Made by a program: the position numbers and the translations under genes. The notes beneath the pieces were generated by a model. That model was not told where the DNA came from, ran no database searches, and was given only the letters and a program-made list of their open reading frames with translations. Below, piece after piece: positions 1 to 64,000 of a stretch of DNA of 64,000 nucleotides. Every line of letters starts with the position of its first letter. Within the stretch, counting starts at the first letter, position 1. Origin of the DNA: Candidatus Brocadiaceae bacterium S225. GTDB taxonomy: Bacteria > Planctomycetota > Brocadiia > Brocadiales > Scalinduaceae. The DNA lies in the NCBI GenBank assembly GCA_007859995.1, contig SMSL01000001.1, positions 62,001 through 126,000 on the forward strand, given 5' to 3'.

Positions 1-2
1 AT

Positions 3-440
3 GCTATTTCCAAGAGGGCAACCTGCGATCGTGGAAAGAGTGGTTGCGTTATCGCAAAGGACAGGCAGTTCATAGTATCCGGATATGTTGGCTCCCCATC
101 TGGCTTTCCACATTGTGACGAGGCAGGACACCATATGAAAAAGGTAACCCATGAAGATGGCAGCATCACAGAACACTGCATGCGAACCGTCCATGCCGAA
201 CAAAATGCTATCTGCCAGGCAGCAAAGATAGGTGTGTCAATATCAGGTGCTACTATCTACACCAGAATGACACCGTGCAGAACGTGTGCAATGCTTCTCA
301 TCAATTGTGGTATTAAAAGAGTTGTTTGTGAAAGAAAATATCATCAGGGAGAAGAGTCTGAAAGGCTGTTTAGGGAAGCCGGTGTTGAGTTAGTATATAA
401 ATACAACGAACACCAACAATACACTAACAATAACGAATAG
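3..440 (+). CDS. dCMP/cytidine deaminase family protein, 5' end outside window
   Basis: The reading frame is open from base 3 and continues upstream of the window, so this is the C-terminal part of the protein. The visible sequence carries the zinc-binding HAE motif (VHAEQNAI, near base 196) and the second zinc motif PCRTC (near base 285). The N-terminal part holds KSGCVIAKD and GSPSGFPHCDEAG, typical of ComEB/dCMP deaminases. These enzymes deaminate dCMP to dUMP for thymidylate synthesis in the cytoplasm. An internal ATG at 135 lies inside the conserved domain and is not the real start. A hairpin follows the stop. The substrate (dCMP rather than another cytidine compound) is inferred from the motifs. 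Confidence 0.85.
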   Translation, partial: AISKRATCDRGKSGCVIAKDRQFIVSGYVGSPSGFPHCDEAGHHMKKVTHEDGSITEHCMRTVHAEQNAICQAAKIGVSISGATIYTRMTPCRTCAMLLINCGIKRVVCERKYHQGEESERLFREAGVELVYKYNEHQQYTNNNE

Positions 441-458
441 CCAGAACGACATTTAAAA

Positions 459-486
459 CCTTCCGGTTTTATAACATAGCGGAAGG
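459..486 (+). terminator. Hairpin after the deaminase gene
   Basis: A 7-bp perfect stem (CCTTCCG / CGGAAGG) with a 14-nt loop begins 18 bases after the deaminase stop. No T-run follows, so it may be a weak terminator or a transcript-end stabiliser. Confidence 0.35.
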
Positions 487-523
487 GCTTGCAGATTAAC
501 AATACAAATAAGGAGGAATATTC

Positions 524-1111
524 ATGAAAAAATCATTAGGAGTAAAGACGCTGGCATGCCCTACACCTCTCTGGGTAGTGGGCACATATGATAGTGAAGG
601 AAAACCTAATGTGATGACGATTGCCTGGGGCGGCATTTGCTGTTCAAAACCGCAGAGTGTTAATATATCGTTGAGAAAAGCCACATATTCATATAATAAT
701 ATTATTGAGAAGAGAGCATTTACCATAAATATTCCTTCTGAACGATATGCTAAAGAGGCGGATTATTTCGGGATTGCAACGGGAAGCAAGGTAGACAAAT
801 TTGCTGATACCGGACTGACTCCTGTAAAGAGTGATCTGGTTGATGCCCCTTATGTCAAAGAATTCCCCTTAATACTGGAATGCAAAATGACACATAATAC
901 AGAAATAGGAACACACACCCTATTTGTTGGTGAAATTGTTGACGTTAAGGCCGATGAATCTGTACTTGGAGAAGAAGGATTGCCTGATATTAATAAAGTG
1001 TTACCTGTTCTTTTTGCTCCGGAAGTCCGCACATATCATGGGATCGGCAAGACGCTTGGAAAAGCATTTTCTATAGGGAAGGAGATACAAGGCTTTAATA
1101 ATAAATCTTGA
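524..1111 (+). CDS. Flavin reductase-like (flavoredoxin/DIM6-NTAB) domain protein
   Basis: This 195-aa protein is predicted to bind FMN in a split-barrel fold and to act in cytoplasmic redox chemistry. The N-terminal run PTPLWVVGTYDSEGKPNVMT followed by a Trp-Gly-Gly and ISLR segment is the classic FMN-binding signature of flavoredoxin-like proteins. The length matches the family (about 190 aa). The start is supported by a strong ribosome binding site, AAGGAGGA, about 8 bases upstream of the ATG. The physiological partner is unknown; relatives transfer electrons from NAD(P)H or act as flavin reductases for a second enzyme, and no such partner lies next to it. Confidence 0.85.
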   Translation: MKKSLGVKTLACPTPLWVVGTYDSEGKPNVMTIAWGGICCSKPQSVNISLRKATYSYNNIIEKRAFTINIPSERYAKEADYFGIATGSKVDKFADTGLTPVKSDLVDAPYVKEFPLILECKMTHNTEIGTHTLFVGEIVDVKADESVLGEEGLPDINKVLPVLFAPEVRTYHGIGKTLGKAFSIGKEIQGFNNKS

Positions 1112-1150
1112 GAATTCAGAGATTGAGGAATTTCTGAACTATATCTGGAA

Positions 1151-1168
1151 TCCTCCAGAAATGGAGGA
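1151..1168 (+). promoter_or_regulatory. Hairpin sequestering a Shine-Dalgarno-like sequence
   Basis: TCCTCCA-GAAA-TGGAGGA forms a 7-bp stem closed by a GNRA-type GAAA tetraloop. The 3' arm is itself a strong ribosome binding site, 9 bases ahead of an ATG at 1178 that opens a 23-codon reading frame ending at 1249. It sits between the flavin reductase-like gene and the VOC gene and may control translation or simply stabilise an mRNA end. Confidence 0.35.
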
Positions 1169-1242
1169 TAAATTATCATGCTTTATAACATATCATGCCC
1201 GAGTCGGGTCCGTATGGACGGAGAATCCGGATCAAAATTAAA

Positions 1243-1674
1243 ATGTTAAAAAATATCAATCACGTTAACATAGTTGTCAGCAATCTCGATGAAACAAAAG
1301 CATTTTTTATTCTGCTAGGTTTTGAAGTTGGAGATGAAGCCGAGTTGTCAGGAGAGTGGATATCTTCAATAGTTGGTCTGCCTGATGTCGAGGCAAGATA
1401 TGTAACTCTATCACTACCCAATACAGAAACAAATCTGGAATTAATAGAGTATGCATCTCCACCATCCGGAAAAGATCCATATATGGACAGAGCAAACCAG
1501 ATTGGATTTCGTCATATTGCATTTGAGGTCGATAACATTGATGACGAAGTTTCCCGCCTGAAAGACAAAGGAATTAAATTCCTAAGCGCAGTTCACACCT
1601 ACCCCAATACCGGGAAACAGTTGGTTTACTTATGGGGGCCGGACAGGATTTTATTAGAATTAGCACAGTATTAA
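1243..1674 (+). CDS. VOC (glyoxalase/bleomycin-resistance) family protein
   Basis: This 143-aa protein has the paired beta-alpha-beta-beta-beta modules of the vicinal oxygen chelate superfamily. Likely metal ligands are the His of INHVNIVV near the start, the His of GFRHIAFEVDN in the middle and the Glu of ILLELAQY at the C-terminus. The layout resembles methylmalonyl-CoA epimerase and glyoxalase I, but the substrate cannot be told. I chose the ATG at 1243, where the conserved domain begins, over an in-frame ATG at 1195 that adds 16 basic, non-conserved residues; neither has a good ribosome binding site. The cupin gene follows 10 bases later, so they are probably co-transcribed. Confidence 0.78.
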   Translation: MLKNINHVNIVVSNLDETKAFFILLGFEVGDEAELSGEWISSIVGLPDVEARYVTLSLPNTETNLELIEYASPPSGKDPYMDRANQIGFRHIAFEVDNIDDEVSRLKDKGIKFLSAVHTYPNTGKQLVYLWGPDRILLELAQY

Positions 1675-1684
1675 GCAGAAGAAA

Positions 1685-2005
1685 ATGGATATCAGGAGCA
1701 TATTCTCAGGCATACAGAAACAGGTTCCTGATGAAATTTTAGAGACTATCCTCCAGGCAGATCAATTCAAAATTGAGAGAATTATTTCCCGTGGTCATGC
1801 TACCGCTGAAGGAGAGTGGTATGATCAAGACAAAAACGAATGGGTTATCGTGCTAAAAGGAAATGCCGGTCTGCTGTTTGAAGGTAATGACAAAGCAATT
1901 ATCATGAAAACCGGTGATTATGTCAACATACCTGCACACCGGAAACATCGGGTGGAATGGACGGAACCAGAAGAAGATACTATCTGGCTTGCTATTCACT
2001 ATTAG
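1685..2005 (+). CDS. Small single-domain cupin protein
   Basis: The 106-aa protein is one cupin beta-barrel. The first cupin motif is recognisable around RGHATAEGEWYDQ and the second around PAHRKHRVEWTEPEEDTIW, with the GDYVNIPA turn between them typical of Cupin_2 proteins. Metal ligands are probably the His residues of RGH and KHRVEW. It lies 10 bases after the VOC gene and is likely in its operon. Function is unknown; small cupins of this kind can be sugar epimerases, dioxygenases or metal-dependent binding proteins. It has no secretion signal. Confidence 0.75.
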   Translation: MDIRSIFSGIQKQVPDEILETILQADQFKIERIISRGHATAEGEWYDQDKNEWVIVLKGNAGLLFEGNDKAIIMKTGDYVNIPAHRKHRVEWTEPEEDTIWLAIHY

Positions 2006-2150
2006 AATTACACTTATAATTGAAAACCAGCAGAAGATCATATCCTCTAAGATACATGTTGAGCCAATAGATGAATATGAACTGGCGCCATTAAACGGAG
2101 TTTAAGGATATCGACAATAATTAGATAAAGAGATCAATTATAACACAATT

Positions 2151-2924
2151 TCACTCAACAAATATTTTGACAAACCACTCAAGAAGATAGGCTAGATATT
2201 CTATATCTATATATGCATCCGCACTTCGGTCAACATACAGCTTACAACTCGCAGAGTACTCATCATCCGCTTCCCAGAAGCATAAATACATTGGTACGCG
2301 CGGCAGAAGATTAAATCCACAAACGTAATCTGCCTTCAATTTTCCACTAGTCTCTATACCTTCCAGATCATTGCATCGCGATACCAGTCCACTCAGATCA
2401 CTGTTGAACTTTTCTGAGATCTTATCTTCCGCGTTTTTTTGAAAGGCTTTTGAATGTGACGCAGCACCTGGAAAGTGTCCCAGTGAAACCCAATCACCGG
2501 TTAAAGAGATTTCCCCTTTCCTGCGAACATAATCATAGATAATTATTTTTGACCAGGAGTCCTCACAATAACTACCGTTTTCGAATAAGCCTTCGTTGCT
2601 GACCTCATACTCTTTATTCATCATTTTGAGTCTTATAACTTCTCCGTTGTCACTATTCTCGTAATTTCCGCCTATGGCAGCAGCAGCCTCTTGGAGGTTG
2701 ACTTGTTTAATCTCTTCTTCTAATTCCCTACTTACCCGTTTATAATTATTCTCCATCGTAACAACAGGCCCTTGATCAACCAATTCATCATCCACCTGAT
2801 TAACATAAGGGCATTCCGATATCTTCCGCTTTGCGCTTTTTACCCTCAGCGCAAACGCCATGCACGTAGATTCGCCGCATTCACCACAGTTTGTTCCAGG
2901 TAATTTTTTATAAGTTTCTATCAT
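2151..2924 (-). CDS. DUF3786 protein with N-terminal 4Fe-4S motif
   Basis: This 257-aa cytoplasmic protein opens with a four-cysteine cluster, LPGTNCGECGESTCMAFA followed by a later ECPYV. That is the 4Fe-4S binding pattern found in acetyl-CoA synthase/CODH corrinoid subunits and related electron carriers. The rest matches my memory of DUF3786: a glycine-rich strand region, then ISLTGDWVSLGHFPGAASHSKAF and the CFWEADDEY segment near the end. Such proteins are common in anaerobes and of unknown function. The start codon overlaps the stop of the upstream membrane-protein gene by 4 bases (ATGA), so the two are translationally coupled. Confidence 0.75.
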   Translation of the reverse strand: MIETYKKLPGTNCGECGESTCMAFALRVKSAKRKISECPYVNQVDDELVDQGPVVTMENNYKRVSRELEEEIKQVNLQEAAAAIGGNYENSDNGEVIRLKMMNKEYEVSNEGLFENGSYCEDSWSKIIIYDYVRRKGEISLTGDWVSLGHFPGAASHSKAFQKNAEDKISEKFNSDLSGLVSRCNDLEGIETSGKLKADYVCGFNLLPRVPMYLCFWEADDEYSASCKLYVDRSADAYIDIEYLAYLLEWFVKIFVE

Positions 2925-3712
2925 TTAACTACGTTTATTTTCCACTCTCGTGACAGTCCGAATATATTTTTTAAAAAGACAACCAGGAAAATCGTTGTTC
3001 CAAGCATCTCAAGAAACTCCTCAAGTGTTTTTGAAAGATGTTCTATGCGATACTCTTCTGTAGAGAAGAAAGCGGCTATGCCCTCATACTGATCACTGTC
3101 CAGGCCCTCTACATAATCAAGTCCAATTGCCACTGCATAAAGGCTCATACCTACCAGGAACCAATACCAGAGACTGCGCGGATCAAGTGCTTTCCTCAAG
3201 AACCAGACTATAAAAATACCGATAACCATTAAAAATGGCCCGAAGACCATCTGCCATGTATAACTCGGAAAGAAATCGTAAAGAGAACCTAACACCCCTT
3301 CGTTAGAGGAATCATCATCAAAAAGAAGCACATGATAAGCCGTTCCCATTCGTTCATGAAACTTTATTGCATCATCAATACCCAGATAAATGAAAAAAGT
3401 TCCTATGCCTGCCCAACAATAAAATTTCCGCATGTAATGATCATCCCGCATCTGTTTTCTCACGCAAATAGCAGTTAACCAGATTACCGCTCCCACTGTA
3501 ATTGCCTGAATACTTGAAAACCAGTTAGAAAGACTATCTTCGCGAGTAATGTTCACCATCCTCCTGATGGCTCCTACGGAAGACCATTCATAGTGATTAA
3601 TAAAGACGTCCAGAAAAACAATGAAAAATTCAAATCCCAGTAAACACCAGAAAATTTTTCTCGTTATTTCATCTGATTTAAGGCAGAAGTTGAGTGGCTG
3701 TTTTTGGCCCAT
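2921..3712 (-). CDS. Polytopic membrane protein, function unknown
   Basis: The 263-aa protein has about six hydrophobic segments, for example FWCLLGFEFFIVFLDVF (N-terminal), AITVGAVIWLTAICV, FYCWAGIGTFFIYLGI, MVFGPFLMVIGIFIVWFL, WYWFLVGMSLYAVAIGL and a C-terminal TIFLVVFL segment. Charged loops contain DDAIKFHERMGTAYH, with acidic and His residues that could bind a metal or cofactor. I do not recognise a named family. It is the upstream partner of the DUF3786 gene, overlapping it by 4 bases, so the iron-sulfur protein may work at the membrane with it. This pairing is inference. Confidence 0.65.
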   Translation of the reverse strand: MGQKQPLNFCLKSDEITRKIFWCLLGFEFFIVFLDVFINHYEWSSVGAIRRMVNITREDSLSNWFSSIQAITVGAVIWLTAICVRKQMRDDHYMRKFYCWAGIGTFFIYLGIDDAIKFHERMGTAYHVLLFDDDSSNEGVLGSLYDFFPSYTWQMVFGPFLMVIGIFIVWFLRKALDPRSLWYWFLVGMSLYAVAIGLDYVEGLDSDQYEGIAAFFSTEEYRIEHLSKTLEEFLEMLGTTIFLVVFLKNIFGLSREWKINVVK

Positions 3713-3748
3713 GAAAAATATTTCTATCGAGAAAAATTATGTATAAAA

Positions 3749-3787
3749 CAACGGGAGCTGCCTTCCTGTTAAGCCAGCTCCCGTTGT
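3749..3787 (-). terminator. Terminator after the His-rich protein gene
   Basis: An 11-bp perfect stem (AACGGGAGCTG / CAGCTCCCGTT) with a 14-nt loop starts 17 bases beyond the stop of the His-rich gene on the minus strand. The following minus-strand sequence, GTTTTATAC, is moderately U-rich. Confidence 0.65.
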
Positions 3788-3803
3788 CAAAGAATCACTG
3801 TTA

Positions 3804-4091
3804 TCAATGGTTGTCATGATCGTGGCCGCTGTGGTCATCATGACTGCCATGTCTATCTTTCTTCTTGCCATGACCGCTGCTACCCTCACTGCTCTCGTCA
3901 TCGCTACTTCCTTCACTACTTCCTTCGCTACTTCCTTCATCATGACTGCCATGCTTCTTCTTGCCATGATCGTGACTGCTGTGATCATTTTTAGCAAAAA
4001 CGACACTAGCCGAATTAGAATACAATACACACATTGACAACGATAAAACTGACATAATAATGATTCGACCAAATTTACTCCACATTTCCAT
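3804..4091 (-). CDS. Secreted His/Ser/Gly-rich low-complexity protein, likely metal-binding
   Basis: This 95-aa protein has an N-terminal hydrophobic export segment (IIIMSVLSLSMCVLYSNSASVVFA) with likely cleavage after VFA. The mature part is low complexity: His-Asp-His and HGKKK motifs at both ends (KNDHSSHDHGKKK and SHDDHSGHDHDNH) around a Ser-Gly-Asp/Glu repeat core (SSEGSSEGSSDDESS). Clusters of HDH and HSSHDH suggest binding of zinc, nickel or copper in the periplasm or outside the cell. The start is supported by AAGGAG 8 bases upstream. It diverges from a TonB-dependent receptor, which suggests shared metal handling. No family name is claimed. Confidence 0.7.
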   Translation of the reverse strand: MEMWSKFGRIIIMSVLSLSMCVLYSNSASVVFAKNDHSSHDHGKKKHGSHDEGSSEGSSEGSSDDESSEGSSGHGKKKDRHGSHDDHSGHDHDNH

Positions 4092-4119
4092 ATCTCCTTA
4101 AATCTATTTGTTAGAAATA

Positions 4120-4135
4120 TAACTACATGTAGTTA
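4120..4135. promoter_or_regulatory. Perfect 16-bp palindrome, candidate operator
   Basis: TAACTACATGTAGTTA is a perfect inverted repeat 29 bases upstream of the His-rich protein start. It lies in the divergent region shared with the TonB receptor gene and is a candidate metal-repressor site. It does not match the standard Fur or Zur consensus closely. Confidence 0.4.
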
Positions 4136-4169
4136 ACAAAGACGGTGCAGATCCTTATACATGACAGAT

Positions 4170-4199
4170 AGGATAGTGTTGCAGTAACATTAATGTCAA
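4170..4199 (-). promoter_or_regulatory. Possible promoter for the His-rich protein
   Basis: On the minus strand TTGACA (4194-4199) and TATCCT (4170-4175) are separated by 18 bases. A transcript would start near 4163 and include the palindrome at 4120-4135 in its leader. Confidence 0.35.
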
Positions 4200-4334
4200 G
4201 ATAAAAAGGTTGGAAAAGACGGCAGAATCCCCCCATACCGCCTGTTTAAACCAGTCTTGCAACATATATTAACTGAAATCGGCACATACATGTGCCTTAA
4301 CAACTAATTTAAAAATACTTGACAACAATTTGAT

Positions 4335-4362
4335 TTGATAATGTGCTGTTCCTAACTATAAT
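4335..4362 (+). promoter_or_regulatory. Possible promoter for the TonB receptor
   Basis: TTGATA (4335-4340) and a perfect TATAAT (4357-4362) are spaced by 16 bases. This predicts a leader of roughly 85 bases before the start codon. No riboswitch was recognised in that leader. The rest of the 4092-4454 gap holds only this promoter, the divergent one and the palindrome. Confidence 0.4.
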
Positions 4363-4454
4363 TTTCGTTTTATAGACGTAGTAAAACAAGATTGAAAAGG
4401 AAGGCGTGAGCAGGAATACATACTGATAAAATATTTGAGAAAGGATGTAATACT

Positions 4455-6656
4455 ATGCTTACTGAAAGAGGAAAAACTTCAAACACTGTGTTTCAAATTT
4501 CATTACTGTGCTTTGCTGTTTTTGTACTGATAATACCCGCACAAGCAGCAAAAATGGAACAGGAGAATGAGCCAGCAGTCATAGAAACAGCAAAAGAAAT
4601 AGAAAATGCTACCGCCAAACCTGAGAAGCGATTAACCCCCGCAGGTATAACACGTCTTGATGAGATTACCGTTACTGCCAAGCGTCATGAAGAAAAAATC
4701 TTTGATGTTCCATATACCGCCCATGTTGTCAATTCGGATGATATTCTCTTTCAAAAGAGTATTAAGACCATTCCGGAAGTCTTTAGAGAAGAAACCGGCG
4801 TGATGATCCAGAAGACCAGTCATGGACAGGGATCTCCATTTATTCGAGGGTTTACAGGCTTTCATAACGTTCTGCTTATTGACGGGATCAGGCTTAACAA
4901 CTCCACTTTTCGCGAAGGACCAAATCAGTACTGGAACACCATTGATCCATATAGCATCCGGAAGGTTGAACTTATAAAAGGTCCTGGTTCAGTGATGTAT
5001 GGCAGTGACTCAATTGGCGGTACAGTAAACGCTATAACAAAAAGCCCTCAAAGATACGGGAAAGGTTTATTGTATAACGCAAACATTTATAATCGTTATG
5101 CAACCGGCGAAAAATCCTATATTGGCAGAATGGAATTAAGCGCGAGTTATGATAATAAAGTAGGGATTATAACAGGGTACACATTTAAAGATTTTGGAGA
5201 TTTTGTTTCAGGTGACGGACTACTCAGGAATACAGGATACGATGAAAGTGATGGTGACTTTAAGTTAGAGTATTTTCTGGACAAGGACAAGAAATTTATT
5301 TTCGCCTTTCAGAACGTAAATCAAGAAGACGTTCCACGCACATCCAAGACTACACAGTCTAAAAGCTTCCGTGGCACAAAAATCGGTTCTGATATTAAAA
5401 GAGACCTGGATCAGGAAAGGACCCTGTCATACATTCAATTTCATTGGGACAAGGTCAGCAATGTTATTGAAAGGGCAAAAATTAGCCTCTCCTATCATAA
5501 CCAGAGAGAGTGTCGAGATAGAATCAAGGGTAGCGGTTCAGGTGAAGAAGTCGGATTTAATGTCGATACTTACGGTATATGGACTCAGTTTGAATCTACC
5601 AGCCCTGTCGGACATCTTACCTATGGGATCGATTATTATCATGACAATGTTACCAGTTTTAAAAGGAACTTTAATTCAGCAGGCATGCTTACTTCAGTTG
5701 GCATACAGGGCACTGTGGCTGATGACGCGGCCTATGACCTTTTTGGAGTATACATACAGGATGAAATTTCACTGGGAAATTTTGAATTTATCGTGAGTGC
5801 CAGGTACATATACGCAGCCCTGGACGCAGACAAAGTCGAAGACCCTGATACAGGCAAGGAGATATGTATAAATGAAAATTGGACCGGGTTAATTGGAAGT
5901 GTGAGAATGATGTATTACGCAAATCAACACTGGAATATTTTTGGGGGCATTTCACAAGGGTTCAGAGCCCCAAACCTCAGTGACATGACAATGTTCCAGG
6001 CTGACAGTTCCTTTGAAACACCGACAACTAATCTTGATTCAGAAAAATTTATAACCATGGAAATAGGTACAAAAGCGGATTTTGCAAATTGGTCTGCACA
6101 ATTATCTTATTATTATACATATTTGGACGGTATGATAGTACGCTCTCCCACAGGCGCTATTATAGACGGCTCCCCTGAGGTACAGAAGGCCAATATAGGA
6201 TACGGCAATATCGATGGAGTAGAAGCGGAAGCATCTTATTCTCCCTGTAAGAACTGGACTTTATTTGGAAACTTCACCTGGGTTGAGGGACGATCGAAAC
6301 AAGTTGAAGGAGGAAAAAAGAATTACAAACCTTTTGACCGAATGATGCCTACCACCGGCAGAGCGGGAGCCAGATGGGAGTCAGATGATTCTCGCCTCTG
6401 GGCAGAGGCGCAAACAACTATCGTGGACAACCAGGACGACCTTTCACTAAGGGACAGGGCAGATTCAAGCAGAATTCCTGCAGGTGGTACCCCAGGATAT
6501 ACAATTTACTCACTAAGGGGTGGTATAAAAGTAAACAAAAATCTTAACGTATCTATTGCTGCAGAAAATTTATCTAATAAAAATTACCGGGTACACGGCT
6601 CCGGTCAGAACGAACCGGGTCTGAATTTCATCTTCAGTACAGGGCTATCTTTCTGA
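4455..6656 (+). CDS. TonB-dependent outer-membrane receptor
   Basis: This 733-aa protein imports a scarce ligand across the outer membrane using TonB energy. It has a signal peptide ending near AQAAK (residue 32), a short spacer, a TonB-box-like DEITVTAKR at residues 69-77, and a plug domain containing RGFTGFHNVLLIDGIRLNN and VELIKGPGSVMYGSDSIGG. A 22-strand-type barrel follows and ends in the usual terminal Phe (FIFSTGLSF). The plug is of the siderophore/haem/cobalamin class, but the ligand cannot be read from sequence. The divergent His-rich secreted protein suggests a metal or metal complex. No TonB/ExbBD genes are in the window. Confidence 0.92.
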   Translation: MLTERGKTSNTVFQISLLCFAVFVLIIPAQAAKMEQENEPAVIETAKEIENATAKPEKRLTPAGITRLDEITVTAKRHEEKIFDVPYTAHVVNSDDILFQKSIKTIPEVFREETGVMIQKTSHGQGSPFIRGFTGFHNVLLIDGIRLNNSTFREGPNQYWNTIDPYSIRKVELIKGPGSVMYGSDSIGGTVNAITKSPQRYGKGLLYNANIYNRYATGEKSYIGRMELSASYDNKVGIITGYTFKDFGDFVSGDGLLRNTGYDESDGDFKLEYFLDKDKKFIFAFQNVNQEDVPRTSKTTQSKSFRGTKIGSDIKRDLDQERTLSYIQFHWDKVSNVIERAKISLSYHNQRECRDRIKGSGSGEEVGFNVDTYGIWTQFESTSPVGHLTYGIDYYHDNVTSFKRNFNSAGMLTSVGIQGTVADDAAYDLFGVYIQDEISLGNFEFIVSARYIYAALDADKVEDPDTGKEICINENWTGLIGSVRMMYYANQHWNIFGGISQGFRAPNLSDMTMFQADSSFETPTTNLDSEKFITMEIGTKADFANWSAQLSYYYTYLDGMIVRSPTGAIIDGSPEVQKANIGYGNIDGVEAEASYSPCKNWTLFGNFTWVEGRSKQVEGGKKNYKPFDRMMPTTGRAGARWESDDSRLWAEAQTTIVDNQDDLSLRDRADSSRIPAGGTPGYTIYSLRGGIKVNKNLNVSIAAENLSNKNYRVHGSGQNEPGLNFIFSTGLSF

Positions 6657-6699
6657 ACTTCACAAATAGCTAAACAATGTCCAGAAGTGAAAGTACTAA

Positions 6700-8736
6700 T
6701 TACTTAATCATATTTCTATACTTACTTAATGCCAGAAGCGGGAAGTAGCTTCTGTACATATGGTATCTGAGGTAAAAAATCTTGGGGAATCCTGTACCTG
6801 TAAATTCTTCCTCATCCCATGTACCATCTTCTTTCTGTGTCTTTAACAAATACTCAATACCATTCTTTACTGCTTCAGAGTCTCTTTCCTCAGTACATAA
6901 AAGCCCCAGGACTGCCCATGATGTTTGAGAGGCGGTACTCCTCCCAATGGCGCTGAGAGATGTATCCCAATATGATTTGCACGTTTCACCCCAACCACCA
7001 TCTTCATTCTGAAAATCTTTTAACCATGATGTTGCTTTTCTAACATAATCTTTTGTCATATCTTCTTTTATTGAGAAAAGACCTGTTAATACCGACCATG
7101 TTCCATAGACGTAATTTGTGCCCCAACGTCCAAACCAGGAACCGTTTTTTTCCTGTTCTTTTTTTAGAAATTCAATGGCTTTTTTTGCAGGAGGAAAGCT
7201 TAAGTCGTATCCTAATTTACCCATCAAATCCAGTACTCGTGCAGTGAGATCACTTGTACTCGGATCCAGAAGTGCATTCCAGTCAGCAAAGGGAATATTA
7301 TTCAGTATTTTTTTATTATTATTTTTATCAAAAGAGCCCCAGCCTCCATCATTGCACTGCATCCCCATAAGCCACTTAAAACCTCTCAGGATTGCCTGTT
7401 TCTTGCGATCCTTATCAGGCAGATCTAATAGCTGCAAAGACATCATCACGACAGCGGCATCGTCATTGTCCGGATAGAACTCATTCGCGTGTTGAAAATA
7501 CCATCCGCTTGGCTCCCTGACAGGATTCTTCATGCTCCAATCACCAAAACTTTTTACTTCTTTTTGCAACATCCACTCCCCTGCCTTAATTAATGCCGGA
7601 TCGTCATTAGGTAAACCGGACTTTAAGAGTGCCATAATCGCCCATGGAGTATCCCATACAGGCGATACACAGGGTTGTAGAAACATAGTATCTTCGTCAT
7701 GCACTGCCAATGCCTCTATATCCTCTATTGCCTTCTCCACGATGGGGTTTCCATCTTTATACCCAAGACATCTCATTGCCATTAAAGAATTAACCATTGA
7801 CGGCCATATTGCACCCAATCCTCCTGATTTTTCAAGACGTTCCAGCATCCATTTTTCTGACTTTTCAATGGCCATCTTTCTTAAAGAGTAAATAGGCTGA
7901 TTTTCGTATCTCCTAAGGAGAGTGTCGAAATTAATAAACATATTTTTTATTGTTAACTTGTTTTGGTCTCTTTTCAGCCGATAACTGACATATTTCCTGG
8001 GTATCACATATAAGTTATCCAATACTGCTTTATCACCAATCAAACTACTTGGCCTTTTCGCCATAATTATACCTAAAGGAACGATAATGCACCTGGACCA
8101 ATAGGACATCTCGTAAATGTTAAAATAAAAAAACTTGGGCAGATGGATTATTTCTACCGGTAATGCAGGTATACCTTTCCAGTCAAATTGTCCAAAAATA
8201 GCAAGGTATATTTTCGTGAATGTATTACACTTCATTATACCTCCCAGTTTCAGAATACGACTTCTGGCCTTTTGCATATAAGGCATATCATCTGAATGAC
8301 CTGCTAATTTTAAAGCGAAATAACATTTTACCGAGATACTGACATCACTAAAACCATCATGGTAAATACTCCAGCCACCGTCTTTCTCCTGTTTTTTAAT
8401 TATATACCTGATAGCCTTTTCCTGCTTTCTGGTATCAATTCTTTTTAAAAAATGCATTAACATTAAATATTCCGCTGTTAACGCGACGTCACCTTCCAGT
8501 ATCCCCGCCCAATACCCCTCTTCCTCCTGCTCACTCAGAAGATGAGATTGTGATTTCTTAATGGCCAAATTGAGATCACAATCGGGAGAAACTTCACCCG
8601 TAGCAGCCTGAAGTTCCCTTTCAAAGCGAAGTTGGTCTGAAGTGATCTTAGGCAGGTAATAGCCGTTCTTACCTTTAATAATTTTATGGCTGATTTTGTC
8701 AACCGTATCTATAAAATTTATCAGAAGTTTAGTCAT
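6700..8736 (-). CDS. shc: Squalene-hopene cyclase
   Basis: The 678-aa enzyme cyclises squalene to hopene/diplopterol, the first committed step to hopanoids, as a monotopic membrane protein. The catalytic DXDD motif is present as DNDD at about residues 423-426 (FYPDNDDAAVV); the usual following Thr is Ala here. Several QW-type repeats are visible (GGWSIYHDGF, NDGGWGSFDKN, EDGGWGETC, EDGTWDEEE), and the C-terminus FTGTGFPKIFYLRYHMYRSY is characteristic. Length is slightly above the usual 630-660 aa. It stands alone, about 45 kb from the hopanoid side-chain genes in the same window. It is transcribed away from the OGG-like gene out of a very AT-rich shared region. Confidence 0.95.
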   Translation of the reverse strand: MTKLLINFIDTVDKISHKIIKGKNGYYLPKITSDQLRFERELQAATGEVSPDCDLNLAIKKSQSHLLSEQEEEGYWAGILEGDVALTAEYLMLMHFLKRIDTRKQEKAIRYIIKKQEKDGGWSIYHDGFSDVSISVKCYFALKLAGHSDDMPYMQKARSRILKLGGIMKCNTFTKIYLAIFGQFDWKGIPALPVEIIHLPKFFYFNIYEMSYWSRCIIVPLGIIMAKRPSSLIGDKAVLDNLYVIPRKYVSYRLKRDQNKLTIKNMFINFDTLLRRYENQPIYSLRKMAIEKSEKWMLERLEKSGGLGAIWPSMVNSLMAMRCLGYKDGNPIVEKAIEDIEALAVHDEDTMFLQPCVSPVWDTPWAIMALLKSGLPNDDPALIKAGEWMLQKEVKSFGDWSMKNPVREPSGWYFQHANEFYPDNDDAAVVMMSLQLLDLPDKDRKKQAILRGFKWLMGMQCNDGGWGSFDKNNNKKILNNIPFADWNALLDPSTSDLTARVLDLMGKLGYDLSFPPAKKAIEFLKKEQEKNGSWFGRWGTNYVYGTWSVLTGLFSIKEDMTKDYVRKATSWLKDFQNEDGGWGETCKSYWDTSLSAIGRSTASQTSWAVLGLLCTEERDSEAVKNGIEYLLKTQKEDGTWDEEEFTGTGFPKIFYLRYHMYRSYFPLLALSKYRNMIK

Positions 8737-8889
8737 TGATAATACTTAATAATATATTAATAAATTGTCTAAATTTAATGTACTCTTATATATTAGATTA
8801 TTATATCTTTTACAAGGAAAATATAGTTAAAATGCTGATATACTATTTGACTTAATTATTCTATTCTAAAGGACATAAGAAGATTTATC

Positions 8890-9747
8890 ATGGGCAGGAT
8901 TAAAGTAAAAGATTTCAATTTAGAATATACGCTGGAATGCGGACAAATATTTAGAATTAACAGGGTAGATGGCTGGTATTATATTAATGCACGGGATAAA
9001 TTTTTTAAAATTTGCCAGGTTAAAAATGAGATAGAATTTCACGGTGTTGACAAAGAATTTATCATCCATTTTTTTTCTTTAAACGAAAACCTCCCAAAAA
9101 TACTTAAGGGAATAAATAAAGATAAGTACATAAAGAAATCTATTGACAAATACCGGGGTTTAAGGATTATTAAACAGGATCCATGGGAATGCCTAATATC
9201 ATTTATATGTTCCTCTGCATCAAATATTCCCAGAATAAAGTCAAATCTAAAAGCGCTCTCCGAACGTTTTGGAAATAAAGTTTCACTGGACGGAGTTGAC
9301 AATTACGCATTTCCGGTACCCGGCAACATTAATAACTACAACGATATTTTGAATGCAAAAACAGGTTTTCGTGCAAGGTATATTTTTGAAGCCAACAATT
9401 CCGTAAACATTAAAGATCTTAATTTGCTGAGAACATTACCTTATAAAAGAGCAAAAAATGAATTAAAGAAGATAAATGGTGTTGGAGATAAAGTAGCTGA
9501 TTGTGTTTTATTTTTTTCTCTTGGTTTCAACCAGGCATTTCCGGTAGACACCTGGATAAAGAAAACAATGCAATTGTTATACTTTGACAATAATACTGTT
9601 TCTAACGAAAAGATCAGAGAATTCGGATTAGAGTATTTCGGTATTTATGCCGGTTACGCACAACAGTATTTATTCATGTTCTCAAGGAATGATCTGGGCA
9701 CATCAAACAAATTGCAACTCTGGAAAAATGGAATGCTTGAAGAGTGA
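8890..9747 (+). CDS. OGG1-type 8-oxoguanine DNA glycosylase/AP lyase
   Basis: This 285-aa base-excision repair enzyme removes 8-oxoguanine and cuts the strand. The N-terminal half matches the OGG domain (LEYTLECGQIFRINRVDGWYYI; KQDPWECLISFICSSASNIPRI). The helix-hairpin-helix is LKKINGVGDKVADCVLFFSL, whose Lys corresponds to the Schiff-base Lys of human OGG1. The catalytic Asp lies in AFPVDTWIKK, about 20 residues later. This is the eukaryote-like OGG1 architecture rather than MutM/Fpg. It is divergent from shc and convergent with leuD, with only 32 bases to the leuD stop. Confidence 0.88.
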   Translation: MGRIKVKDFNLEYTLECGQIFRINRVDGWYYINARDKFFKICQVKNEIEFHGVDKEFIIHFFSLNENLPKILKGINKDKYIKKSIDKYRGLRIIKQDPWECLISFICSSASNIPRIKSNLKALSERFGNKVSLDGVDNYAFPVPGNINNYNDILNAKTGFRARYIFEANNSVNIKDLNLLRTLPYKRAKNELKKINGVGDKVADCVLFFSLGFNQAFPVDTWIKKTMQLLYFDNNTVSNEKIREFGLEYFGIYAGYAQQYLFMFSRNDLGTSNKLQLWKNGMLEE

Positions 9748-9779
9748 TCTATAAAAATGAATTTTACAAATGGTGCAAG

Positions 9780-10274
9780 TCAGGAACTGCAGTAGTTCAC
9801 CTTAATATATTCCATGAGACCCCCCGCCTTGATTATATCCTTCATCTCATCAGCAAATGGTGTAAATGAATACTCTTTGTTTGTTGTTAAATTAGTGATT
9901 ATATTCGAATTTATGTCTACTTTAACGCTGTCACCATCACTTATCTCTATGCCCGCCTTTTCACTCTCAAAAATTGGTAATCCGATATTGATAGCATTCC
10001 TGAAGAATATCCTCGCGAAACTCTTTGCTATTACACAAGAAATCCCAAGCGCTTTAATAGATATCGGAGCATGTTCCCTGGAAGAACCACAGCCAAAGTT
10101 GTCTCCAGCTACAATTATGTCACCCTCCACCGCTTTATTAACAAATTCAGGGTCAATATCCTCCATGCAATGAGCAGCCAGCTCTTTTTCGTTAGTTGTA
10201 TTTAAATATCTGGCAGGAATAATTTCGTCAGTGTTAACATTATCCCCATATTTCCAACTTTTACCATTTATCAT
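9780..10274 (-). CDS. leuD: 3-isopropylmalate dehydratase small subunit
   Basis: The 164-aa protein is the swivelling domain of the LeuCD aconitase-family enzyme that isomerises 2- to 3-isopropylmalate in leucine synthesis. Diagnostic parts are [15 protein letters not shown] at the N-terminus and the substrate loop [13 protein letters not shown], followed by [24 protein letters not shown]. The short length places it in the archaeal/HacB-type class. It lies 36 bases after the dehydratase-activator gene, which separates it from leuC; all three run in one direction. A homoaconitase-like or citramalate-pathway substrate is possible because this class is promiscuous. Confidence 0.9.
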
Positions 10275-10310
10275 AAATCGATTAACGCCTTTCTTCTTGC
10301 TTTATGGGAA

Positions 10311-13300
10311 TCAATTCACCATAGCATATTTATTTCTACTATTCTGCCTGCTTTCCATCTTTTGATACGCCTGATGCATAAAGGCTTCGAGACGAGTCTC
10401 CTCATTTGTCTCTTCCTGGCCATCAAATGTCAACTTTAATAATGGAATATTCTTATGATCTCTCTGTAATTTTTCCAAAACGGCATTCACAGCTGTTCCG
10501 GGCATACAATGAAATGGGATAATGTTTATAATACCGTCACAATCCGCCTCTATATATTCTACCGCTCTTCCCATGCTGAGAACAGGATCACCTCTGTATG
10601 AATCATGGATATACGATTTACCTTTCGAAATTATTTTCTTTATAGAATTTTCTTTAAAGAGCTTCTTTCCGCTTTTCTTAAAAGGACTTGACATCTTATG
10701 TTCCTGATACTTCTGTATTACCCCGGTTAGCATTTCCACTGAAAAGGCATTAAAGTCTTTTTCCCTTATACTATCTTCCCGCCTGATATGGGCAATATAG
10801 TCCAACCATTCACTAAACGGTGTCACTATTACAGTACCACCAAGTTTCTCAATTGTCCTCACGATGAAATTATTTGAAAATTCATTGCCGCGAACATAAG
10901 TTTCACCGATGATGCCGATTTTTGGTTTTCTCACGCTTCTGTCGACTGCGACCCTGTTCAATGCGTCACATGCGTCTTTAGCAACTTGCAAAAGATCATG
11001 CCCGTATTCTATCGCATGTTCCGCTTTTCTGAGATGCTGTTTATATACAATATCAGAATCGCCTTTATGTATTTCGTAAGGTCTTATTTCGTGTAATAAC
11101 TTTTGCAGATAGTCGACAAATACTACGCCATTCCAAGTAAGTTTACGGAAATTTACACCTAATTTACTTGTATCTTCCTGGTAGTCATCTCCCTGATCCA
11201 GTGTATATATCGGTACATGTGGCATGCCTATGTCATCCAGGATCATTCTATGCATTGTATTGTACTGGCCAAACCGGCATGGGCCTGACGCGGTTGCCAT
11301 AAAAAAGACACTTTTATCCGGATCAAAATCGGGACTTTTTGCCTTTTTTACGATATCGCCTGTCGTCAGTATTGCGGGGTAACACTCTTTCCCGGACGTA
11401 TGTTTTCTCCCTAATTCCAAACTTGTCTTATCTGGCATTGGCATTGCAACCGCATCAACTCCATTTGCCCTCATGGCCGCCGCAGCCATGAAACAGCAAT
11501 CATTCATATAAGGAATGTACATCGTCCTGCTCTTATTTACAGCGTGTTTACGTTTATCGTTAGTGTCTTTCTCATATTTTTTAATTCTCGCATTTTTCAG
11601 ACTATCCAGGAATGCCTCGCAACGGGTCATTACACCTGCATCGGCACTATGCTCATCTATATCAATCATTAAAAATGGTTTGCCTCCAACCTCTTTAGGG
11701 AAAAACTTGGAGATAAAAGAGTCCGGCCCGCACCCAAAATTTGTAATATATAAAGCATGTAGCCTCTTATCCTTTGCTATAAACCTCGCTGCTGCGAGTA
11801 TCTTCTGTCCGTATTTCCAATACATATTTGGATAATCCTTTGATATATCTTCTAAATCCAAAGGTATACAATCCATTGGAATTGCCATGATTCCCATATC
11901 TCTCAGTTTTTCAGGAAGGTCTAAATTAACACCGGAATCACAACCGTTATAAGGACGACTGACGATTACCAATGCAGTTTCATCTTCACCTAAATTATCT
12001 AATACCTCTTTACCCCTCTCCTGCAAATGTTTATAGAAGTTTTTTTGTGTTTCCTGAGCTTTTCTTATTGCAGTTATTACTTTCTTTCCCCTTACACCAA
12101 TCTCTCCGGCAATCTTACGGAATGTTTTTTCTACGTGAGCTTCTCCATACTCAAAGTGAATTATAGGCTGCAGCAGCTTGAATTGTCGGGATTCCAGATC
12201 AACTGCTGATCCAATAATATAGGGAAGGCACTGAATATAAGGGCACGCATAAGAATGAGTCATATTAGAAGATTCATGAGTCATATTGATCACACTGGGC
12301 AGGAACAAATAATCTATCTCCTTGTCAAGCATGTCTACAACGTGCCCATGTGACACCTTTATAGGAAAACACGTCTCTGTGTTTACATATTCTATCCCTC
12401 TATTAATAATGCTTCGATTCGTATTCTTTGAAATAACTATCTCAAATCCTAATTCTGTGAAAAACGTCCTCCACATTGGAAACAATTCAAAAAACGTAGA
12501 AGCCTGTGGAATACCAATGCGTCCTCGTGATTTTGTTTTGCTGTCACTTATCTTTATTGTATTTTTGGTATTTCGATCTGTATAGTAGGGACCATACAAG
12601 AGTCTGCTTCTTTCATTAAACAACCTGGGCAGATTTCTTGATTTTTTTACCTTCTTTTCATCATCAAACTTGCCACATCGGCTTCCATAATGAAGTGGAG
12701 ACTCTCCTGTTATTGAAACTCTTCTTATCTCACATATGTTTGAACAATCCTTGCATACGAATGAAGTCGTCTCATACTTTCTCCCCCTTAAATCAAATCC
12801 CTTAAACCTTGACTCATCCCACGTTTTTTCTTCCATGGAGATTATTGCAGAGCCTATCGCCCCCATAACGTCATGATGAGGTGGTACAATAATAGGTCTG
12901 CCGGTCACTTTCTCAAAAGCGGCTTTAACACCCCGGTTTGCGGCTACGCCACCTTGCAAAAAAATAGTATTTCCTATTTTTCTTTTTTCAACAACACGAT
13001 TAATATAATTTAACACAATGGAGTAACTCAACCCCGCCAACAAATCATCCTTAGGTACGCCCAACTGCTGATGGTGGTTGAGGTCTGATTCCATAAATAC
13101 GGTACACCTCTCTCCGAGCTGAGAAGGGCAACACGAATCTAATGCCCGCTTACCAAACTCCTGTTTAATATTAACATCCAGCTTTTCAGATTGTTCTTCA
13201 AGAAAGGACCCTGTTCCGGCAGCGCATACTTTATTCATAGTAAAATCAACTATTGCACCGTTTTCCAGACTTATATATTTTGAATCCTGTCCCCCTATTT

Positions 13301-14579
13301 CAAAGATTGTATCTACATCCTTATCAACCCATGCAGATGCTGTCGCATGGGCGGTTATCTCATTCTTGACTATATCCGCACCGATAAACTCTCCAGTTAG
13401 ATACCTTCCCGAACCGGTAACACCCACTCCCTTTATTATGACATTCTTACCAACCTCTTCTCCTACCTCGAGCAATCCCTGCCTCACGGCCTCAAGAGGT
13501 TTGCCTGCTGTCATAAGGTAACGCCTGGCTAATACATCTCTGTTCTTAGCAATAACCACAACATTTGTACTGATTGAACCAACGTCAACACCGACATAAG
13601 CTTCAACCTTTTTACCGTTTTTTAAAATATGTCTATTAACATTAATGTCATAGTTGTTGCAGCTCAGTTTTTTCAGGTTTGAGTCTTTTCCTTTACGATT
13701 TTTCAGATAAGCATCAATTCCATTAAAACCTTTAAATGGAGAATGTATACCCTTCTCAATTAATGCCAGTGCACACCCTATTGCTCCCATAGTATTAAAG
13801 TGTTTAGGGATTATGAGTTCTCCTTCGCCCAAATCCAGTATATCTTCAAACGCTCTGACTATTCCTACGTTTGCCGCAACGCCACCTTGAAAGGCGATAG
13901 GCTTTACAAATTCCTTACCTTTTCCGATGTTACTCTTGAAATTCCTTGTAAGCGCATAGCATAGACCGGAAACAATATCATGGATCTCAGTTCCCACCTG
14001 TTGAAGATGAATCATGTCAGATTTTGCAAACACACTGCATCTTCCAGCTATCCTTGGTGGAGTTTTTGATTTTAAGGACATTTTGCCAAATTCATCTTCT
14101 ATGGACACTCCGATTCTCGTTGACTGCTGATCTAAAAATGATCCCGTTCCAGCCGCACACATTGTATTCATAGAGAAATCAGATACCTTCAGATTACCAC
14201 CCGCCTCATCAGGCTCCAGCATTATCAGTTTAGAATCTTCACCTCCGATTTCGATTACCGTCCTCACTTCAGGATGCAATACCGATGTCGCCGTACTTTG
14301 TGCAACTATTTCGTTAATAAAACTTATACCTATTATGTCAGCCAAAAGCTTACCGCCAGATCCGGTAGCAGCGATCCCCTCTATATCATCAATTTCAATT
14401 CTATTGAAAATTTCTTTCAAAACAATCAGCACTGTTTCTAACGGTTGACCATGTGACCTTACATAGTGGTTCTCCAAAACCTCTCGATCTCCGTTAATTA
14501 ATACTACCTTTACACTCACAGAGCCTATATCGATACCAACGTATTTTTTCTGTGGGTCTTTTTCTATACTTCTGATCAT
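10311..14579 (-). CDS. Giant 2-hydroxyacyl-CoA dehydratase activator (BadF/HgdC type), double ATPase
   Basis: The 1422-aa protein belongs to the large activase family. Two ASKHA ATPase domains of the HgdC/BadF type lie at about residues 15-275 and 325-590, each opening with GIDIGSVS or GVDVGSIS. Each keeps both cysteines that hold a 4Fe-4S cluster in HgdC: MCAAGTGSF with AGRCSVFAKSD, and VCAAGTGSF with GERCTVFMESD. A Cys-rich link follows (CKDCSNIC, about 610-640), then a DUF2229 region (IGIPQASTFFELFPMWRTFF) and a long C-terminal part with CFMAAAAMRANGVDA and FGCGPD motifs related to dehydratase subunits. HgdC injects electrons into 2-hydroxyacyl-CoA dehydratases using ATP. No separate dehydratase subunits are adjacent. 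It sits between leuC and leuD. Confidence 0.9.
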   Translation of the reverse strand: MIRSIEKDPQKKYVGIDIGSVSVKVVLINGDREVLENHYVRSHGQPLETVLIVLKEIFNRIEIDDIEGIAATGSGGKLLADIIGISFINEIVAQSTATSVLHPEVRTVIEIGGEDSKLIMLEPDEAGGNLKVSDFSMNTMCAAGTGSFLDQQSTRIGVSIEDEFGKMSLKSKTPPRIAGRCSVFAKSDMIHLQQVGTEIHDIVSGLCYALTRNFKSNIGKGKEFVKPIAFQGGVAANVGIVRAFEDILDLGEGELIIPKHFNTMGAIGCALALIEKGIHSPFKGFNGIDAYLKNRKGKDSNLKKLSCNNYDINVNRHILKNGKKVEAYVGVDVGSISTNVVVIAKNRDVLARRYLMTAGKPLEAVRQGLLEVGEEVGKNVIIKGVGVTGSGRYLTGEFIGADIVKNEITAHATASAWVDKDVDTIFEIGGQDSKYISLENGAIVDFTMNKVCAAGTGSFLEEQSEKLDVNIKQEFGKRALDSCCPSQLGERCTVFMESDLNHHQQLGVPKDDLLAGLSYSIVLNYINRVVEKRKIGNTIFLQGGVAANRGVKAAFEKVTGRPIIVPPHHDVMGAIGSAIISMEEKTWDESRFKGFDLRGRKYETTSFVCKDCSNICEIRRVSITGESPLHYGSRCGKFDDEKKVKKSRNLPRLFNERSRLLYGPYYTDRNTKNTIKISDSKTKSRGRIGIPQASTFFELFPMWRTFFTELGFEIVISKNTNRSIINRGIEYVNTETCFPIKVSHGHVVDMLDKEIDYLFLPSVINMTHESSNMTHSYACPYIQCLPYIIGSAVDLESRQFKLLQPIIHFEYGEAHVEKTFRKIAGEIGVRGKKVITAIRKAQETQKNFYKHLQERGKEVLDNLGEDETALVIVSRPYNGCDSGVNLDLPEKLRDMGIMAIPMDCIPLDLEDISKDYPNMYWKYGQKILAAARFIAKDKRLHALYITNFGCGPDSFISKFFPKEVGGKPFLMIDIDEHSADAGVMTRCEAFLDSLKNARIKKYEKDTNDKRKHAVNKSRTMYIPYMNDCCFMAAAAMRANGVDAVAMPMPDKTSLELGRKHTSGKECYPAILTTGDIVKKAKSPDFDPDKSVFFMATASGPCRFGQYNTMHRMILDDIGMPHVPIYTLDQGDDYQEDTSKLGVNFRKLTWNGVVFVDYLQKLLHEIRPYEIHKGDSDIVYKQHLRKAEHAIEYGHDLLQVAKDACDALNRVAVDRSVRKPKIGIIGETYVRGNEFSNNFIVRTIEKLGGTVIVTPFSEWLDYIAHIRREDSIREKDFNAFSVEMLTGVIQKYQEHKMSSPFKKSGKKLFKENSIKKIISKGKSYIHDSYRGDPVLSMGRAVEYIEADCDGIINIIPFHCMPGTAVNAVLEKLQRDHKNIPLLKLTFDGQEETNEETRLEAFMHQAYQKMESRQNSRNKYAMVN

Positions 14580-14663
14580 TTTAACCGTCTCCTTTTACAA
14601 CGTAACGCCAAAGACTTAAAATATTATTTAATACTTACTGCATTTAAAATTATGTATCAGTCT

Positions 14664-15920
14664 CTAATTAATTTTTTCAGGATGAGTTATTTTACCCGTT
14701 ACGGCAGAAGCAGCAGCTACTGCCGGATTACTAAGGTATACTTCAGATCTTGGATGGCCCATCCTACCCGCAAAATTTCTATTCGTAGTAGATAATGCAC
14801 GTTCTCCTTCCGCCAGAATACCCATATGACCACCAAGGCAAGGACCGCAGGTCGGTGTTGACACAACACCTTCAGCTTTAATAAAGACCTCTATTAAGCC
14901 CTCTTTTAATGCCTCCAGATAAACATCCTGTGTTCCCGGTATTACGATTAAACGGATTGACGGGTGTATTTTCTTGTCTTTAAGAATCTGAGCGGCAATT
15001 CTTAAGTCAGAAATCCTTCCATTAGTACATGAACCTATTACAACCTGGTCAATTGTGATGTCAGATAATTCTTCTACCGGACGCACATTTTCAGGTAGAT
15101 TAGGTAATGCTACCTGAGGAGAAAGGGCGCTTACGTCATACTCATGAATTTCATGATATTCACAATCGGCATCACTTGAGTAAAATTTATATTCTCTTTG
15201 CGCTCTACCATTTACATAATTTTCCGTACAATCATCCGGCTCAATTATCCCATTTTTTGCACCGGCTTCTATCGCCATATTGCACATCGCAAGCCTGTCA
15301 TCCATTGATAGATCTGTTATTACAGACCCTGAAAACTCCATCGCCTTATACCTTGCACCATCAACGCCAATATCACCTATAACATGAAGAATCAAATCTT
15401 TACCAGACACCCATTCATTTAATTTACCATTAAATATGAATTTTATGGTCTCAGGTACTTTTAACCATACTTTTCCAGTCGCATAACATGCAGCTAAGTC
15501 GGTGCTCCCAACGCCAGTAGAAAAAATACCCATCGCACCATAAGTGCATGTGTGTGAATCAGCCCCAATTACCAAATCACCAGGCACTACTATTCCCTGC
15601 TCAGGCAGCAAGACGTGTTCGATCCCCACCCTTCCGACTTCAAAATAATTTTTTATTTGATGTTTGAGTGCAAATTCTCTGAGAAGCTTGGAGTTCTGAG
15701 CTGATTTAATATCCTTATTTGGTGTAAAGTGGTCGGGAACTAAAACAATACTATCCGGATTAAATACCTTTTCCACTCCAAGCGTTTCGAATTGTTCAAT
15801 AGCAATTGGCGCAGTAATATCATTACCCAGACAGATGTCCACGTCTGCGTAAACAAACTGTCCGGCACTTATCTCCTGATGCCCGGAATGTGCTGCAATT
15901 ATTTTCTCTGTAATTGTCAT
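14664..15920 (-). CDS. leuC: 3-isopropylmalate dehydratase large subunit
   Basis: This 418-aa protein carries the 4Fe-4S aconitase-type active site. Cluster ligands are the Cys of VIGSCTNGR and both Cys of [31 protein letters not shown] is a strongly conserved family segment. The length (about 420 aa) places it in the archaeal/HacA-like LeuC class that pairs with the short LeuD found 4.4 kb downstream. The ATG at 15920 (MTITEK) is preferred because family members begin there; an ATG two codons earlier is possible. It is the first gene of the leuC - activator - leuD run, with an 84-base gap to the activator gene. Confidence 0.92.
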
Positions 15921-16240
15921 TCCCATGGTTTGGATTAAATACTAGTAATTATTGATTTTTAAATTAGTCTAATCTGTCGTTCTAAACCAAATGGATTATT
16001 TTAACTAACGTTTTGAGGAGTTTAATGATACATTGATACGAAAACATACCATCCTTAGAAATGAAATACAGATTTTTGTCAATTGCTACATTAGTCGCAA
16101 CCAATAATGCTTTCTAGTTTTAGATCGGTTTGTTAAACAACTTTTAACAAAAACCATTATCCAATAAATAAAGAAGTGGGCATAAACCTTAAAGCTTTAT
16201 TTCATTTAAAATCAAAATGTTATTAAAAATCCAAAAGGAT
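15921..16240. other. AT-rich intergenic region upstream of leuC
   Basis: No gene is recognised. It should contain the leuC promoter: a minus-strand TTGACA occurs near 16076-16081, but its -10 partner is poor. An AT-rich hairpin with a 9-bp stem lies at 16129-16151, without a T-run on either side. Confidence 0.3.
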
Positions 16241-16546
16241 TTAATTTTCAGAAAAACGGCCTCTTCTAATTGATTTAATCGAGAGAGGGTCCTGTAAATA
16301 CTTACTATGACATTTACTACATAAATCATAACGAAACGTTTTATATTCAAGACTTTCCATCTCGTCTGAATCAAGATTTTCCATTTCTTCATCGTCATCC
16401 TCTTCAAAATCATTTATAAACTCTTCATCTTCACAATCAGAGTCCATAGAGTCACATGCAGCATAAACTTCAATTTTAACGACATATCTATCATCTTCAT
16501 CAGGAACTAGTGACCGTCCACACATATCACAGCTATAACGAATCAT
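16241..16546 (-). CDS. Acidic zinc-ribbon-like small protein
   Basis: This 101-aa protein has two CxxC knuckles: CDMCG at the N-terminus and CSKCH near residue 77, likely forming one zinc site. Between them is a strongly acidic stretch rich in Asp and Glu (DEEFINDFEEDDDEEMENL). The start has a clear ribosome binding site, GGAGGG. It is driven by a near-perfect promoter with a palindrome over the start point, so it is probably well expressed and regulated. I do not recognise a named family. Zinc-ribbon plus acidic linker would fit a protein-protein or nucleic-acid adaptor, which is inference. Confidence 0.72.
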   Translation of the reverse strand: MIRYSCDMCGRSLVPDEDDRYVVKIEVYAACDSMDSDCEDEEFINDFEEDDDEEMENLDSDEMESLEYKTFRYDLCSKCHSKYLQDPLSIKSIRRGRFSEN

Positions 16547-16632
16547 TTCAGAATCCCTCCATTAGCTTGAATTCATTTTCAAAAATAAGACCTGAAGAAA
16601 TAGTTGTATTCAACGAATTATTCTTTTTACCG

Positions 16633-16644
16633 GCACATATGTTC
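16633..16644 (-). promoter_or_regulatory. Near-match to a Gram-positive-type LexA box
   Basis: On the minus strand GAACATATGTGC is one base from the perfect GAAC-N4-GTTC palindrome of the SOS box. It lies in the leader of the acidic zinc-ribbon gene, downstream of its promoter. A chance occurrence is quite possible. Confidence 0.2.
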
Positions 16645-16673
16645 AAATAGCATAATGCGGTTTATCTCCTCAT

Positions 16674-16689
16674 TTTTACAACTGTAAAA
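16674..16689. promoter_or_regulatory. 16-bp palindrome over the predicted transcription start
   Basis: TTTTACAACTGTAAAA is an inverted repeat with 7-bp arms and a 2-base centre, directly abutting the -10 element of the zinc-ribbon gene promoter. Its position is ideal for repressor control. Confidence 0.4.
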
Positions 16690-16716
16690 TTATACGAAAA
16701 TGGATATTTTTGTCAA
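16689..16716 (-). promoter_or_regulatory. Consensus sigma-70-type promoter for the zinc-ribbon gene
   Basis: On the minus strand a perfect TTGACA (16711-16716) and a perfect TATAAT (16689-16694) are separated by 16 bases. This is the best promoter in the window. The predicted leader is about 135 bases. The rest of the 16717-16990 gap shows no gene. Confidence 0.65.
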
Positions 16717-16990
16717 GTAGATTGAGTTTGAACCGAAAGATCTATATAATATCAACAACTACGAATACAGATGTATTACATTTGTACACCGTCAGTTACG
16801 ACTTTCCGCAAATACTATAATAATATTTTGTTCTTCACATAGAATATTCGTTAACACCTTTAAAGATTAAATCTTATGACAATCAACAACTTAAACAACA
16901 ATAATTATTATTTACTCTCAGAGATAACCATCGTTTTGCCCGACTTTATCAATAAGATACAGTGGTGAACACTTTAATTTAAAGTAAGAA

Positions 16991-18325
16991 CTAACTAAAA
17001 TCAGCTATTTTATCTAGAATAGCTCCCTTCACTTTATCATATTCAGGAGGAAGTTCAACAGGTGCATTTGCATACTTTGATTCGACTTCTTCCAGTTGAT
17101 TTTCATGATATTTTACTTTGAAATCTGTAAATTTCAAACCATGTGCGGTAGAAATAACCACGATTCTTTCGTCTTTTTTAATTTCATTTCTTTTTAAAAG
17201 TTTAAATAGTACCGCTAATGCAACCCCGGTATGAGGACAACTAAAAAGGCCTGTTCTATCAGCTAAAGCCGCAGCGTTAGCGAGTTCATCTTCTGTCGCC
17301 TGCTCTACAACACCGTTAAACAACTTCAGCATCTTGATTGCCTTGTTAATGCTGACAGGATTTCCTATCTGAATCGCACTCGCCAGTGTCCTTTGAGCCT
17401 GAATCGGCTTGAACTCTTTAAAGCCACTTAAATAACTTTGATATAACGGGTTTGCCTTCTCAGCCTGAACACATACGATTCTTGGGAGTTTGTTAACCAT
17501 GCCGAGTTCTTTCATCAGGAGAAAACCCTTCCCCAGAGCAGTAACATTTCCTAAATTACCACCCGGTATTATAATTACATCTGGTACTTCCCAATCAAGC
17601 TGCTGTACCATTTCAATGCTCATGGTCTTCTGACCTTCAATCCTCAAGGAATTCATTGAATTAGCAAGATAAATGTTATTCTCTTTACAAATTTTTTGAA
17701 CTATTTCCATACATCCGTCAAAATCGGTATCGAGTGAAAGTGTTAATGCTCCATTGGCAATTGGCTGAATTAATTGAGCGGTAGAAACTTTGTTTTTCGG
17801 TAAAAACACAATCGCAGGGATTCCTGCAGCAGCACAGTATGCAGAGAGAGCGGCAGAGGTATCACCCGTTGAAGCACATGCAACACCCATTATATCCTTC
17901 CCCTCTGAGATCATCTGCTTAACCATAGAAACTAACACAGTCATGCCCAGATCTTTAAACGAACCGGTATGAGCATTACCGCACTGTTTGATCCATAGAT
18001 CTTCTGCACCAATAATATTACCAAGGCGTTCGGCCCAGAATAAATTACTTCCGCCCTCATAAAGAGAGACTACGTTATCGTTGTCCACATTTGGGCAAAC
18101 CATTTCTTTCTTTCCCCAAACGGAGCTTCCGAAAGGCCACTTAGTCCTTCTATAGCGGTCGTCAAGAAGCCTCATCCACGATCCGGGACTACGTCGTTTC
18201 AATTTTGCAATATCGTGTTGTACCTCCAACAGGTCACCGCACTTTTTGCAATTGTATATTATCTCATTTAGTTCATAAAGTTCATCACAACCTGCAGAAC
18301 ACTGAAACCATGCTTTATAACTCAT
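16991..18325 (-). CDS. thrC: Threonine synthase
   Basis: This 444-aa PLP enzyme converts O-phosphohomoserine to threonine. The PLP-binding Lys is K124 in [10 protein letters not shown], and the phosphate-binding loop is in [16 protein letters not shown]. The N-terminus contains a CSAGC/CKKC zinc-ribbon-like element, as in many longer threonine synthases. C-terminal [16 protein letters not shown] is also typical. The length fits the fold-type II thrC2-like class. It is the only threonine gene here and appears to be transcribed alone; no attenuator was seen upstream. Confidence 0.92.
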
Positions 18326-18520
18326 ATTTTCCCTTTTCCATTGCTTGTACTGCTAATCGTGAAGTAACGCCGATTTAGTTAAATAGATAAATCAAATAAA
18401 CTAACTCGTTCCCATCTGTATTGTTTCATTTAACGGAGATTCTCTGAAGAACCTGAGTAATTATAAAATCGCTAAATATTTATTACAAGGAAAATATAAC
18501 ATTCTATAGCTTCATTCATC

Positions 18521-18549
18521 TTGACAACTTAAAGTCTGCTCAGTATCCT
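18521..18549 (+). promoter_or_regulatory. Possible promoter giving a leaderless GlmU-like mRNA
   Basis: TTGACA (18521-18526), a 17-base spacer and TATCCT (18544-18549) place the transcription start at or next to the A of the ATG at 18557. No good ribosome binding site precedes that ATG, consistent with a leaderless mRNA. Confidence 0.3.
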
Positions 18550-18556
18550 GATAAAG

Positions 18557-19801
18557 ATGAAAAACGTATGTATTTTTGAAGATGACTCATATAAAAATTT
18601 CCTACCATTGGCGTACAACCGACCTGTTTATGAACTACGTTGCGGTATTTACAGTTTTCTTGAAAGAATTGTCCTCCAGTATCCTGATACAGAGATTAAT
18701 CTGTTTTGCAGAGATTATCTTAAAAGCCTTGTCGCCGAAAACTATCCTTACAGTGTAAATAAAATTAATAATATCAACAAAGACTGTTTATTTATAAACG
18801 GCAGGCACTTATTGTCTACGCCTATTGCTATCGACGGGAAAGAGGAGATTGGAATTAATGATAATACAATTGTTTATGCGAGGTTAAACAAAAAAAACTG
18901 TCTTTCAATAACACCTGATAAATTCCTAGATAAAGATTTCATTTCTGAATTAAAAAAGAGAATTAACGTTAAAAGGGTTGATGCCAGCTTGTTACAATAT
19001 CCATGGAAGTTGATTCATACCAACAAAGAACAGATTGCATCTGACTTCATGTCATACATTAAAGACGGATACGTAAGTGAAAACGATTATAAGGGAGTAC
19101 ACTTTATCATGGGCTCTCAAATATACATAGGCAAGAACACAGTAATTAAACCGGGATGTGTTCTTGACGCAGAAAATGGTCCAATTTACATAGGTAATAA
19201 CGTTAAAATATCTCCAAACTCTGTAATCGAAGGCCCGGCGTTCATTGACGATAACGTTGTAATCCAAGCTCTTTCTCGAATTCATGCCGGTTCAAATATA
19301 GGAAAGGTCTGTAAGATTGGTGGAGAAATTTCCAATACAATAATTCAAGACTATACTAATAAGCAGCATGACGGATTTCTTGGCGATTCTTATATTGGTG
19401 CATGGGTTAACCTGGGAGCGGGTACCGTAAACAGTAATCTTACAAATTTATATGGATCAATTAAAGTACAATTGTTCGATAAAATGATAGATACCGGCCA
19501 AACATTTCTTGGAATGATAATGGGAGATCATACAAAAACTGCAATAAATACAAAATTCACAACCGGTAGTATTATAGGATTTGCTTGTAACATACTACTG
19601 ACAAGTACGCCTCCCAAATTCACACCTTCATTCTCGTGGTACTCTGATAATATTACAAGGGCCTACGACATTAGAAGAGAGCTGTTGGTCGCAAAACGAA
19701 TGATGGCCAGGCGTAATAAAAAAATGACTCGTAACGGAGAAAAAGTATTCAGGTCAATTTTCACTTTAACAGAAACAGAAAGAAAGATACACGACAACTA
19801 A
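18557..19801 (+). CDS. GlmU-like sugar nucleotidyltransferase/acetyltransferase (alternative bacterial GlmU)
   Basis: This 414-aa protein resembles the alternative GlmU family: an N-terminal nucleotidyltransferase-like region (CIFEDDSYKNFLPLAYNRPVYELRCG) and a C-terminal left-handed beta-helix of hexapeptide repeats (IYIGKNTVIKPGCVLDAENG, IGNNVKISPNSVIEGPAFI). It ends with a conserved helix (SWYSDNITRAYDIRRELLVAKRMMARR). Such proteins probably make UDP-GlcNAc from glucosamine-1-phosphate. The gene is convergent with glmS, the preceding enzyme of that pathway, which supports the call. Classical GlmU signature residues (the GTAGT-type loop) are absent, so the activities are inferred from the family. 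Confidence 0.82.
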   Translation: MKNVCIFEDDSYKNFLPLAYNRPVYELRCGIYSFLERIVLQYPDTEINLFCRDYLKSLVAENYPYSVNKINNINKDCLFINGRHLLSTPIAIDGKEEIGINDNTIVYARLNKKNCLSITPDKFLDKDFISELKKRINVKRVDASLLQYPWKLIHTNKEQIASDFMSYIKDGYVSENDYKGVHFIMGSQIYIGKNTVIKPGCVLDAENGPIYIGNNVKISPNSVIEGPAFIDDNVVIQALSRIHAGSNIGKVCKIGGEISNTIIQDYTNKQHDGFLGDSYIGAWVNLGAGTVNSNLTNLYGSIKVQLFDKMIDTGQTFLGMIMGDHTKTAINTKFTTGSIIGFACNILLTSTPPKFTPSFSWYSDNITRAYDIRRELLVAKRMMARRNKKMTRNGEKVFRSIFTLTETERKIHDN

Positions 19802-19807
19802 CAAAAA

Positions 19808-19846
19808 ACTTCCGAAAGAAGTGAAGTGGAAAATGGTTATTCCACT
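19808..19846. terminator. Convergent terminator region between the GlmU-like gene and glmS
   Basis: On the minus strand a 5-bp stem (19808-19822) is followed by a run of six T, a weak intrinsic terminator for glmS. Beside it, a 7-bp stem AGTGGAA / TTCCACT (19825-19846) spans the glmS stop and can serve the plus strand. Confidence 0.4.
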
Positions 19847-21663
19847 GTAACACTTTTAGCAAGGTTGCGAGGTTTGTCAACATCACAACCCCTCATCACA
19901 GCCATATGATATGCTAGCAGCTGGAGTGGTATTACAGACAGAATTGGTACTAATGCATCTATTGTCTCCGGTATATATAAAACATGATCTACCAGCTTTG
20001 CGATTTCATTGTTTTGCTCACTCGCTATAGCTATTACCTTGCCGCCTCGAGCTCGGACTTCTTCAATACTACTTAATATTTTAGAATACACTTTGTCCGT
20101 TGTCGCAACAACAACTACAGGCATATTTTTATCAATAAGAGCTATTGGGCCATGTTTCATTTCTGCGGCGGGATATCCTTCAGCATGGATATAGGATATC
20201 TCCTTCAGTTTAAGTGCACCCTCCAGAGCTACAGGGTAATTATAACCTCTGCCTAAATACAAGCAATTATTACTATCCTTAAAAAGTTCCGCGATTTCGA
20301 TAATTTTGTCTTCGTTCTCCAGAATTGTCTGAACTTGTACCGGTATCTCTTTTAATTTATTTGCAAGTTCATTATTTAACACATTTTCTTTTCCTCTAAT
20401 TTTGGCCAGGAAAAGGGTTAGTAGGGATAGTACAGCAATTTGAGATGTAAATGCCTTCGTGGAGGCAACACCAATTTCAGGGCCCGCGTGAAGAAAAATA
20501 CCACAGTCTGCCTCTCTTGCGATACTGCTGCCAACGACATTACAGATCGAAAGAATAATAGCGCCCTTCTTTCTGGCCTCATGGATTGCAGCAAGCGTAT
20601 CTGCCGTTTCACCAGATTGACTTATTGCTATTACCATAGTGTCCGCTTCAATAATTGGGTTTCTATACCTGAACTCTGAAGCATATTCTACCTCAACCGG
20701 TATTCCCAGATGCTCTTCAATCATATACTCCCCTATGAGCCCTGCATTCCAGGATGTGCCACAAGCCACAATTATGATACGTCTGGTGTTACGAAAATCA
20801 TTCTCCTTGTCAATTAAACCCCCAAGGTGTACATGATTACTATCCTTCTCAAATCTGCCTAACATCGCATCACGTAAAGACTGAGGCTGTTCGTAGATTT
20901 CTTTAAGCATAAAGTGCTCGTATCCGCATTTTTCTATCTTATCAAGGTTCCATTGCACCTCATCGACTCTTTTGGTTATCTGGACATTATTTATATCAGT
21001 AGTCTTCATATTATCCCTTGTTAAAACCACAATCTCATTATCGTCCAGATAAACAACTTCTTTGGTATACTCCAAAATCGCAGCAACATCTGAAGTTACA
21101 TAATGCTCTCTCTCGCCTATACCTACTATCAATGGGCTTCCACGTCTGGCGGCAATCAACTTTCCTGGATCGTCCAAACTGATTATTGCTACTCCATAGG
21201 CACCCTCAACATCCTTTAGCGCCAACCTGACGGCATCTTCCAGCGTGCCTTCAAAGTAACTTTCAATAAGGTGGGCAATAACTTCAGAGTCTGTTTCGCT
21301 TTTAAAAGAATGCCCTTCTTTTTTCAGTTTTGCCTTCAGATAGTTATAATTTTCAATAATACCGTTATGAACTACCGAAATCTTTCCTGTACAATCAATA
21401 TGTGGATGTGCGTTATCAATCGTTGGCGCTCCGTGAGTAGCCCATCGAGTATGAACGATTCCCAAGGTGCCTTCTCTGAATTTGCCGTCTATCTTCTTCT
21501 CCAATTCACTAATGAAACCTACAGATTTTTCAGAAAATATTTTGTTGCCTTCAATAATAGATATTCCAGAAGAATCGTACCCCCGGTATTCAAGTCTCCT
21601 GATTCCATTAATTAGTATAGGAGCAGCTTTGTTATCTCCAATATAACCTACAATTCCACACAT
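19837..21663 (-). CDS. glmS: Glutamine-fructose-6-phosphate aminotransferase
   Basis: This 608-aa enzyme makes glucosamine-6-phosphate from fructose-6-phosphate and glutamine, the entry to cell-wall and lipid A aminosugars. The N-terminal nucleophile Cys follows the initiator Met (MCGIVGYIGD). The glutaminase domain has HTRWATHGAPTIDNAHPH and HNGIIENY. Two SIS sugar-isomerase domains follow (ACGTSWNAGLIGEYM and ISQSGETADTLAAI), and the C-terminus is the usual DKPRNLAKSVTVE. Only 59 bases separate it from the upstream DUF2284 gene and no glmS ribozyme is visible there, so control is probably through the DUF2284 promoter. Confidence 0.96.
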   Translation of the reverse strand: MCGIVGYIGDNKAAPILINGIRRLEYRGYDSSGISIIEGNKIFSEKSVGFISELEKKIDGKFREGTLGIVHTRWATHGAPTIDNAHPHIDCTGKISVVHNGIIENYNYLKAKLKKEGHSFKSETDSEVIAHLIESYFEGTLEDAVRLALKDVEGAYGVAIISLDDPGKLIAARRGSPLIVGIGEREHYVTSDVAAILEYTKEVVYLDDNEIVVLTRDNMKTTDINNVQITKRVDEVQWNLDKIEKCGYEHFMLKEIYEQPQSLRDAMLGRFEKDSNHVHLGGLIDKENDFRNTRRIIIVACGTSWNAGLIGEYMIEEHLGIPVEVEYASEFRYRNPIIEADTMVIAISQSGETADTLAAIHEARKKGAIILSICNVVGSSIAREADCGIFLHAGPEIGVASTKAFTSQIAVLSLLTLFLAKIRGKENVLNNELANKLKEIPVQVQTILENEDKIIEIAELFKDSNNCLYLGRGYNYPVALEGALKLKEISYIHAEGYPAAEMKHGPIALIDKNMPVVVVATTDKVYSKILSSIEEVRARGGKVIAIASEQNNEIAKLVDHVLYIPETIDALVPILSVIPLQLLAYHMAVMRGCDVDKPRNLAKSVTVE

Positions 21664-21722
21664 ATATAATTCCTCTATATTCCTCTATAATTCCTCATGT
21701 AAAGAAAAGGAAACTTTCTTTA

Positions 21723-22262
21723 CTATTCAAGTAAAAGTAATCCAAAATATTTAACATATTCAGTTTTGTGCTCGAGGAATTTTATTTCAAAACCATTGCT
21801 ACGAACTGTCTCGAAAACGTCTATTCCACAGGCCTCCATTGACGGTCTTGCATTTTCAGGCATGGGGCAAGCACCTTCCACATCGCATTCTGCACAAAGT
21901 GGACACGGACCGGCATTTAGTGAAAAAGCCTTATAAAATCCGGACAGATTGGCTTTATGCTCTAGTTGAAGAAGCATCCCTTCAAATTGTTTTGCAGGCG
22001 GCTGACCTTCTATCAGGATGGCACTCTCATAGCAACTCATCAATTCCCGAGTCTCTTTATACGTTGGTGTATATGGGGGGCAGGTTTTATATTTCCCAAA
22101 TTTCGAACACCCAAATCTACACTTCAATTGGACCCATGGCTCTACTACAATACTTTTCGTAGAAATTAACTTTGTAATCGTTGCTCCTGATTTGATAGCT
22201 TCGTCACACAACAATGTAATTTTATCTTTATCTATACAAACAACAGCCTCAGATCTAATCAT
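21723..22262 (-). CDS. DUF2284 predicted metal-binding protein
   Basis: The 179-aa protein contains many conserved cysteines in the DUF2284 arrangement: CRFGCSKFGKYKTCPPYTPT in the N-terminal half and GPCPLCAECDVEGACPMPE followed by RPSMEACGIDVFETV. These probably bind an iron-sulfur cluster or zinc. The cellular role is unknown; relatives are widespread in anaerobes and some accompany corrinoid proteins. It lies upstream of glmS on the same strand with a 59-base gap. The shared divergent region with lpxD contains a promoter for each direction. Confidence 0.82.
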   Translation of the reverse strand: MIRSEAVVCIDKDKITLLCDEAIKSGATITKLISTKSIVVEPWVQLKCRFGCSKFGKYKTCPPYTPTYKETRELMSCYESAILIEGQPPAKQFEGMLLQLEHKANLSGFYKAFSLNAGPCPLCAECDVEGACPMPENARPSMEACGIDVFETVRSNGFEIKFLEHKTEYVKYFGLLLLE

Positions 22263-22351
22263 AGCAATATTTAATTTTCCTAATATAAATGTCGATCAAA
22301 ATGCAATCGCAACCTATGTACAGCAAATAAATAACTGATACTAGTCGTAGA

Positions 22352-22380
22352 ATACTATTTCTATCCTTGACTTTTGTCAA
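22352..22380 (-). promoter_or_regulatory. Promoter for the DUF2284-glmS unit
   Basis: On the minus strand TTGACA (22375-22380), a 17-base spacer and TAGTAT (22352-22357) lie about 90 bases upstream of the DUF2284 start. The -35 element is part of a TTGAC-N4-GTCAA palindrome (22367-22380). Confidence 0.4.
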
Positions 22381-22394
22381 CATGAAAGTTCAAT

Positions 22395-22423
22395 TTGACA
22401 GTATCATACACCTGTGATATAAG
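22395..22423 (+). promoter_or_regulatory. Promoter for lpxD
   Basis: A perfect TTGACA (22395-22400), a 17-base spacer and TATAAG (22418-22423) precede lpxD. The predicted leader is about 55 bases. Confidence 0.6.
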
Positions 22424-22484
22424 TTAGCACAATTCTCTTGCCTTTTTTTGTTAATAATTAAGTGTCAGAAAGTAACTAATTTAT

Positions 22485-23480
22485 ATGGAATACACCATTA
22501 AACAGATCAGTAATATTATTGGTGGTAAAATATCAGGCGATGAAAACTTATGCATTACGGGCGTATCAAGTATTGAAAATGCTGTAGAAGGTGATATAAC
22601 CTTTATAAAGAATGAAAATTTTGTAACCAAGGTTTTAGATACAAAGGCTTCTGCTGTTGTATCACATCGGCCAATTGATGAAACAAAAAAGACATTAATT
22701 ATTGTCGATAAGCCGTTTTTCTCATTCATCAAACTGCTCAAGGTTATTTCAGACAAGAAACAGCAGCGGCCACGAGATATTCATCCATCTGCAGTAATCT
22801 CAAAAGACTCTTCCATTGGAGATAATATATCAGTAGGGGCAAATGTCGTAATTGATGGAAATACACAAATAGGTCAAAATGTAACCATATACCCTAATGT
22901 TTATATAGGAACAAACTGTAAGATAGGCGACGACTCTACAATATACGCGAACGCTACAATCAGAGAAGAGGTGACAATCGGTAAACGCGCTGTAATCCAA
23001 TCAGGCGCATCTATTGGCGATGACGGGTTCGGTTTTCTACAAATAGAAGGCAAACACGTAAAGATCCCTCAGGTAGGCACTATTGAAATAGGTGATGACG
23101 TCTCCATCGGTTCAAACGTAACTATTGCAAGAGCGGCCCTGGACAAAACGATTATAGCCTCTGGTGTCAAAATTGATAATCACTCCCATATAGCCCATAA
23201 TTGCACTATTGGAGAGAACTCTATGCTGATCGCCTATGCGAAACTCGCAGGAGGCGTAAAAATAGGTAAAAATGTAATGATTGCGGAAGACGTCGGTGTT
23301 ACTGATCACGTGGAAATCGGAGATAATTGTATGGTAGGCGCAGCTTCTAATGTTTATAAAAACCTAGAACCGGGATCCGTTGTATGGGGATCTCCTGCAA
23401 AACCACTTACTTTTGAAAAAAGAATACAGGTATTAATAAAAAAACTGCCTGATCTTTATAAAAAAGTTAAGGATTTGTAA
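22485..23480 (+). CDS. lpxD: UDP-3-O-acylglucosamine N-acyltransferase
   Basis: This 331-aa cytoplasmic enzyme adds the N-linked acyl chain in lipid A synthesis. The N-terminal uridine-binding domain (MEYTIKQISNIIGGKISGD; ISSIENAVEGDITFIKNENF) is followed by a left-handed beta-helix of hexapeptide repeats (IGDNISVGANVVIDGNTQIG). The active-site region is KIDNHSHIAHNCTIGENSML, which contains the catalytic His. Length and domain order are standard. Its presence shows that the organism makes lipid A. It has its own promoter and a hairpin terminator, so it appears monocistronic, unlike the usual lpxD-fabZ-lpxA cluster. Confidence 0.94.
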   Translation: MEYTIKQISNIIGGKISGDENLCITGVSSIENAVEGDITFIKNENFVTKVLDTKASAVVSHRPIDETKKTLIIVDKPFFSFIKLLKVISDKKQQRPRDIHPSAVISKDSSIGDNISVGANVVIDGNTQIGQNVTIYPNVYIGTNCKIGDDSTIYANATIREEVTIGKRAVIQSGASIGDDGFGFLQIEGKHVKIPQVGTIEIGDDVSIGSNVTIARAALDKTIIASGVKIDNHSHIAHNCTIGENSMLIAYAKLAGGVKIGKNVMIAEDVGVTDHVEIGDNCMVGAASNVYKNLEPGSVVWGSPAKPLTFEKRIQVLIKKLPDLYKKVKDL

Positions 23481-23495
23481 TGTTTCCCACTCTTT

Positions 23496-23538
23496 TCGGT
23501 ATCTTGTCACCACGAATGTAGTGATAACAAGATACCGA
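23496..23538. terminator. Long bidirectional hairpin between lpxD and the PPIase gene
   Basis: A perfect 12-bp stem (TCGGTATCTTGT / ACAAGATACCGA) encloses a 19-base loop that can form a further small stem. It sits between convergent genes and has no T-run. Confidence 0.6.
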
Positions 23539-23569
23539 TGATCAGATGCAAAATACTTTGAAACATAGT

Positions 23570-24661
23570 CTACAGCATTATCTTGATCTCTGCTTTATCA
23601 TGCAATTCCTTCAAAAGACTTTCGGTTTTTATTTGCATATATACAAAGTCGACCATGTCTGACACATCTGCATAACTAACATCTTTTCCCTCTTCTTTTT
23701 CTGTTACCTTAATTATGTGATACCCAAATTGTGTTTTCACAGGTTCGCTTATTTCTCCAACTTTCATCGCAAAAGCAACTTGAGCAAATTCTTCTACAAT
23801 CGAACCCTTCCTTTGAAAGAAACCAATGTCACCCCCATTTTCCGCAGAAGGACAATTTGAGTATTTTTTCGCCATTTTGGCAAAATCTGTTCCTTTATCT
23901 ATTTCGATCTTTACAATCTCAATCATCTTTTTTGCTTCTTCTTTTTCCGCATCAGTTTTCAGGTTTCTTGTGTCAATTAAGATATGACTTGCCTTTACCT
24001 TAGCACCATTAAATGCGTCTATGTTTGCATCAAAATAACTTTTTTTATCAGCATCAGTAACTGAATTTTCCAGGTATTTACTTAAAGCAAGTGCCCTGCT
24101 TACTTCTTCTTTCAATTCAGAAATGCTTGAACCCTGAGTTTCCAATATTTCATCCATCGGTTTGTCTTTATTACTAGGATTGTTTTGTAAAAAAAACTTT
24201 ATTTTTTCAATCTCTCCTTGAATATCATCGCCACTTACACTTACATCCTGTTTATCAACAAATTGCTTCAACAACATTTTTTTTATTAACTGGTCAACTA
24301 CTTGCATTTTAATTGCATCTGTCACTTCCTGGTCCATACGTCTAAATACATTCAATCTTTTATCAAAAGTTATACGTAAGATCTTTTCGCCATTTACCAT
24401 AGCAATAACATCATTTTCTTTTTCTTCAACAGCGACTACCGGAGTAACTTTATTGGCTGTTGCTTCAGCTCCTTTCTCTACCACTGCTTCGGCACTTTCG
24501 CTAATCTCAGATACAGTCGCTGTGCTCTCATCCGTATTAACTTCTGCGGCATCGATACCTACTTCTGTCTCTGCCTCTGCATCTTCATTCGCAAACAGAA
24601 AATAATTTGCCTGCATTGCGAATAAGAATAACACTACTGGTATAACAATCATTCTACGCAT
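23570..24661 (-). CDS. SurA/PrsA-type periplasmic peptidyl-prolyl isomerase
   Basis: This 363-aa chaperone helps outer-membrane proteins fold in the periplasm. It has a signal peptide (MRRMIVIPVVLFLFAMQANYFLFA), an acidic Ala/Glu/Val-rich linker to about residue 85, a SurA_N-like chaperone region, and a parvulin domain recognisable from VKASHILIDTRNLKT and GGDIGFFQRKGSIVEEF to TQFGYHIIKVTE. A single parvulin domain makes it closer to PrsA/PpiC than to two-domain SurA. It follows the methyltransferase gene by 28 bases on the same strand, so the two may be co-transcribed. Confidence 0.88.
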   Translation of the reverse strand: MRRMIVIPVVLFLFAMQANYFLFANEDAEAETEVGIDAAEVNTDESTATVSEISESAEAVVEKGAEATANKVTPVVAVEEKENDVIAMVNGEKILRITFDKRLNVFRRMDQEVTDAIKMQVVDQLIKKMLLKQFVDKQDVSVSGDDIQGEIEKIKFFLQNNPSNKDKPMDEILETQGSSISELKEEVSRALALSKYLENSVTDADKKSYFDANIDAFNGAKVKASHILIDTRNLKTDAEKEEAKKMIEIVKIEIDKGTDFAKMAKKYSNCPSAENGGDIGFFQRKGSIVEEFAQVAFAMKVGEISEPVKTQFGYHIIKVTEKEEGKDVSYADVSDMVDFVYMQIKTESLLKELHDKAEIKIML

Positions 24662-24689
24662 TTCTCTCTCCTAAATCACATTTCGAAAT

Positions 24690-25685
24690 TTATAATTTAC
24701 ATCCAATAATTAATCCTGAATCCATACCCAAATCAATTCTTTTTAAACCTTTAAATCCTGCCCTTTTTAACCACTCCTTTATCTCAATTGCAGAAAACGA
24801 AGAACCATTGTGCGTACCCATCAACATGTTCAGACTGAAGAGTGTTCCAAAGAGAGGCATTGTCTTCGAAGGATTCAAAATAAATTCCTGGATAACGACT
24901 ATACCGTCTTTCATCAATGAATCCCAACACTTTTTTAAGATTTTCTGATTCTCTGACGCGTCGTAAGCATGTAACAGATGTGACACTAAGACAATGTCAT
25001 ACAACTCTTTACCTAAACTATCCTCAAGGCAGTTACCAGCCTTTGCAGTAATTTGTCCGGTCATTCCGGACTCCTTAATATGCTCTCTGGTAATCTTAAT
25101 AACATCAGGAAGGTCAAAGACAACAGCTTTAAGATTTCGGTTTTTCTCCGCAAACTTTACTGCATATGTTCCCTGTCCCCCTGCCAGATCCAGAAGTCTG
25201 CTATATTTCTTAATCTGCAATTTTATGTACAATTCATCGGCCTGTACCGAAGCATTGTTGTGCATGGCCTTGATAAACTCTCTTAATCTCTGCTTATCAA
25301 CCCCCCGCTTTGCATTATCATATGCCGTTGGCTTACCGGTCTTGACAGCAGTACTCAATTTAGACCAGTAGTCCCACATATTATGAAAATGCTGAATCCT
25401 GTCCCCCTGATAAGCAGGGCTATCTTTCATCAAACAACGCCTGGAAACTGCTGTATTGTTGAATATGTCCCTACTCTTTGTCAAGAGTTTGAGCGAGACG
25501 AGCGCGTTTAAGAGCATTTCTGTCGCCCTGAGATGAGTTCCGAGCTTTTTAGCAATGACCTTACCGCTTTTTCCTCGCACTCCAATCAAGGTAAACAGAT
25601 CCAACTCAGAAGCCACAAAAAGAGCCTGAGATTTCCAGTAGCCATAACTTAGATCATTAAGATATTGAACATCTTTATTATTCAT
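24690..25685 (-). CDS. SAM-dependent O-methyltransferase (AcnY/hydroxyneurosporene-type)
   Basis: The 331-aa protein has an N-terminal winged-helix dimerisation domain (ALFVASELDLFTLIGVRGKSG; LGTHLRATEMLLNALVSL) and a C-terminal Rossmann methyltransferase domain with SAM motif I LLDLAGGQGTYAVKFAEKN. The motif sequence DIVLVSHLLHAYDASENQKIL follows. This is the Methyltransf_2 family, whose members methylate hydroxyl groups on small, often polyketide or isoprenoid, molecules. The substrate is unknown. It is upstream of the PPIase gene, and a TATAAT lies only 14 bases before its ATG. Confidence 0.8.
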   Translation of the reverse strand: MNNKDVQYLNDLSYGYWKSQALFVASELDLFTLIGVRGKSGKVIAKKLGTHLRATEMLLNALVSLKLLTKSRDIFNNTAVSRRCLMKDSPAYQGDRIQHFHNMWDYWSKLSTAVKTGKPTAYDNAKRGVDKQRLREFIKAMHNNASVQADELYIKLQIKKYSRLLDLAGGQGTYAVKFAEKNRNLKAVVFDLPDVIKITREHIKESGMTGQITAKAGNCLEDSLGKELYDIVLVSHLLHAYDASENQKILKKCWDSLMKDGIVVIQEFILNPSKTMPLFGTLFSLNMLMGTHNGSSFSAIEIKEWLKRAGFKGLKRIDLGMDSGLIIGCKL

Positions 25686-25711
25686 TTGACATATTATAGA
25701 TAAAAAGAATT

Positions 25712-25905
25712 ATTTAGCCACAGATTTACACAGATTATCACAGATGTTAAAAACAAAGAAAAATGGATTCACTGCAAGATGCGAAGAGCGCAAAGAGTAA
25801 AAACTATTTTTAGACAGGATAACAGGATAAAGACCGATCCATTCCTAACTCGGAACTCGAAACTTGCAACCCGTAACCCGCAACGCGGTAAACTCGCATC
25901 TCGTT
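25712..25905. repeat. Composite of degenerate dispersed intergenic repeats (left copy)
   Basis: Several short motifs typical of dispersed intergenic repeats follow each other: GCCACAGATTTACACAGAT, a GGATTCACTGCAAGATGCGAA segment, AACAGGATAAAGACCG, and a run of related ACTCG/GCAACCCG words. The same words recur in opposite orientation at 27933-28185 and again at 29521-29655. The remainder of the 25686-26167 gap shows no gene. Confidence 0.55.
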
Positions 25906-26167
25906 TTCCCCTTGCTTTTACTATTTACTAAAGTATTATACCGCTATAGTAACTTACGACCTGTCAAATTGATATACCATTAGATGATGGATATGCTTAT
26001 CATAAATTAAGTTGATTCTGCAAGGACACAGGGACAGCTATCCCTAATACGGGGGTTGTCTTCGGATTCCATATAACTTATCAATTACCAGTTAGCTCTA
26101 ATAAAAAAAGGAACTAAGTGTCATTATGAGTGTTGATGAGGATTGAGACCGTTTATCGCAAACTAAG

Positions 26168-27775
26168 ATGCTGAAGCGGTTGCAATGTAATCTGAAAATG
26201 ACAGATATGCTCACTGTATATCTGTCAGATACTAAAGATCTTCACAGCTACTATATCTATTGTGCGCTAATTCCATCAGATCAAATAGAACGATCCCTTT
26301 CTAACCCATCATGGGATTTCTTGCACGGTGGGGGCATACCTGGTGCTGTTGAGTACTACGAAGGCGGGAAGAAGCGCGTTAAATACCTGCGCTATGGTGA
26401 TGATAATGGGATCGAACCTTTGCTAATTGACCGTGAGTTCTCTGGCATGCGTGATAGTTACAAGGAAATATGTGAAGAGTTTCGACTTTTCCACTGTCTA
26501 TATCATGACAGAAAGCTGGACAAGTACATCAAGATTGATAATGAAGGTAACGAGCATCTGATAGCTATCGTTTCTACGAAGCATATACAGATAAGGCTCA
26601 AGGAAATTTGTCAGTTTCTGGCAATAAAGGAAATGTACCTATCAATTCAATTCGACTGCCGAGAACGCTCGGAGTACTCGTTGGAAGAACTTGAACCTAA
26701 GCAGGATGATGATCAGTGCAAAGATCTTATGTGTTGGCGGCATAACTACGGAGCGGATTCTGGCATTGGTAATCATCAATCGTTTAGTCGGTTGCATGGG
26801 AAACGACTCGTTGCCCCATTACCGAAATCTAAGAGCGTCTTCTGGGGATTTGCGAAAGAACCGGAAAAGAAGTATGTTGCATTTATCATTGGTGTTGATA
26901 AGGACGGAGAAGAAATTACAAACACATCGAACCCGTGTGTTCTGGCTAACAATTTTGGAGCGAATCCGAATGCACCCAATTACTTAACCCCTGTGCACTT
27001 CCACAAGCAAGTATTAGACAAGTACTACCAACAGCCCAGTAAGTACTCAGTAGAGGAGTCGATTCTGCATTGTGGCTACTTGTGGAGTATTTATATCGAC
27101 AACCATCACGAGGATAAAGTCTGCGCATGGTTAGGCGATCTCGGACGAGATCTTTCTTACGAAGATCAACTACACTGGCGGACACACAATATTCTTCCAG
27201 AAGGTGGTATGAGTGAAACCTATTTTAAGAACCAGATCATGGCCCAGTTCGCTGATTCAAATAGGCCAGAACACTTGTTTAGACAACGCTATCATGATTT
27301 GCAAAAGGTGTGTGACGAATGTCTTGATTGGCAGTTGTTGCTGCCATTAGGTGCTGACGACGCGTACCACTTACAGTGCTTGAGAATACCTGCTACTGAT
27401 GAGCAGCGCGATTTTGACGAGTTGGTTTTGAGCCTCACAAAGATACTGATAGATTCACTAAACGAAAAACATTTGAATAAGTTGATTTCTGAGAAGCAAA
27501 ATGACAGATTTAAGGGTAGCATTGCACGTCTAGAAGCTGCTCTTAGCACCTGTGGTGTTGAAGGTGTCGTTAATCCGGTTCCATTTCTGCGTAAACTCCA
27601 AAATCTACGATCTAGCAGTGCTACACACCGTAAGGGCAGCAACTATAGAAAAATCGCCAATGACTTCGGTGTTGAGAGTAAGAACTTGCGATCGGTGTTT
27701 TCTGGAATTCTCTGGCAAGCAGTAACTGTGCTTGACAATTTCATTTCTGTGGTGCGTAGTGGAAAAATCAAATGA
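26168..27775 (+). CDS. Unrecognised 535-aa protein with C-terminal Rx5H motif (candidate HEPN)
   Basis: I recall similar lone proteins in scattered bacteria but know no function. No signal peptide or membrane segment is seen. The N-terminal half is beta-rich with conserved-looking segments (LIDREFSGMRDSYKEICEEFRLFH, then IRLKEICQFLAIKEMYLSIQFD). The middle has HNYGADSGIGNHQSFSRLHGKRLV and DNHHEDKVCAWLGDLGRDL. The last 110 residues look all-helical and contain LRSSSATHRKG, an R-x5-H pattern like the HEPN RNase motif. It stands alone between inverted copies of degenerate repeats in an island with integrase and intron remnants. Codon use looks more GC-rich than its neighbours. A defence or abortive-infection role is inference. 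The start is uncertain because no ribosome binding site is evident. Confidence 0.6.
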   Translation: MLKRLQCNLKMTDMLTVYLSDTKDLHSYYIYCALIPSDQIERSLSNPSWDFLHGGGIPGAVEYYEGGKKRVKYLRYGDDNGIEPLLIDREFSGMRDSYKEICEEFRLFHCLYHDRKLDKYIKIDNEGNEHLIAIVSTKHIQIRLKEICQFLAIKEMYLSIQFDCRERSEYSLEELEPKQDDDQCKDLMCWRHNYGADSGIGNHQSFSRLHGKRLVAPLPKSKSVFWGFAKEPEKKYVAFIIGVDKDGEEITNTSNPCVLANNFGANPNAPNYLTPVHFHKQVLDKYYQQPSKYSVEESILHCGYLWSIYIDNHHEDKVCAWLGDLGRDLSYEDQLHWRTHNILPEGGMSETYFKNQIMAQFADSNRPEHLFRQRYHDLQKVCDECLDWQLLLPLGADDAYHLQCLRIPATDEQRDFDELVLSLTKILIDSLNEKHLNKLISEKQNDRFKGSIARLEAALSTCGVEGVVNPVPFLRKLQNLRSSSATHRKGSNYRKIANDFGVESKNLRSVFSGILWQAVTVLDNFISVVRSGKIK

Positions 27776-27932
27776 AAAACATGTTTAACAAATATTCGAA
27801 AAATATTGTAGTCACTATTTTGTCATCACCTATTTTTGCGAGAAAAAAGAAAGGGGTCACCATTAACTGCATGTTAAATCCGTGGCCAGGTTAATCATTT
27901 GTCATCAGTTAATAGTAACTCAAAGTATCTTT

Positions 27933-28185
27933 CCTTGGTGTTCTTAGCGTCCTCGCAGTGAATAGTCATTTGCCTTTTTTTCTGAGTTTCATGCTTTCCT
28001 CAGCTAAATTTTTGCCTCTTTTTGTCTTTTACATCAGTGTCTATCCGTGTAAATCTGTGGTCAAAATTTTCCCTCCTTATCCTCGGCCCCTTTTCATTTT
28101 TTATTTCTACCAACTGTCACTTCTCATTAGTCTTTTCACTCCTTATTAATCTTCAAAATCTGCGTTAATCTGCGTTCAACTTTTC
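27933..28185. repeat. Composite of degenerate dispersed intergenic repeats (right copy, inverted)
   Basis: CTTAGCGTCCTCGCAGTGAA, CTATCCGTGTAAATCTGTGG and AAAATCTGCGTTAATCTGCG are inverted relatives of the words at 25712-25905. Together the two blocks bracket the 535-aa gene. The 27776-28225 gap contains no gene. Confidence 0.55.
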
Positions 28186-28225
28186 CTTATTTGCTTTTTC
28201 ATGACAAACTAGTAAAATTCACTCT

Positions 28226-28705
28226 ATGAAATTACAATCGACTACAGGGCAGGATAAAAACCGATCAGACTCCTCTGCCAGAAGGCAGGATGAAGGGTTA
28301 CCGGGATTATGGTATCTGTTTTTTGGACGTCGGAAGGGAATGCGGCGGCATGAAGATAATCAGGAAAGCTATTTCCTTGATCATTACAGCTTGAGAGTTT
28401 TCGGCATAATTATTAGCATAATTTTATTGAGTTTGACAGACGCCATGCTCACCCTCTATTTAATTCGTAATGGCGCGGCTGAAGTCAATCCAATAATGGA
28501 ACACTTCCTGAGATATGGAACGTTACCATTTCTCGCGGCTAAGTACCTGTTGACCACCGCTTCCATAGTCCTGCTGCTCATATATAAAAATGTCCACATC
28601 TTCGGAACAAAGATTCGTGCGAAATATCTGTTTGTCATTATACTACTTATTTTCGCTTCTGTTGTATTATGGGAGCTGTATTTGATCTTATTTGTTTTAA
28701 AGTAA
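28226..28705 (+). CDS. DUF5658-type small membrane protein
   Basis: The 159-aa protein has a basic N-terminal region with FFGRRKGMRRHEDN and then three hydrophobic segments: FGIIISIILLSLTDAMLTLYL, PFLAAKYLLTTASIVLLLIY and YLFVIILLIFASVVLWELYLI. The pattern of Arg-rich head, SLTDAMLTLYLIRNGAAEVNPIM and three helices matches DUF5658. Function is unknown. The first 20 or so codons read through a GGATAAAAACCGATCA word of the dispersed repeats, so the true start could be later than the ATG shown. Confidence 0.65.
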   Translation: MKLQSTTGQDKNRSDSSARRQDEGLPGLWYLFFGRRKGMRRHEDNQESYFLDHYSLRVFGIIISIILLSLTDAMLTLYLIRNGAAEVNPIMEHFLRYGTLPFLAAKYLLTTASIVLLLIYKNVHIFGTKIRAKYLFVIILLIFASVVLWELYLILFVLK

Positions 28706-28756
28706 AAACCAAAATGTCAAATCGATGTTTTAAGCCCTTAATTCCTCACAGTAGAG

Positions 28757-28824
28757 TAATCGCGGGGGGTTTAATCCCGAGGTCCTCGTCGAACCGTAGA
28801 AAGAGATTTCCACTAATACGGCTC
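28757..28824 (-). ncRNA. Group II intron 3' end: domain V and probable domain VI
   Basis: On the minus strand 28824-28791 is exactly 34 bases, starts GAGCCGTA and ends TACGGTTC, with a GAAA near the tip: the size and termini of catalytic domain V, including the AGC triad. The sequence down to about 28757 (CCTCGGGATTAAACC and onward) is a likely domain VI. The distal stem is imperfect, consistent with decay. Confidence 0.6.
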
Positions 28825-28986
28825 ACGCGATATTCTCGTCACAAGGCATTACACAGGTGAACCCGATTCTGCCATTATCAGAGAGGTACATAGCCAAATC
28901 TGCGCAATCCTGCATAGAGGCTTTCTCCATCTCTGAGAGGTCGGCTTCGTCGTTGGCTCCGGTGATTTATAACCGATTTGAAGCGT

Positions 28987-29349
28987 TCAAGTACAAACAA
29001 ATTTATATCTCTGAAGCATTTCCCTGGATAACCCTTGCGAAAATAACTCTTCCAGCCAATCAGTTATGCGTCTGCCAATATAGCGAACCATTACGACAGA
29101 GTCATCCGCATGACGGATCAGACGCGCATTTGCAAAGTATAGCGGTGAATCAGGTGGACAGTGAAAAGCCTTGTCCATCTCATTGAGAAAAATGTTGGCG
29201 AGCAGTGGAAAAATCACGCCACCCTGCGGCGTTCCGCATATTGGCTTTGTGAGTTTAAAGACCCCTCTGCTCCCATTACAGATAGCGCAGTGTTTCGCGT
29301 GTTTCATCACTTTCACACGCCAATGCGCAGCTAATTGGAGAATAAACAA
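28987..29349 (-). pseudogene. Fragment of group II intron reverse transcriptase
   Basis: About 120 residues of a LtrA-type reverse transcriptase remain. CGTPQGGVIFPLLANIFLNEMD is RT motif 4, and RLIRHADDSVVMVRYIGRRI is motif 5 with the catalytic YADD changed to HADD. RT motifs 0-3 upstream and the maturase (domain X) and thumb downstream are missing or out of frame. With domain V about 160 bases downstream on the same strand, this is a 5'-truncated, dead group II intron. Confidence 0.8.
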
Positions 29350-29471
29350 TTACCAATCTCAATACGTTTCAATTGAATAGAACAATCCAGCATAGCTGGG
29401 TGTAAACCAGAGATCACCGAGAAAATTAAATTAATAATAAAACAAAAAATAATTGTACTTCTTGCTTCTTG

Positions 29472-29503
29472 AACCGTTCAAACGGTTTTAGCTGTTTAAA
29501 CAG
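29472..29503. repeat. Two adjacent palindromes
   Basis: AACCGT-TCAA-ACGGTT (29472-29487) is followed four bases later by the perfect 12-bp palindrome CTGTTTAAACAG (29492-29503). The stretch 29350-29668 otherwise contains only repeat words (29521-29655: GTGCTATTCCGTGTGTTTCAG, then GTGAAAGTCTGTGGCTAAAT, described as relatives of the 25712 block) and no gene. Confidence 0.45.
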
Positions 29504-29668
29504 TTTTCCCCGTCCATCTTTTCTTTGTCTTTACTGTCAGTGCTATTCCGTGTGTTTCAGTGGTTAAAATTATCTGCTGTCTTCCCTTTGCGCTCTCACG
29601 CCTCAGAGGTGAATATTATTTTGTTTTTGTTCTGTGAAAGTCTGTGGCTAAATCCTTCTGTTTTTTAA

Positions 29669-29740
29669 AGCCCGCGGTGGGAATCGAACCCACAATCTCA
29701 TCATTACGAGTGACGTGCTCTACCATTGAGCCACGCGGGC
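29669..29740 (-). tRNA. tRNA-Thr (anticodon CGT)
   Basis: The minus strand folds into a full cloverleaf: acceptor GCCCGCG/CGCGGGC, D-arm GCTC/GAGC, anticodon stem CGTCA/TGATG with loop CTCGTAA, and T-arm GTGGG-TTCGATT-CCCAC. The anticodon is CGT, reading ACG (Thr). CCA is not encoded. The integrase stop is only 5 bases upstream of its 5' end. Confidence 0.95.
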
Positions 29741-29745
29741 TAAGC

Positions 29746-30869
29746 TTAATTGATTGAATTATTTACGATTTTTGGCGAGAAGGCATGGTTTGCCGATGTG
29801 CTTATATTGTGCTTGTCCACATCCTCCATTTGTCTCTCAAGAGCCTTAACAGCGTTCATTTTCCCCTCAGTAGTTGGATGTGCATAACGCATCGTCATCT
29901 CGATGCTGGAGTGCCCTAATATCTCTTTTACCGTTACTAAATCAACCCCACTCATCACCATCATAGTCGCTGCCGTATGTCTCAAATCGCGAAAGCGCAC
30001 ATCGACTAATCCAGCCCTTATCAATGCTTTGCCAAATGTAGTTTTGATAGAATGAAAAGGTTCTCCAGTCTTAGTATCGCAAAAGAGATATTCAGAATTT
30101 CTTTTTATATTATCTATAGTTTTAATGACAAAACCATTCATTGGTATATTTCTATTCTCATTGCTTTTAGTTTGAGTAACAATAATTATATTTCTATTAA
30201 AATCGATACGACTCCATTTTAAATATAAAACCTCTCTCAGCCTCATGCCGGTATTCAATGCTAATATGACAATAGGCTTTAAGTGGTCGTTACACTCAGC
30301 CAGTAGTCTTTGTATTTCTTCAGATGATAGAATCCTCTCCTTCTTGTTATCCTCTTTGAAAAACTTCACTGCCTTAACCGGATTAGAATCTGCCTCACCA
30401 TCTCTTATAGCCATGTTAAACATTGCTTTCAAAACAGCCAGTTCTCTATTGATAGTAGCCTTGGCAATCGGCTTCTTTGACATCCTTGCTACCTTTTTAC
30501 CTCTCTCAATCTTATATTTCTCAATTAGACACGGTGTGATCTTTGATAGTTTATATCCTTAAAGAAAGCAGACAAAGCCTTGAACATGGTCACGTCTGTC
30601 TCATAAGAACGCTTATTAGCCTTTGAGTACTCCAAATATACATTTGCATAGTCCTCAAATTTTGGACTCTTTGTGTCATGTCTAAGACCGTATTTACCCT
30701 GGACAATTTCTCCCGTTACCGCTTTATATGCTTCCTCTGCAACCCGCTTATTAGAACTAACTGCCTCTCTTATTTGTTTGCCTTCAAAATAGTAGCTGAT
30801 ATGCAATTTTTCAGACTCAACAATCTTACCTGATTTCCTATCACGATATTTTCTTTTGTATACACTCAT
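29746..30869 (-). pseudogene. Tyrosine-family integrase, split by a frameshift
   Basis: Two reading frames make one integrase of about 370 aa. The first (30869-30525) holds the N-terminal Arm and core-binding parts (MSVYKRKYRDRKSGKIVE; FEDYANVYLEYSKANKRSY). The second (ATG at 30483) holds the catalytic domain with all residues: Arg in NTGMRLREVLYLKW, HxxR in LRHTAA, His in LGHSS and nucleophile Tyr in MRYAHPT. Between them the second frame reads KITPCLIEKYKIERGKKVARM, so one missing base near 30548-30551 breaks the gene. It flanks tRNA-Thr. Sequencing error or programmed shifting are alternatives to a dead gene. Confidence 0.85.
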
Positions 30870-30907
30870 AACTTAAGAAAGTACAATATTTCAAGATTCA
30901 TTTCAAG

Positions 30908-31076
30908 TCAATTAACCGCTTCAACACTGTTATTTTCGATATACTTGTCAATAATTTTTAAATCAAATTCAGTAAGCCGCCCTATCTTGACATAATCAAT
31001 TTTTTCCTGAGATACCCATGAGTACAATGTGTTAACACTAATCCCTAAATATTCACTTGCTTTTTATTGTTATAAG
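30908..31076 (-). pseudogene. Excisionase-like helix-turn-helix gene, frameshifted
   Basis: The minus strand encodes SEYLGISVNTLYSWVSQEKI then DYVKIGRLTEFDLKIIDKYI, a MerR/HTH_17-type DNA-binding domain like phage and plasmid excisionases. Just before it, another frame reads RLITIK, so an indel of one base in an A-run near 31061-31066 separates the expected start (LITIKEASEYLG in relatives) from the rest. It lies immediately upstream of the integrase on the same strand. Confidence 0.6.
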
Positions 31077-31079
31077 CCG

Positions 31080-31423
31080 TTTTTGTATATTATCATCTTG
31101 ATAAATACGTACTAAAAAGAGAATTTAAAAGTGTCAGGTGTCGAAATGCGATGCCTTGGTCAAAATCCAATTAGACGGTTATTTCAATTCTAAATCATTA
31201 ATAACCTTGCTTAATGGAATATTTTCTTCATGCTTTGAACTTTCTTTTGCTTTGAAATGAAAGTAATAATTCCATGAAAAGACTTGAACCGGATGAATGG
31301 CCTACCCAACTTGTCGTTCAGGCAGACTGGTGCGGGTTAGTTATATCCGAGACTTATACGACTAAAATCAAAAGGTGCGGTGAGATCGGACGTCCTAGTC
31401 CTTTCCCCATGTCTTAAATAATT
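31080..31423. other. Non-coding decayed stretch between xis-like and hicB genes
   Basis: No gene is recognised. A segment ending TTGAACCGGATGAATGG (31284-31300) recurs as TTTAACCGGATGAATGA near 32319-32335, so it is a short dispersed repeat. Two GTGCGG words occur, but nothing supports an intron 5' end here. Confidence 0.3.
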
Positions 31424-31636
31424 TTATGCAAATGCAAGCCTATGACCTTTGGGTTCAGGGATAGAATCTCCAAATTCTTTGGCAGTTCTTATCCAAAGTT
31501 TCATTGCCGATTTCAGGTTTGTCAAGGCTTTTGAGTGTGTATCACCATGGGCAATACACCCAGGCAATTCTGGTGCTTCTGCAACAAAAGCGTTATCTTC
31601 TTTACTCCAGTAAATAATAACATCATACTTATCCAT
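31424..31636 (-). CDS. hicB: HicB-family antitoxin
   Basis: The 70-aa protein is the partial RNase H-like HicB domain: YDVIIYWSKEDNAFVAEAPELPGCIAHGDTHSKALTNLK and a C-terminal helix ending IPEPKGHRLAFA. HicB binds and blocks the mRNA-cleaving toxin HicA and represses the operon. The ribosome binding site is AGGAG, 9 bases before the ATG. Many HicB proteins carry a C-terminal DNA-binding domain; this short form does not. It follows a broken hicA gene, with their reading frames overlapping, so it is an antitoxin without a working partner in this window. Confidence 0.85.
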   Translation of the reverse strand: MDKYDVIIYWSKEDNAFVAEAPELPGCIAHGDTHSKALTNLKSAMKLWIRTAKEFGDSIPEPKGHRLAFA

Positions 31637-31888
31637 TAGACTTAACTCCTGACTTATATTTTAAAATAACATTTCTAACTTGCCGAACTTGATAAGGTGA
31701 CCTTGTTGCCTTCTTTTTGCAAATTGATCTTTTCCAATACTCCTTCTTTCCTAAAAGATATGATGACTTCCACTTACTCTTTTGTCGAAACCAAATCTTT
31801 TCATTAACCCTACTAAATCCTGGAAATTGATATTAGCATCTGATTGGCCTTTCAGTATTTGCATTAAAAGTTTTTCTTGCTTCCCCAT
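31629..31888 (-). pseudogene. hicA: hicA toxin pseudogene
   Basis: The frame starting MGKQEKLLMQILKGQSDANI reaches LVGLMKRFGFDKRVSGSHHIF, the HicA dsRBD-like fold with its catalytic His in GSHHIF, then hits a stop. One extra T in ATCTTTTAGG explains it: the next frame continues RKEGVLEKINLQKEGNKV, and a second indel restores PYQVRQVRNVILKYKSG, a normal HicA C-terminus overlapping the hicB start. Two indels indicate genuine decay rather than a single sequencing error. An upstream in-frame ATG at 31936 is less likely to be the start. Confidence 0.75.
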
Positions 31889-31936
31889 TGTTTGCTTACT
31901 CTTTAATCGTATTTGATCACCATCAACTCTTGTCAA

Positions 31937-32500
31937 ACTTTAATTGACAGCTATTATAGTAGCAAATCTAAATATATCTCAACTCAAAAATATGCCTGCC
32001 ACCAAACAGAACTTCATCTCTTATAGACTCTGTACATAGCTGATCTCAGCTTCCCCATGATAGCTATTCAATAACGTGACAAATATCTCTTATGTTTATC
32101 TTTGCTATTATGCAAGTCTCTCAAAAGAATACAGATAGGTTGATTCTCTCTAATATAAAAGTTCTTTAAAAATTGTGGAGTTTCTCTTTTGTCGACTTTG
32201 ATATAAATTTACTATTAAGAACTTTATTGAAATGATGTGGTATATTGCACATTGGATAACCAACATGGCGGAGTAGCTATGTAGAAAAATATGAAAGTGG
32301 TAATTTCAGAAAAGAACTTTAACCGGATGAATGACTGATAAGGCTTGGTCTTGTTACCTTCTTTTGGGAGCATTCCCGTTTTATTGTATATAAAAGAGGT
32401 GGGTTAAGGCCGGAGACCGAATCCACGTATTCAGATGAGCATCATATCTGATTTACAAAAAACAGGGATTACGAGTTGCAGGTTGCGAGTTGTTTAACTC
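31937..32500. other. Non-coding stretch within the accessory island
   Basis: I see no gene. It contains a second copy of the AACCGGATGAATG word (near 32321) and a GAGTTGCAGGTTGCGAGTTG word at 32474-32493 that belongs to the dispersed-repeat family also seen near 25865-25895. Confidence 0.3.
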
Positions 32501-33442
32501 TTAAAATAATTTTAGTTGTTTTGTATCCATCTCTTTTTTTATTCTATATCTTTTGCCTTGTGGAGTTTCCGTTGTAGTATCTTCATCATGTTTTCGCAGG
32601 ACGGTCATTACCGTATATCCTGAATTTTGAATTTCACTCAAATTACTCTTCTTTCTTGAAATCTCTAAAACACAATCAATACATGTGCCATTTTTAAATT
32701 GGATATCACGGTTAATTACCTGCTGTTTAAAGTCCTTATCTCTCAAAGAGAAAGGAATTATCTCTCCCTTATAAATACCCTTCCAACTGTATTTTCCCTT
32801 TTTTAATACAGGAGATATGATTTCTATAGTAGCATTTTCATCCATCTCCGGTGGTAATTCGTCTGTTGTTATAATAAATTTGCCAAAGTCTTCTCTCTCT
32901 ATAACTATAGGATCAATTATCGGTTGGTTGTCATGTGATAACAGGACGGTAGTTACTTGTGTAACTTTAGCATATTCATTGAGGTTTTGATAAAAAATTG
33001 ATTTGTGTTTTATTATTTTATTATTACCGTTAAAAGCTGTGATTGAATCTGCAGGGTTGATATCCGGTTTTTCGCCTTTACTCTCCTTCAGTCCTTTCTT
33101 TAATTTCTCAATCTTTAATCTTAATTCTTTTTTTTGCAGATCAGATAATTCACAATCTTTTGTCAAGCATCCTGATAAAACAGTTATCAGAATGCCGATT
33201 ATAACACCTGTCACATATCTGTTTTCTGAGACAAGTGTCCATAACTCACTGAGACCACCATTACTAGAGACTTCCGTTTCAATAGTTATATCTACTTCTA
33301 ATAATGAAGCTATTTCATTTACAATAGCCAGCAACTCTCTCTCACAACTGTTCCTGATGATCGCATCCATTGTGTGATCGTCGTCAGTAAAACGGTAATG
33401 AAGCTCAAGCTTATTGGGAATGTTTGAATAGTCTGTTTGCAT
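32501..33442 (-). CDS. Unrecognised 313-aa protein with one membrane span
   Basis: I do not know a named family, although the layout reminds me of lone hypothetical proteins in variable gene neighbourhoods. Residues 1-65 form a small alpha/beta region (LELHYRFTDDDHTMDAIIRN; LEVDITIETEVSSNGGLSELW). One hydrophobic helix follows (YVTGVIIGILITVLSGCL, about 76-93), then a Lys/Leu/Glu-rich coiled-coil-like stretch (LQKKELRLKIEKLKKGLKES). The C-terminal 170 residues are beta-rich and soluble (KGKYSWKGIYKGEIIPFSL; SGYTVMTVLRKHD). It borders the decayed island and is not in an operon. A sensor or membrane-damage role would be speculation. Confidence 0.6.
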   Translation of the reverse strand: MQTDYSNIPNKLELHYRFTDDDHTMDAIIRNSCERELLAIVNEIASLLEVDITIETEVSSNGGLSELWTLVSENRYVTGVIIGILITVLSGCLTKDCELSDLQKKELRLKIEKLKKGLKESKGEKPDINPADSITAFNGNNKIIKHKSIFYQNLNEYAKVTQVTTVLLSHDNQPIIDPIVIEREDFGKFIITTDELPPEMDENATIEIISPVLKKGKYSWKGIYKGEIIPFSLRDKDFKQQVINRDIQFKNGTCIDCVLEISRKKSNLSEIQNSGYTVMTVLRKHDEDTTTETPQGKRYRIKKEMDTKQLKLF

Positions 33443-33525
33443 ATTGGAATAATATGAATCTTAAATATTTCCTGGAAAACCAGAGTCAGCTACCTTTTAT
33501 GGTAACTTATCTTTAGCAGTACGAA

Positions 33526-35766
33526 TTACGATTGAAATGCGGCATTTAGTGTAGAGCTTGGACGCATGGCTTTCGCTACTTTTTCAGGATCAGGATGGTA
33601 GTAACCGCCCAGATCAACTTTCTGCCCCTGTGCATTATTCAACTCTTTTATAATTTGTTCTTCTCCTGAAGCCAGTGCTTTTGCAAGCGGAATAAAGTAT
33701 TCCTGAAGTTCAGAATCTTCTTCCTGTGCCGCAAGCGCCTGTGCCCAGTATAGCGTGAGATAGAACTGGCTTCCCCTGTTGTCCAACTCGCCTACCTTGC
33801 TTGATGGTGACTGGTTTTTATCCAGAAGTTTTGCTGTTGCCTGATCCAACGCTTTGGCCACAATACCCGCTTTCACATTTTGGCGTGCATCACAGAGGTA
33901 CTGCAAAGACGCGGCAATAGCTGCAAACTCGCCAAGTGAATCCCACCGTAAATGCCCTTCTTCTATAAACTGTTGAACATGTTTGGGTGCTGAGCCTCCA
34001 GCGCCAGTTTCAAACATTCCGCCTCCGTTCAACAGGCCAACGATTGAGAGCATTTTTGCGCTGGTGTTAAGCTCAAGTATGGGAAACAAATCAGTCAAAT
34101 AATCACGCAAAATATTTCCGGTAATTGAGATCGTATCCATGCCCTCTTTAACACGCCGCAGCGTGTAGCGGATGGCTTCAACCGGGGACATAATTTGAAT
34201 CTTCAGATGACCTTCCGGATCAAGAACACCCAGGTAGTGATTTACTTTTTTAATAAGCTGCGCGTCATGCGCCCTGTTTTTGTCTAACCAGAAAACAGCC
34301 GGTGAGCCGGTTGCCCTGGCTCTTTCAACTGCCAGTTCAACCCAGTTTTTTACCGGTGCATCTTTAACCAGGCACATGCGCCAGATATCACCCTCTTCGA
34401 CGCGATGTTCGTGCAGTGCTTTGCCCGCCGCATCAATAACCCTGATCGTGCCATTTCCGGGCGCTTTAAACGTATTATCATGGGAGCCGTACTCCTCGGC
34501 TTTTCCTGCCATAAGACCGACATTGGCAACACTGCCCATTGTCGCAGGGTCAAACGCGCCATTTTCTATGCAGAATTTTACGGTTTCGTCATAGATACCG
34601 GCATAGCTGGTATCCGGAATAACAGCTTTAACATCATGTGCTTTTCCATCAGGCCCCCATGCTTTTCCACCGTCACGAATGATCGGCGGCAGAGATGCGT
34701 CAATAATCACATTACTTGGAACATGTAAATTCGTTATGCCCTTATCTGAGTTTACCATGTAGAGATCGGCCTGTGCATCAAGGCACGTCTCTATATCGGT
34801 TTCAATTTCCTCTCTTTGTGATTCAGGCAAGCTCTTGATTTTGGTATAGACATCACCCAGACCGTTGTCAGGATTAACACACAATTCTTCGAAAACAGCT
34901 GAATGTTTATCAAAAACATCTGAGAAAAACACTTCAACTGCCTGGCCAAAGATAATCGGATCAGAAACCTTCATCATCGTGGCTTTAAGATGTAGAGAGA
35001 ACAGGACACCCTTTCTCTTAGCATCTGCAATCTGTTCAGAAAGGAATGCGCGTAAGGCTTTGCGACTCATGAACGTCGCATCAACAACTTCGCCTTCCTG
35101 AAAGGATAATTTGTCTTTCAGGATTGTAACCTGTCCATCTTCGCCAACAAACTCAATTCTGGCACTGCCCGCAGACGAACTTGAGATAGTAACTGACTTT
35201 TCATTGGAAAAGAAATCCCCTCCGTTCATATGGGTTACGTGAGTTTTTGAATCAGGATTCCACTTACCCATTTTGTGTGGATGTTTCCTGGCGTACTCTT
35301 TCACCGCTGCCGGCGGCCTGCGGTCTGAATTACCGTCTCTTAATACCGGGTTTACCGCACTTCCCAAAACGGTTTTATATCTTGCCTGAATATTTTTTTG
35401 TTCTTCTGTCTGAGGGTCTTCAGGATAATCCGGTATGTTATATCCATGTTCCTGCAATTCAGCGATAGCAGCTTTGAGTTGTGGTATAGACGCGCTGATA
35501 TTTGGCAGTTTGATCACATTGGCAGCCGGACTTTTAACAAGCTTGCCGAGTTCGGCCAGGGCATCAGGTTGTCTCTGCGCTGCGTCCAGATTGTCAGGGA
35601 AATTAGCAATGATGCGTCCAGCCAGAGAGATATCCCTGGTACCTATTGTTATTCCTGCAGCTTTTGCAAAATGCTTTACAATAGGCAGAAATGAAGAGGT
35701 AGCCAGTGCAGGCGCTTCATCTGTAATAGTATAAATAATATCCGGTTGCTGTTCTTGTTCTGACAT
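33526..35766 (-). CDS. icd: Monomeric NADP-dependent isocitrate dehydrogenase
   Basis: This 746-aa enzyme oxidises isocitrate to 2-oxoglutarate with NADP in the TCA cycle. The size and sequence match the monomeric IDH-II class: [22 protein letters not shown] at the N-terminus, [34 protein letters not shown], and [21 protein letters not shown]. It is unrelated in sequence to the dimeric IDH-I enzymes. The ATG at 35766 gives the usual N-terminus; one five codons upstream (35781) is also possible. It appears to be transcribed alone from a promoter at 35815-35842. Confidence 0.95.
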
Positions 35767-35814
35767 GTTTTTATTACGCATTCTCTCTAATAATTTTTAA
35801 CTATTTTTCATTGT

Positions 35815-35842
35815 ATTATACGATTCTGAGTTCAATGTTCAA
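35815..35842 (-). promoter_or_regulatory. Promoter for isocitrate dehydrogenase
   Basis: On the minus strand TTGAAC (35837-35842) and a perfect TATAAT (35815-35820) are separated by 16 bases, about 45 bases before the start codon. Confidence 0.5.
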
Positions 35843-35969
35843 TAGAGATAACTATTTTTTTATCTCGTCCAACTATGCGCAAAAGATTAAAGAAGGAACC
35901 GCCAGAAGATAGGGATTGTTATACACGAAAGAGGGAATAATACCTGTAAACACTACTTGGAGAAATACA

Positions 35970-36371
35970 ATGAAAGTCGATCAAATCAGGTTAGTTCAAA
36001 AAACCTTTGAGAAAGTACGTCCTGTTTCTCAAGTGACCGCAGAGTTGTTTTACAATCGTCTTTTTGAGTTAGCTCCCTCGTTGAAATTACTTTTTAAGGG
36101 AGATATGAAGACTCAAGGTAGAATGCTTATGCAGATGTTAGATTATGCGGTTTCCGGTCTTAATAAACCTGATTCAATAATGCCCGTGATTCAGGATTTG
36201 GGGAGACGCCATGTTCGGTATGGAGTGAAAGAAGAGTATTACGAAACTGTCGGAGAAGCGCTTCTCTGGACTTTAGAACAAAGCCTGGGTAAAGACTATA
36301 CACCAGACGTCAGGGACGCCTGGGCTGAAGCGTATAAACTTTTGTCAGACACCATGAAAAGCGCTCACTAA
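35970..36371 (+). CDS. Single-domain bacterial globin
   Basis: The 133-aa protein is a haem globin of the Vitreoscilla/neuroglobin-like group. The proximal His is in LGRRHVRYGVKEEYYETVG, and the E-helix region is MKTQGRMLMQMLDYAVSGL, where Gln at the distal position is plausible. Such proteins bind O2 or NO; in an anaerobe, NO or O2 scavenging is likely, but that is inference. The ATG at 35970 is chosen because it follows TTGGAGA by 6 bases and gives the standard globin N-terminus. The in-frame ATG at 35916 adds 18 unconserved residues. Confidence 0.9.
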   Translation: MKVDQIRLVQKTFEKVRPVSQVTAELFYNRLFELAPSLKLLFKGDMKTQGRMLMQMLDYAVSGLNKPDSIMPVIQDLGRRHVRYGVKEEYYETVGEALLWTLEQSLGKDYTPDVRDAWAEAYKLLSDTMKSAH

Positions 36372-36454
36372 TCGTTCCTCTTTGCGCTCTTAAAGGCTTC
36401 TTGTCCATATACTTGTCAGTGGAAGAGCAATAGTGCATGATAACGTTCACAGCG

Positions 36455-37069
36455 TTAGCGTTTTGTTCTACGACCCCTTCGCTTTGGTCTGGAAGTGCCA
36501 TCTATTAAAGCATTTTCCTCTTCATGCGTAAGGAACCTCCACTGGGATGAGGGTATATCAAGTTTAACAGGACCTATCTGTATTCGTTTTAGATCCAGCA
36601 CCTTTAAAGGCGTATGAGATTGCGTGTCTTGAAGAGCGCCAAAAACACGTCGAATGTGTCGGTTCTTTCCTTCTGTCAGTTCTACCATCAACCGGGTTTT
36701 TGGGCCTGCATATCCTAAAGTTTTCACCCCTTTAAACTTCAACATATCTATTGGCGTTTTAACACCCTGCAGTGTCTGTTGGAGTTGCTCTTCAGTGATT
36801 CGTCCGCGAATAGATACTTCATAAAATTTTGAGAATTTACCCGGCTGTGTCAGAAGATCACTCAATCCGCCTTCACGAGTAAAAAGTAACAGGCCTCTCG
36901 AATCCCTATCCAGCCGGCCTACAGGTATCCACCTGTCTTCAAGCATAAACCTGGGCAGAATGTCATAAACCGTCTTACGGTTTTTTTCATCAGACAGAGT
37001 GACAATCGTCCCTTTCGGTTTGTGGAACATTATGAACCTGCGTGGTTTTGACGTAATATTGGTTTTCAT
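36455..37069 (-). CDS. RsuA/RluE-family rRNA pseudouridine synthase
   Basis: The 204-aa enzyme converts uridine to pseudouridine in ribosomal RNA. The catalytic Asp is in VGRLDRDSRGLLLFTREGGL, and ELTEGKNRHIRRVF is the second family hallmark. There is no N-terminal S4 RNA-binding domain and the sequence starts directly at IMFHKPKGTIVTLSD. That matches the short RluE type, which in E. coli modifies U2457 of 23S rRNA. The exact target cannot be assigned. It is convergent with the globin gene. The C-terminus ends in a basic tail (RPKRRGRRTKR). Confidence 0.88.
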   Translation of the reverse strand: MKTNITSKPRRFIMFHKPKGTIVTLSDEKNRKTVYDILPRFMLEDRWIPVGRLDRDSRGLLLFTREGGLSDLLTQPGKFSKFYEVSIRGRITEEQLQQTLQGVKTPIDMLKFKGVKTLGYAGPKTRLMVELTEGKNRHIRRVFGALQDTQSHTPLKVLDLKRIQIGPVKLDIPSSQWRFLTHEEENALIDGTSRPKRRGRRTKR

Positions 37070-37110
37070 CGTATTTTAATCAGTGGAAAATCAGGCTGTT
37101 CTTATTTCAC

Positions 37111-38058
37111 TTAATCCCCAAAGTCAGGATATAGTCTCTTAATACATACCGGACAGATACTGTGACTAAACTCTACTTCAGAATGATCACAAATGTATTC
37201 TTCGATTTGGTTCCAATAACCGTTGTCGTCTCTGATTTTCTTGCAGGAAGCGCATATTGGAAGAAAACCACTTAAAACTTTTACTTTTTCAAGAGCAACC
37301 TTCAGTTCGGAAATTAATTTTTCGCGTTCACTCTCCGCATTCTTACGATCGGTAATATCCAGTATGGCTCCGATTAAGCCACGAACTTCTCCGTTACTAT
37401 CATAGAATGTCGCTTTATGAAAAATCACTTTCCTTATACAGTCTGATTTGTTTTTGACCTCAAACTCATAAATTTGAGTTCCGGGGTTATTAAATAGTTC
37501 CATATCCTTTTCATGGTAACCGTCTGCAAGTTCTTCAGGAGCAACATCATAAACCGATTCCCCGATAATCTCTCCCTTACTTATACCTAAAAAACCCTCA
37601 AACTCTTTATTGCATCCTAAATATATCCCTTCTCTGTTTTTATAGAAAACAGGTACCGGAATAGCATTTAACAGCTCCTGCCAGAATGCCAGGGAATCCA
37701 CCAGCTTGTTTTCAGAACCCATTATTTCATGAATCGGAATTTCTGACTTATTATTCCCTGTTTCCCGTTCTGAAACTCCTGGAATCCATTTCTGGAATCC
37801 GATTGCAAGAAGAGCAAACCCGAAAAGGTATCCAACTACTTTTTCAAGAAGTGATTGATATACATTGTCTCCGATAACGATGTATTTATTTAATGAAGGG
37901 AAATTATCGGTGATATCAATAATGGCGCCAAAAAGGATCAGGACAAATCCATAAAGAATGAATTTATTTCTATTTTTCTTTTTGTCATTCAACAACAGAA
38001 AATAGAACGTTGTCCCTACTATAATTACCAGCAAACTTTCTACTATAATATCAGCCAT
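37111..38058 (-). CDS. Membrane-anchored PAS-domain sensor protein
   Basis: The 315-aa protein has three N-terminal hydrophobic segments (SLLVIIVGTTFYFLLL, FILYGFVLILFGAIIDI and VVGYLFGFALLAIGF). A PAS domain follows (LLNAIPVPVFYKNREGIYLGCNKEFEGFLG to GLIGAILDITDRKNAE), then a short coiled coil. The C-terminus, LPICASCKKIRDDNGYWNQI with a later SHSICPVCIKRLYPD, is a Cys-rich tail seen on many PAS proteins of anaerobes. There is no kinase, GGDEF or other output domain, so signalling may be through the Cys tail or a partner. Function is unknown. Confidence 0.8.
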   Translation of the reverse strand: MADIIVESLLVIIVGTTFYFLLLNDKKKNRNKFILYGFVLILFGAIIDITDNFPSLNKYIVIGDNVYQSLLEKVVGYLFGFALLAIGFQKWIPGVSERETGNNKSEIPIHEIMGSENKLVDSLAFWQELLNAIPVPVFYKNREGIYLGCNKEFEGFLGISKGEIIGESVYDVAPEELADGYHEKDMELFNNPGTQIYEFEVKNKSDCIRKVIFHKATFYDSNGEVRGLIGAILDITDRKNAESEREKLISELKVALEKVKVLSGFLPICASCKKIRDDNGYWNQIEEYICDHSEVEFSHSICPVCIKRLYPDFGD

Positions 38059-38226
38059 TTAAGGAGTGTTTTTTCTTATATATATTATTCGGAGCTTATT
38101 TCACGAAGCATACCTCTGCTGAAACACCAGTACGAAAGGCACAAACAGACGGCAACCGAACCTATCGAAAATAAAGCAAGCACGAACATCCATGTAAATT
38201 AGAAACTATAGAATACAATGAAGACT

Positions 38227-38934
38227 CTAATCAAAATCAAATCTGTTTTCTATCGCTCTATCATACATCTCCTCTATCATGTCAAAGAAAAGATCATAAC
38301 ATTTCTGCATAACATATCTTGCTGTTTCCGCTTCTTCGACGGTTAATGACTGACTCTCAAACTTATCAGGATCACAGCCGTGTAAGTTACCGGGCTCATA
38401 TCCCAGGTGGACATCGCCGAAGTAATTACTCTCGATTACGCCTACTGTGCATTTATGTGAAATAAGAAAAAAGGTGTTACCCAACTCTTCGATGACACGG
38501 ATAAGACAGTACCGCACCAAAGGGTTTGAAGCCATCTGCGTAAGATTTGCGATCCCATAGGCAACCAGTCTGCTATTTTTAATATTATCATTCCACAGAA
38601 ATTCCAGGCAATCGGCAAAGGTAAAATCTTTGAGTTTGTCCTGTAAATTCCGCATATCCTTATTAATCAGAGAATTATGCTCCGCATCAGTTGCGGCGTG
38701 ACTGTTAATCTGCTCTTCAAATTCATCAGCAGGTTCTTCATAAGGAAGGATATAGTTGTTGATGTCAGAAAATGAATTGGCAAAGTACGTAAAATATGGC
38801 AGCCAGTTCAACCTCTTTGAGGCGGGAACGCTCTCATCCTCCATATACTTAATAAGCCGACTTTGTTTAAAATCTTCCTTCATCTGAAAAACAGGAAAAA
38901 CAACGTCTTTCACAAGTACTCTATCTTTTTCCAT
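38227..38934 (-). CDS. All-helical 235-aa protein paired with a molybdopterin oxidoreductase
   Basis: I do not recognise the family with certainty. The sequence is predicted helical, with Asp/Glu/His clusters (NSHAATDAEHNSLINKD; RVIEELGNTFFLISHKC; NYFGDVHLGYEPGNLHG) placed as in haem-oxygenase-like or diiron proteins. A dedicated chaperone of the TorD type for the neighbouring molybdoenzyme is an alternative, but no TorD signature is clear. The start at 38934 (MEKDRVL) is favoured because GGAGGTGAG lies just upstream; an ATG at 38949 overlaps that site. It follows the oxidoreductase gene by 18 bases, so the two form an operon. Confidence 0.6.
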   Translation of the reverse strand: MEKDRVLVKDVVFPVFQMKEDFKQSRLIKYMEDESVPASKRLNWLPYFTYFANSFSDINNYILPYEEPADEFEEQINSHAATDAEHNSLINKDMRNLQDKLKDFTFADCLEFLWNDNIKNSRLVAYGIANLTQMASNPLVRYCLIRVIEELGNTFFLISHKCTVGVIESNYFGDVHLGYEPGNLHGCDPDKFESQSLTVEEAETARYVMQKCYDLFFDMIEEMYDRAIENRFDFD

Positions 38935-38952
38935 TTTACTCACCTCCATTCC

Positions 38953-41019
38953 TTAAACAGGATCGTTTAACTTCTCTATCTGTACTAAATTAGTATTATA
39001 GGTAGATCCCCCTCCCATATCCGCCAGTCTATCCGGCGTTGTCTGGTTGCTGTTGCATCCTCCGGGGCTCAGATTATTCCACCATATACCTTTATTTATT
39101 GCAACACCTTCTTTAAGGTAATCTCCTACAGATGCCCAGAGGGCACACTCACCTCGCTCGTTAAACACCCTGACCTTGTCACCGGTTTTTACCCCGCGTC
39201 TCCCGGCATCCAGTGAGTTTAATTCCAGGATCGGCTTCTCTTCTTCACTCCCCGGATTACGGATATTTGCAAAATTTGAATTCAGAAATGATTTTGCTGA
39301 TGGAGTAAGGAGATAAATCGGATGTTTTTTATACAGATCCGGAGAGGTTAAAGGACCTTCTGCGATAGATATATGAACCGGCAGAGGATCATAACCATCC
39401 CGTTTCATTTTTTCAGAATAAAATTCTATCTTTCCGGAAGGAGTATAAAATTTAAGGTTTTTATATGGCATATGATATTCACCTGGCATATTCAGGCGCG
39501 TCACACCATCATTTCGCAAACGCTCTAATGTTATGCCTTCTAAATAACTGCTGTCAATTCCTAACGCACTGTTAATTATATCAAGTGCCGAATCATCAAA
39601 ACATCTGTCCTGAAAACCCATTGATTTTGCCAATGTATTAAATGTATCAATATTTGGTCTGCTTTCTCCCAGCGGTTTTATTACCGGTTCATTTAACTGA
39701 AGTGATAAATGGAAATATGAGTAGTGAAGGTCCGTATGCTCAAACTCGGTCGTGGCAGGCAAAACAATATCCGCGTAACGCGCTGTATCGGTAAGTAACT
39801 GCTCATGGACCACAGTAAACAGATCTTCTCTCTGCAGGCCCGCGATAACCTTACGTTGATTAAAGAGTACGGCAGCAGGATTTGAGTTGTAGACAAACAG
39901 GCCATAAATGCCCGGATCCTCGTGCAAGAGTGTCTGTCCCAACCGATTCATATTAATTGATCTTGGAGTACCGGGACAGAGATCCTTTCCTTCAAGGATG
40001 TCCCACTGGACCGGAAACGCTTCACTGGTAGGATAAAACATTCCACCGCCGGGATGCTTCCATGCCCCGACCAGACCGGGAAGACAGGCGATTGTACGTA
40101 TCATCATGCCTCCATTTGTGTGATGCTGCATACCGGATCCAGCATATATGAACGATGGTTTACTGCCTGCATAGATAGCAGCAAACTTCCTTATGACCTT
40201 TTCGTCTACTCCGGTGACCGCTTCAACCTTTTCCGGTGAGTACTCTTGAACCCGCTCTGACAATGCGGCGAAACCCTCTGTATAATTTTCAACAAAATCA
40301 CTATCATACAGAGATTCATTAATAATTACGTTCATTACGCCTAACGCGAGTGCAGCGTCACTTCCCGGTGTTGGCTGAATATAGAGGTCTGCCATTTCAA
40401 CAGACTTGATTTTGTCCGGATTTATGACGACATGCAGAGCGCCATTATTTTTTGCTTCCTTTATCAGAGGTATCTGATGAATGTTAGTATAATACGGGTT
40501 TGTACCCCATGAAATTACCAGTTTTGATTGTGGTATGGCTAATGGGTCGGCGCCAAATGACGCGCCTAATGTATATTTATAACCAATTCTTCCACCCTTG
40601 GAGCATATAGTCCTGTCAAGACCTGAAGCGCCCAAGCGGTTAAAGAAACGCTTACCCGCAACATTACCATTAACCAGTCCCAATGTACCCGAACCGCTGA
40701 ATGGCAGGATTGATTCTGCACCGTGTCGGTTTATGATATCGTTAAACCGCGATGCGATTGTATCAGTTGCTTCATCCCATGATATTCTCTCAAACTTACC
40801 GGCCCCTTTCTCACCGACTCTTTTAAGAGGATAGAGAACTCTGTCAGGACTATAAACTCTTTCCGGATAGTTCATTACCTTCTTACAGAGAAAACCCCTG
40901 GTGACAAAATGATCTGGATCGCCCTTGACCTTAATCAGCTTACCCTCTTTTACGTATGAAATTATTCCACAGGTATCGGGGCAATCATGTGGACATACAC
41001 TTCTCAGCTCTTTATTCAT
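38953..41019 (-). CDS. Cytoplasmic molybdopterin oxidoreductase (DMSO reductase family)
   Basis: The 688-aa protein is a bis-molybdopterin guanine dinucleotide enzyme. The N-terminal 4Fe-4S cluster is bound by VCPHDCPDTCG plus the Cys of RGFLCKKVMNYPERVY. Cofactor-binding signatures are GSGTLGLVNGNVAGKRFFNR, LVISWGTNPYYTNIHQIPL and IVLPATTEFEHTD, and the MopB C-terminal domain includes SFLNSNFANIRNPG. There is no twin-arginine signal, so it is cytoplasmic. No electron-transfer or membrane subunit is adjacent, only the small helical protein. The substrate is unknown; relatives include formate dehydrogenases, nitrate reductases and acetylene hydratase-like proteins. Confidence 0.9.
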   Translation of the reverse strand: MNKELRSVCPHDCPDTCGIISYVKEGKLIKVKGDPDHFVTRGFLCKKVMNYPERVYSPDRVLYPLKRVGEKGAGKFERISWDEATDTIASRFNDIINRHGAESILPFSGSGTLGLVNGNVAGKRFFNRLGASGLDRTICSKGGRIGYKYTLGASFGADPLAIPQSKLVISWGTNPYYTNIHQIPLIKEAKNNGALHVVINPDKIKSVEMADLYIQPTPGSDAALALGVMNVIINESLYDSDFVENYTEGFAALSERVQEYSPEKVEAVTGVDEKVIRKFAAIYAGSKPSFIYAGSGMQHHTNGGMMIRTIACLPGLVGAWKHPGGGMFYPTSEAFPVQWDILEGKDLCPGTPRSINMNRLGQTLLHEDPGIYGLFVYNSNPAAVLFNQRKVIAGLQREDLFTVVHEQLLTDTARYADIVLPATTEFEHTDLHYSYFHLSLQLNEPVIKPLGESRPNIDTFNTLAKSMGFQDRCFDDSALDIINSALGIDSSYLEGITLERLRNDGVTRLNMPGEYHMPYKNLKFYTPSGKIEFYSEKMKRDGYDPLPVHISIAEGPLTSPDLYKKHPIYLLTPSAKSFLNSNFANIRNPGSEEEKPILELNSLDAGRRGVKTGDKVRVFNERGECALWASVGDYLKEGVAINKGIWWNNLSPGGCNSNQTTPDRLADMGGGSTYNTNLVQIEKLNDPV

Positions 41020-41083
41020 TTTCAGCTCTAAATTTTAATGTTCTATCTTTAAAAAAATATAGTTTTTCAATCATAGCAATTCG

Positions 41084-41112
41084 TTGACAACAAGTAAATA
41101 GACCATGTTTAT
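41084..41112 (+). promoter_or_regulatory. Possible promoter for cysQ
   Basis: A perfect TTGACA (41084-41089) is followed after 17-18 bases by GTTTAT/TTTATT, a weak -10. It is about 50 bases upstream of the cysQ ATG. Confidence 0.3.
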
Positions 41113-41161
41113 TTAATTATTATTTTGTTGAAAATCTGACATTTTTAATGATAATCAGTCA

Positions 41162-42013
41162 ATGGATACCATTCAATACGACAAACTTATTCTTACTACT
41201 ATTCTTGCCGCAAAACGTGCGGGAGAAGCAATTCTTGATGTTTACGACTCAGATTTTGAGGTTGAGCAGAAAGATGACAAATCACCACTGACATTAGCAG
41301 ACAAAAGATCACACGAAATCATTGAGAATGTTCTGAAACAAACTATAAGCGTTACTAACTCCACAGTACCCATTTTAAGTGAAGAAGGAAGAGAGACCCC
41401 ATATGATGAAAGGAAAAAATGGGAATATTTCTGGCTCGTTGACCCCCTTGACGGGACAAAGGAGTTTGTTAAAAAAAATGGGGAGTTCACCGTAAATATT
41501 GCACTCATACACAAACACAAACCGGTTCTCGGTATTATCTACATACCCGTTAAGGATGTGTTCTATTTTGCGGCCATGAACATCGGTGCATACAAGCTGG
41601 AAAACAGCGAAATCTTAACCGATGATTTATCAATAGAAGAATTGATAGATAAATCACAAAGGCTACCACTGAGCAAAAACAATAAAACTTCTCTTACCGT
41701 TATTGGCAGTCGATCACATACCTCAGAGGAGTTTTCGGAATTTGTAAAACGATTAAATGAAAAGTATGGAAATGTTGAGTTTGTCTCTTCCGGCAGTTCA
41801 TTGAAGCTCTGCCTCGTCGCTGAAGGTAAAGCCGATGTCTATCCGCGATTTGGCCCCACAATGGAGTGGGACACAGCGGCAGGCCAGGCAATTGCCGAAC
41901 AGGCCAAATGCACGGTAATAAACATGCAAACCAATGAACCGCTAAACTATAATAAAAGCAATCTGTTAAATCCTTTTTTTATAGTAAGCAGGCAAGGTTT
42001 CAGCATTGATTAA
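41162..42013 (+). CDS. cysQ: 3'(2'),5'-bisphosphate nucleotidase
   Basis: The 283-aa enzyme of the inositol monophosphatase family dephosphorylates PAP (3'-phosphoadenosine 5'-phosphate), the by-product of sulfate assimilation. Metal-binding motifs are LSEEGRETPYDERKKWEYF, WLVDPLDGTKEFVKKNGEFT (the DPLDGT signature) and TMEWDTAAGQAIAE. Length and motif order are normal. The stop shares its last base with the start of the M48 lipoprotein gene, so the two are translationally coupled. Weak promoter candidates lie upstream. Confidence 0.9.
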   Translation: MDTIQYDKLILTTILAAKRAGEAILDVYDSDFEVEQKDDKSPLTLADKRSHEIIENVLKQTISVTNSTVPILSEEGRETPYDERKKWEYFWLVDPLDGTKEFVKKNGEFTVNIALIHKHKPVLGIIYIPVKDVFYFAAMNIGAYKLENSEILTDDLSIEELIDKSQRLPLSKNNKTSLTVIGSRSHTSEEFSEFVKRLNEKYGNVEFVSSGSSLKLCLVAEGKADVYPRFGPTMEWDTAAGQAIAEQAKCTVINMQTNEPLNYNKSNLLNPFFIVSRQGFSID

Positions 42014-43032
42014 TGATGAATAACCAAAATAGCAAAACCATAGTAATCAAGATTATACTATCTATGATTTTGGCAGCTTTTGTATTAGTAACCGGCTGTG
42101 CGAGTACTAACACCGGCCCACCAATCTCTCAAAACGAGTTGAAGAAGCTGGAGGAAGAAATTGAAACTCTGGCGACAGAAATTTATATCAATGATCTGGT
42201 CAGTGTATGGAAGGTGGGACTTAATGTCCTGAGCATTATACCGGAAGGAACATTTGAAAAGCATGCGATGATAGGCGCACTCATCGTGGATAACACCGAA
42301 GATATTGCCAGGTATTATAAGCTGCCGGCAGAAGATGGATGTGTTGTCGTTGGTGTAATAGACGATTATATAGCTGACCTTGCAGGCATTAGAGAGGGCG
42401 ATATTATAAAAGAGATTGAAGGTAAAGAGATCAAGGATAGTAACCATGTTACTTTTAAGGCAGACGTGGTTTCCACAGTGGTAGTAGAGAGAAATAATGC
42501 AAGACTTTCCTTTGACGTAAAGCCTGAAGAAAAACCATACGTACGTATTAGTCTTAAGGAAACGGGGAAGATTAATGCGTATGCAAAATTTTCAGGTATA
42601 CAATTTACGACAGGGATGGTCCACTTTGTAGAAGATGATGATGAGCTTGCCGTCATAATGGGACATGAACTTGCACATCTTACTGCCAGGCATCTACCAA
42701 AGAATATCCGCATGGTCGCATTATGCGGGGCATTAGGTGGCCTTACTGGGCCGCTTGCACCTCTCACAACTCAGGCACTGTACGCACCATACAGCAGAAA
42801 AAATGAACGGGAAGCAGATTATCTGGGTCTTATCTACGCACATAATGCCGGCTATGATGTAGAAAAGGGAGCAGCTCTCTGGAAACGTTTCGCTCTGGAG
42901 ATTCCCAGAACTCGATCAAAAAGCTTTCTTCGCAGCCATCCGGCAAGTCCGGAAAGAATTCTGAGGGTCAAGAATGTAGTAGAGTTAATAAAGTCAGGCA
43001 AAATTCCGATGGAAAATTTAATTCCCGATTAG
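42013..43032 (+). CDS. Lipoprotein M48 metallopeptidase with PDZ domain
   Basis: The 339-aa protein has a lipoprotein signal peptide with lipobox LVTGC (Cys29). A PDZ-like region spans about residues 95-165 (EDGCVVVGVIDDYIADLAGI; GDIIKEIEGKEI). A Zn peptidase domain of the M48 (BepA/LoiP-like) type follows: HELAH in IMGHELAHLTARHLPK and the third ligand Glu in NEREADYLGLIYAHNAGYD. It is likely an outer-membrane-anchored periplasmic protease for protein quality control. PDZ before M48 is less common than the reverse arrangement. It begins at the cysQ stop. Confidence 0.9.
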   Translation: MMNNQNSKTIVIKIILSMILAAFVLVTGCASTNTGPPISQNELKKLEEEIETLATEIYINDLVSVWKVGLNVLSIIPEGTFEKHAMIGALIVDNTEDIARYYKLPAEDGCVVVGVIDDYIADLAGIREGDIIKEIEGKEIKDSNHVTFKADVVSTVVVERNNARLSFDVKPEEKPYVRISLKETGKINAYAKFSGIQFTTGMVHFVEDDDELAVIMGHELAHLTARHLPKNIRMVALCGALGGLTGPLAPLTTQALYAPYSRKNEREADYLGLIYAHNAGYDVEKGAALWKRFALEIPRTRSKSFLRSHPASPERILRVKNVVELIKSGKIPMENLIPD

Positions 43033-43035
43033 TTC

Positions 43036-43404
43036 CTATTTTGGTGACCAGACTTCAATCCGATGTCCTTCAGGATCAAAGAAGTAGAAAACATCAGCAC
43101 CCCATGGATGTTCCCTGACCGGATCTATTTCCAGTCCACTGTCACACAGATATTGCCAGGTTCCGGCAATGTCTTCAACCTGAAGTGCCAACGTTATACC
43201 CGCCCCGCCGCAGCTCTTGACGGACGCCCTCTGCTCATCCGCAATACTGATATGTGCAGTCTCTGTCAATTTAAACTCTATAAACCAATCCGAGTCATGG
43301 GTAATTGGCAACTTTAAATGATGTTTATAGAAATCAACAGTTTCCTGCCATTTCTTACAATACAGGATAGTATTGGCAGTTTTAAGTGAGAAAGTATTTG
43401 TCAT
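43036..43404 (-). CDS. VOC (glyoxalase/dioxygenase) family protein
   Basis: This 122-aa protein has the VOC fold: NTILYCKKWQETVDFYKHHL at the N-terminus, WFIEFKLTETAHISIADEQR, and the C-terminal pair ADVFYFFDPEGHRIEVWSPK with likely ligands His and Glu. DPEGHRIE is the common end motif of this family. The substrate is unknown. It is convergent with the M48 gene, 3 bases between the stops. A single VOC module in 122 aa suggests a homodimer. Confidence 0.85.
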   Translation of the reverse strand: MTNTFSLKTANTILYCKKWQETVDFYKHHLKLPITHDSDWFIEFKLTETAHISIADEQRASVKSCGGAGITLALQVEDIAGTWQYLCDSGLEIDPVREHPWGADVFYFFDPEGHRIEVWSPK

Positions 43405-44380
43405 AATTCATAAATCCTATCCAGGCGACGTTGTGATTTGCTAAACGAGATAGACATATTGCTTAATAACTTTGTAAAACGATGTTACGAACATTAAAAC
43501 AAAATAACTCAGGATTTCAACTATTTTTCTCTGCCTTTTCCCCGGATTTCTTAAAACTCCAATATCCGGCAAGAAATGATCCTGACAAATTATGCCATAT
43601 ACTGAATATTGCACCCGGAATTGCCTGTGAAGGCATGAGTATCGCTAATGGAACAATACTCCGCAACCCGATAAAGTTTACTAGATACGATTACCACCAA
43701 TCATCTCCAAGGCAGATATAACCGGCTTTTATCAAAATAAATATTAATATATATTTTTGCCCTTGATAAAAGAATTTAACCGTTTATACTCTGTTTAAAG
43801 AAGAAGTAAGTCGGTCTCTGCAGTAAGACAGGATTATACTACACCGCCACCAAATGCTTAAAGCCTGATTTCCGTTATCAGAAGGGTAATTCACGACGAT
43901 ATGTTACAGGCCAGCCAGCTTACGATGTGCAGGAATATGTAAATTAGTTAAAACTTCAGCAGTTAAACTTTGTGACCAGGACGAATTATATATATCGCCT
44001 GATTTCAAACGAGTAAGACAATAAAAACAAGTCCCCGAAGCCTTCTTTCTGTTTTTACCACCTTCAGGATTGCTCTTGAAATGAGAAGCCGTGGTCTTTC
44101 CGGTTATGAAAACCCTGTATTGTATTTTATATAGGAAATATAGCCCTTGAGGCTCCTCATGTCCACATTGACATTTGTCATTAATGGACTCGCTGTCTCT
44201 GCAAAGATGATCACTGATAATTCCTTAAGGTGGTAGAAATATACATTGAAAATAGAATTCACCTGTTATACAAACGTCACTCAGAGTACCAAGGAGTGAT
44301 GATGCACGTATTCAGGAACTTAGATACTATAGATTAACAACAAACACCATAAACACTCTAACAGGAGACGTAACAAAAAG
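43405..44380. other. Long stretch with no recognised gene
   Basis: Apart from a 79-codon open frame at 43482-43721 that shows no family signature, I see no gene, RNA or repeat. The last 30 bases carry the ribosome binding site CAGGAGA of the response regulator. The stretch may hold a decayed gene or an unrecognised regulatory RNA. Confidence 0.3.
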
Positions 44381-44839
44381 ATGAAGACTATAATGATTAT
44401 AGAGAACAATGAGACTTACCACAACATCTACAAGGCGATGCTGAAAAGCCATAATTATAAATTTATCCAGACATATGACGGCTACGAAGCGATGGAGAAA
44501 ATGGATGAAACAACTCCGGACCTGATAATCCTGGACATGCTTATGGACATGATCACCGGAGACACATTTTTCATGTATCTGAGGAATATCCCTGAATACG
44601 CAAGCATTCCGGTTATCATAATCAGTTCAGCACCCGAGAGGCTATACAATCATCTCAGAATAACCGACCCTAATCTCGCCTTTATCGAAAAGAGATTTCT
44701 GGACAGGGAAATACTGATTGGAGAAATAGATAAAAAGATCTCTTTCCACGAGAATAACAAAGGCATTGTATCCAGACTGCCTGATATAACAGCCTCAGGC
44801 GCAAAGAACGCATGTGTGATCGGCAGCTCTAATAATTGA
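44381..44839 (+). CDS. CheY-like response regulator receiver protein
   Basis: The 152-aa protein is a lone receiver domain. The phospho-acceptor Asp is in DLIILDMLMDMITGD and the conserved Lys in LAFIEKRF; the acidic pocket reads MIIENNE, with one Asp replaced by Asn. No DNA-binding or enzymatic output domain is attached. A 25-aa tail follows the receiver. No histidine kinase is adjacent. The start has CAGGAGA as ribosome binding site. It lies between two long non-coding stretches, so its partner must be elsewhere. Confidence 0.85.
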   Translation: MKTIMIIENNETYHNIYKAMLKSHNYKFIQTYDGYEAMEKMDETTPDLIILDMLMDMITGDTFFMYLRNIPEYASIPVIIISSAPERLYNHLRITDPNLAFIEKRFLDREILIGEIDKKISFHENNKGIVSRLPDITASGAKNACVIGSSNN

Positions 44840-45179
44840 AAATTAAATGCAATACAAACGTTGCCGGTTTTGCGCTATAATCTGGCAAGTCCACGCGTAG
44901 GTAATATACTTGTTGACTCCAGTTAATACGTATTCCGGTTTTTATTAAGAGCTGCTTCTTCAAGGTTACAACACGTGCCAGACCACCCTGGGTCCCGCCG
45001 CTAACGGGGTCAATTTCGTAGACATGTTGAGATGAAGCAGCGTAATCTTAACAACAGGACCGGCTGAGAGCATGGAAGTTGCAACAAAAGCCAATTACAA
45101 AAAACAGACAACCGTTGTGGCAAGTAGCTCTTTAATATTTTTGTTTTTCACCATTGGACACCCATTCATTTTCTTAGGC
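44840..45179. other. Intergenic region, no feature recognised
   Basis: No gene, tRNA or clear terminator is visible between the response regulator and the GT2 gene (convergent). Confidence 0.3.
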
Positions 45180-46145
45180 TCAACTATCTTTTTGTTTTGC
45201 ATAATTTTTCTGAATTCCCATACTATCAGGACACATGAGTAAGTGCCATACAGACAGTTTATAGTATTTCAGCAACCTGTTCCTAAGCCCTTCTTTTTGA
45301 AATAGCGTTATCAGGTTTCCTAAAATGTTCAGTATAAGGTTTATGGAAATCTTCCACGGTTTCAGAATACGAAGTGTCAGGTAAGATACCGGGGTTCTGT
45401 TTTTTCTGAAAAACATGTACAGAGATTTGTAATATTCAATCTGTGATCTCCAGGGATTCTTTTTTTTACTGTGACCTGAAAGGTGAAAGACTTCAGCATC
45501 AGGAACGTGATAGACCTTCCATCCTTTATTGTACATCCTGAAACACCAATCAGTCTCTTCAAGGAAAATAAAATAATCTTCATCTAATACACCTACCTCA
45601 TCCATTGCCTCTTTTCTGACCATCATACATGCACCTATCACAGAATCCACTTCAGTCGGCCATTGATAACTACTGTTCTTACTCGGGTATTTTCCCGGAA
45701 AAAGGAGGCGAAGAATACTTTTGTTAAATATCTCTGTCTCTATGGATGGAAAATTGTCTATTGAATTTTGCCTGGAACCATCCTCATTTAAGAGCTGAAC
45801 ACCAGCTATTCCTGCACTGTGAGTACTGGTCATAAAGGCAAGCAGCTTATCTATCGCACCCTCCTTCAGAACAGCGTCAGAGTTGAGGAGCACTGCGAAT
45901 CTTCCCTGCATTATTCTGAGGGCCTGATTATTAGCATGTGCAAATCCGGTATTTGCCGGATTCTCTATGAGCTTTACATCTGGGAATCCCTTTTTTACTG
46001 CCGCCTGGCTCCCATCAGTTGAATTATTATCAACAACATATACTTCCACGTCAATATCCGTAACGGTCTTATAAATTGAGTGCAGGCAATCCATAAGGAT
46101 ATCACGGGTATTCCAGTTTACGATTATGAAGGATATATCTACCAA
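45180..46145 (-). CDS. GT2-family (rhamnosyl/galactofuranosyl-type) glycosyltransferase
   Basis: The 321-aa enzyme transfers a sugar in polysaccharide or LPS synthesis. The GT-A fold signature begins VDISFIIVNWNTRDILMDCL and VYVVDNNSTDGS. The nucleotide/metal motif is FAVLLNSDAVLKEGAI, and FIFLEETDWCFRMYNKGWKV carries the catalytic acidic motif. This subclass (WcaA/RfbN-like) often adds rhamnose. The acceptor is unknown. The gene overlaps the end of the tandem-kinase gene by 7 bases and is co-transcribed with it. Confidence 0.88.
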   Translation of the reverse strand: MVDISFIIVNWNTRDILMDCLHSIYKTVTDIDVEVYVVDNNSTDGSQAAVKKGFPDVKLIENPANTGFAHANNQALRIMQGRFAVLLNSDAVLKEGAIDKLLAFMTSTHSAGIAGVQLLNEDGSRQNSIDNFPSIETEIFNKSILRLLFPGKYPSKNSSYQWPTEVDSVIGACMMVRKEAMDEVGVLDEDYFIFLEETDWCFRMYNKGWKVYHVPDAEVFHLSGHSKKKNPWRSQIEYYKSLYMFFRKNRTPVSYLTLRILKPWKISINLILNILGNLITLFQKEGLRNRLLKYYKLSVWHLLMCPDSMGIQKNYAKQKDS

Positions 46146-47947
46146 TCTTCAGTCACATCTCCTTGCAATGATACGTAGAGTATTTTCTCTTCCTTGCTGA
46201 GATTTACTACGGCCCTTACTATATCACACTTTTTGTCCATTAGATTACAACGTGTCAGGTATTCTTTCAGAAATCTGATTCTATCCGCTACATTAAACCG
46301 CCTCGGTGTAGACAGATTTATCTGTGTCAGGTTTTTCACCCTCATCCTGACAGTTATCTTTTCACTAAATGAAACCTTATCAAAATCCAGAAATGTAAAA
46401 TTGCAAGACCCATCATTCTCTTTCACCATAATATTACATGTCTTTAAATCGTGATGAAAGATGTTATGGCTGTGCATCTTTCCCAATGTCGTCGCGAAAC
46501 TGTTTATAAATGCCTTTTTCTTTTTAAAATCTAAGAGTGAAGGCTTACTATCCAATGAGCTTATTTTCTCCTCTCCTTGCGAAGGAGAGGCTGTGAGGTG
46601 TTCTTCTTCTTCTTCTTCTTCTTCTTCTTCTTCTTCTTCTTCTTCTTTACATTGACTGGTTTCCAATCGATTATTAAAATTCTTCAATATATATCTGTCC
46701 ATTTCCAGGCTATCTTTGACCTCTTCCATTATGAGATAACTACTGGTGGGTATTCCTAACACTTTTTTCTCTATTAAAGCCAGTGGCAATGGAGTGGCAA
46801 ATCCATATACCCTTAGCCCATTACCAGCAACCCAAGCCTTCCTTCCTGCAGAACCACGGAAAATATTTTTAATGAGGCATCCTGGACATCCGACCCTATA
46901 TTGCTTCACTACAACATTTTGAACTGTTTTATCTTTAAAAGTGTGACGTGTTAATACCGTTTTGGAATCACGTTTCATGATTACCGCACTGTCATAATTA
47001 ACCAATATATTACTATGCTTCTCAATCAGTTTCAACAAGCTGTCAGTATCATAACCCTTTCTGAAAAACAACTTCATACCCGCAACTTTTTTCTTTGAAA
47101 AGGCACTGCTCTCCTTCAGGCATCTTTTCAGCCTGCTTCTGTAATGTGTGTTCCTCATTCCTGAAGAGTGTACATCTATCTGCCTGACGAGTTCATTGAC
47201 ATCCGTAATGTTACCAAAAGCGTTGCTTCCATATGAGTTAACAAAATCCAATTTATCAGACTGTGTCATTACTGATGATAATGAGTTAAAAATCTGCGCA
47301 AGATTAAAAATCCTCTTTCTGATGGTTATGCTCTTAAATATTTTCACGCTGTGAAGATCCATTAAGTATAAATCGTAATCTGAAGCAGCTCGATCTTTTT
47401 TGAATCTTATCAATATGTTGCCTGCATGAAGATCGTAATGACAGAATCCTTTTTCATGAATATCCCTTATAAAAACCGCCAATTTGTCCAACAACACCCT
47501 CTTTTCAGATTCCTTGTCCTCTGCCAGATTACCTTCAAAATTTACCTTGCAGAACTCCATGAGATCTTCACTCCTTGTAACGGTCTCTGTAATCAAAAGA
47601 AGAGACATCTTCCCCTCTGATAACGCAAGAGGCAGTGCAGTATTTATATCATTATTTAAAAGGGCATTTGCCACCTCCCACTCTGTCCTGGCCTTGGTTG
47701 GTACAAACAGATGCTTTATATAATCTTTATAACCACCTCTCTTGAAATGTTTTATGTGTATTCCACTGTCACTTATTTCCGATGCAGGCATTGAGGCCAC
47801 AGACCGCACTCTGTTCTCCTTTACTAATGTGTAGTTCCTACCATTTAAGCCAGAAAGGAAATTATCAGGGCCAAACCTGTCAGGAACCTTTTCGTACCCT
47901 TCCCGTACTGTCCACTCCATTCCATTCTTTGTAGTTTTTGTTGGCAT
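46139..47947 (-). CDS. Tandem lipopolysaccharide-kinase-like protein (two WaaP/InaA domains)
   Basis: The 602-aa protein contains two kinase-like domains of the LPS/Kdo kinase superfamily. Domain 1 has a likely ATP-Lys in IHIKHFKRGG, catalytic loop FCHYDLHAGNILI and metal motif LMDLHS. Domain 2 has VVVKQYRVGCPG, IFHHDLKTCNIMV and FLDFDKVSF. Both keep Asp and Asn of the active site. Such enzymes phosphorylate LPS core sugars at the inner membrane. Domain 2 is interrupted by 15 Glu codons (residues 435-449) and then a segment encoded by a palindrome (about 453-460). Most relatives have one domain. The gene runs into the GT2 gene with a 7-base overlap. Confidence 0.82.
   Translation of the reverse strand: MPTKTTKNGMEWTVREGYEKVPDRFGPDNFLSGLNGRNYTLVKENRVRSVASMPASEISDSGIHIKHFKRGGYKDYIKHLFVPTKARTEWEVANALLNNDINTALPLALSEGKMSLLLITETVTRSEDLMEFCKVNFEGNLAEDKESEKRVLLDKLAVFIRDIHEKGFCHYDLHAGNILIRFKKDRAASDYDLYLMDLHSVKIFKSITIRKRIFNLAQIFNSLSSVMTQSDKLDFVNSYGSNAFGNITDVNELVRQIDVHSSGMRNTHYRSRLKRCLKESSAFSKKKVAGMKLFFRKGYDTDSLLKLIEKHSNILVNYDSAVIMKRDSKTVLTRHTFKDKTVQNVVVKQYRVGCPGCLIKNIFRGSAGRKAWVAGNGLRVYGFATPLPLALIEKKVLGIPTSSYLIMEEVKDSLEMDRYILKNFNNRLETSQCKEEEEEEEEEEEEEEEHLTASPSQGEEKISSLDSKPSLLDFKKKKAFINSFATTLGKMHSHNIFHHDLKTCNIMVKENDGSCNFTFLDFDKVSFSEKITVRMRVKNLTQINLSTPRRFNVADRIRFLKEYLTRCNLMDKKCDIVRAVVNLSKEEKILYVSLQGDVTEDW
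46570..46590. repeat. In-frame palindromic unit within the tandem-kinase gene
   Basis: CCTCTCCTT-GCG-AAGGAGAGG is a perfect 9-bp stem with a 3-base loop. Similar CTCTCC...GGAGAG hairpins are common dispersed intergenic repeats in many bacteria. Here it lies inside the coding frame beside the Glu repeat. Confidence 0.65.
46601..46645 (-). repeat. (GAA)15 microsatellite
   Basis: Fifteen perfect tandem GAA triplets on the minus strand (TTC on the plus strand) encode 15 glutamates in the second kinase domain. Length changes by slipped-strand mispairing would stay in frame. Confidence 0.97.
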
Positions 47948-48129
47948 AGTTTTTTCTCGAACCCTTAAGTACTTTTAACTCCATATGAGACTTAAACGCA
48001 AAATAAGGATAACTTTAAGAAATGTCTAAATCAAGAAAAAACAACACGTTATCAGAAAACTAAAAAAAACATGCCTCTAATCCTCTCCTTACGAAGTCAA
48101 TGTCATTGAATTAAGGGGGAAATATAATA

Positions 48130-48187
48130 TGGAGTGCATCATCCGCGATGATGCGTTTTAAAGCAGCGACACGGTCACTGCACTCCA
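48130..48187. repeat. 58-bp palindromic MITE-like unit
   Basis: The ends are TGGAGTGC and GCACTCCA-type inverted repeats (TGGAGTGCA / TGCACTCCA). Inside are a perfect 8-bp hairpin GCATCATC-CGC-GATGATGC and a second AGCGACACGGTCACTGC arm, joined by GTTTTAAAGC. The layout matches GGAGTGC...GCACTCC intergenic repeats that I recall from many planctomycete-like genomes. The remainder of the 47948-48366 gap holds no gene. Confidence 0.6.
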
Positions 48188-48366
48188 AAAAAGAAGATTT
48201 ATTTTTGCATTTGAAAACAAATCTCCCTTCAAGGATGGGGAACATTGTGGTTAATAATTTATTAAGTATTCCTCAGCTTTCTGAAATTTTCACTTGAAAA
48301 TTGCTATGAAGTAATATAAATCATATACTTTGTTGGATAACTATAATACTCTAAGGCAGAAACTAA

Positions 48367-48876
48367 ATGTCAAAGCTTACGATACGTCAAATCGATAAAT
48401 ATGATCTGGAAAGAATTGACAGTACGTTCAAGAGTGAGTTTGGGCGTACTCATGCTGATGATCTCCAGGATCAATCGTTGTCCGAGATTTCATTTTTTGT
48501 TGCCTGGCTGAATGGTAATCCAGTCGGACATGCGCTAGTCAGATGGTTGGGCCCCAGAGAAGAGATAGTGAGTAAAGATTACCCGGATTGCCCTGAAATT
48601 TACCGTTTGAAGGTGTTAAAAGAATTCCGGTCACAGGGGATCGCCACGGTAATCATCAGGAAATGTGAAAACGAGGCGCTCAAAAGAGACTGTTTGTTCA
48701 TTGGTCTCGGAACAGATCCGGATATTTCCGCAAAAGATAATTTATACAGACAATCAGGCTACAAACCATCAACAGTCGATAGCTACACCGATACGTATAA
48801 AACCAGATTGGATGACGGAACGATTGTCACAATCCGTAGTAATAAACAGTTTCTTATAAAAAGAATAGGAAAATGA
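48367..48876 (+). CDS. GNAT-family N-acetyltransferase
   Basis: The 169-aa protein has the GNAT acetyl-CoA fold. Motif A reads RLKVLKEFRSQGIATVIIRKCENEA, with the RSQGIA pyrophosphate loop, and is followed by the motif B region LFIGLGTDPDISAKDNLYRQ and SGYKPS. The N-terminal strand is LTIRQIDKYDLERIDSTF. The substrate is unknown (ribosomal protein, amino acid or antibiotic acetylation are all possible). It is divergent from the tandem-kinase gene and convergent with the GT9-like gene. Confidence 0.88.
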   Translation: MSKLTIRQIDKYDLERIDSTFKSEFGRTHADDLQDQSLSEISFFVAWLNGNPVGHALVRWLGPREEIVSKDYPDCPEIYRLKVLKEFRSQGIATVIIRKCENEALKRDCLFIGLGTDPDISAKDNLYRQSGYKPSTVDSYTDTYKTRLDDGTIVTIRSNKQFLIKRIGK

Positions 48877-48903
48877 GATGAATCTACTACTTCAGTTTAG
48901 GGT

Positions 48904-50322
48904 TCACGAAAAAAATAACACATTTAATACCTTCTTTGTACTTTCTAATACGTCTTTTTCCGCTTTGCCTTCTGCGTGAATTATCTTAATTTTACCTTTC
49001 CCATAAGGATGCCACTTCCGTGAAAATTTCTCTGAAGGGTAACCATTAAATACAACAAGTTCCGGTATTTCCAAAGCGGCAGCAACATGCTGGCCCATAG
49101 AATCATATCCTACGTAAAACTGACTTTGAGATATCAGGGCAGCAAATTGACCTATGCCGCCCTTGTAAGTAATCAAATCAGGTTCAGCCCCTGCAATAAA
49201 CGCTAAATCTTCATTAATCCTCATTATGGTCTTACCACATGCCTTCAGTCGATCAATTATCCTGTCAGTTTTCCCTATTTCGTCCTCCCCAAATCCTTCA
49301 TCCAGTGTAACCTTAGCACCCTGTTCTATTAAATGTAAAACTACTTCAAATTCAAAATCTTCACTTATCCTCTTATCATCATTTCCACCAACACCAAAAT
49401 TGACGGTTACGGTAGATCCATTGTTTTTAACCAGCTTCTGATAAAATTCTTTTGCGTTTTCATTATATCTGGCCGGAACATTTAATCTGGGGTATGTGAA
49501 ATCTTTTATAGCACATCCAAATGCCTTGTTTAACCACTCATTTACATCTTCTCCCAATTTCCTCGTCTCTTCACCAGCATGTGCCAAAGGTTCGAAAAGA
49601 AAATAACCGGTATCTTTACTGACTAACGGCAATAAGCCCAATTGTGTAATTCTGGAGTTCGAATCAATTATTACATATTCACAAGGCTCCATATCCTTTG
49701 TCTCTCTGTTTATGTTTTTCAGTGCTTCCAGCCAGCTTTCCAGCCGTGAAATCAATCCGCCCCTTCTCTGGTAATCCAATGGTATTATTTGTATGGTTTC
49801 ATCACCACCGAACAGTTCGTAGTTTTTCCTGTTTGCCAGGAATAAAATTCTTGCATTTGGAAATATTATTTTTGATCTCTCAATTATTATACTGGTTATG
49901 GCCACATCTGCACCGATAGTAACTCGTGATATAATAAAAACCTTCTTAGCATTGTGAATTTGTGCTTGACCAACTTTGTCAGAAAGAATCAAATCCCTCA
50001 CCCTGTCCAGTAAATCCTGTTGCGTAAACAAGCCGAATGTTTTTAGTGTTCGATCTATATGAACTGCCTCAGGCAAACCTCTTATCAGCTGTATAACATA
50101 ACTGAATATTTCATAATAAACATCCCTGTCGACAGCATTAAAAGAATCGTTTAATGGTTCAATAATAGCTTTAAAAGTTGCATCAATCCCTGATTTAGCC
50201 AGCAGCTCATCTTTGTGTATTGCGATATCGAACAGGTCCTTGACTCTCTGCTTGTCAATTCCTATTCCCAGGCAGTGTTCTTCCATTATTTTCTTTGCAA
50301 TTACATTTGCCCTCTTAGTCAT
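48904..50322 (-). CDS. GT9-like (heptosyltransferase-related) glycosyltransferase
   Basis: The 472-aa protein has about 125 residues of helical N-terminal extension, then a GT-B fold resembling ADP-heptose:LPS heptosyltransferases: KVFIISRVTIGADVAITSII, the NARILFLANRKNYELFGG strand, and the C-terminal nucleotide-binding half with LISQSQFYVGYDSMGQHVAA (the usual xDSGPxH motif appears as YDSMGQHVA). Sugar and acceptor are unknown. It follows waaF by 96 bases on the same strand. The N-terminal extension distinguishes it from WaaC and WaaF. Confidence 0.75.
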   Translation of the reverse strand: MTKRANVIAKKIMEEHCLGIGIDKQRVKDLFDIAIHKDELLAKSGIDATFKAIIEPLNDSFNAVDRDVYYEIFSYVIQLIRGLPEAVHIDRTLKTFGLFTQQDLLDRVRDLILSDKVGQAQIHNAKKVFIISRVTIGADVAITSIIIERSKIIFPNARILFLANRKNYELFGGDETIQIIPLDYQRRGGLISRLESWLEALKNINRETKDMEPCEYVIIDSNSRITQLGLLPLVSKDTGYFLFEPLAHAGEETRKLGEDVNEWLNKAFGCAIKDFTYPRLNVPARYNENAKEFYQKLVKNNGSTVTVNFGVGGNDDKRISEDFEFEVVLHLIEQGAKVTLDEGFGEDEIGKTDRIIDRLKACGKTIMRINEDLAFIAGAEPDLITYKGGIGQFAALISQSQFYVGYDSMGQHVAAALEIPELVVFNGYPSEKFSRKWHPYGKGKIKIIHAEGKAEKDVLESTKKVLNVLFFS

Positions 50323-50418
50323 ATCTGCCCCACTTTGACTTGAAAATGTATATTAATATTTCCTCCATTTCAGGATGATTCCAGTTTCGGACTCCATGCG
50401 ATAACAAGGTCTATTTTA

Positions 50419-51495
50419 CTATACCTCAATTCTTATTAAGTCCATACACGTCTGCACCACTTCTTCCGGTGATATTCTCGTCATACAACGGTGATCAGTA
50501 GGACAAGTCTTTATATGGCAGGGAGAGCAATCAACGTCTTCCCTGATTACTTTGCCAATTTCATACTCTGTTTCTGTATACCTTGGATCAGTTGGGCCCA
50601 TGAGTACAACAACCGGCTTCTTAAACGCTACCGCAAAATGTCTTGGTCCGGAATCTACGGTTACCAGCAGACTACATCTTTTCACAAGTGCCTTAAGGAC
50701 GTCAAGAGATACTGATTCCTTTGAAAGATTGATCAGGTTTTTTTTCGAAATACCCTCAATATCATTCACAAGCTTGGTTTCACCAGGCCCGCACACCAAC
50801 ACAATATTACAATCACTGGCATCTCTTAATAGATCTGCTGTACTGGCAAATCCCTCGGCAGTCCAACACTTTGAGGATCCGTAAGACGCACCCGGGTTTA
50901 TCAGAATATATGGTTTCTTGTCGATATCGTATTTTTTTAACAATCCATTTGCGTTGTCTTCACCTTCTCTGGAAACAAACAACTCCAACTGCTTCGATCC
51001 TGTCTTACATCCAGGTTGAGCACATAATCGCAAATAATAATCAGCCATATAAGTTGGCTGAAACTTTCCACCTTCGCTTAGTCTTTCTATACCGTCCGTT
51101 AAGAGGAAAGAGCGGGCATCACGCTTATAGCCAATTCGTTTCTTTACTCCACCCGCCCACATCACAAATGCTGAGCTGAATGAATTCGGGAATAAGAACC
51201 CCAAATCATATTTTCCCTCTCTTATGTTCCGGATCAAACACGAGGACTCCTTCATATCATCGCTCAATACTTCCAGCGAAGAGAAGAATCCTTTTTTGCT
51301 TTTTTTCACTTTGGGTTTTAATTCTACAACCTCATCAAACCAGGAAGAACCGTCTATTATGCATCTTAAATTCTTTTTTATCAGCAGTGTTATCCGGGAA
51401 TCCGCAAAATTTTCCCTGATATATCTGAACGCGGGAGTTGCCATTACAACATCACCAACCCAATTAGGCGCTCTGACAATGATTTTTTTTGCCAT
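50419..51495 (-). CDS. waaF: ADP-heptose:LPS heptosyltransferase II
   Basis: The 358-aa enzyme adds heptose to the inner LPS core in the cytoplasm. It starts MAKKIIVRAPNWVGDVVMAT, the classic N-terminus of the family, and has LLVTVDSGPRHFAVAFKKPV (the donor-binding DSGPxH motif) and VLMGPTDPRYTETE. Cys residues in CSPCHIKTCPTDHRCM near the C-terminus are common in WaaF. The start at 51495 is preferred to an in-frame ATG at 51510 that lies within the upstream gene. It is 2 bases downstream of the radical SAM gene stop. Confidence 0.9.
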   Translation of the reverse strand: MAKKIIVRAPNWVGDVVMATPAFRYIRENFADSRITLLIKKNLRCIIDGSSWFDEVVELKPKVKKSKKGFFSSLEVLSDDMKESSCLIRNIREGKYDLGFLFPNSFSSAFVMWAGGVKKRIGYKRDARSFLLTDGIERLSEGGKFQPTYMADYYLRLCAQPGCKTGSKQLELFVSREGEDNANGLLKKYDIDKKPYILINPGASYGSSKCWTAEGFASTADLLRDASDCNIVLVCGPGETKLVNDIEGISKKNLINLSKESVSLDVLKALVKRCSLLVTVDSGPRHFAVAFKKPVVVLMGPTDPRYTETEYEIGKVIREDVDCSPCHIKTCPTDHRCMTRISPEEVVQTCMDLIRIEV

Positions 51496-51497
51496 GA

Positions 51498-53006
51498 TCA
51501 GTTGTTCCATTTTGAATTGACTGCGGTGAAAGCATTATACTTTATTGCATAATGCTCGACATTGGCCTGCTTTAACTGTTTTGAGATCTCTTTGTCATAT
51601 GGCATTACAAAATCCTTGATCTCTTCCCATACTGGAGAAGGAATCTTCTCCATCATATTTACTAATATTGAAAACAACTCCTTTGATGATTCATTACAAT
51701 ACATGTTTACATACCAGGGAAAGGTACGTTGTAACCTTGAAATGAAAAGATTATGCTCCTCTCCAAAGTCCAGACATGTATCATCAGTGAAGTTATCCAG
51801 GGCCTTCATCTTATCATAATTTATGAAGTTACCCTTCTTGCTGATATCGTAAGCCACGGTCCTGGGAAATGGATAGAAAATTGACCATCTGAACCTACCG
51901 GGTTTTATTATGCCGAGAAGTTTTACTGTTTCAAGAATATCTTCTCTGGTTTCATGTGGAAGCCCGAACATTACAAATGCTGATGAGTGAAGGTTGTACT
52001 TGTGGGCACTTTCAAATGCACGTATTATATCTTTATTTGTCATTGGACGTTGTAGTACGTCTCTCCGTATCCTTTCGCTTCCGCTCTCCAGCCCGAACTT
52101 AATAATCATACACCCGGCATTTTTCAATAATTTTGCTCTGTCATCATCAAATGCCCTTATATGCGCATTGGCGACAAATGGTACTTTTACCGCCTTCTTA
52201 TACTTTTCACAAAATTCCTTAAGATATGTCTTGTTGGAAGTAAATATATCATCATCAAATATAAATGTTGTAATATGTTTATAGTTATCAAGTATATAGA
52301 TTATTTCATCTATTATCTCATCAACATCATGCCTTCTTATATAATTAAGGTCTTTTGTACTGCTACCTGTCTCCTCTTTATAACGTTCTACAATGGAGTG
52401 ATTAAAACAATAGGTACACTTGAATGGACATCCTCTCGATGTCATCAATCTGACCCAGCCACCTTCTGCATCAATCATACCTTGAAAATCAAAAAGTTCG
52501 TAGTCCTTACGTGGCAAATCAGCCAACTTCGGTAATGCCCTGACACTATTGAAAACTACTTTTCCATTATCCTTAGACCATATGTTAGCGATGCGCCTGG
52601 TATCAGCACCTTTCTCAATATTGTCAGCTAACTCCAATACCGCCTCTTCACCCTCGCCCACACAGACATAGTCAAAACACTCTTCTTCTACAACCTCTTC
52701 TGGAACCATGGTGGCATGAATCCCGCCACACACAATAGGCGTTTCACAAAAACTCTTAATGAATTTCGCAATCTTTAAAGCATACTGATACTGAGGAGTA
52801 ACAGTGGAGAAACCTATTAATCCCGGTTTATATTTTTCAATTATCCCCTGTATTTCATTATCATCCGGCAGTTTAGCCAATTTTTCGTTCAGGTTTATTA
52901 ATTTCGTATCATGCCCATGTTTCTTTAATACGGCAGAAATATAGACAATTCCAAAATTAAAACCGACTTGTGAGTTTATGTTAGGATATATTAAGAGGAC
53001 TTTCAT
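51498..53006 (-). CDS. B12-binding radical SAM protein
   Basis: The 502-aa protein has an N-terminal cobalamin-binding domain (MKVLLIYPNINSQVGFNFGI; GIHATMVPEEVV; CVGEGEEAVLELA) and a central radical SAM domain with the CX3CX2C cluster in TSRGCPFKCTYCFNHSIVE. The C-terminal half has ITTFIFDDDIFTSNKTYLKE and FVMFGLPHETREDILETVK. This class includes methyltransferases such as HpnP and HopR-like and carbon-skeleton-modifying enzymes. The specific reaction is unknown. It heads the operon with waaF and the GT9-like gene, so it may modify a lipid or LPS sugar. Confidence 0.85.
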   Translation of the reverse strand: MKVLLIYPNINSQVGFNFGIVYISAVLKKHGHDTKLINLNEKLAKLPDDNEIQGIIEKYKPGLIGFSTVTPQYQYALKIAKFIKSFCETPIVCGGIHATMVPEEVVEEECFDYVCVGEGEEAVLELADNIEKGADTRRIANIWSKDNGKVVFNSVRALPKLADLPRKDYELFDFQGMIDAEGGWVRLMTSRGCPFKCTYCFNHSIVERYKEETGSSTKDLNYIRRHDVDEIIDEIIYILDNYKHITTFIFDDDIFTSNKTYLKEFCEKYKKAVKVPFVANAHIRAFDDDRAKLLKNAGCMIIKFGLESGSERIRRDVLQRPMTNKDIIRAFESAHKYNLHSSAFVMFGLPHETREDILETVKLLGIIKPGRFRWSIFYPFPRTVAYDISKKGNFINYDKMKALDNFTDDTCLDFGEEHNLFISRLQRTFPWYVNMYCNESSKELFSILVNMMEKIPSPVWEEIKDFVMPYDKEISKQLKQANVEHYAIKYNAFTAVNSKWNN

Positions 53007-53192
53007 TCATGTAAATTATATATATTCATTCAGTAAATAAAATCTATTTTTTTATATTATAAAAAGCCGATGTCAAGTCAGGATGAAAGAAAGATTAAGA
53101 AATGTTAATTTTACATATTTTTTTTGTCTGAAATCATGACAAAAAGCTAATTATAGTTGATAAAAATTATTACTTATGATATCAAAGAAGGC

Positions 53193-54620
53193 ATGAAAAC
53201 TTTATTCTTAAATCCTCCATCTTTTGAAGATTTTGATGGCGGTGCAGGTTCCAGATACCAAGCGACACGCGAGGTAACATCATTCTGGTATCCTACGTGG
53301 TTATGTTATCCGGCAGGTCTTATAAAAGGTAGCCGCCTGGTAGATGCGCCGGCAGAACACCTTGGAATTGACGAAGTGCTGGCGATAGCAAAAGATTTCG
53401 AATTAATTGTAATTTACACGAGCACACCATCTATTAACAACGATATTTCTGTTGCTGAGAAGATAAAAGATTTCAATAAGGATACTAAAATCATTTTTGT
53501 CGGACCACACCCAAGCGCATTACCGGAGGAGACGTTAAAGGCATCCAACGCTATAGACATAGTCGCAAAAAGAGAATTTGATTATTCTATTATGGAAATA
53601 GCGCAAGGAAAGAAATTAGATGAAATTGATGGTATCAGTTACAAAAGCAATGGGGACATCGTTCACAATCAGAATAGAAAATACATAGAAGACTTGGACA
53701 GTCTCCCATATGTCGTAGATATATATAAGAGAGATCTGAATATAAATAATTACATCATCCCTTACCTGCTTAAACCATATGTATCAATATATACAGGAAG
53801 AGGTTGTTCCAGTAAATGCGTCTATTGCCTATGGCCTCAAACCTTTTCCGGCAATTACTATCGCGTAAGAAGCGTTGGCAATGTTATAGAAGAGGTGAAG
53901 CGCACCTTAGAACTATATCCTGAAGTAAAGGAGATATTCTTTGATGACGATACATTCACGGCAAATAAGAAAAGAGCAAGAGAGTTATCGAGAGGCTTAA
54001 AAGAACTGAACATAACGTGGTCTACTACATCTCGTGCCAATACTGATTACGAAACCCTGAAGATGATGAAAGATTCCGGCTTGAGGCTGCTTGTAGTTGG
54101 TTACGAATCCGGTAATCAAGAGATACTTGACAATATCAGAAAAGGGATAACGCTGGATGAAGCAAGAGAGTTTACCAAAATATGTAAGAAATTAGGAATA
54201 ATGATACACGGTGCCTTCATTCTTGGGCTGCCGGAAGAAACACCTGAATCTATTAATGACTCGATAAAATTTGCGTGTGAACTGGATATTGATACTATCC
54301 AGGTGTCTCTGGCTTCTCCTTACCCGGGAACGCAGTTATATGATCTTTGTATAGAAAAAAACTATCTTGTAAAGACAGACATGGTAAATGAAAGAGGTTG
54401 GCAAACGTGTTCTGTACAATATCCTGGAATATCCAGTGTTGAAATTTTCAAGTCCGTAGAGAGATTTTATAAGAAATTTTACTACAGGCCAAGATTCATC
54501 CTGAGAATACTAAAAAAGATCATATTTAATGGTGAAGAAAGAAGGAAGATTCTGCGGGAAGGTTCAGAATTTAAGAAATTTATAGCAAACAGAAAAAAGG
54601 TTTTAAAAGGTATTAGCTAA
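53193..54620 (+). CDS. hpnJ: Hopanoid radical SAM protein HpnJ
   Basis: The 475-aa protein matches HpnJ: MKTLFLNPPSFEDFDGGAGS at the start and SFWYPTWLCYPAGLIKGSRL, then a radical SAM cluster GRGCSSKCVYCLWPQ. HpnJ is known to turn bacteriohopanetetrol glucosamine into the cyclitol ether by ring contraction. A B12-like N-terminal domain (PSINNDISVAEKIKDF; FVGPHPSALPEE) is visible. The ATG at 53193 is chosen because AAGAAGG precedes it and the family starts there; an upstream in-frame ATG at 53157 adds 12 residues. It is on the plus strand, 186 bases from the divergent radical SAM gene. Confidence 0.9.
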   Translation: MKTLFLNPPSFEDFDGGAGSRYQATREVTSFWYPTWLCYPAGLIKGSRLVDAPAEHLGIDEVLAIAKDFELIVIYTSTPSINNDISVAEKIKDFNKDTKIIFVGPHPSALPEETLKASNAIDIVAKREFDYSIMEIAQGKKLDEIDGISYKSNGDIVHNQNRKYIEDLDSLPYVVDIYKRDLNINNYIIPYLLKPYVSIYTGRGCSSKCVYCLWPQTFSGNYYRVRSVGNVIEEVKRTLELYPEVKEIFFDDDTFTANKKRARELSRGLKELNITWSTTSRANTDYETLKMMKDSGLRLLVVGYESGNQEILDNIRKGITLDEAREFTKICKKLGIMIHGAFILGLPEETPESINDSIKFACELDIDTIQVSLASPYPGTQLYDLCIEKNYLVKTDMVNERGWQTCSVQYPGISSVEIFKSVERFYKKFYYRPRFILRILKKIIFNGEERRKILREGSEFKKFIANRKKVLKGIS

Positions 54621-54764
54621 GAATAATATTACCGCCATCTCGTCCAGGCAATGACACCTTGTAATCATTAAAGCGTACCTGCGCTTTTCAGCTTCCGATC
54701 CGGATACCACTACAATATTTCGTTATTCTGTAAACCCTTTTATGAAAATGGATATTTTATACTC

Positions 54765-55850
54765 ATGAAACTATTATCTAAAAGTTTTGAAATGGTGAAG
54801 GGCGTTCTCCATGACGGAGGACCCAGCTTTGCCAATTTTGCCATTACCAATGCATGTAATGCCGAGTGTACTTTCTGTACCTTTCCCGGGATTGCGACAA
54901 AAGACAGAATATTCCTGGAGACGCCTAAGATATTGAGGGCGATAGATATTCTCTACGACAAAGGAATAAGATACCTGGTATTTGTTGGAGGTGAACCACT
55001 TTTGCATCCCGGTCTTTCAGAAATGATTAGACACGCATCAGAAAAAGATATAGATACCATGATTTCAACAAATGCCGCTTTACTCAATGAAAAGATAATT
55101 TCAAAACTCGGTGCAGGCGGGTTAAAAACCATCTTTATCTCCATCGACGCAACAACAATTAAAGAACACGAACAGAATCGAGGACTACCGGGTGTATGTG
55201 AGAAAATTAAGAAGTTCACAGAGATGATTAAAGGACAAGGTATCAATCTGATTGCATCAGTTACAATAAATCGATTAATCACTGACTATTCAAAATTGCC
55301 GGCCTTCTTAAAAGAGCTAGGACTTGACAAGATATCCTTTTCTAATCCTATGGTTAATTATTCTACATCATACGCCGGGGATTGCAGTTCTGATCTAATT
55401 AACTACAATAAAGGTGAATTAGTAGAAATATTTGAGGAAATCAAAGCGTTAAAAAAACAATTCAGGGTGTTGAACCCTACAGCCTCTCTGAACGATATGA
55501 TACGGCTATTTAAAGATAAAGAGGTAAAATTCACATGCCTTGGTGGATATAAGTCTTTTTATGTGGATTGGAATCTCAATGTTTTTCCGTGCCAGACGTT
55601 AGAGGAAAAGATATGTCATATTGACGAGTTTAACAGCACTGTTCCGGTAAACAATGAATGTAATATATGTATAAACGAGTGTTATAGAGAACCGAGCCTG
55701 ATGCAGTTCGTTGCGATATCAATAAGTGATTCCTTTCACCATTTCAGGGGAGGACGATTAATTAAGGCGTCACGCTCACTATTTAACATTAAAAACGTTA
55801 TATCGCTAAAAGCCTCCCTTGGTGAAGTACTTGCCGGAGGCAGGGTATAA
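54765..55850 (+). CDS. Radical SAM protein with C-terminal Cys cluster, between hpnJ and hpnK
   Basis: The 361-aa protein has the radical SAM cluster at Cys31, Cys35 and Cys38 (ITNACNAECTFCTFPG) and GGEPLLHP as the SAM-binding motif. The C-terminal third has further cysteines (FTCLGGYKS, NVFPCQTLEEKIC and NNECNICINECYREPS), like a SPASM or twitch auxiliary iron-sulfur cluster site. It is not HpnH, which has a different N-terminus (CxxACxxCG type). It sits between hpnJ and hpnK, with 1 base to the HpnK start, so it is expected to act on a hopanoid or its sugar. Its substrate is unknown. Confidence 0.85.
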   Translation: MKLLSKSFEMVKGVLHDGGPSFANFAITNACNAECTFCTFPGIATKDRIFLETPKILRAIDILYDKGIRYLVFVGGEPLLHPGLSEMIRHASEKDIDTMISTNAALLNEKIISKLGAGGLKTIFISIDATTIKEHEQNRGLPGVCEKIKKFTEMIKGQGINLIASVTINRLITDYSKLPAFLKELGLDKISFSNPMVNYSTSYAGDCSSDLINYNKGELVEIFEEIKALKKQFRVLNPTASLNDMIRLFKDKEVKFTCLGGYKSFYVDWNLNVFPCQTLEEKICHIDEFNSTVPVNNECNICINECYREPSLMQFVAISISDSFHHFRGGRLIKASRSLFNIKNVISLKASLGEVLAGGRV

Positions 55851-55851
55851 A

Positions 55852-56739
55852 ATGAGAGCCGTAATTATAAACGCCGATGACTTCGGGGCGTCCAAAAGCA
55901 TAAACAACGCGATTATCAAGGCATACAGAGAAGGCGTCTTAACGAGTGCAAGCTTAATGGTAAATGGGGAAGCATTCGAAGATGCAGTAGAACAGGCAAG
56001 GAATAATCCAAATCTCAGTGTGGGAATACATTTAGTACTTGTCCAGGGAAGATCGACAAAGATACCTGATGAAATACCTGGTTTGGTTAATGCAGATGGG
56101 AACTTCCCTGATAATGCGGTATTGGCAGGGTTTAGATTTTTTTTCTTTAAATCGCTAAGGGTACAGATTGAAAATGAATTAAGAACTCAGATGCAAAAGT
56201 TTACGTCGACAAAACTAAAACTTTCTCATATTAATAGCCACCTGAATATACATATGCACCCTTCCGTACTTGATATAGTTTTGAAATTGGCAGATGAATT
56301 TGGTGTTAAAAACCTAAGACTTACGAAAGACTATCTTTTTATCAATCTCAAATTGGATAGAAGCGCACTGATTTATAAGTTTTCCCATTTCTTAATATTT
56401 GGTATTCTAACTAAAATATACAGAAAGAGATTATTAAAACATGGCTTTAGATTTACGGATGTGGTTTACGGTCTGTTACAATCCGGGGACATGAATGAGA
56501 CATATGTGAGCGGCCTATTGAACAATTTAAATGAAGGAATCAGCGAGATATATTTCCATCCGGATTCTTTGCCAAGCAAGGATTGGTATGGGAAACCTGC
56601 GAATTATAAATTTTTAGAGGAGTTTCACACATTATTAAGTCAGAAAATAAAAAAGATCGTAAAGAAAAATTCAATAAGACTGGTGGATTATACATTTTTA
56701 AAACCCAATAAAGCACAATTATTGTGCCAATTGCCATGA
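55852..56739 (+). CDS. hpnK: Hopanoid deacetylase HpnK (YdjC family)
   Basis: The 295-aa protein is a YdjC-type carbohydrate deacetylase. MRAVIINADDFGASKSINNA gives the Asp-Asp metal site, VGIHLVLVQGRSTKIP the His, and LSHINSHLNIHMHPSVLD a further His-rich site. In known pathways HpnK deacetylates N-acetylglucosaminyl bacteriohopanetetrol. The ATG at 55852 fits the family start and has a CCGGAGG ribosome binding site; the earlier ATG at 55819 lies inside the upstream gene. Cytoplasmic, without a signal peptide. Confidence 0.92.
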   Translation: MRAVIINADDFGASKSINNAIIKAYREGVLTSASLMVNGEAFEDAVEQARNNPNLSVGIHLVLVQGRSTKIPDEIPGLVNADGNFPDNAVLAGFRFFFFKSLRVQIENELRTQMQKFTSTKLKLSHINSHLNIHMHPSVLDIVLKLADEFGVKNLRLTKDYLFINLKLDRSALIYKFSHFLIFGILTKIYRKRLLKHGFRFTDVVYGLLQSGDMNETYVSGLLNNLNEGISEIYFHPDSLPSKDWYGKPANYKFLEEFHTLLSQKIKKIVKKNSIRLVDYTFLKPNKAQLLCQLP

Positions 56740-56750
56740 GCGGGTTCGGT

Positions 56751-56778
56751 GAGAATAGTATTTTAAAATATTATTCTC
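56751..56778. terminator. Bidirectional terminator between hpnK and the lipoprotein gene
   Basis: A 28-base inverted repeat with 14-bp arms (GAGAATAGTATTTT / AAAATATTATTCTC, one G-T pair) lies between the convergent genes. AT-rich tails on both sides fit intrinsic termination in either direction. Confidence 0.75.
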
Positions 56779-56787
56779 CATGGAATT

Positions 56788-57726
56788 TTATTTAACGATT
56801 TGTTTGTTTTCAATAGAGGCATCATCAATTGAAATAGTTTTATCACTAAGCCCTTCACCTACATGGTAAATGGAAGAACTTAGCATTGTCTTTTGTAACA
56901 TATCATCTATACGTCCTTCCTCCTCCTTAATGAAAGATTCAACAATAGGAATTCTGAGGACTAACTCTCTCGTTACTTCTTCACTTGCTCTTGCGGAAAA
57001 CACATCCTTTAGTCTCATATAGTTCTGAAACGAAGCTATAGCAACATCAATAGGATTTGTTGCGACAAGCAGACTATTATCGTTTCTTTTCTGCTCTCCT
57101 TCGAAAAGAATGCTACCGTCTTCCGCAGAAATACACTCTATATGTAATCCAATCTTGATCTGGGAAAAAAGCGCATAATACGAATTCTTATAGTCCGTTA
57201 TTTTACCATAGATCAGTGCGTCCGCACCAAGTATCCTGCCAAGTTCTTGAGGTGAAAAGGCTTTTAGATCATTAGGAGTAACAATATTAAGTTTTTGCAA
57301 TACTCTATCTATATACATCAACTCTATATCTTGAAATTCCCTGATTGCGAGATGGCCAAAGAAAAAACGCCTCAACCTGTTTGCGTAAGTCCAGTTCCAT
57401 TCATCATTTTTCTTTTTGCTAAATCTTGGAAGACGAACCTCATTCAAGATATAATTACCGCCTATTAAATTGTCAAATGGTAATACCGCGATTTTTCTGG
57501 GAGGGTTAGTCTTGAATTTGTCTGAAACCACAAATTCTTTACTTCCAGGATCAAGTTGATATATTCTGTCTATTGTCGTTTTTTTACCATATCCCGTCAA
57601 CTCATTTTCATGTAAAAAAAATTGTTCGTCCCCGGTAGTTTTTCTTCCATTAGAGAAACATCCTGTCATCAATACCGAAATGGCAATTAAAGCCACTATA
57701 CACACATTCATCCCCGAATAAGTCAT
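56788..57726 (-). CDS. GNA1162/DUF799-like lipoprotein
   Basis: The 312-aa protein has a lipoprotein signal (VALIAISVLMTGCFSNG, Cys23). A periplasmic domain follows with KIAVLPFDNLIGGNYILNEV, LIYGKITDYKNSYYALFSQI, and PIDVAIASFQNYM, resembling the GNA1162/DUF799 fold. These are outer-membrane-associated proteins of unknown function. The ATG at 57726 has a strong GGAGGAG ribosome binding site. It is the last gene of the arn-hpnI-hpnL-like run, 50 bases after the flippase-like gene, suggesting a role in surface lipid assembly, which is inference. Confidence 0.72.
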   Translation of the reverse strand: MTYSGMNVCIVALIAISVLMTGCFSNGRKTTGDEQFFLHENELTGYGKKTTIDRIYQLDPGSKEFVVSDKFKTNPPRKIAVLPFDNLIGGNYILNEVRLPRFSKKKNDEWNWTYANRLRRFFFGHLAIREFQDIELMYIDRVLQKLNIVTPNDLKAFSPQELGRILGADALIYGKITDYKNSYYALFSQIKIGLHIECISAEDGSILFEGEQKRNDNSLLVATNPIDVAIASFQNYMRLKDVFSARASEEVTRELVLRIPIVESFIKEEEGRIDDMLQKTMLSSSIYHVGEGLSDKTISIDDASIENKQIVK

Positions 57727-57776
57727 AAAAATCTCCTCCTGTTACGATTTAATTGACCCTCAGCATGCAGCTTTAT

Positions 57777-58763
57777 TCATTTAGGTACAGGCGTGGCCAT
57801 TGTCCATTCCAGTTTTGAAAGAACAATCAAACCAGCAGCAATCCATATCAGTTCCCTTAATCTTCTTAATATGCCAAACGTTAATGCCGCACTTGCACTA
57901 AGATTTAATATCATGAAAATCCCGATCAGACCGCCCTCCTGTCCACCTATGCTGCCAGGAATAAATGATGTTATTGCCCTTGAAACTGTTGAAAGAGATT
58001 CAACAATATAGGCAGAAAGGATATCTATCGGTATATCTAAAAAATATAGAATTAAGAACACCTCTGCCATACCTACTATCCAGCCAAGAAAATAGAAAAC
58101 AAAAGAGATAATGAAGCTTTTTGGTTTCTCGATGTAAAATTGTCGTATACTAATATCAAGTTCTTTTAATCGATGCTCTCTTTCATTTAAATATTGAATA
58201 TTTAATCTAAATTTTTGTAATATTTTTAAAACGATAGAGAAAAATCCACGTTTCTGAATAAAAATAATAAATACAATAATAGGAATACCTAACAAGGTGA
58301 TACCCATTGAACCAATTAGCTGAATACTTGACAAATTCAATTTTAAAATCAAAAATTGAACACCCATAATTACAAAGAGTATTTCAGCTATTGTCATGAT
58401 AGTTCTGGATATAACTACCGAGGCCATGCCATCTACCATTGAAATATTATGTCTCTTGAGGAAATAAGCCTTTACTGGTTCGCCCGCAAAATATGCTGAA
58501 GGTACTATCATATTAACGGTCTCTCCGGCAAGTCTTATAGTTAAAAGATTTTTAAAGCTTATCTTTTTTTCTCTAAACGAATAATGCCATCCTAAAGTAT
58601 CAAAAACAAAAACAAGTGTATACGGTATCAGCAATAGGAGCATTTTCCATTTCAGAATGCAAAAATGCCGATAAATTTTTGCTGGACCGACTACATAAAC
58701 CAGAACAAGAAACACCGAGAATCCTACGGCTAGTAATAATATCTTAAGTTTCTGCTTATTCAT
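57777..58763 (-). CDS. Lysylphosphatidylglycerol synthase-type membrane protein (HpnL-like)
   Basis: The 328-aa integral membrane protein has about eight hydrophobic segments (ILLLAVGFSVFLVLVYVVGP, LLLLIPYTLVFVFDTLGWHY, FIISFVFYFLGWIVGMAEVF and others) and the family core IRLAGETVNMIVPSAYFAGEPVKAYFLKR. SFIPGSIGGQEGGLIGIFMI is the C-terminal signature. This UPF0104/AglD-like fold includes HpnL, found in hopanoid clusters, and lipid flippase-like proteins. It lies between hpnI and the lipoprotein gene, 51 bases after hpnI. Substrate and direction of transport are unknown. Confidence 0.8.
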   Translation of the reverse strand: MNKQKLKILLLAVGFSVFLVLVYVVGPAKIYRHFCILKWKMLLLLIPYTLVFVFDTLGWHYSFREKKISFKNLLTIRLAGETVNMIVPSAYFAGEPVKAYFLKRHNISMVDGMASVVISRTIMTIAEILFVIMGVQFLILKLNLSSIQLIGSMGITLLGIPIIVFIIFIQKRGFFSIVLKILQKFRLNIQYLNEREHRLKELDISIRQFYIEKPKSFIISFVFYFLGWIVGMAEVFLILYFLDIPIDILSAYIVESLSTVSRAITSFIPGSIGGQEGGLIGIFMILNLSASAALTFGILRRLRELIWIAAGLIVLSKLEWTMATPVPK

Positions 58764-58814
58764 TCTAACTTAAAAACCCTCTAAATATTTTTCAACATCT
58801 TTGCCTGGTAACGG

Positions 58815-59975
58815 TTAGATCTCCTCGATCATCCCACCTTTTTTGAGTAAAAATCTACTTCCTCTCCAGGTTATCTTGTTTCCTAAAAAACTTGTACACC
58901 ATATTATAAAGCTTATAATATCGCTGATTGGCAACAACAAAAGCATTATTTTCCTGTCTTTTGTAAATTTGTAACTTATTATTGATGCAGATATTATACG
59001 AACACTTAGGAATGTGATGAACAGAGTAACTGACAATGCCTGCGCTGAACTTGTTCCGGTAGGGAAACAAAAACATATTAAAAGGTATACCAGAGAAGAT
59101 ACTATTCCATATTTAAAGAATGCAGAGAAGAAATATCCCATTGGTCTACACGCTTTAATGGTCTTCGACCATCTGAGTTGGTGTTTGAAGTAATCCGTAA
59201 AACCCATTTTCTCTGATATCACATCGACAATATAATCAGACAAAAACAGTTTATGCCCAGCCTCAAATACTTTTTTTCCAAGATGGAAATCCTCTGCCAG
59301 ATAATCAGCTAACTCTGCGAATCCGCCAATTTTATCCATTATTCCTCTTCTTGTAGCGATAGTGACACCGAAAGCATAGCTTAGTTCCTCGAATTTCCGA
59401 GCCAACATAATCGAAGGCAGAAAATCATGATTGATAAAAATCGATTCCAACCTGGATACTATATTATTTAGAACATTCTCCCTATACGCACAAGTAACCA
59501 ATCCAACACTTTTATCACGAAAAGGTGAAACGATTTTCTTCAAATAGTTACCGTTTACCCTCGTATCACAATCATTCGTCAGTATTATGTCGTATTTCGC
59601 CTTCTTGTACATATTATTCAGATTATTGATTTTTGGATTAATCCCTACAACATCATTACAGATTACCAACTCTATATCTTTTTGTGGAAATGCATCAATA
59701 ACCTTCTTTACTACATCAATTGCCGGATCTTTACTGTCTTTAACGCCAAAGACAATTTGGTAGACAGGATAATCTTGTTTACAGTAACTTGTAAAATTCT
59801 CGTAGATTCCATCCTCAATACCATTCAATGGTTTTAAGATAGAGATCGGTGGCAAATAATTGTCATCTATTTCTGTCTGTTTATTGAAAAACGAAATTGT
59901 GCAATAAATGGAAAATAGATAATACGCTATCGAAATTACTATACAGGTTATTAGGAATATTTCGAGAATCGTCAT
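58815..59975 (-). CDS. hpnI: Hopanoid glycosyltransferase HpnI (ceramide glucosyltransferase-like)
   Basis: The 386-aa membrane enzyme is GT21-like. An N-terminal membrane helix (IFLITCIVISIAYYLFSIY) is followed by the GT-A domain: ISILKPLNGIEDGIYENFTS, ILTNDCDTRVNGNYLKKI (DXD-type), AEDFHLGKKV and QLRWSK, the D-D-D-(Q)RW set of processive glycosyltransferases. Two or three C-terminal helices complete it. HpnI transfers GlcNAc to bacteriohopanetetrol. It follows arnD by 103 bases on the same strand, and hpnJ/hpnK run the opposite way nearby. A ceramide or other lipid acceptor is the alternative. Confidence 0.88.
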   Translation of the reverse strand: MTILEIFLITCIVISIAYYLFSIYCTISFFNKQTEIDDNYLPPISILKPLNGIEDGIYENFTSYCKQDYPVYQIVFGVKDSKDPAIDVVKKVIDAFPQKDIELVICNDVVGINPKINNLNNMYKKAKYDIILTNDCDTRVNGNYLKKIVSPFRDKSVGLVTCAYRENVLNNIVSRLESIFINHDFLPSIMLARKFEELSYAFGVTIATRRGIMDKIGGFAELADYLAEDFHLGKKVFEAGHKLFLSDYIVDVISEKMGFTDYFKHQLRWSKTIKACRPMGYFFSAFFKYGIVSSLVYLLICFCFPTGTSSAQALSVTLFITFLSVRIISASIISYKFTKDRKIMLLLLPISDIISFIIWCTSFLGNKITWRGSRFLLKKGGMIEEI

Positions 59976-60078
59976 AAGCGCTTTCTTAGATGATAGCCAT
60001 ATATACTGGTATACGCTGGAGATGCCTACTATAGTATTGAGTCATGATGAAAATTCCCAATTACTTAAATAAATATTA

Positions 60079-60978
60079 TCAAATGGAACTTGCAACCAAT
60101 CCACTTCTTCCGGCAATAAACTCATATTTTACATCCTTTATAGGGGCATCATGAAAAGACTTTGCTATTACGTTCAATGGAGCATATTCGTAGCCCATGG
60201 AAATAGTTTTCCTAAGGAATTGATCAAATTCATCCTTATAGATATTTCCCTCTACCTCAGCGTGAATGGTGATTATGTTTGGAGCCTCTTCTCTCAGATA
60301 TTCAATCTGGTAATCTACCAGATTATTGCTATCTATAAGGTCGAGCCCAATCAGTTCCTCGATGCAAGGTTGGTTTGTTGGTATCTGGAGTGTTTTGAAC
60401 TCGTCACCATTAATTCTCGGATAAAACGGTAATCTGCCTCTTGTATCGCTTGAATATTCCAGATTCAATGAATCCTGTATTTTGAGACTCGTCAGATTAC
60501 AAAACCAGGCTGGGGCAGCAGTCGCTTTAGGCTCCGCACCAAGGATACTTCTGAAGGCGTCAAAGGATTTTTCAAACTCTTCTTTAATCCTTCCCGCCGA
60601 GAGTTTGCCCAGGTTATCCTGCCACAACCTGTGGTCCCATGCGTGTACACCTATTTCATGACCACCTTTTCTTACTGAATCAACGACCTGATGCATAGCC
60701 GCAGCAATTAGTGGTGCCGGAAGCAGAGTGCCATAGAGCATGGTTTTTATACCATACATGCGTGGGGCTCCGGTCCTCAACATCTTTGAAAGAAAACCCC
60801 TCCTTCTGAATATATTCCATACGGCCTTCCCGGAGTTATCTGGGCCAAAAGAGAGAAAGAATGTCGCCTTTATGCCATACTTTTTGAGAATTTCCAGTAA
60901 AACAGGGACTCCCTTTTCCATCCCCTGGTATGTATCCACATCAATCTTCAAAGATATTACACGGCTACTCAAGCGCAT
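60079..60978 (-). CDS. arnD: 4-deoxy-4-formamido-L-arabinose-phosphoundecaprenol deformylase
   Basis: The 299-aa polysaccharide deacetylase-family enzyme removes the formyl group from undecaprenyl-phosphate-L-Ara4FN, giving undecaprenyl-phosphate-L-Ara4N. SLKIDVDTYQGMEKGVPVL gives the Asp of the metal site, GGHEIGVHAWDHRLWQDNLG the two His ligands, and ATAAPAWFCNLTSLKIQ is typical of ArnD rather than of chitin deacetylases. The ArnD-specific segment FLSKMLRTGAPRMYGIKTML is present. The gene overlaps the end of the decarboxylase gene by 10 bases. Confidence 0.92.
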   Translation of the reverse strand: MRLSSRVISLKIDVDTYQGMEKGVPVLLEILKKYGIKATFFLSFGPDNSGKAVWNIFRRRGFLSKMLRTGAPRMYGIKTMLYGTLLPAPLIAAAMHQVVDSVRKGGHEIGVHAWDHRLWQDNLGKLSAGRIKEEFEKSFDAFRSILGAEPKATAAPAWFCNLTSLKIQDSLNLEYSSDTRGRLPFYPRINGDEFKTLQIPTNQPCIEELIGLDLIDSNNLVDYQIEYLREEAPNIITIHAEVEGNIYKDEFDQFLRKTISMGYEYAPLNVIAKSFHDAPIKDVKYEFIAGRSGLVASSI

Positions 60979-62012
60979 AACAGACCCTTAACTCTGCTCT
61001 CTTCTATAAAAAAATCAAGAGTCTTTTCAAGGGCAGACTCCAAGCCTACCACGGGCTCCCAACCTAACAGATCCTGTGCCTTTTTGATTGAAGGTTTTCT
61101 CGCAGAGATGTCCTGATAGCCTTCACCATAAAATTCGTTAGACAACACATCAGTGATCTCAGTGGTACTTGCACTATACGCTTCAGTCTCAGGATGTCTC
61201 CTGTACAAAGCAAGCAGCCTTTCAGCAAGCTCCCTCATACTGCACTCATTATCAGGGTTACCGATATTAAATATCTCACCATGACATAAGCCATTTTTAT
61301 TTTCAATAATCTTCATCAGGCAATCTATTCCATCCTCAATATAGGTAAAACATCTTTTCTGCATTCCTCCGTCCACAAGTTTGATAGGTTCGTTCATCAC
61401 GATATTTATGATGAATTGTGTAACCACCCTTGAACTACCCTCTTTCGCGGCATCAATGTCGTCAAGTTTTGGACCTATCCAGTTAAATGGTCTGAAAATG
61501 GTAAAATCAAGCTTCCCTTCAGTCCCGTATGCCCATATGACTCTATCGAGAAGCTGCTTAGCGCACGCATAAATCCATCGCTGTTTCCTTATAGGACCGA
61601 GGACAAAATTACTTTTATCTTCAGAGAATTCAGGATCACTGTTCATACCATAAACTTCAGACGTTGATGGAAACAGGATCCTCTTCCCGTATTTCACACA
61701 CAGTCTGACAATGCGAAGATTTTCTTCAAATCCAAGCTCAAAAACCTGAAGAGGTTTTTTGATATAATGCGCGGGTGTTGCTATAGCAACAAGAGGGAGT
61801 ATCACATCACACTTCTTTACGTGGTAATCTACCCACTCCTTGTGTATCGTAATATCACCTTCTATAAAGTGAAACCCTGGATTGTCGATAGAATGCGACA
61901 ATTTTGAACATGACAGGTCCATCCCATACACTTCCCAATCTGTCGATTGCATTATTTTCTTAACAAGTTTGTTACCGATAAAACCGTTTACTCCTAAAAT
62001 CAGAATTTTCAT
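60969..62012 (-). CDS. UDP-glucuronic acid decarboxylase (ArnA C-terminal-type)
   Basis: The 347-aa extended SDR enzyme oxidatively decarboxylates UDP-glucuronate to UDP-Ara4-ketose, the first step of L-Ara4N synthesis. It starts MKILILGVNGFIGNKLVKKI with the Rossmann GxxGxxG. The catalytic region has LFPSTSEVYGMNSDPEF (catalytic Thr/Ser) and KQRWIYACAKQLLDRVIWAY, the YxxxK motif. FRPFNWIGPKLDDIDAAKEG is the ArnA-type substrate loop. In E. coli this domain is fused to a formyltransferase; here the two are separate genes. A strong AAGGAG ribosome binding site precedes the ATG. Confidence 0.9.
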   Translation of the reverse strand: MKILILGVNGFIGNKLVKKIMQSTDWEVYGMDLSCSKLSHSIDNPGFHFIEGDITIHKEWVDYHVKKCDVILPLVAIATPAHYIKKPLQVFELGFEENLRIVRLCVKYGKRILFPSTSEVYGMNSDPEFSEDKSNFVLGPIRKQRWIYACAKQLLDRVIWAYGTEGKLDFTIFRPFNWIGPKLDDIDAAKEGSSRVVTQFIINIVMNEPIKLVDGGMQKRCFTYIEDGIDCLMKIIENKNGLCHGEIFNIGNPDNECSMRELAERLLALYRRHPETEAYSASTTEITDVLSNEFYGEGYQDISARKPSIKKAQDLLGWEPVVGLESALEKTLDFFIEESRVKGLLCA

Positions 62013-62026
62013 TTTTTTCTCCTTTT

Positions 62027-62968
62027 CTAAGTAAAAATTTCTCCATCATGGAGTGAATACATTGTGGCATATTCATACCCGTCTAATTCTTCATTTCCAT
62101 TAATCTGACACCTCTTTATTAACAATGTCCCGTCTCCGGCAGCTACTACAATGCCAGCCCGGTCAAACGATACAAGGCTACCTGGCTCAAAATTATTTTT
62201 CGCGGGCACAGGTTCGCACTCCCATATAGATATTTTCTGATTCCTGAAAGTACAGAAAGCACCCGGCCAGGGATGGGTTACCGCGCGAACAAGGTTGTAA
62301 ATTACAAGGCTACCTTGATTCCAGTCTATCTTTCCGTCATCCGGTCTCCTTCCTCCATAATACGATCCGACAGACAAGTCCTGAGGTACTCTCTCATTTT
62401 TTCCATCCTTTATCAGACCCCATGCCTTACCGAGAACAACCACGGCTTCTTTCTCCATCTTCTTGTGAAGAGTGTATGCTGTATCAGTGAAGAGTATAGG
62501 GATTATCCCCTGGGCAACAATATCTCCCGCATCAGGTTTATCAACCATGTAGTGCAAAGTTACCCCAGTCTCCTCTTCTCCGTTTATGAGTGCCCAGTTA
62601 ACCGGGCAACGCCCCCTGTATTTCGGCAGCAGTGAACCATGCAGGTTAATGGCCCCCAGTCTTGGAATGCCGAGTATTTCTCTCGAAATCATATTCCTGT
62701 AGTAAAATGAGAAGATAATGTCAGGAGCAAGTTTCTTAATTAAGGAGACCCATTCAGGACTGTTAATGTTTTCCGGTGTGTAACAGCGTATGCCACCTGA
62801 TACGGCAACATCTGCCATCGAATCAAAGAACAGATTCTCGTCACGATTGTCCTTGTGAGTAAAAACAGCGGCTACGTTTTCTTTCTGATCTATCAGGTAT
62901 TCAAGGCATCTGCAGCCTATATTGTGATATCCCAACACTATGATCTTAATAATTTGTAACCCCCTCAC
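62027..62968 (-). CDS. UDP-Ara4N formyltransferase (ArnA N-terminal-type)
   Basis: The enzyme formylates UDP-L-Ara4N with N10-formyl-tetrahydrofolate. KIIVLGYHNIGCRCLEYLID is the formyltransferase N-terminus; INLHGSLLPKYRGRCPVNWA holds the catalytic His and Asn, and HYMVDKPDAGDIVAQG the Asp. A C-terminal domain (PDDGKIDWNQGSLVIYNLVR) follows. It is the free-standing counterpart of the ArnA N-terminal half. The coding start is unusual: GTG at 62968 gives 313 aa, but an ATT at 62950 would give the standard length with GAGGGGG spaced 9 bases upstream. It overlaps the arnC end. Confidence 0.88.
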   Translation of the reverse strand: MRGLQIIKIIVLGYHNIGCRCLEYLIDQKENVAAVFTHKDNRDENLFFDSMADVAVSGGIRCYTPENINSPEWVSLIKKLAPDIIFSFYYRNMISREILGIPRLGAINLHGSLLPKYRGRCPVNWALINGEEETGVTLHYMVDKPDAGDIVAQGIIPILFTDTAYTLHKKMEKEAVVVLGKAWGLIKDGKNERVPQDLSVGSYYGGRRPDDGKIDWNQGSLVIYNLVRAVTHPWPGAFCTFRNQKISIWECEPVPAKNNFEPGSLVSFDRAGIVVAAGDGTLLIKRCQINGNEELDGYEYATMYSLHDGEIFT

Positions 62969-63905
62969 GAGAATATATCTTCTCGATCACAAACCTCGGC
63001 CGCTTTCTTACCTCGGCATAAATCCTTCCGATATACTCTCCCAGAAGTCCAAATGCGAGAAATTGCGTACCCACAAAGAAAAAGAGCACAGCAAACAGCG
63101 TAAACACGCCGTTAACCGCCCACTCAGCGCCCATAATTATTCTCATTGCAAAGAGAAATATTCCAAACCCAACTCCTGACAGAGAAACTGCAAGTCCTAA
63201 AAACATGAGCATCCTCAACGGCCAGACGGAGAAGCTGGTCATGAGATCAAACTGAAGTGATATAAGACGCATAAGACTGTATTTTGACTCTCCCTCACTA
63301 CGCACATCATGTTTTACCTGAATTTCGGCTGTTTTCTTGGCGTATGAAGTAGCAAGAACCGGAATAAATGTTGATATTTCCTTTGACGCGCACATCAGTT
63401 TCACAATATTTTTCCTGTAGACTCTCAGCATACATCCATAGTCTCTGAGATTAACTCCTGTAATCTTAGCGGTGATCCTGTTTATTATATAAGAAGCACA
63501 TCTTCTGAATATTGAGTCTTGGCGCTTCATGCGAACCGTTGCGACTACCTCGAATCCCTCCTCTGCTTTGCTTATTAACTTTGGAATCTCCTCCGGAGGG
63601 TTCTGAAGATCAGCATCCAGAGTTACTACTATTTCACCTGAACTTCTTTCAAAACCTGCAAAAATAGCGGCATGTTGTCCGTAGTTCCGGTTGAATTCAA
63701 TTATCGTTATTCCAGATGTCACCGCCTGAAACTGTTTAAGGATGTTCAAGGAATTGTCCATGCTTCCGTCATCAATGAAGATAATTTCATACGTATGGCC
63801 CATTTCAGTCATGACTTTATTAAGACGTCCTGAAAGCTCACTGATATTATCTTCCTCATTAAATATCGGAATTACCACTGATAGATAAGGTTTCCCGGTT
63901 TCCAT
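62946..63905 (-). CDS. arnC: Undecaprenyl-phosphate 4-deoxy-4-formamido-L-arabinose transferase
   Basis: The 319-aa GT2 membrane enzyme transfers L-Ara4FN from UDP to undecaprenyl phosphate. The GT-A domain starts YLSVVIPIFNEEDNISELSG with IIFIDDGSMDNSLNIL, IVVTLDADLQNPPEEIPKLI (DxD) and ANFEGESKYS-type region SEGESKYSLMRL. Two C-terminal membrane helices follow (MLMFLGLAVSLSGVGFGIFL; VFTLFAVLFFFVGTQFLAFG), as in ArnC and the related dolichol-phosphate mannose synthases. The L-Ara4FN call rests on the gene order with arnB, arnD and split arnA. The gene begins 13 bases after the arnB stop. Confidence 0.9.
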   Translation of the reverse strand: METGKPYLSVVIPIFNEEDNISELSGRLNKVMTEMGHTYEIIFIDDGSMDNSLNILKQFQAVTSGITIIEFNRNYGQHAAIFAGFERSSGEIVVTLDADLQNPPEEIPKLISKAEEGFEVVATVRMKRQDSIFRRCASYIINRITAKITGVNLRDYGCMLRVYRKNIVKLMCASKEISTFIPVLATSYAKKTAEIQVKHDVRSEGESKYSLMRLISLQFDLMTSFSVWPLRMLMFLGLAVSLSGVGFGIFLFAMRIIMGAEWAVNGVFTLFAVLFFFVGTQFLAFGLLGEYIGRIYAEVRKRPRFVIEKIYSREGVTNY

Positions 63906-63918
63906 TAATAGCGTATCC

Positions 63919-64000
63919 TCATTTTTTGAATCTTTTCAATATGTCCTGTATTGCAAACACCACGTCCTGTACATCAGTCTCCTTCATCAGGGAATAAAGA
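63919..64000 (-). CDS. arnB: ArnB-like aminotransferase, C-terminal end only
   Basis: The minus strand encodes LYSLMKETDVQDVVFAIQDI then LKRFKK and a stop at 63919, continuing beyond the window. LPLYPxMTxxDVxxVxxALxxxL is the usual C-terminus of DegT/DnrJ/EryC1 aminotransferases such as ArnB, and here the motif ends the same way. Its position directly upstream of arnC supports ArnB, which makes UDP-L-Ara4N. The fragment is too short for any statement about the PLP site. Confidence 0.65.
   Translation of the reverse strand, partial: LYSLMKETDVQDVVFAIQDILKRFKK

Follow-up and report, generated by a model that had tools for sequence, protein, structure and literature searches.

A putative single-protein defence family combining a predicted HEPN RNase domain with an Avs3-like N-terminal domain, found at a Brocadiaceae locus

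The gene and its surroundings

The window, i.e., the whole analysed stretch of 64,000 nt, contains a lone 535-aa reading frame, which had been described in an earlier note on this DNA and is real, extending from an ATG at 26168 to position 27775 on the plus strand (Table 1). It stands alone near a broken integrase gene, a tRNA-Thr gene, HicAB genes, and a reverse transcriptase remnant, and an excisionase-like stretch was recognised by eye in the same neighbourhood. With the exception of the tRNA, all names of neighbours were read from the sequence by eye; the split integrase, the short HicB/HicA reading frames, and the reverse transcriptase remnant are as previously described.

The gene is indeed flanked by inverted repeats, as had been noted, with arms of 45 nt and 80% complementarity, but these do not form a specific border. 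With a tolerance of three mismatches, the repeat core is found three times in the window; with two mismatches allowed, it is found nine times in the genome, against none for the reversed-pattern control. It is a dispersed repeat, and a role of the arms as element borders was ruled out.

Upstream of the start at 26168, an in-frame ATG at 26126, which the earlier note does not mention, is followed by a TGA at 26144-26146. The stretch that this stop interrupts, MSVDED*DRLSQ (asterisk, stop), is similar to the N-terminus of homologues, e.g., that of Allochromatium (locus L001). Due to this upstream stop within a homologue-like stretch, the window copy may either use the internal start at 26168 or be decaying.

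Table 1. Positions of features in the window
Feature	Position	Strand	Remark
Inverted repeat, left arm	25713..25757		dispersed repeat copy
Upstream in-frame ATG and TGA	26126..26146	+	N-terminal ~14 residues of homologues interrupted by stop
Whole open reading frame	26168..27775	+	ATG start, 535 aa; predicted sensor and HEPN RNase protein
Residues 1-219, alpha/beta domain	26168..26824	+	structural match to C-terminal part of Avs3 (8dgc_B 1863-2076)
Residues 220-365, central region	26825..27262	+	strongly conserved block
Residues 366-535, helical HEPN-like domain	27263..27772	+	predicted model, pLDDT 86.4, pTM 0.85
R481-x5-H487, predicted RNase active site	27608..27628	+	near helix end and in next loop
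Inverted repeat, right arm	28021..28065		dispersed repeat copy
Intron-type reverse transcriptase remnant (by eye)	28987-29349
Tyrosine integrase (by eye), two reading frames	29746-30483, 30525-30869		beside tRNA-Thr(CGT)
Short HicB-like and early-ending HicA-like reading frames (by eye)	31424-31936

Domains of the protein and their conservation

The motif LRSSSATHRKG, to which the earlier note had drawn attention within a helical stretch of the last 110 residues, is present with R481 at 27608-27610 and H487 at 27626-27628, and helix is predicted over the last ~170 residues. On its own the motif means little, because shuffling of the last 110 residues yields Rx4-6H in 36% and Rx5H in 14% of cases; significance from a single sequence was thus ruled out, and conservation is what counts. 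R481 and H487 are the sole invariant Arg and His across 14 homologues of 63-20% identity. After exclusion of 12 segments without coverage of the site, a larger alignment of 64 segments has, by column, the Arg in 52 of 52 and the His in 50 of 52 cases, the two exceptions being L052, where R-x4-H is shifted by one column, and L080 with a Tyr. Both residues are conserved; a lack of conservation would, according to the earlier note, have refuted its reading. The spacing is mostly five residues, four in some members, and six in four (L005, L069, L072, L073), which falls within the range Rx4-6H given for HEPN RNases in excerpts of PMC3710099. Two secondary HEPN features given in the same excerpts are not seen here: the residue following the Arg is mostly Ser in the family and mostly N, D, or H in HEPN; a conserved acidic Ex3[KR] as described there was not found by eye in the family alignment.

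Structure prediction, which had been proposed as a check of the HEPN reading and was carried out for residues 366-535, gave a helical fold (scores in Table 1). The top four Foldseek matches of this model are HepS of the Gifsy-1 prophage, which we take to be a HEPN protein and of which there is a solved structure in complex with the J tail tip of lambda. The Foldseek lists also hold EFTS-ASPA, Roquin, vinculin, gp41, and lyases, some of them ranking above HEPN entries; these are unrelated folds, and kinship with them was not accepted. In the model, R481 lies in a helix of residues 470-484 and H487 in the following loop, and a short helix (491-499) lies ahead of the final one (507-531). This placement matches the HEPN rule, which in the excerpts of PMC3710099 locates the motif where helix 3 ends and the loop leading to helix 4 begins.

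No HEPN family of Pfam was matched by family members. In hhalign comparisons with sets of HepT (10) and ApeA (3), the family scored at background; these comparisons are uninformative, because ApeA and HepT score equally at background against each other, while two HepT subfamilies, used as control, do find one another. In our estimation, the C-terminal part is very probably a HEPN effector.

For the N-terminal part, the earlier statement that no domain is recognisable holds for the sequence libraries, but not for structure, as residues 1-219 match the C-terminal part of Avs3. Judged from the predicted model, the fold appears to be common to both. PDB sequence searches gave no Avs3 match at E up to 10, and a viral structure library gave no match with E of 0.001 or better and probabilities of at most 0.30 among the best 50 matches. 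Outside the family, the domain was not found in other architectures among 369 genomes, except for one 43-position match in a 56-aa frame. Avs3 has more than 2000 residues with nuclease and NTPase parts; unlike Avs3, the family protein is without a detected NTPase (for 14 members, Pfam and PADLOC searches with E up to 1 yielded no such family) and has the HEPN-like domain in its place. Whether the N-terminal part represents an Avs3-type sensing domain is, in our estimation, evenly balanced. The central region carries a conserved block (KYY..P.KY, C..LW..D, LGDLGRDLP..EQ.HW...N..P), and residues 226-363 were modelled with pLDDT under 50.

Distribution and genomic settings of the family

Homologues span 63% down to about 20% identity, the closest being those of Allochromatium (63%) and Candidatus Poribacteria (46-58%). 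Counting the query genome, matches occur in 1 of 13 genomes of the genus, 7 of 59 relatives, 7 of 62 genomes of the order, and 10 of 392 sampled genomes of the phylum. In the class of Allochromatium, 5 of 369 sampled genomes have a match, three of them with distant relatives of ~590 aa, and in the phylum of Poribacteria locus L004, 39 of 84 genomes do. The plasmid records with a match (13 of 72,556) come from Pseudomonas, Rhodococcus, Streptomyces, Moraxella, and Halobacterium. Three family members were each compared with 50,697 phage records without a single match; predicted viral contigs gave seven loci with the family alignment as query and none with the window protein alone. The E. coli gene (L082) occurs in 11 of 5,426 genomes, always with at least 99% identity, and ten of the 11 carriers are OkiPb strains isolated from bovine faeces, which might be closely related. 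The patchy presence together with 63% identity between distant bacteria suggests horizontal transfer.

A convincing match for the family was absent from Pfam, PADLOC, and NCBIfam; family searches of these libraries and of PHROGs remained empty or produced weak matches that were not consistent with each other. PDB sequence searches yielded either nothing or noise (homing endonuclease, CpxR, WipA). None of four homologue accessions occurs in the main text of the papers searched.

Several variants were observed. Open frames of ~178-316 aa in Poribacteria (L081; places such as G867:C1:2855922-2856425) contain the HEPN part by itself. Several genomes of this group gave two or more matches, part of which are pieces of a single gene. 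L038, L077, and L079 encode long variants with an extra C-terminal extension of ~230 residues without Pfam match, and L085, L086, L087, and L088 a ~280-aa version with central and HEPN parts only and R-x4-H, which in case of L085 and L086 is situated among phage-morphogenesis-like genes (by eye). In L002 and L003, the protein is extended at its C-terminus, and this tail may be a fused antitoxin part next to a VapC-like toxin.

As regards co-occurrence, which the earlier note had proposed as a check, relatives are located in prophages, in mobile islands, and beside defence genes. In E. coli, the homologue (WP_052318713.1) lies alone and on the opposite strand between the baseplate gene V and a phage virion morphogenesis gene of a P2-like prophage, as read in two of the eleven copies with the morphogenesis gene taken as S. 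In P2, orf30 is located between V and S, one of three acquired-gene loci in P2-like phages (PMC3091744, PMC6823313, excerpts); the P2 defence hotspots described in Vassallo 2022 and Rousset 2022 (excerpts) are at other positions. In P. syringae, the family gene follows gamma-mobile-trio genes. On a P. aeruginosa plasmid, it precedes CBASS-like genes encoding SAVED (confirmed as effector), nucleotidyltransferase, ThiF, and Mov34 proteins, with a transposase in between. Dnd-like genes are nearby in L003 (by eye), and a HepT gene lies within 1 kb in G037.

The PADLOC model PDLC03612 (REase_MTase_IIG) matched 8 of 107 neighbours of 19 loci, the eight matches falling on five or six loci, some with several reading frames. 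In 20 control regions of seven genomes, with 118 proteins in total, no such type IIG model among those listed matched more than one protein; five of the seven genomes are also in the test set, the test loci are not independent, and the figures refer to the best 25 of 63 and the best 25 of 61 models. Due to the fact that the control also held Cas, AbiE, and R-M models, besides four type IIG models with one match each, a general defence enrichment is not proved.

Further recurring neighbours are a protein starting IPKAFFAYPS... (L004, L100, L110, L112), with a weak, below-cut-off match to Nuc_deoxyrib_tr for the one member scanned (L004), and an AAA ATPase gene with a small uncharacterised reading frame (L001 5135-6873, L101 5918-7901). 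In L101, where the ATPase is PD-T4-4_A/AriA-like (PADLOC), the latter unit immediately precedes the family gene; in L001, where the ATPase was named by eye, the distance to the family gene downstream is about 1 kb.

Proposed function and alternative explanations

By analogy, the protein may work like ApeA, Tha, or DS-11, which are single proteins with a HEPN effector; it is not demonstrably a member of any of them. ApeA is described in excerpts of PMC3710099 as a single protein with a mostly beta N-terminal part of ~300 aa, conserved aromatics, and a C-terminal HEPN domain. Similarly, the family shows a single protein with strands and conserved aromatics in its N-terminal part, but none of 14 full-length and 12 C-terminal members matches HEPN_Apea (PF18739). 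Tha of S. aureus prophages likewise is a prophage-borne single protein with a C-terminal HEPN domain (RNSIMH) and no N-terminal domain discernible by sequence (PMC11087260, excerpts), but has 301 aa instead of 535; a minor tail protein trigger and control by an overlapping inhibitor gene are its own features. The one-protein plan with a separate regulatory domain is shared with DS-11, whose CBS domain (PMC13092281, excerpts) was not found in the family protein. Unlike MNT-HepT toxin-antitoxin systems, the protein has no HepT match, and no MNT gene was seen by eye beside the window gene.

A defence role is likely, and we favour, at a probability of roughly 0.55, a single-protein abortive-infection system composed of a sensor, a central coupler, and a HEPN RNase. 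The earlier proposal of a sensor plus HEPN effector is supported by the family, the conservation of Arg and His, the predicted helical C-terminal fold, the structural Avs3 match, and the genomic settings. The N-terminal domain, with its predicted Avs3 C-terminal fold, would recognise a phage component, and the central region would couple it to the HEPN domain. Upon activation, as HEPN biology suggests, a HEPN dimer would cut RNA via R481 and H487, and the cell would be halted before phage release.

It is tempting, though rather doubtful, to go further and regard the family as a minimal Avs, i.e., as the Avs3 C-terminal domain freed from the STAND NTPase and fused to a HEPN RNase. One protein of ~60 kDa would then sense terminase or portal as a conserved packaging protein and cut RNA, as a widespread undescribed defence family present even at the orf30 position of P2-like prophages.

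Among the alternative explanations, a decayed or non-defensive remnant in the Brocadiaceae genome, with an RNA-processing task of the family, is improbable. The upstream in-frame stop, the decayed neighbours, and the single match within the genus fit it, but 535 codons are open, the protein keeps 63% identity to its Allochromatium counterpart as well as the active-site residues, and the patchy distribution is at odds with housekeeping. Slightly less probable still is that the protein, as a toxin or as one half of a toxin-antitoxin pair, serves to stabilise mobile elements, its HEPN domain being under the control of a partner gene and not of phage sensing. Such a role is suggested by the copies on plasmids and by 7 of the 24 loci read (L001-L005 and L095-L113), namely L002, L003, L095, L096, L102, L105, and L106, in which the stop of the family gene overlaps the start of a PIN-like gene (by Pfam for L002, otherwise by eye). 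Yet the PIN gene is absent from the other 17 loci (by eye), the copy in P2-like prophages is lone, and a 535-aa protein with large conserved N-terminal and central regions is unlike compact toxins. Least probable is a fail-safe effector subunit of a larger restriction-type island. In its favour, the pair of type IIG restriction enzyme and HKD-SNF2 helicase lies near the family gene in L042 of the window's own order and, by eye, in Poribacteria L097, L104, L108, L109, and L111 (one pair each confirmed by PADLOC in L042 and L097); against it, the pair is missing beside the copies in the window, the P2-like prophages, and the gamma-mobile-trio island.

The single-protein abortive-infection reading places an unexpected combination of domains in a system of a known kind: a predicted RNA-cutting domain is joined to a front domain that, judged from the model, resembles part of a known phage sensor. 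Due to this combination, the family protein probably makes infected cells shut down. The family is broad and unannotated, is carried by members of several phyla, by plasmids, and by a prophage of E. coli, and was missed by the Pfam, PADLOC, and NCBIfam libraries searched; it offers a concrete predicted catalytic site and a sensor hypothesis, which the E. coli prophage copy makes simple to test. If the Avs3-like domain does sense phage proteins without an NTPase, it would represent a portable phage-recognition module.
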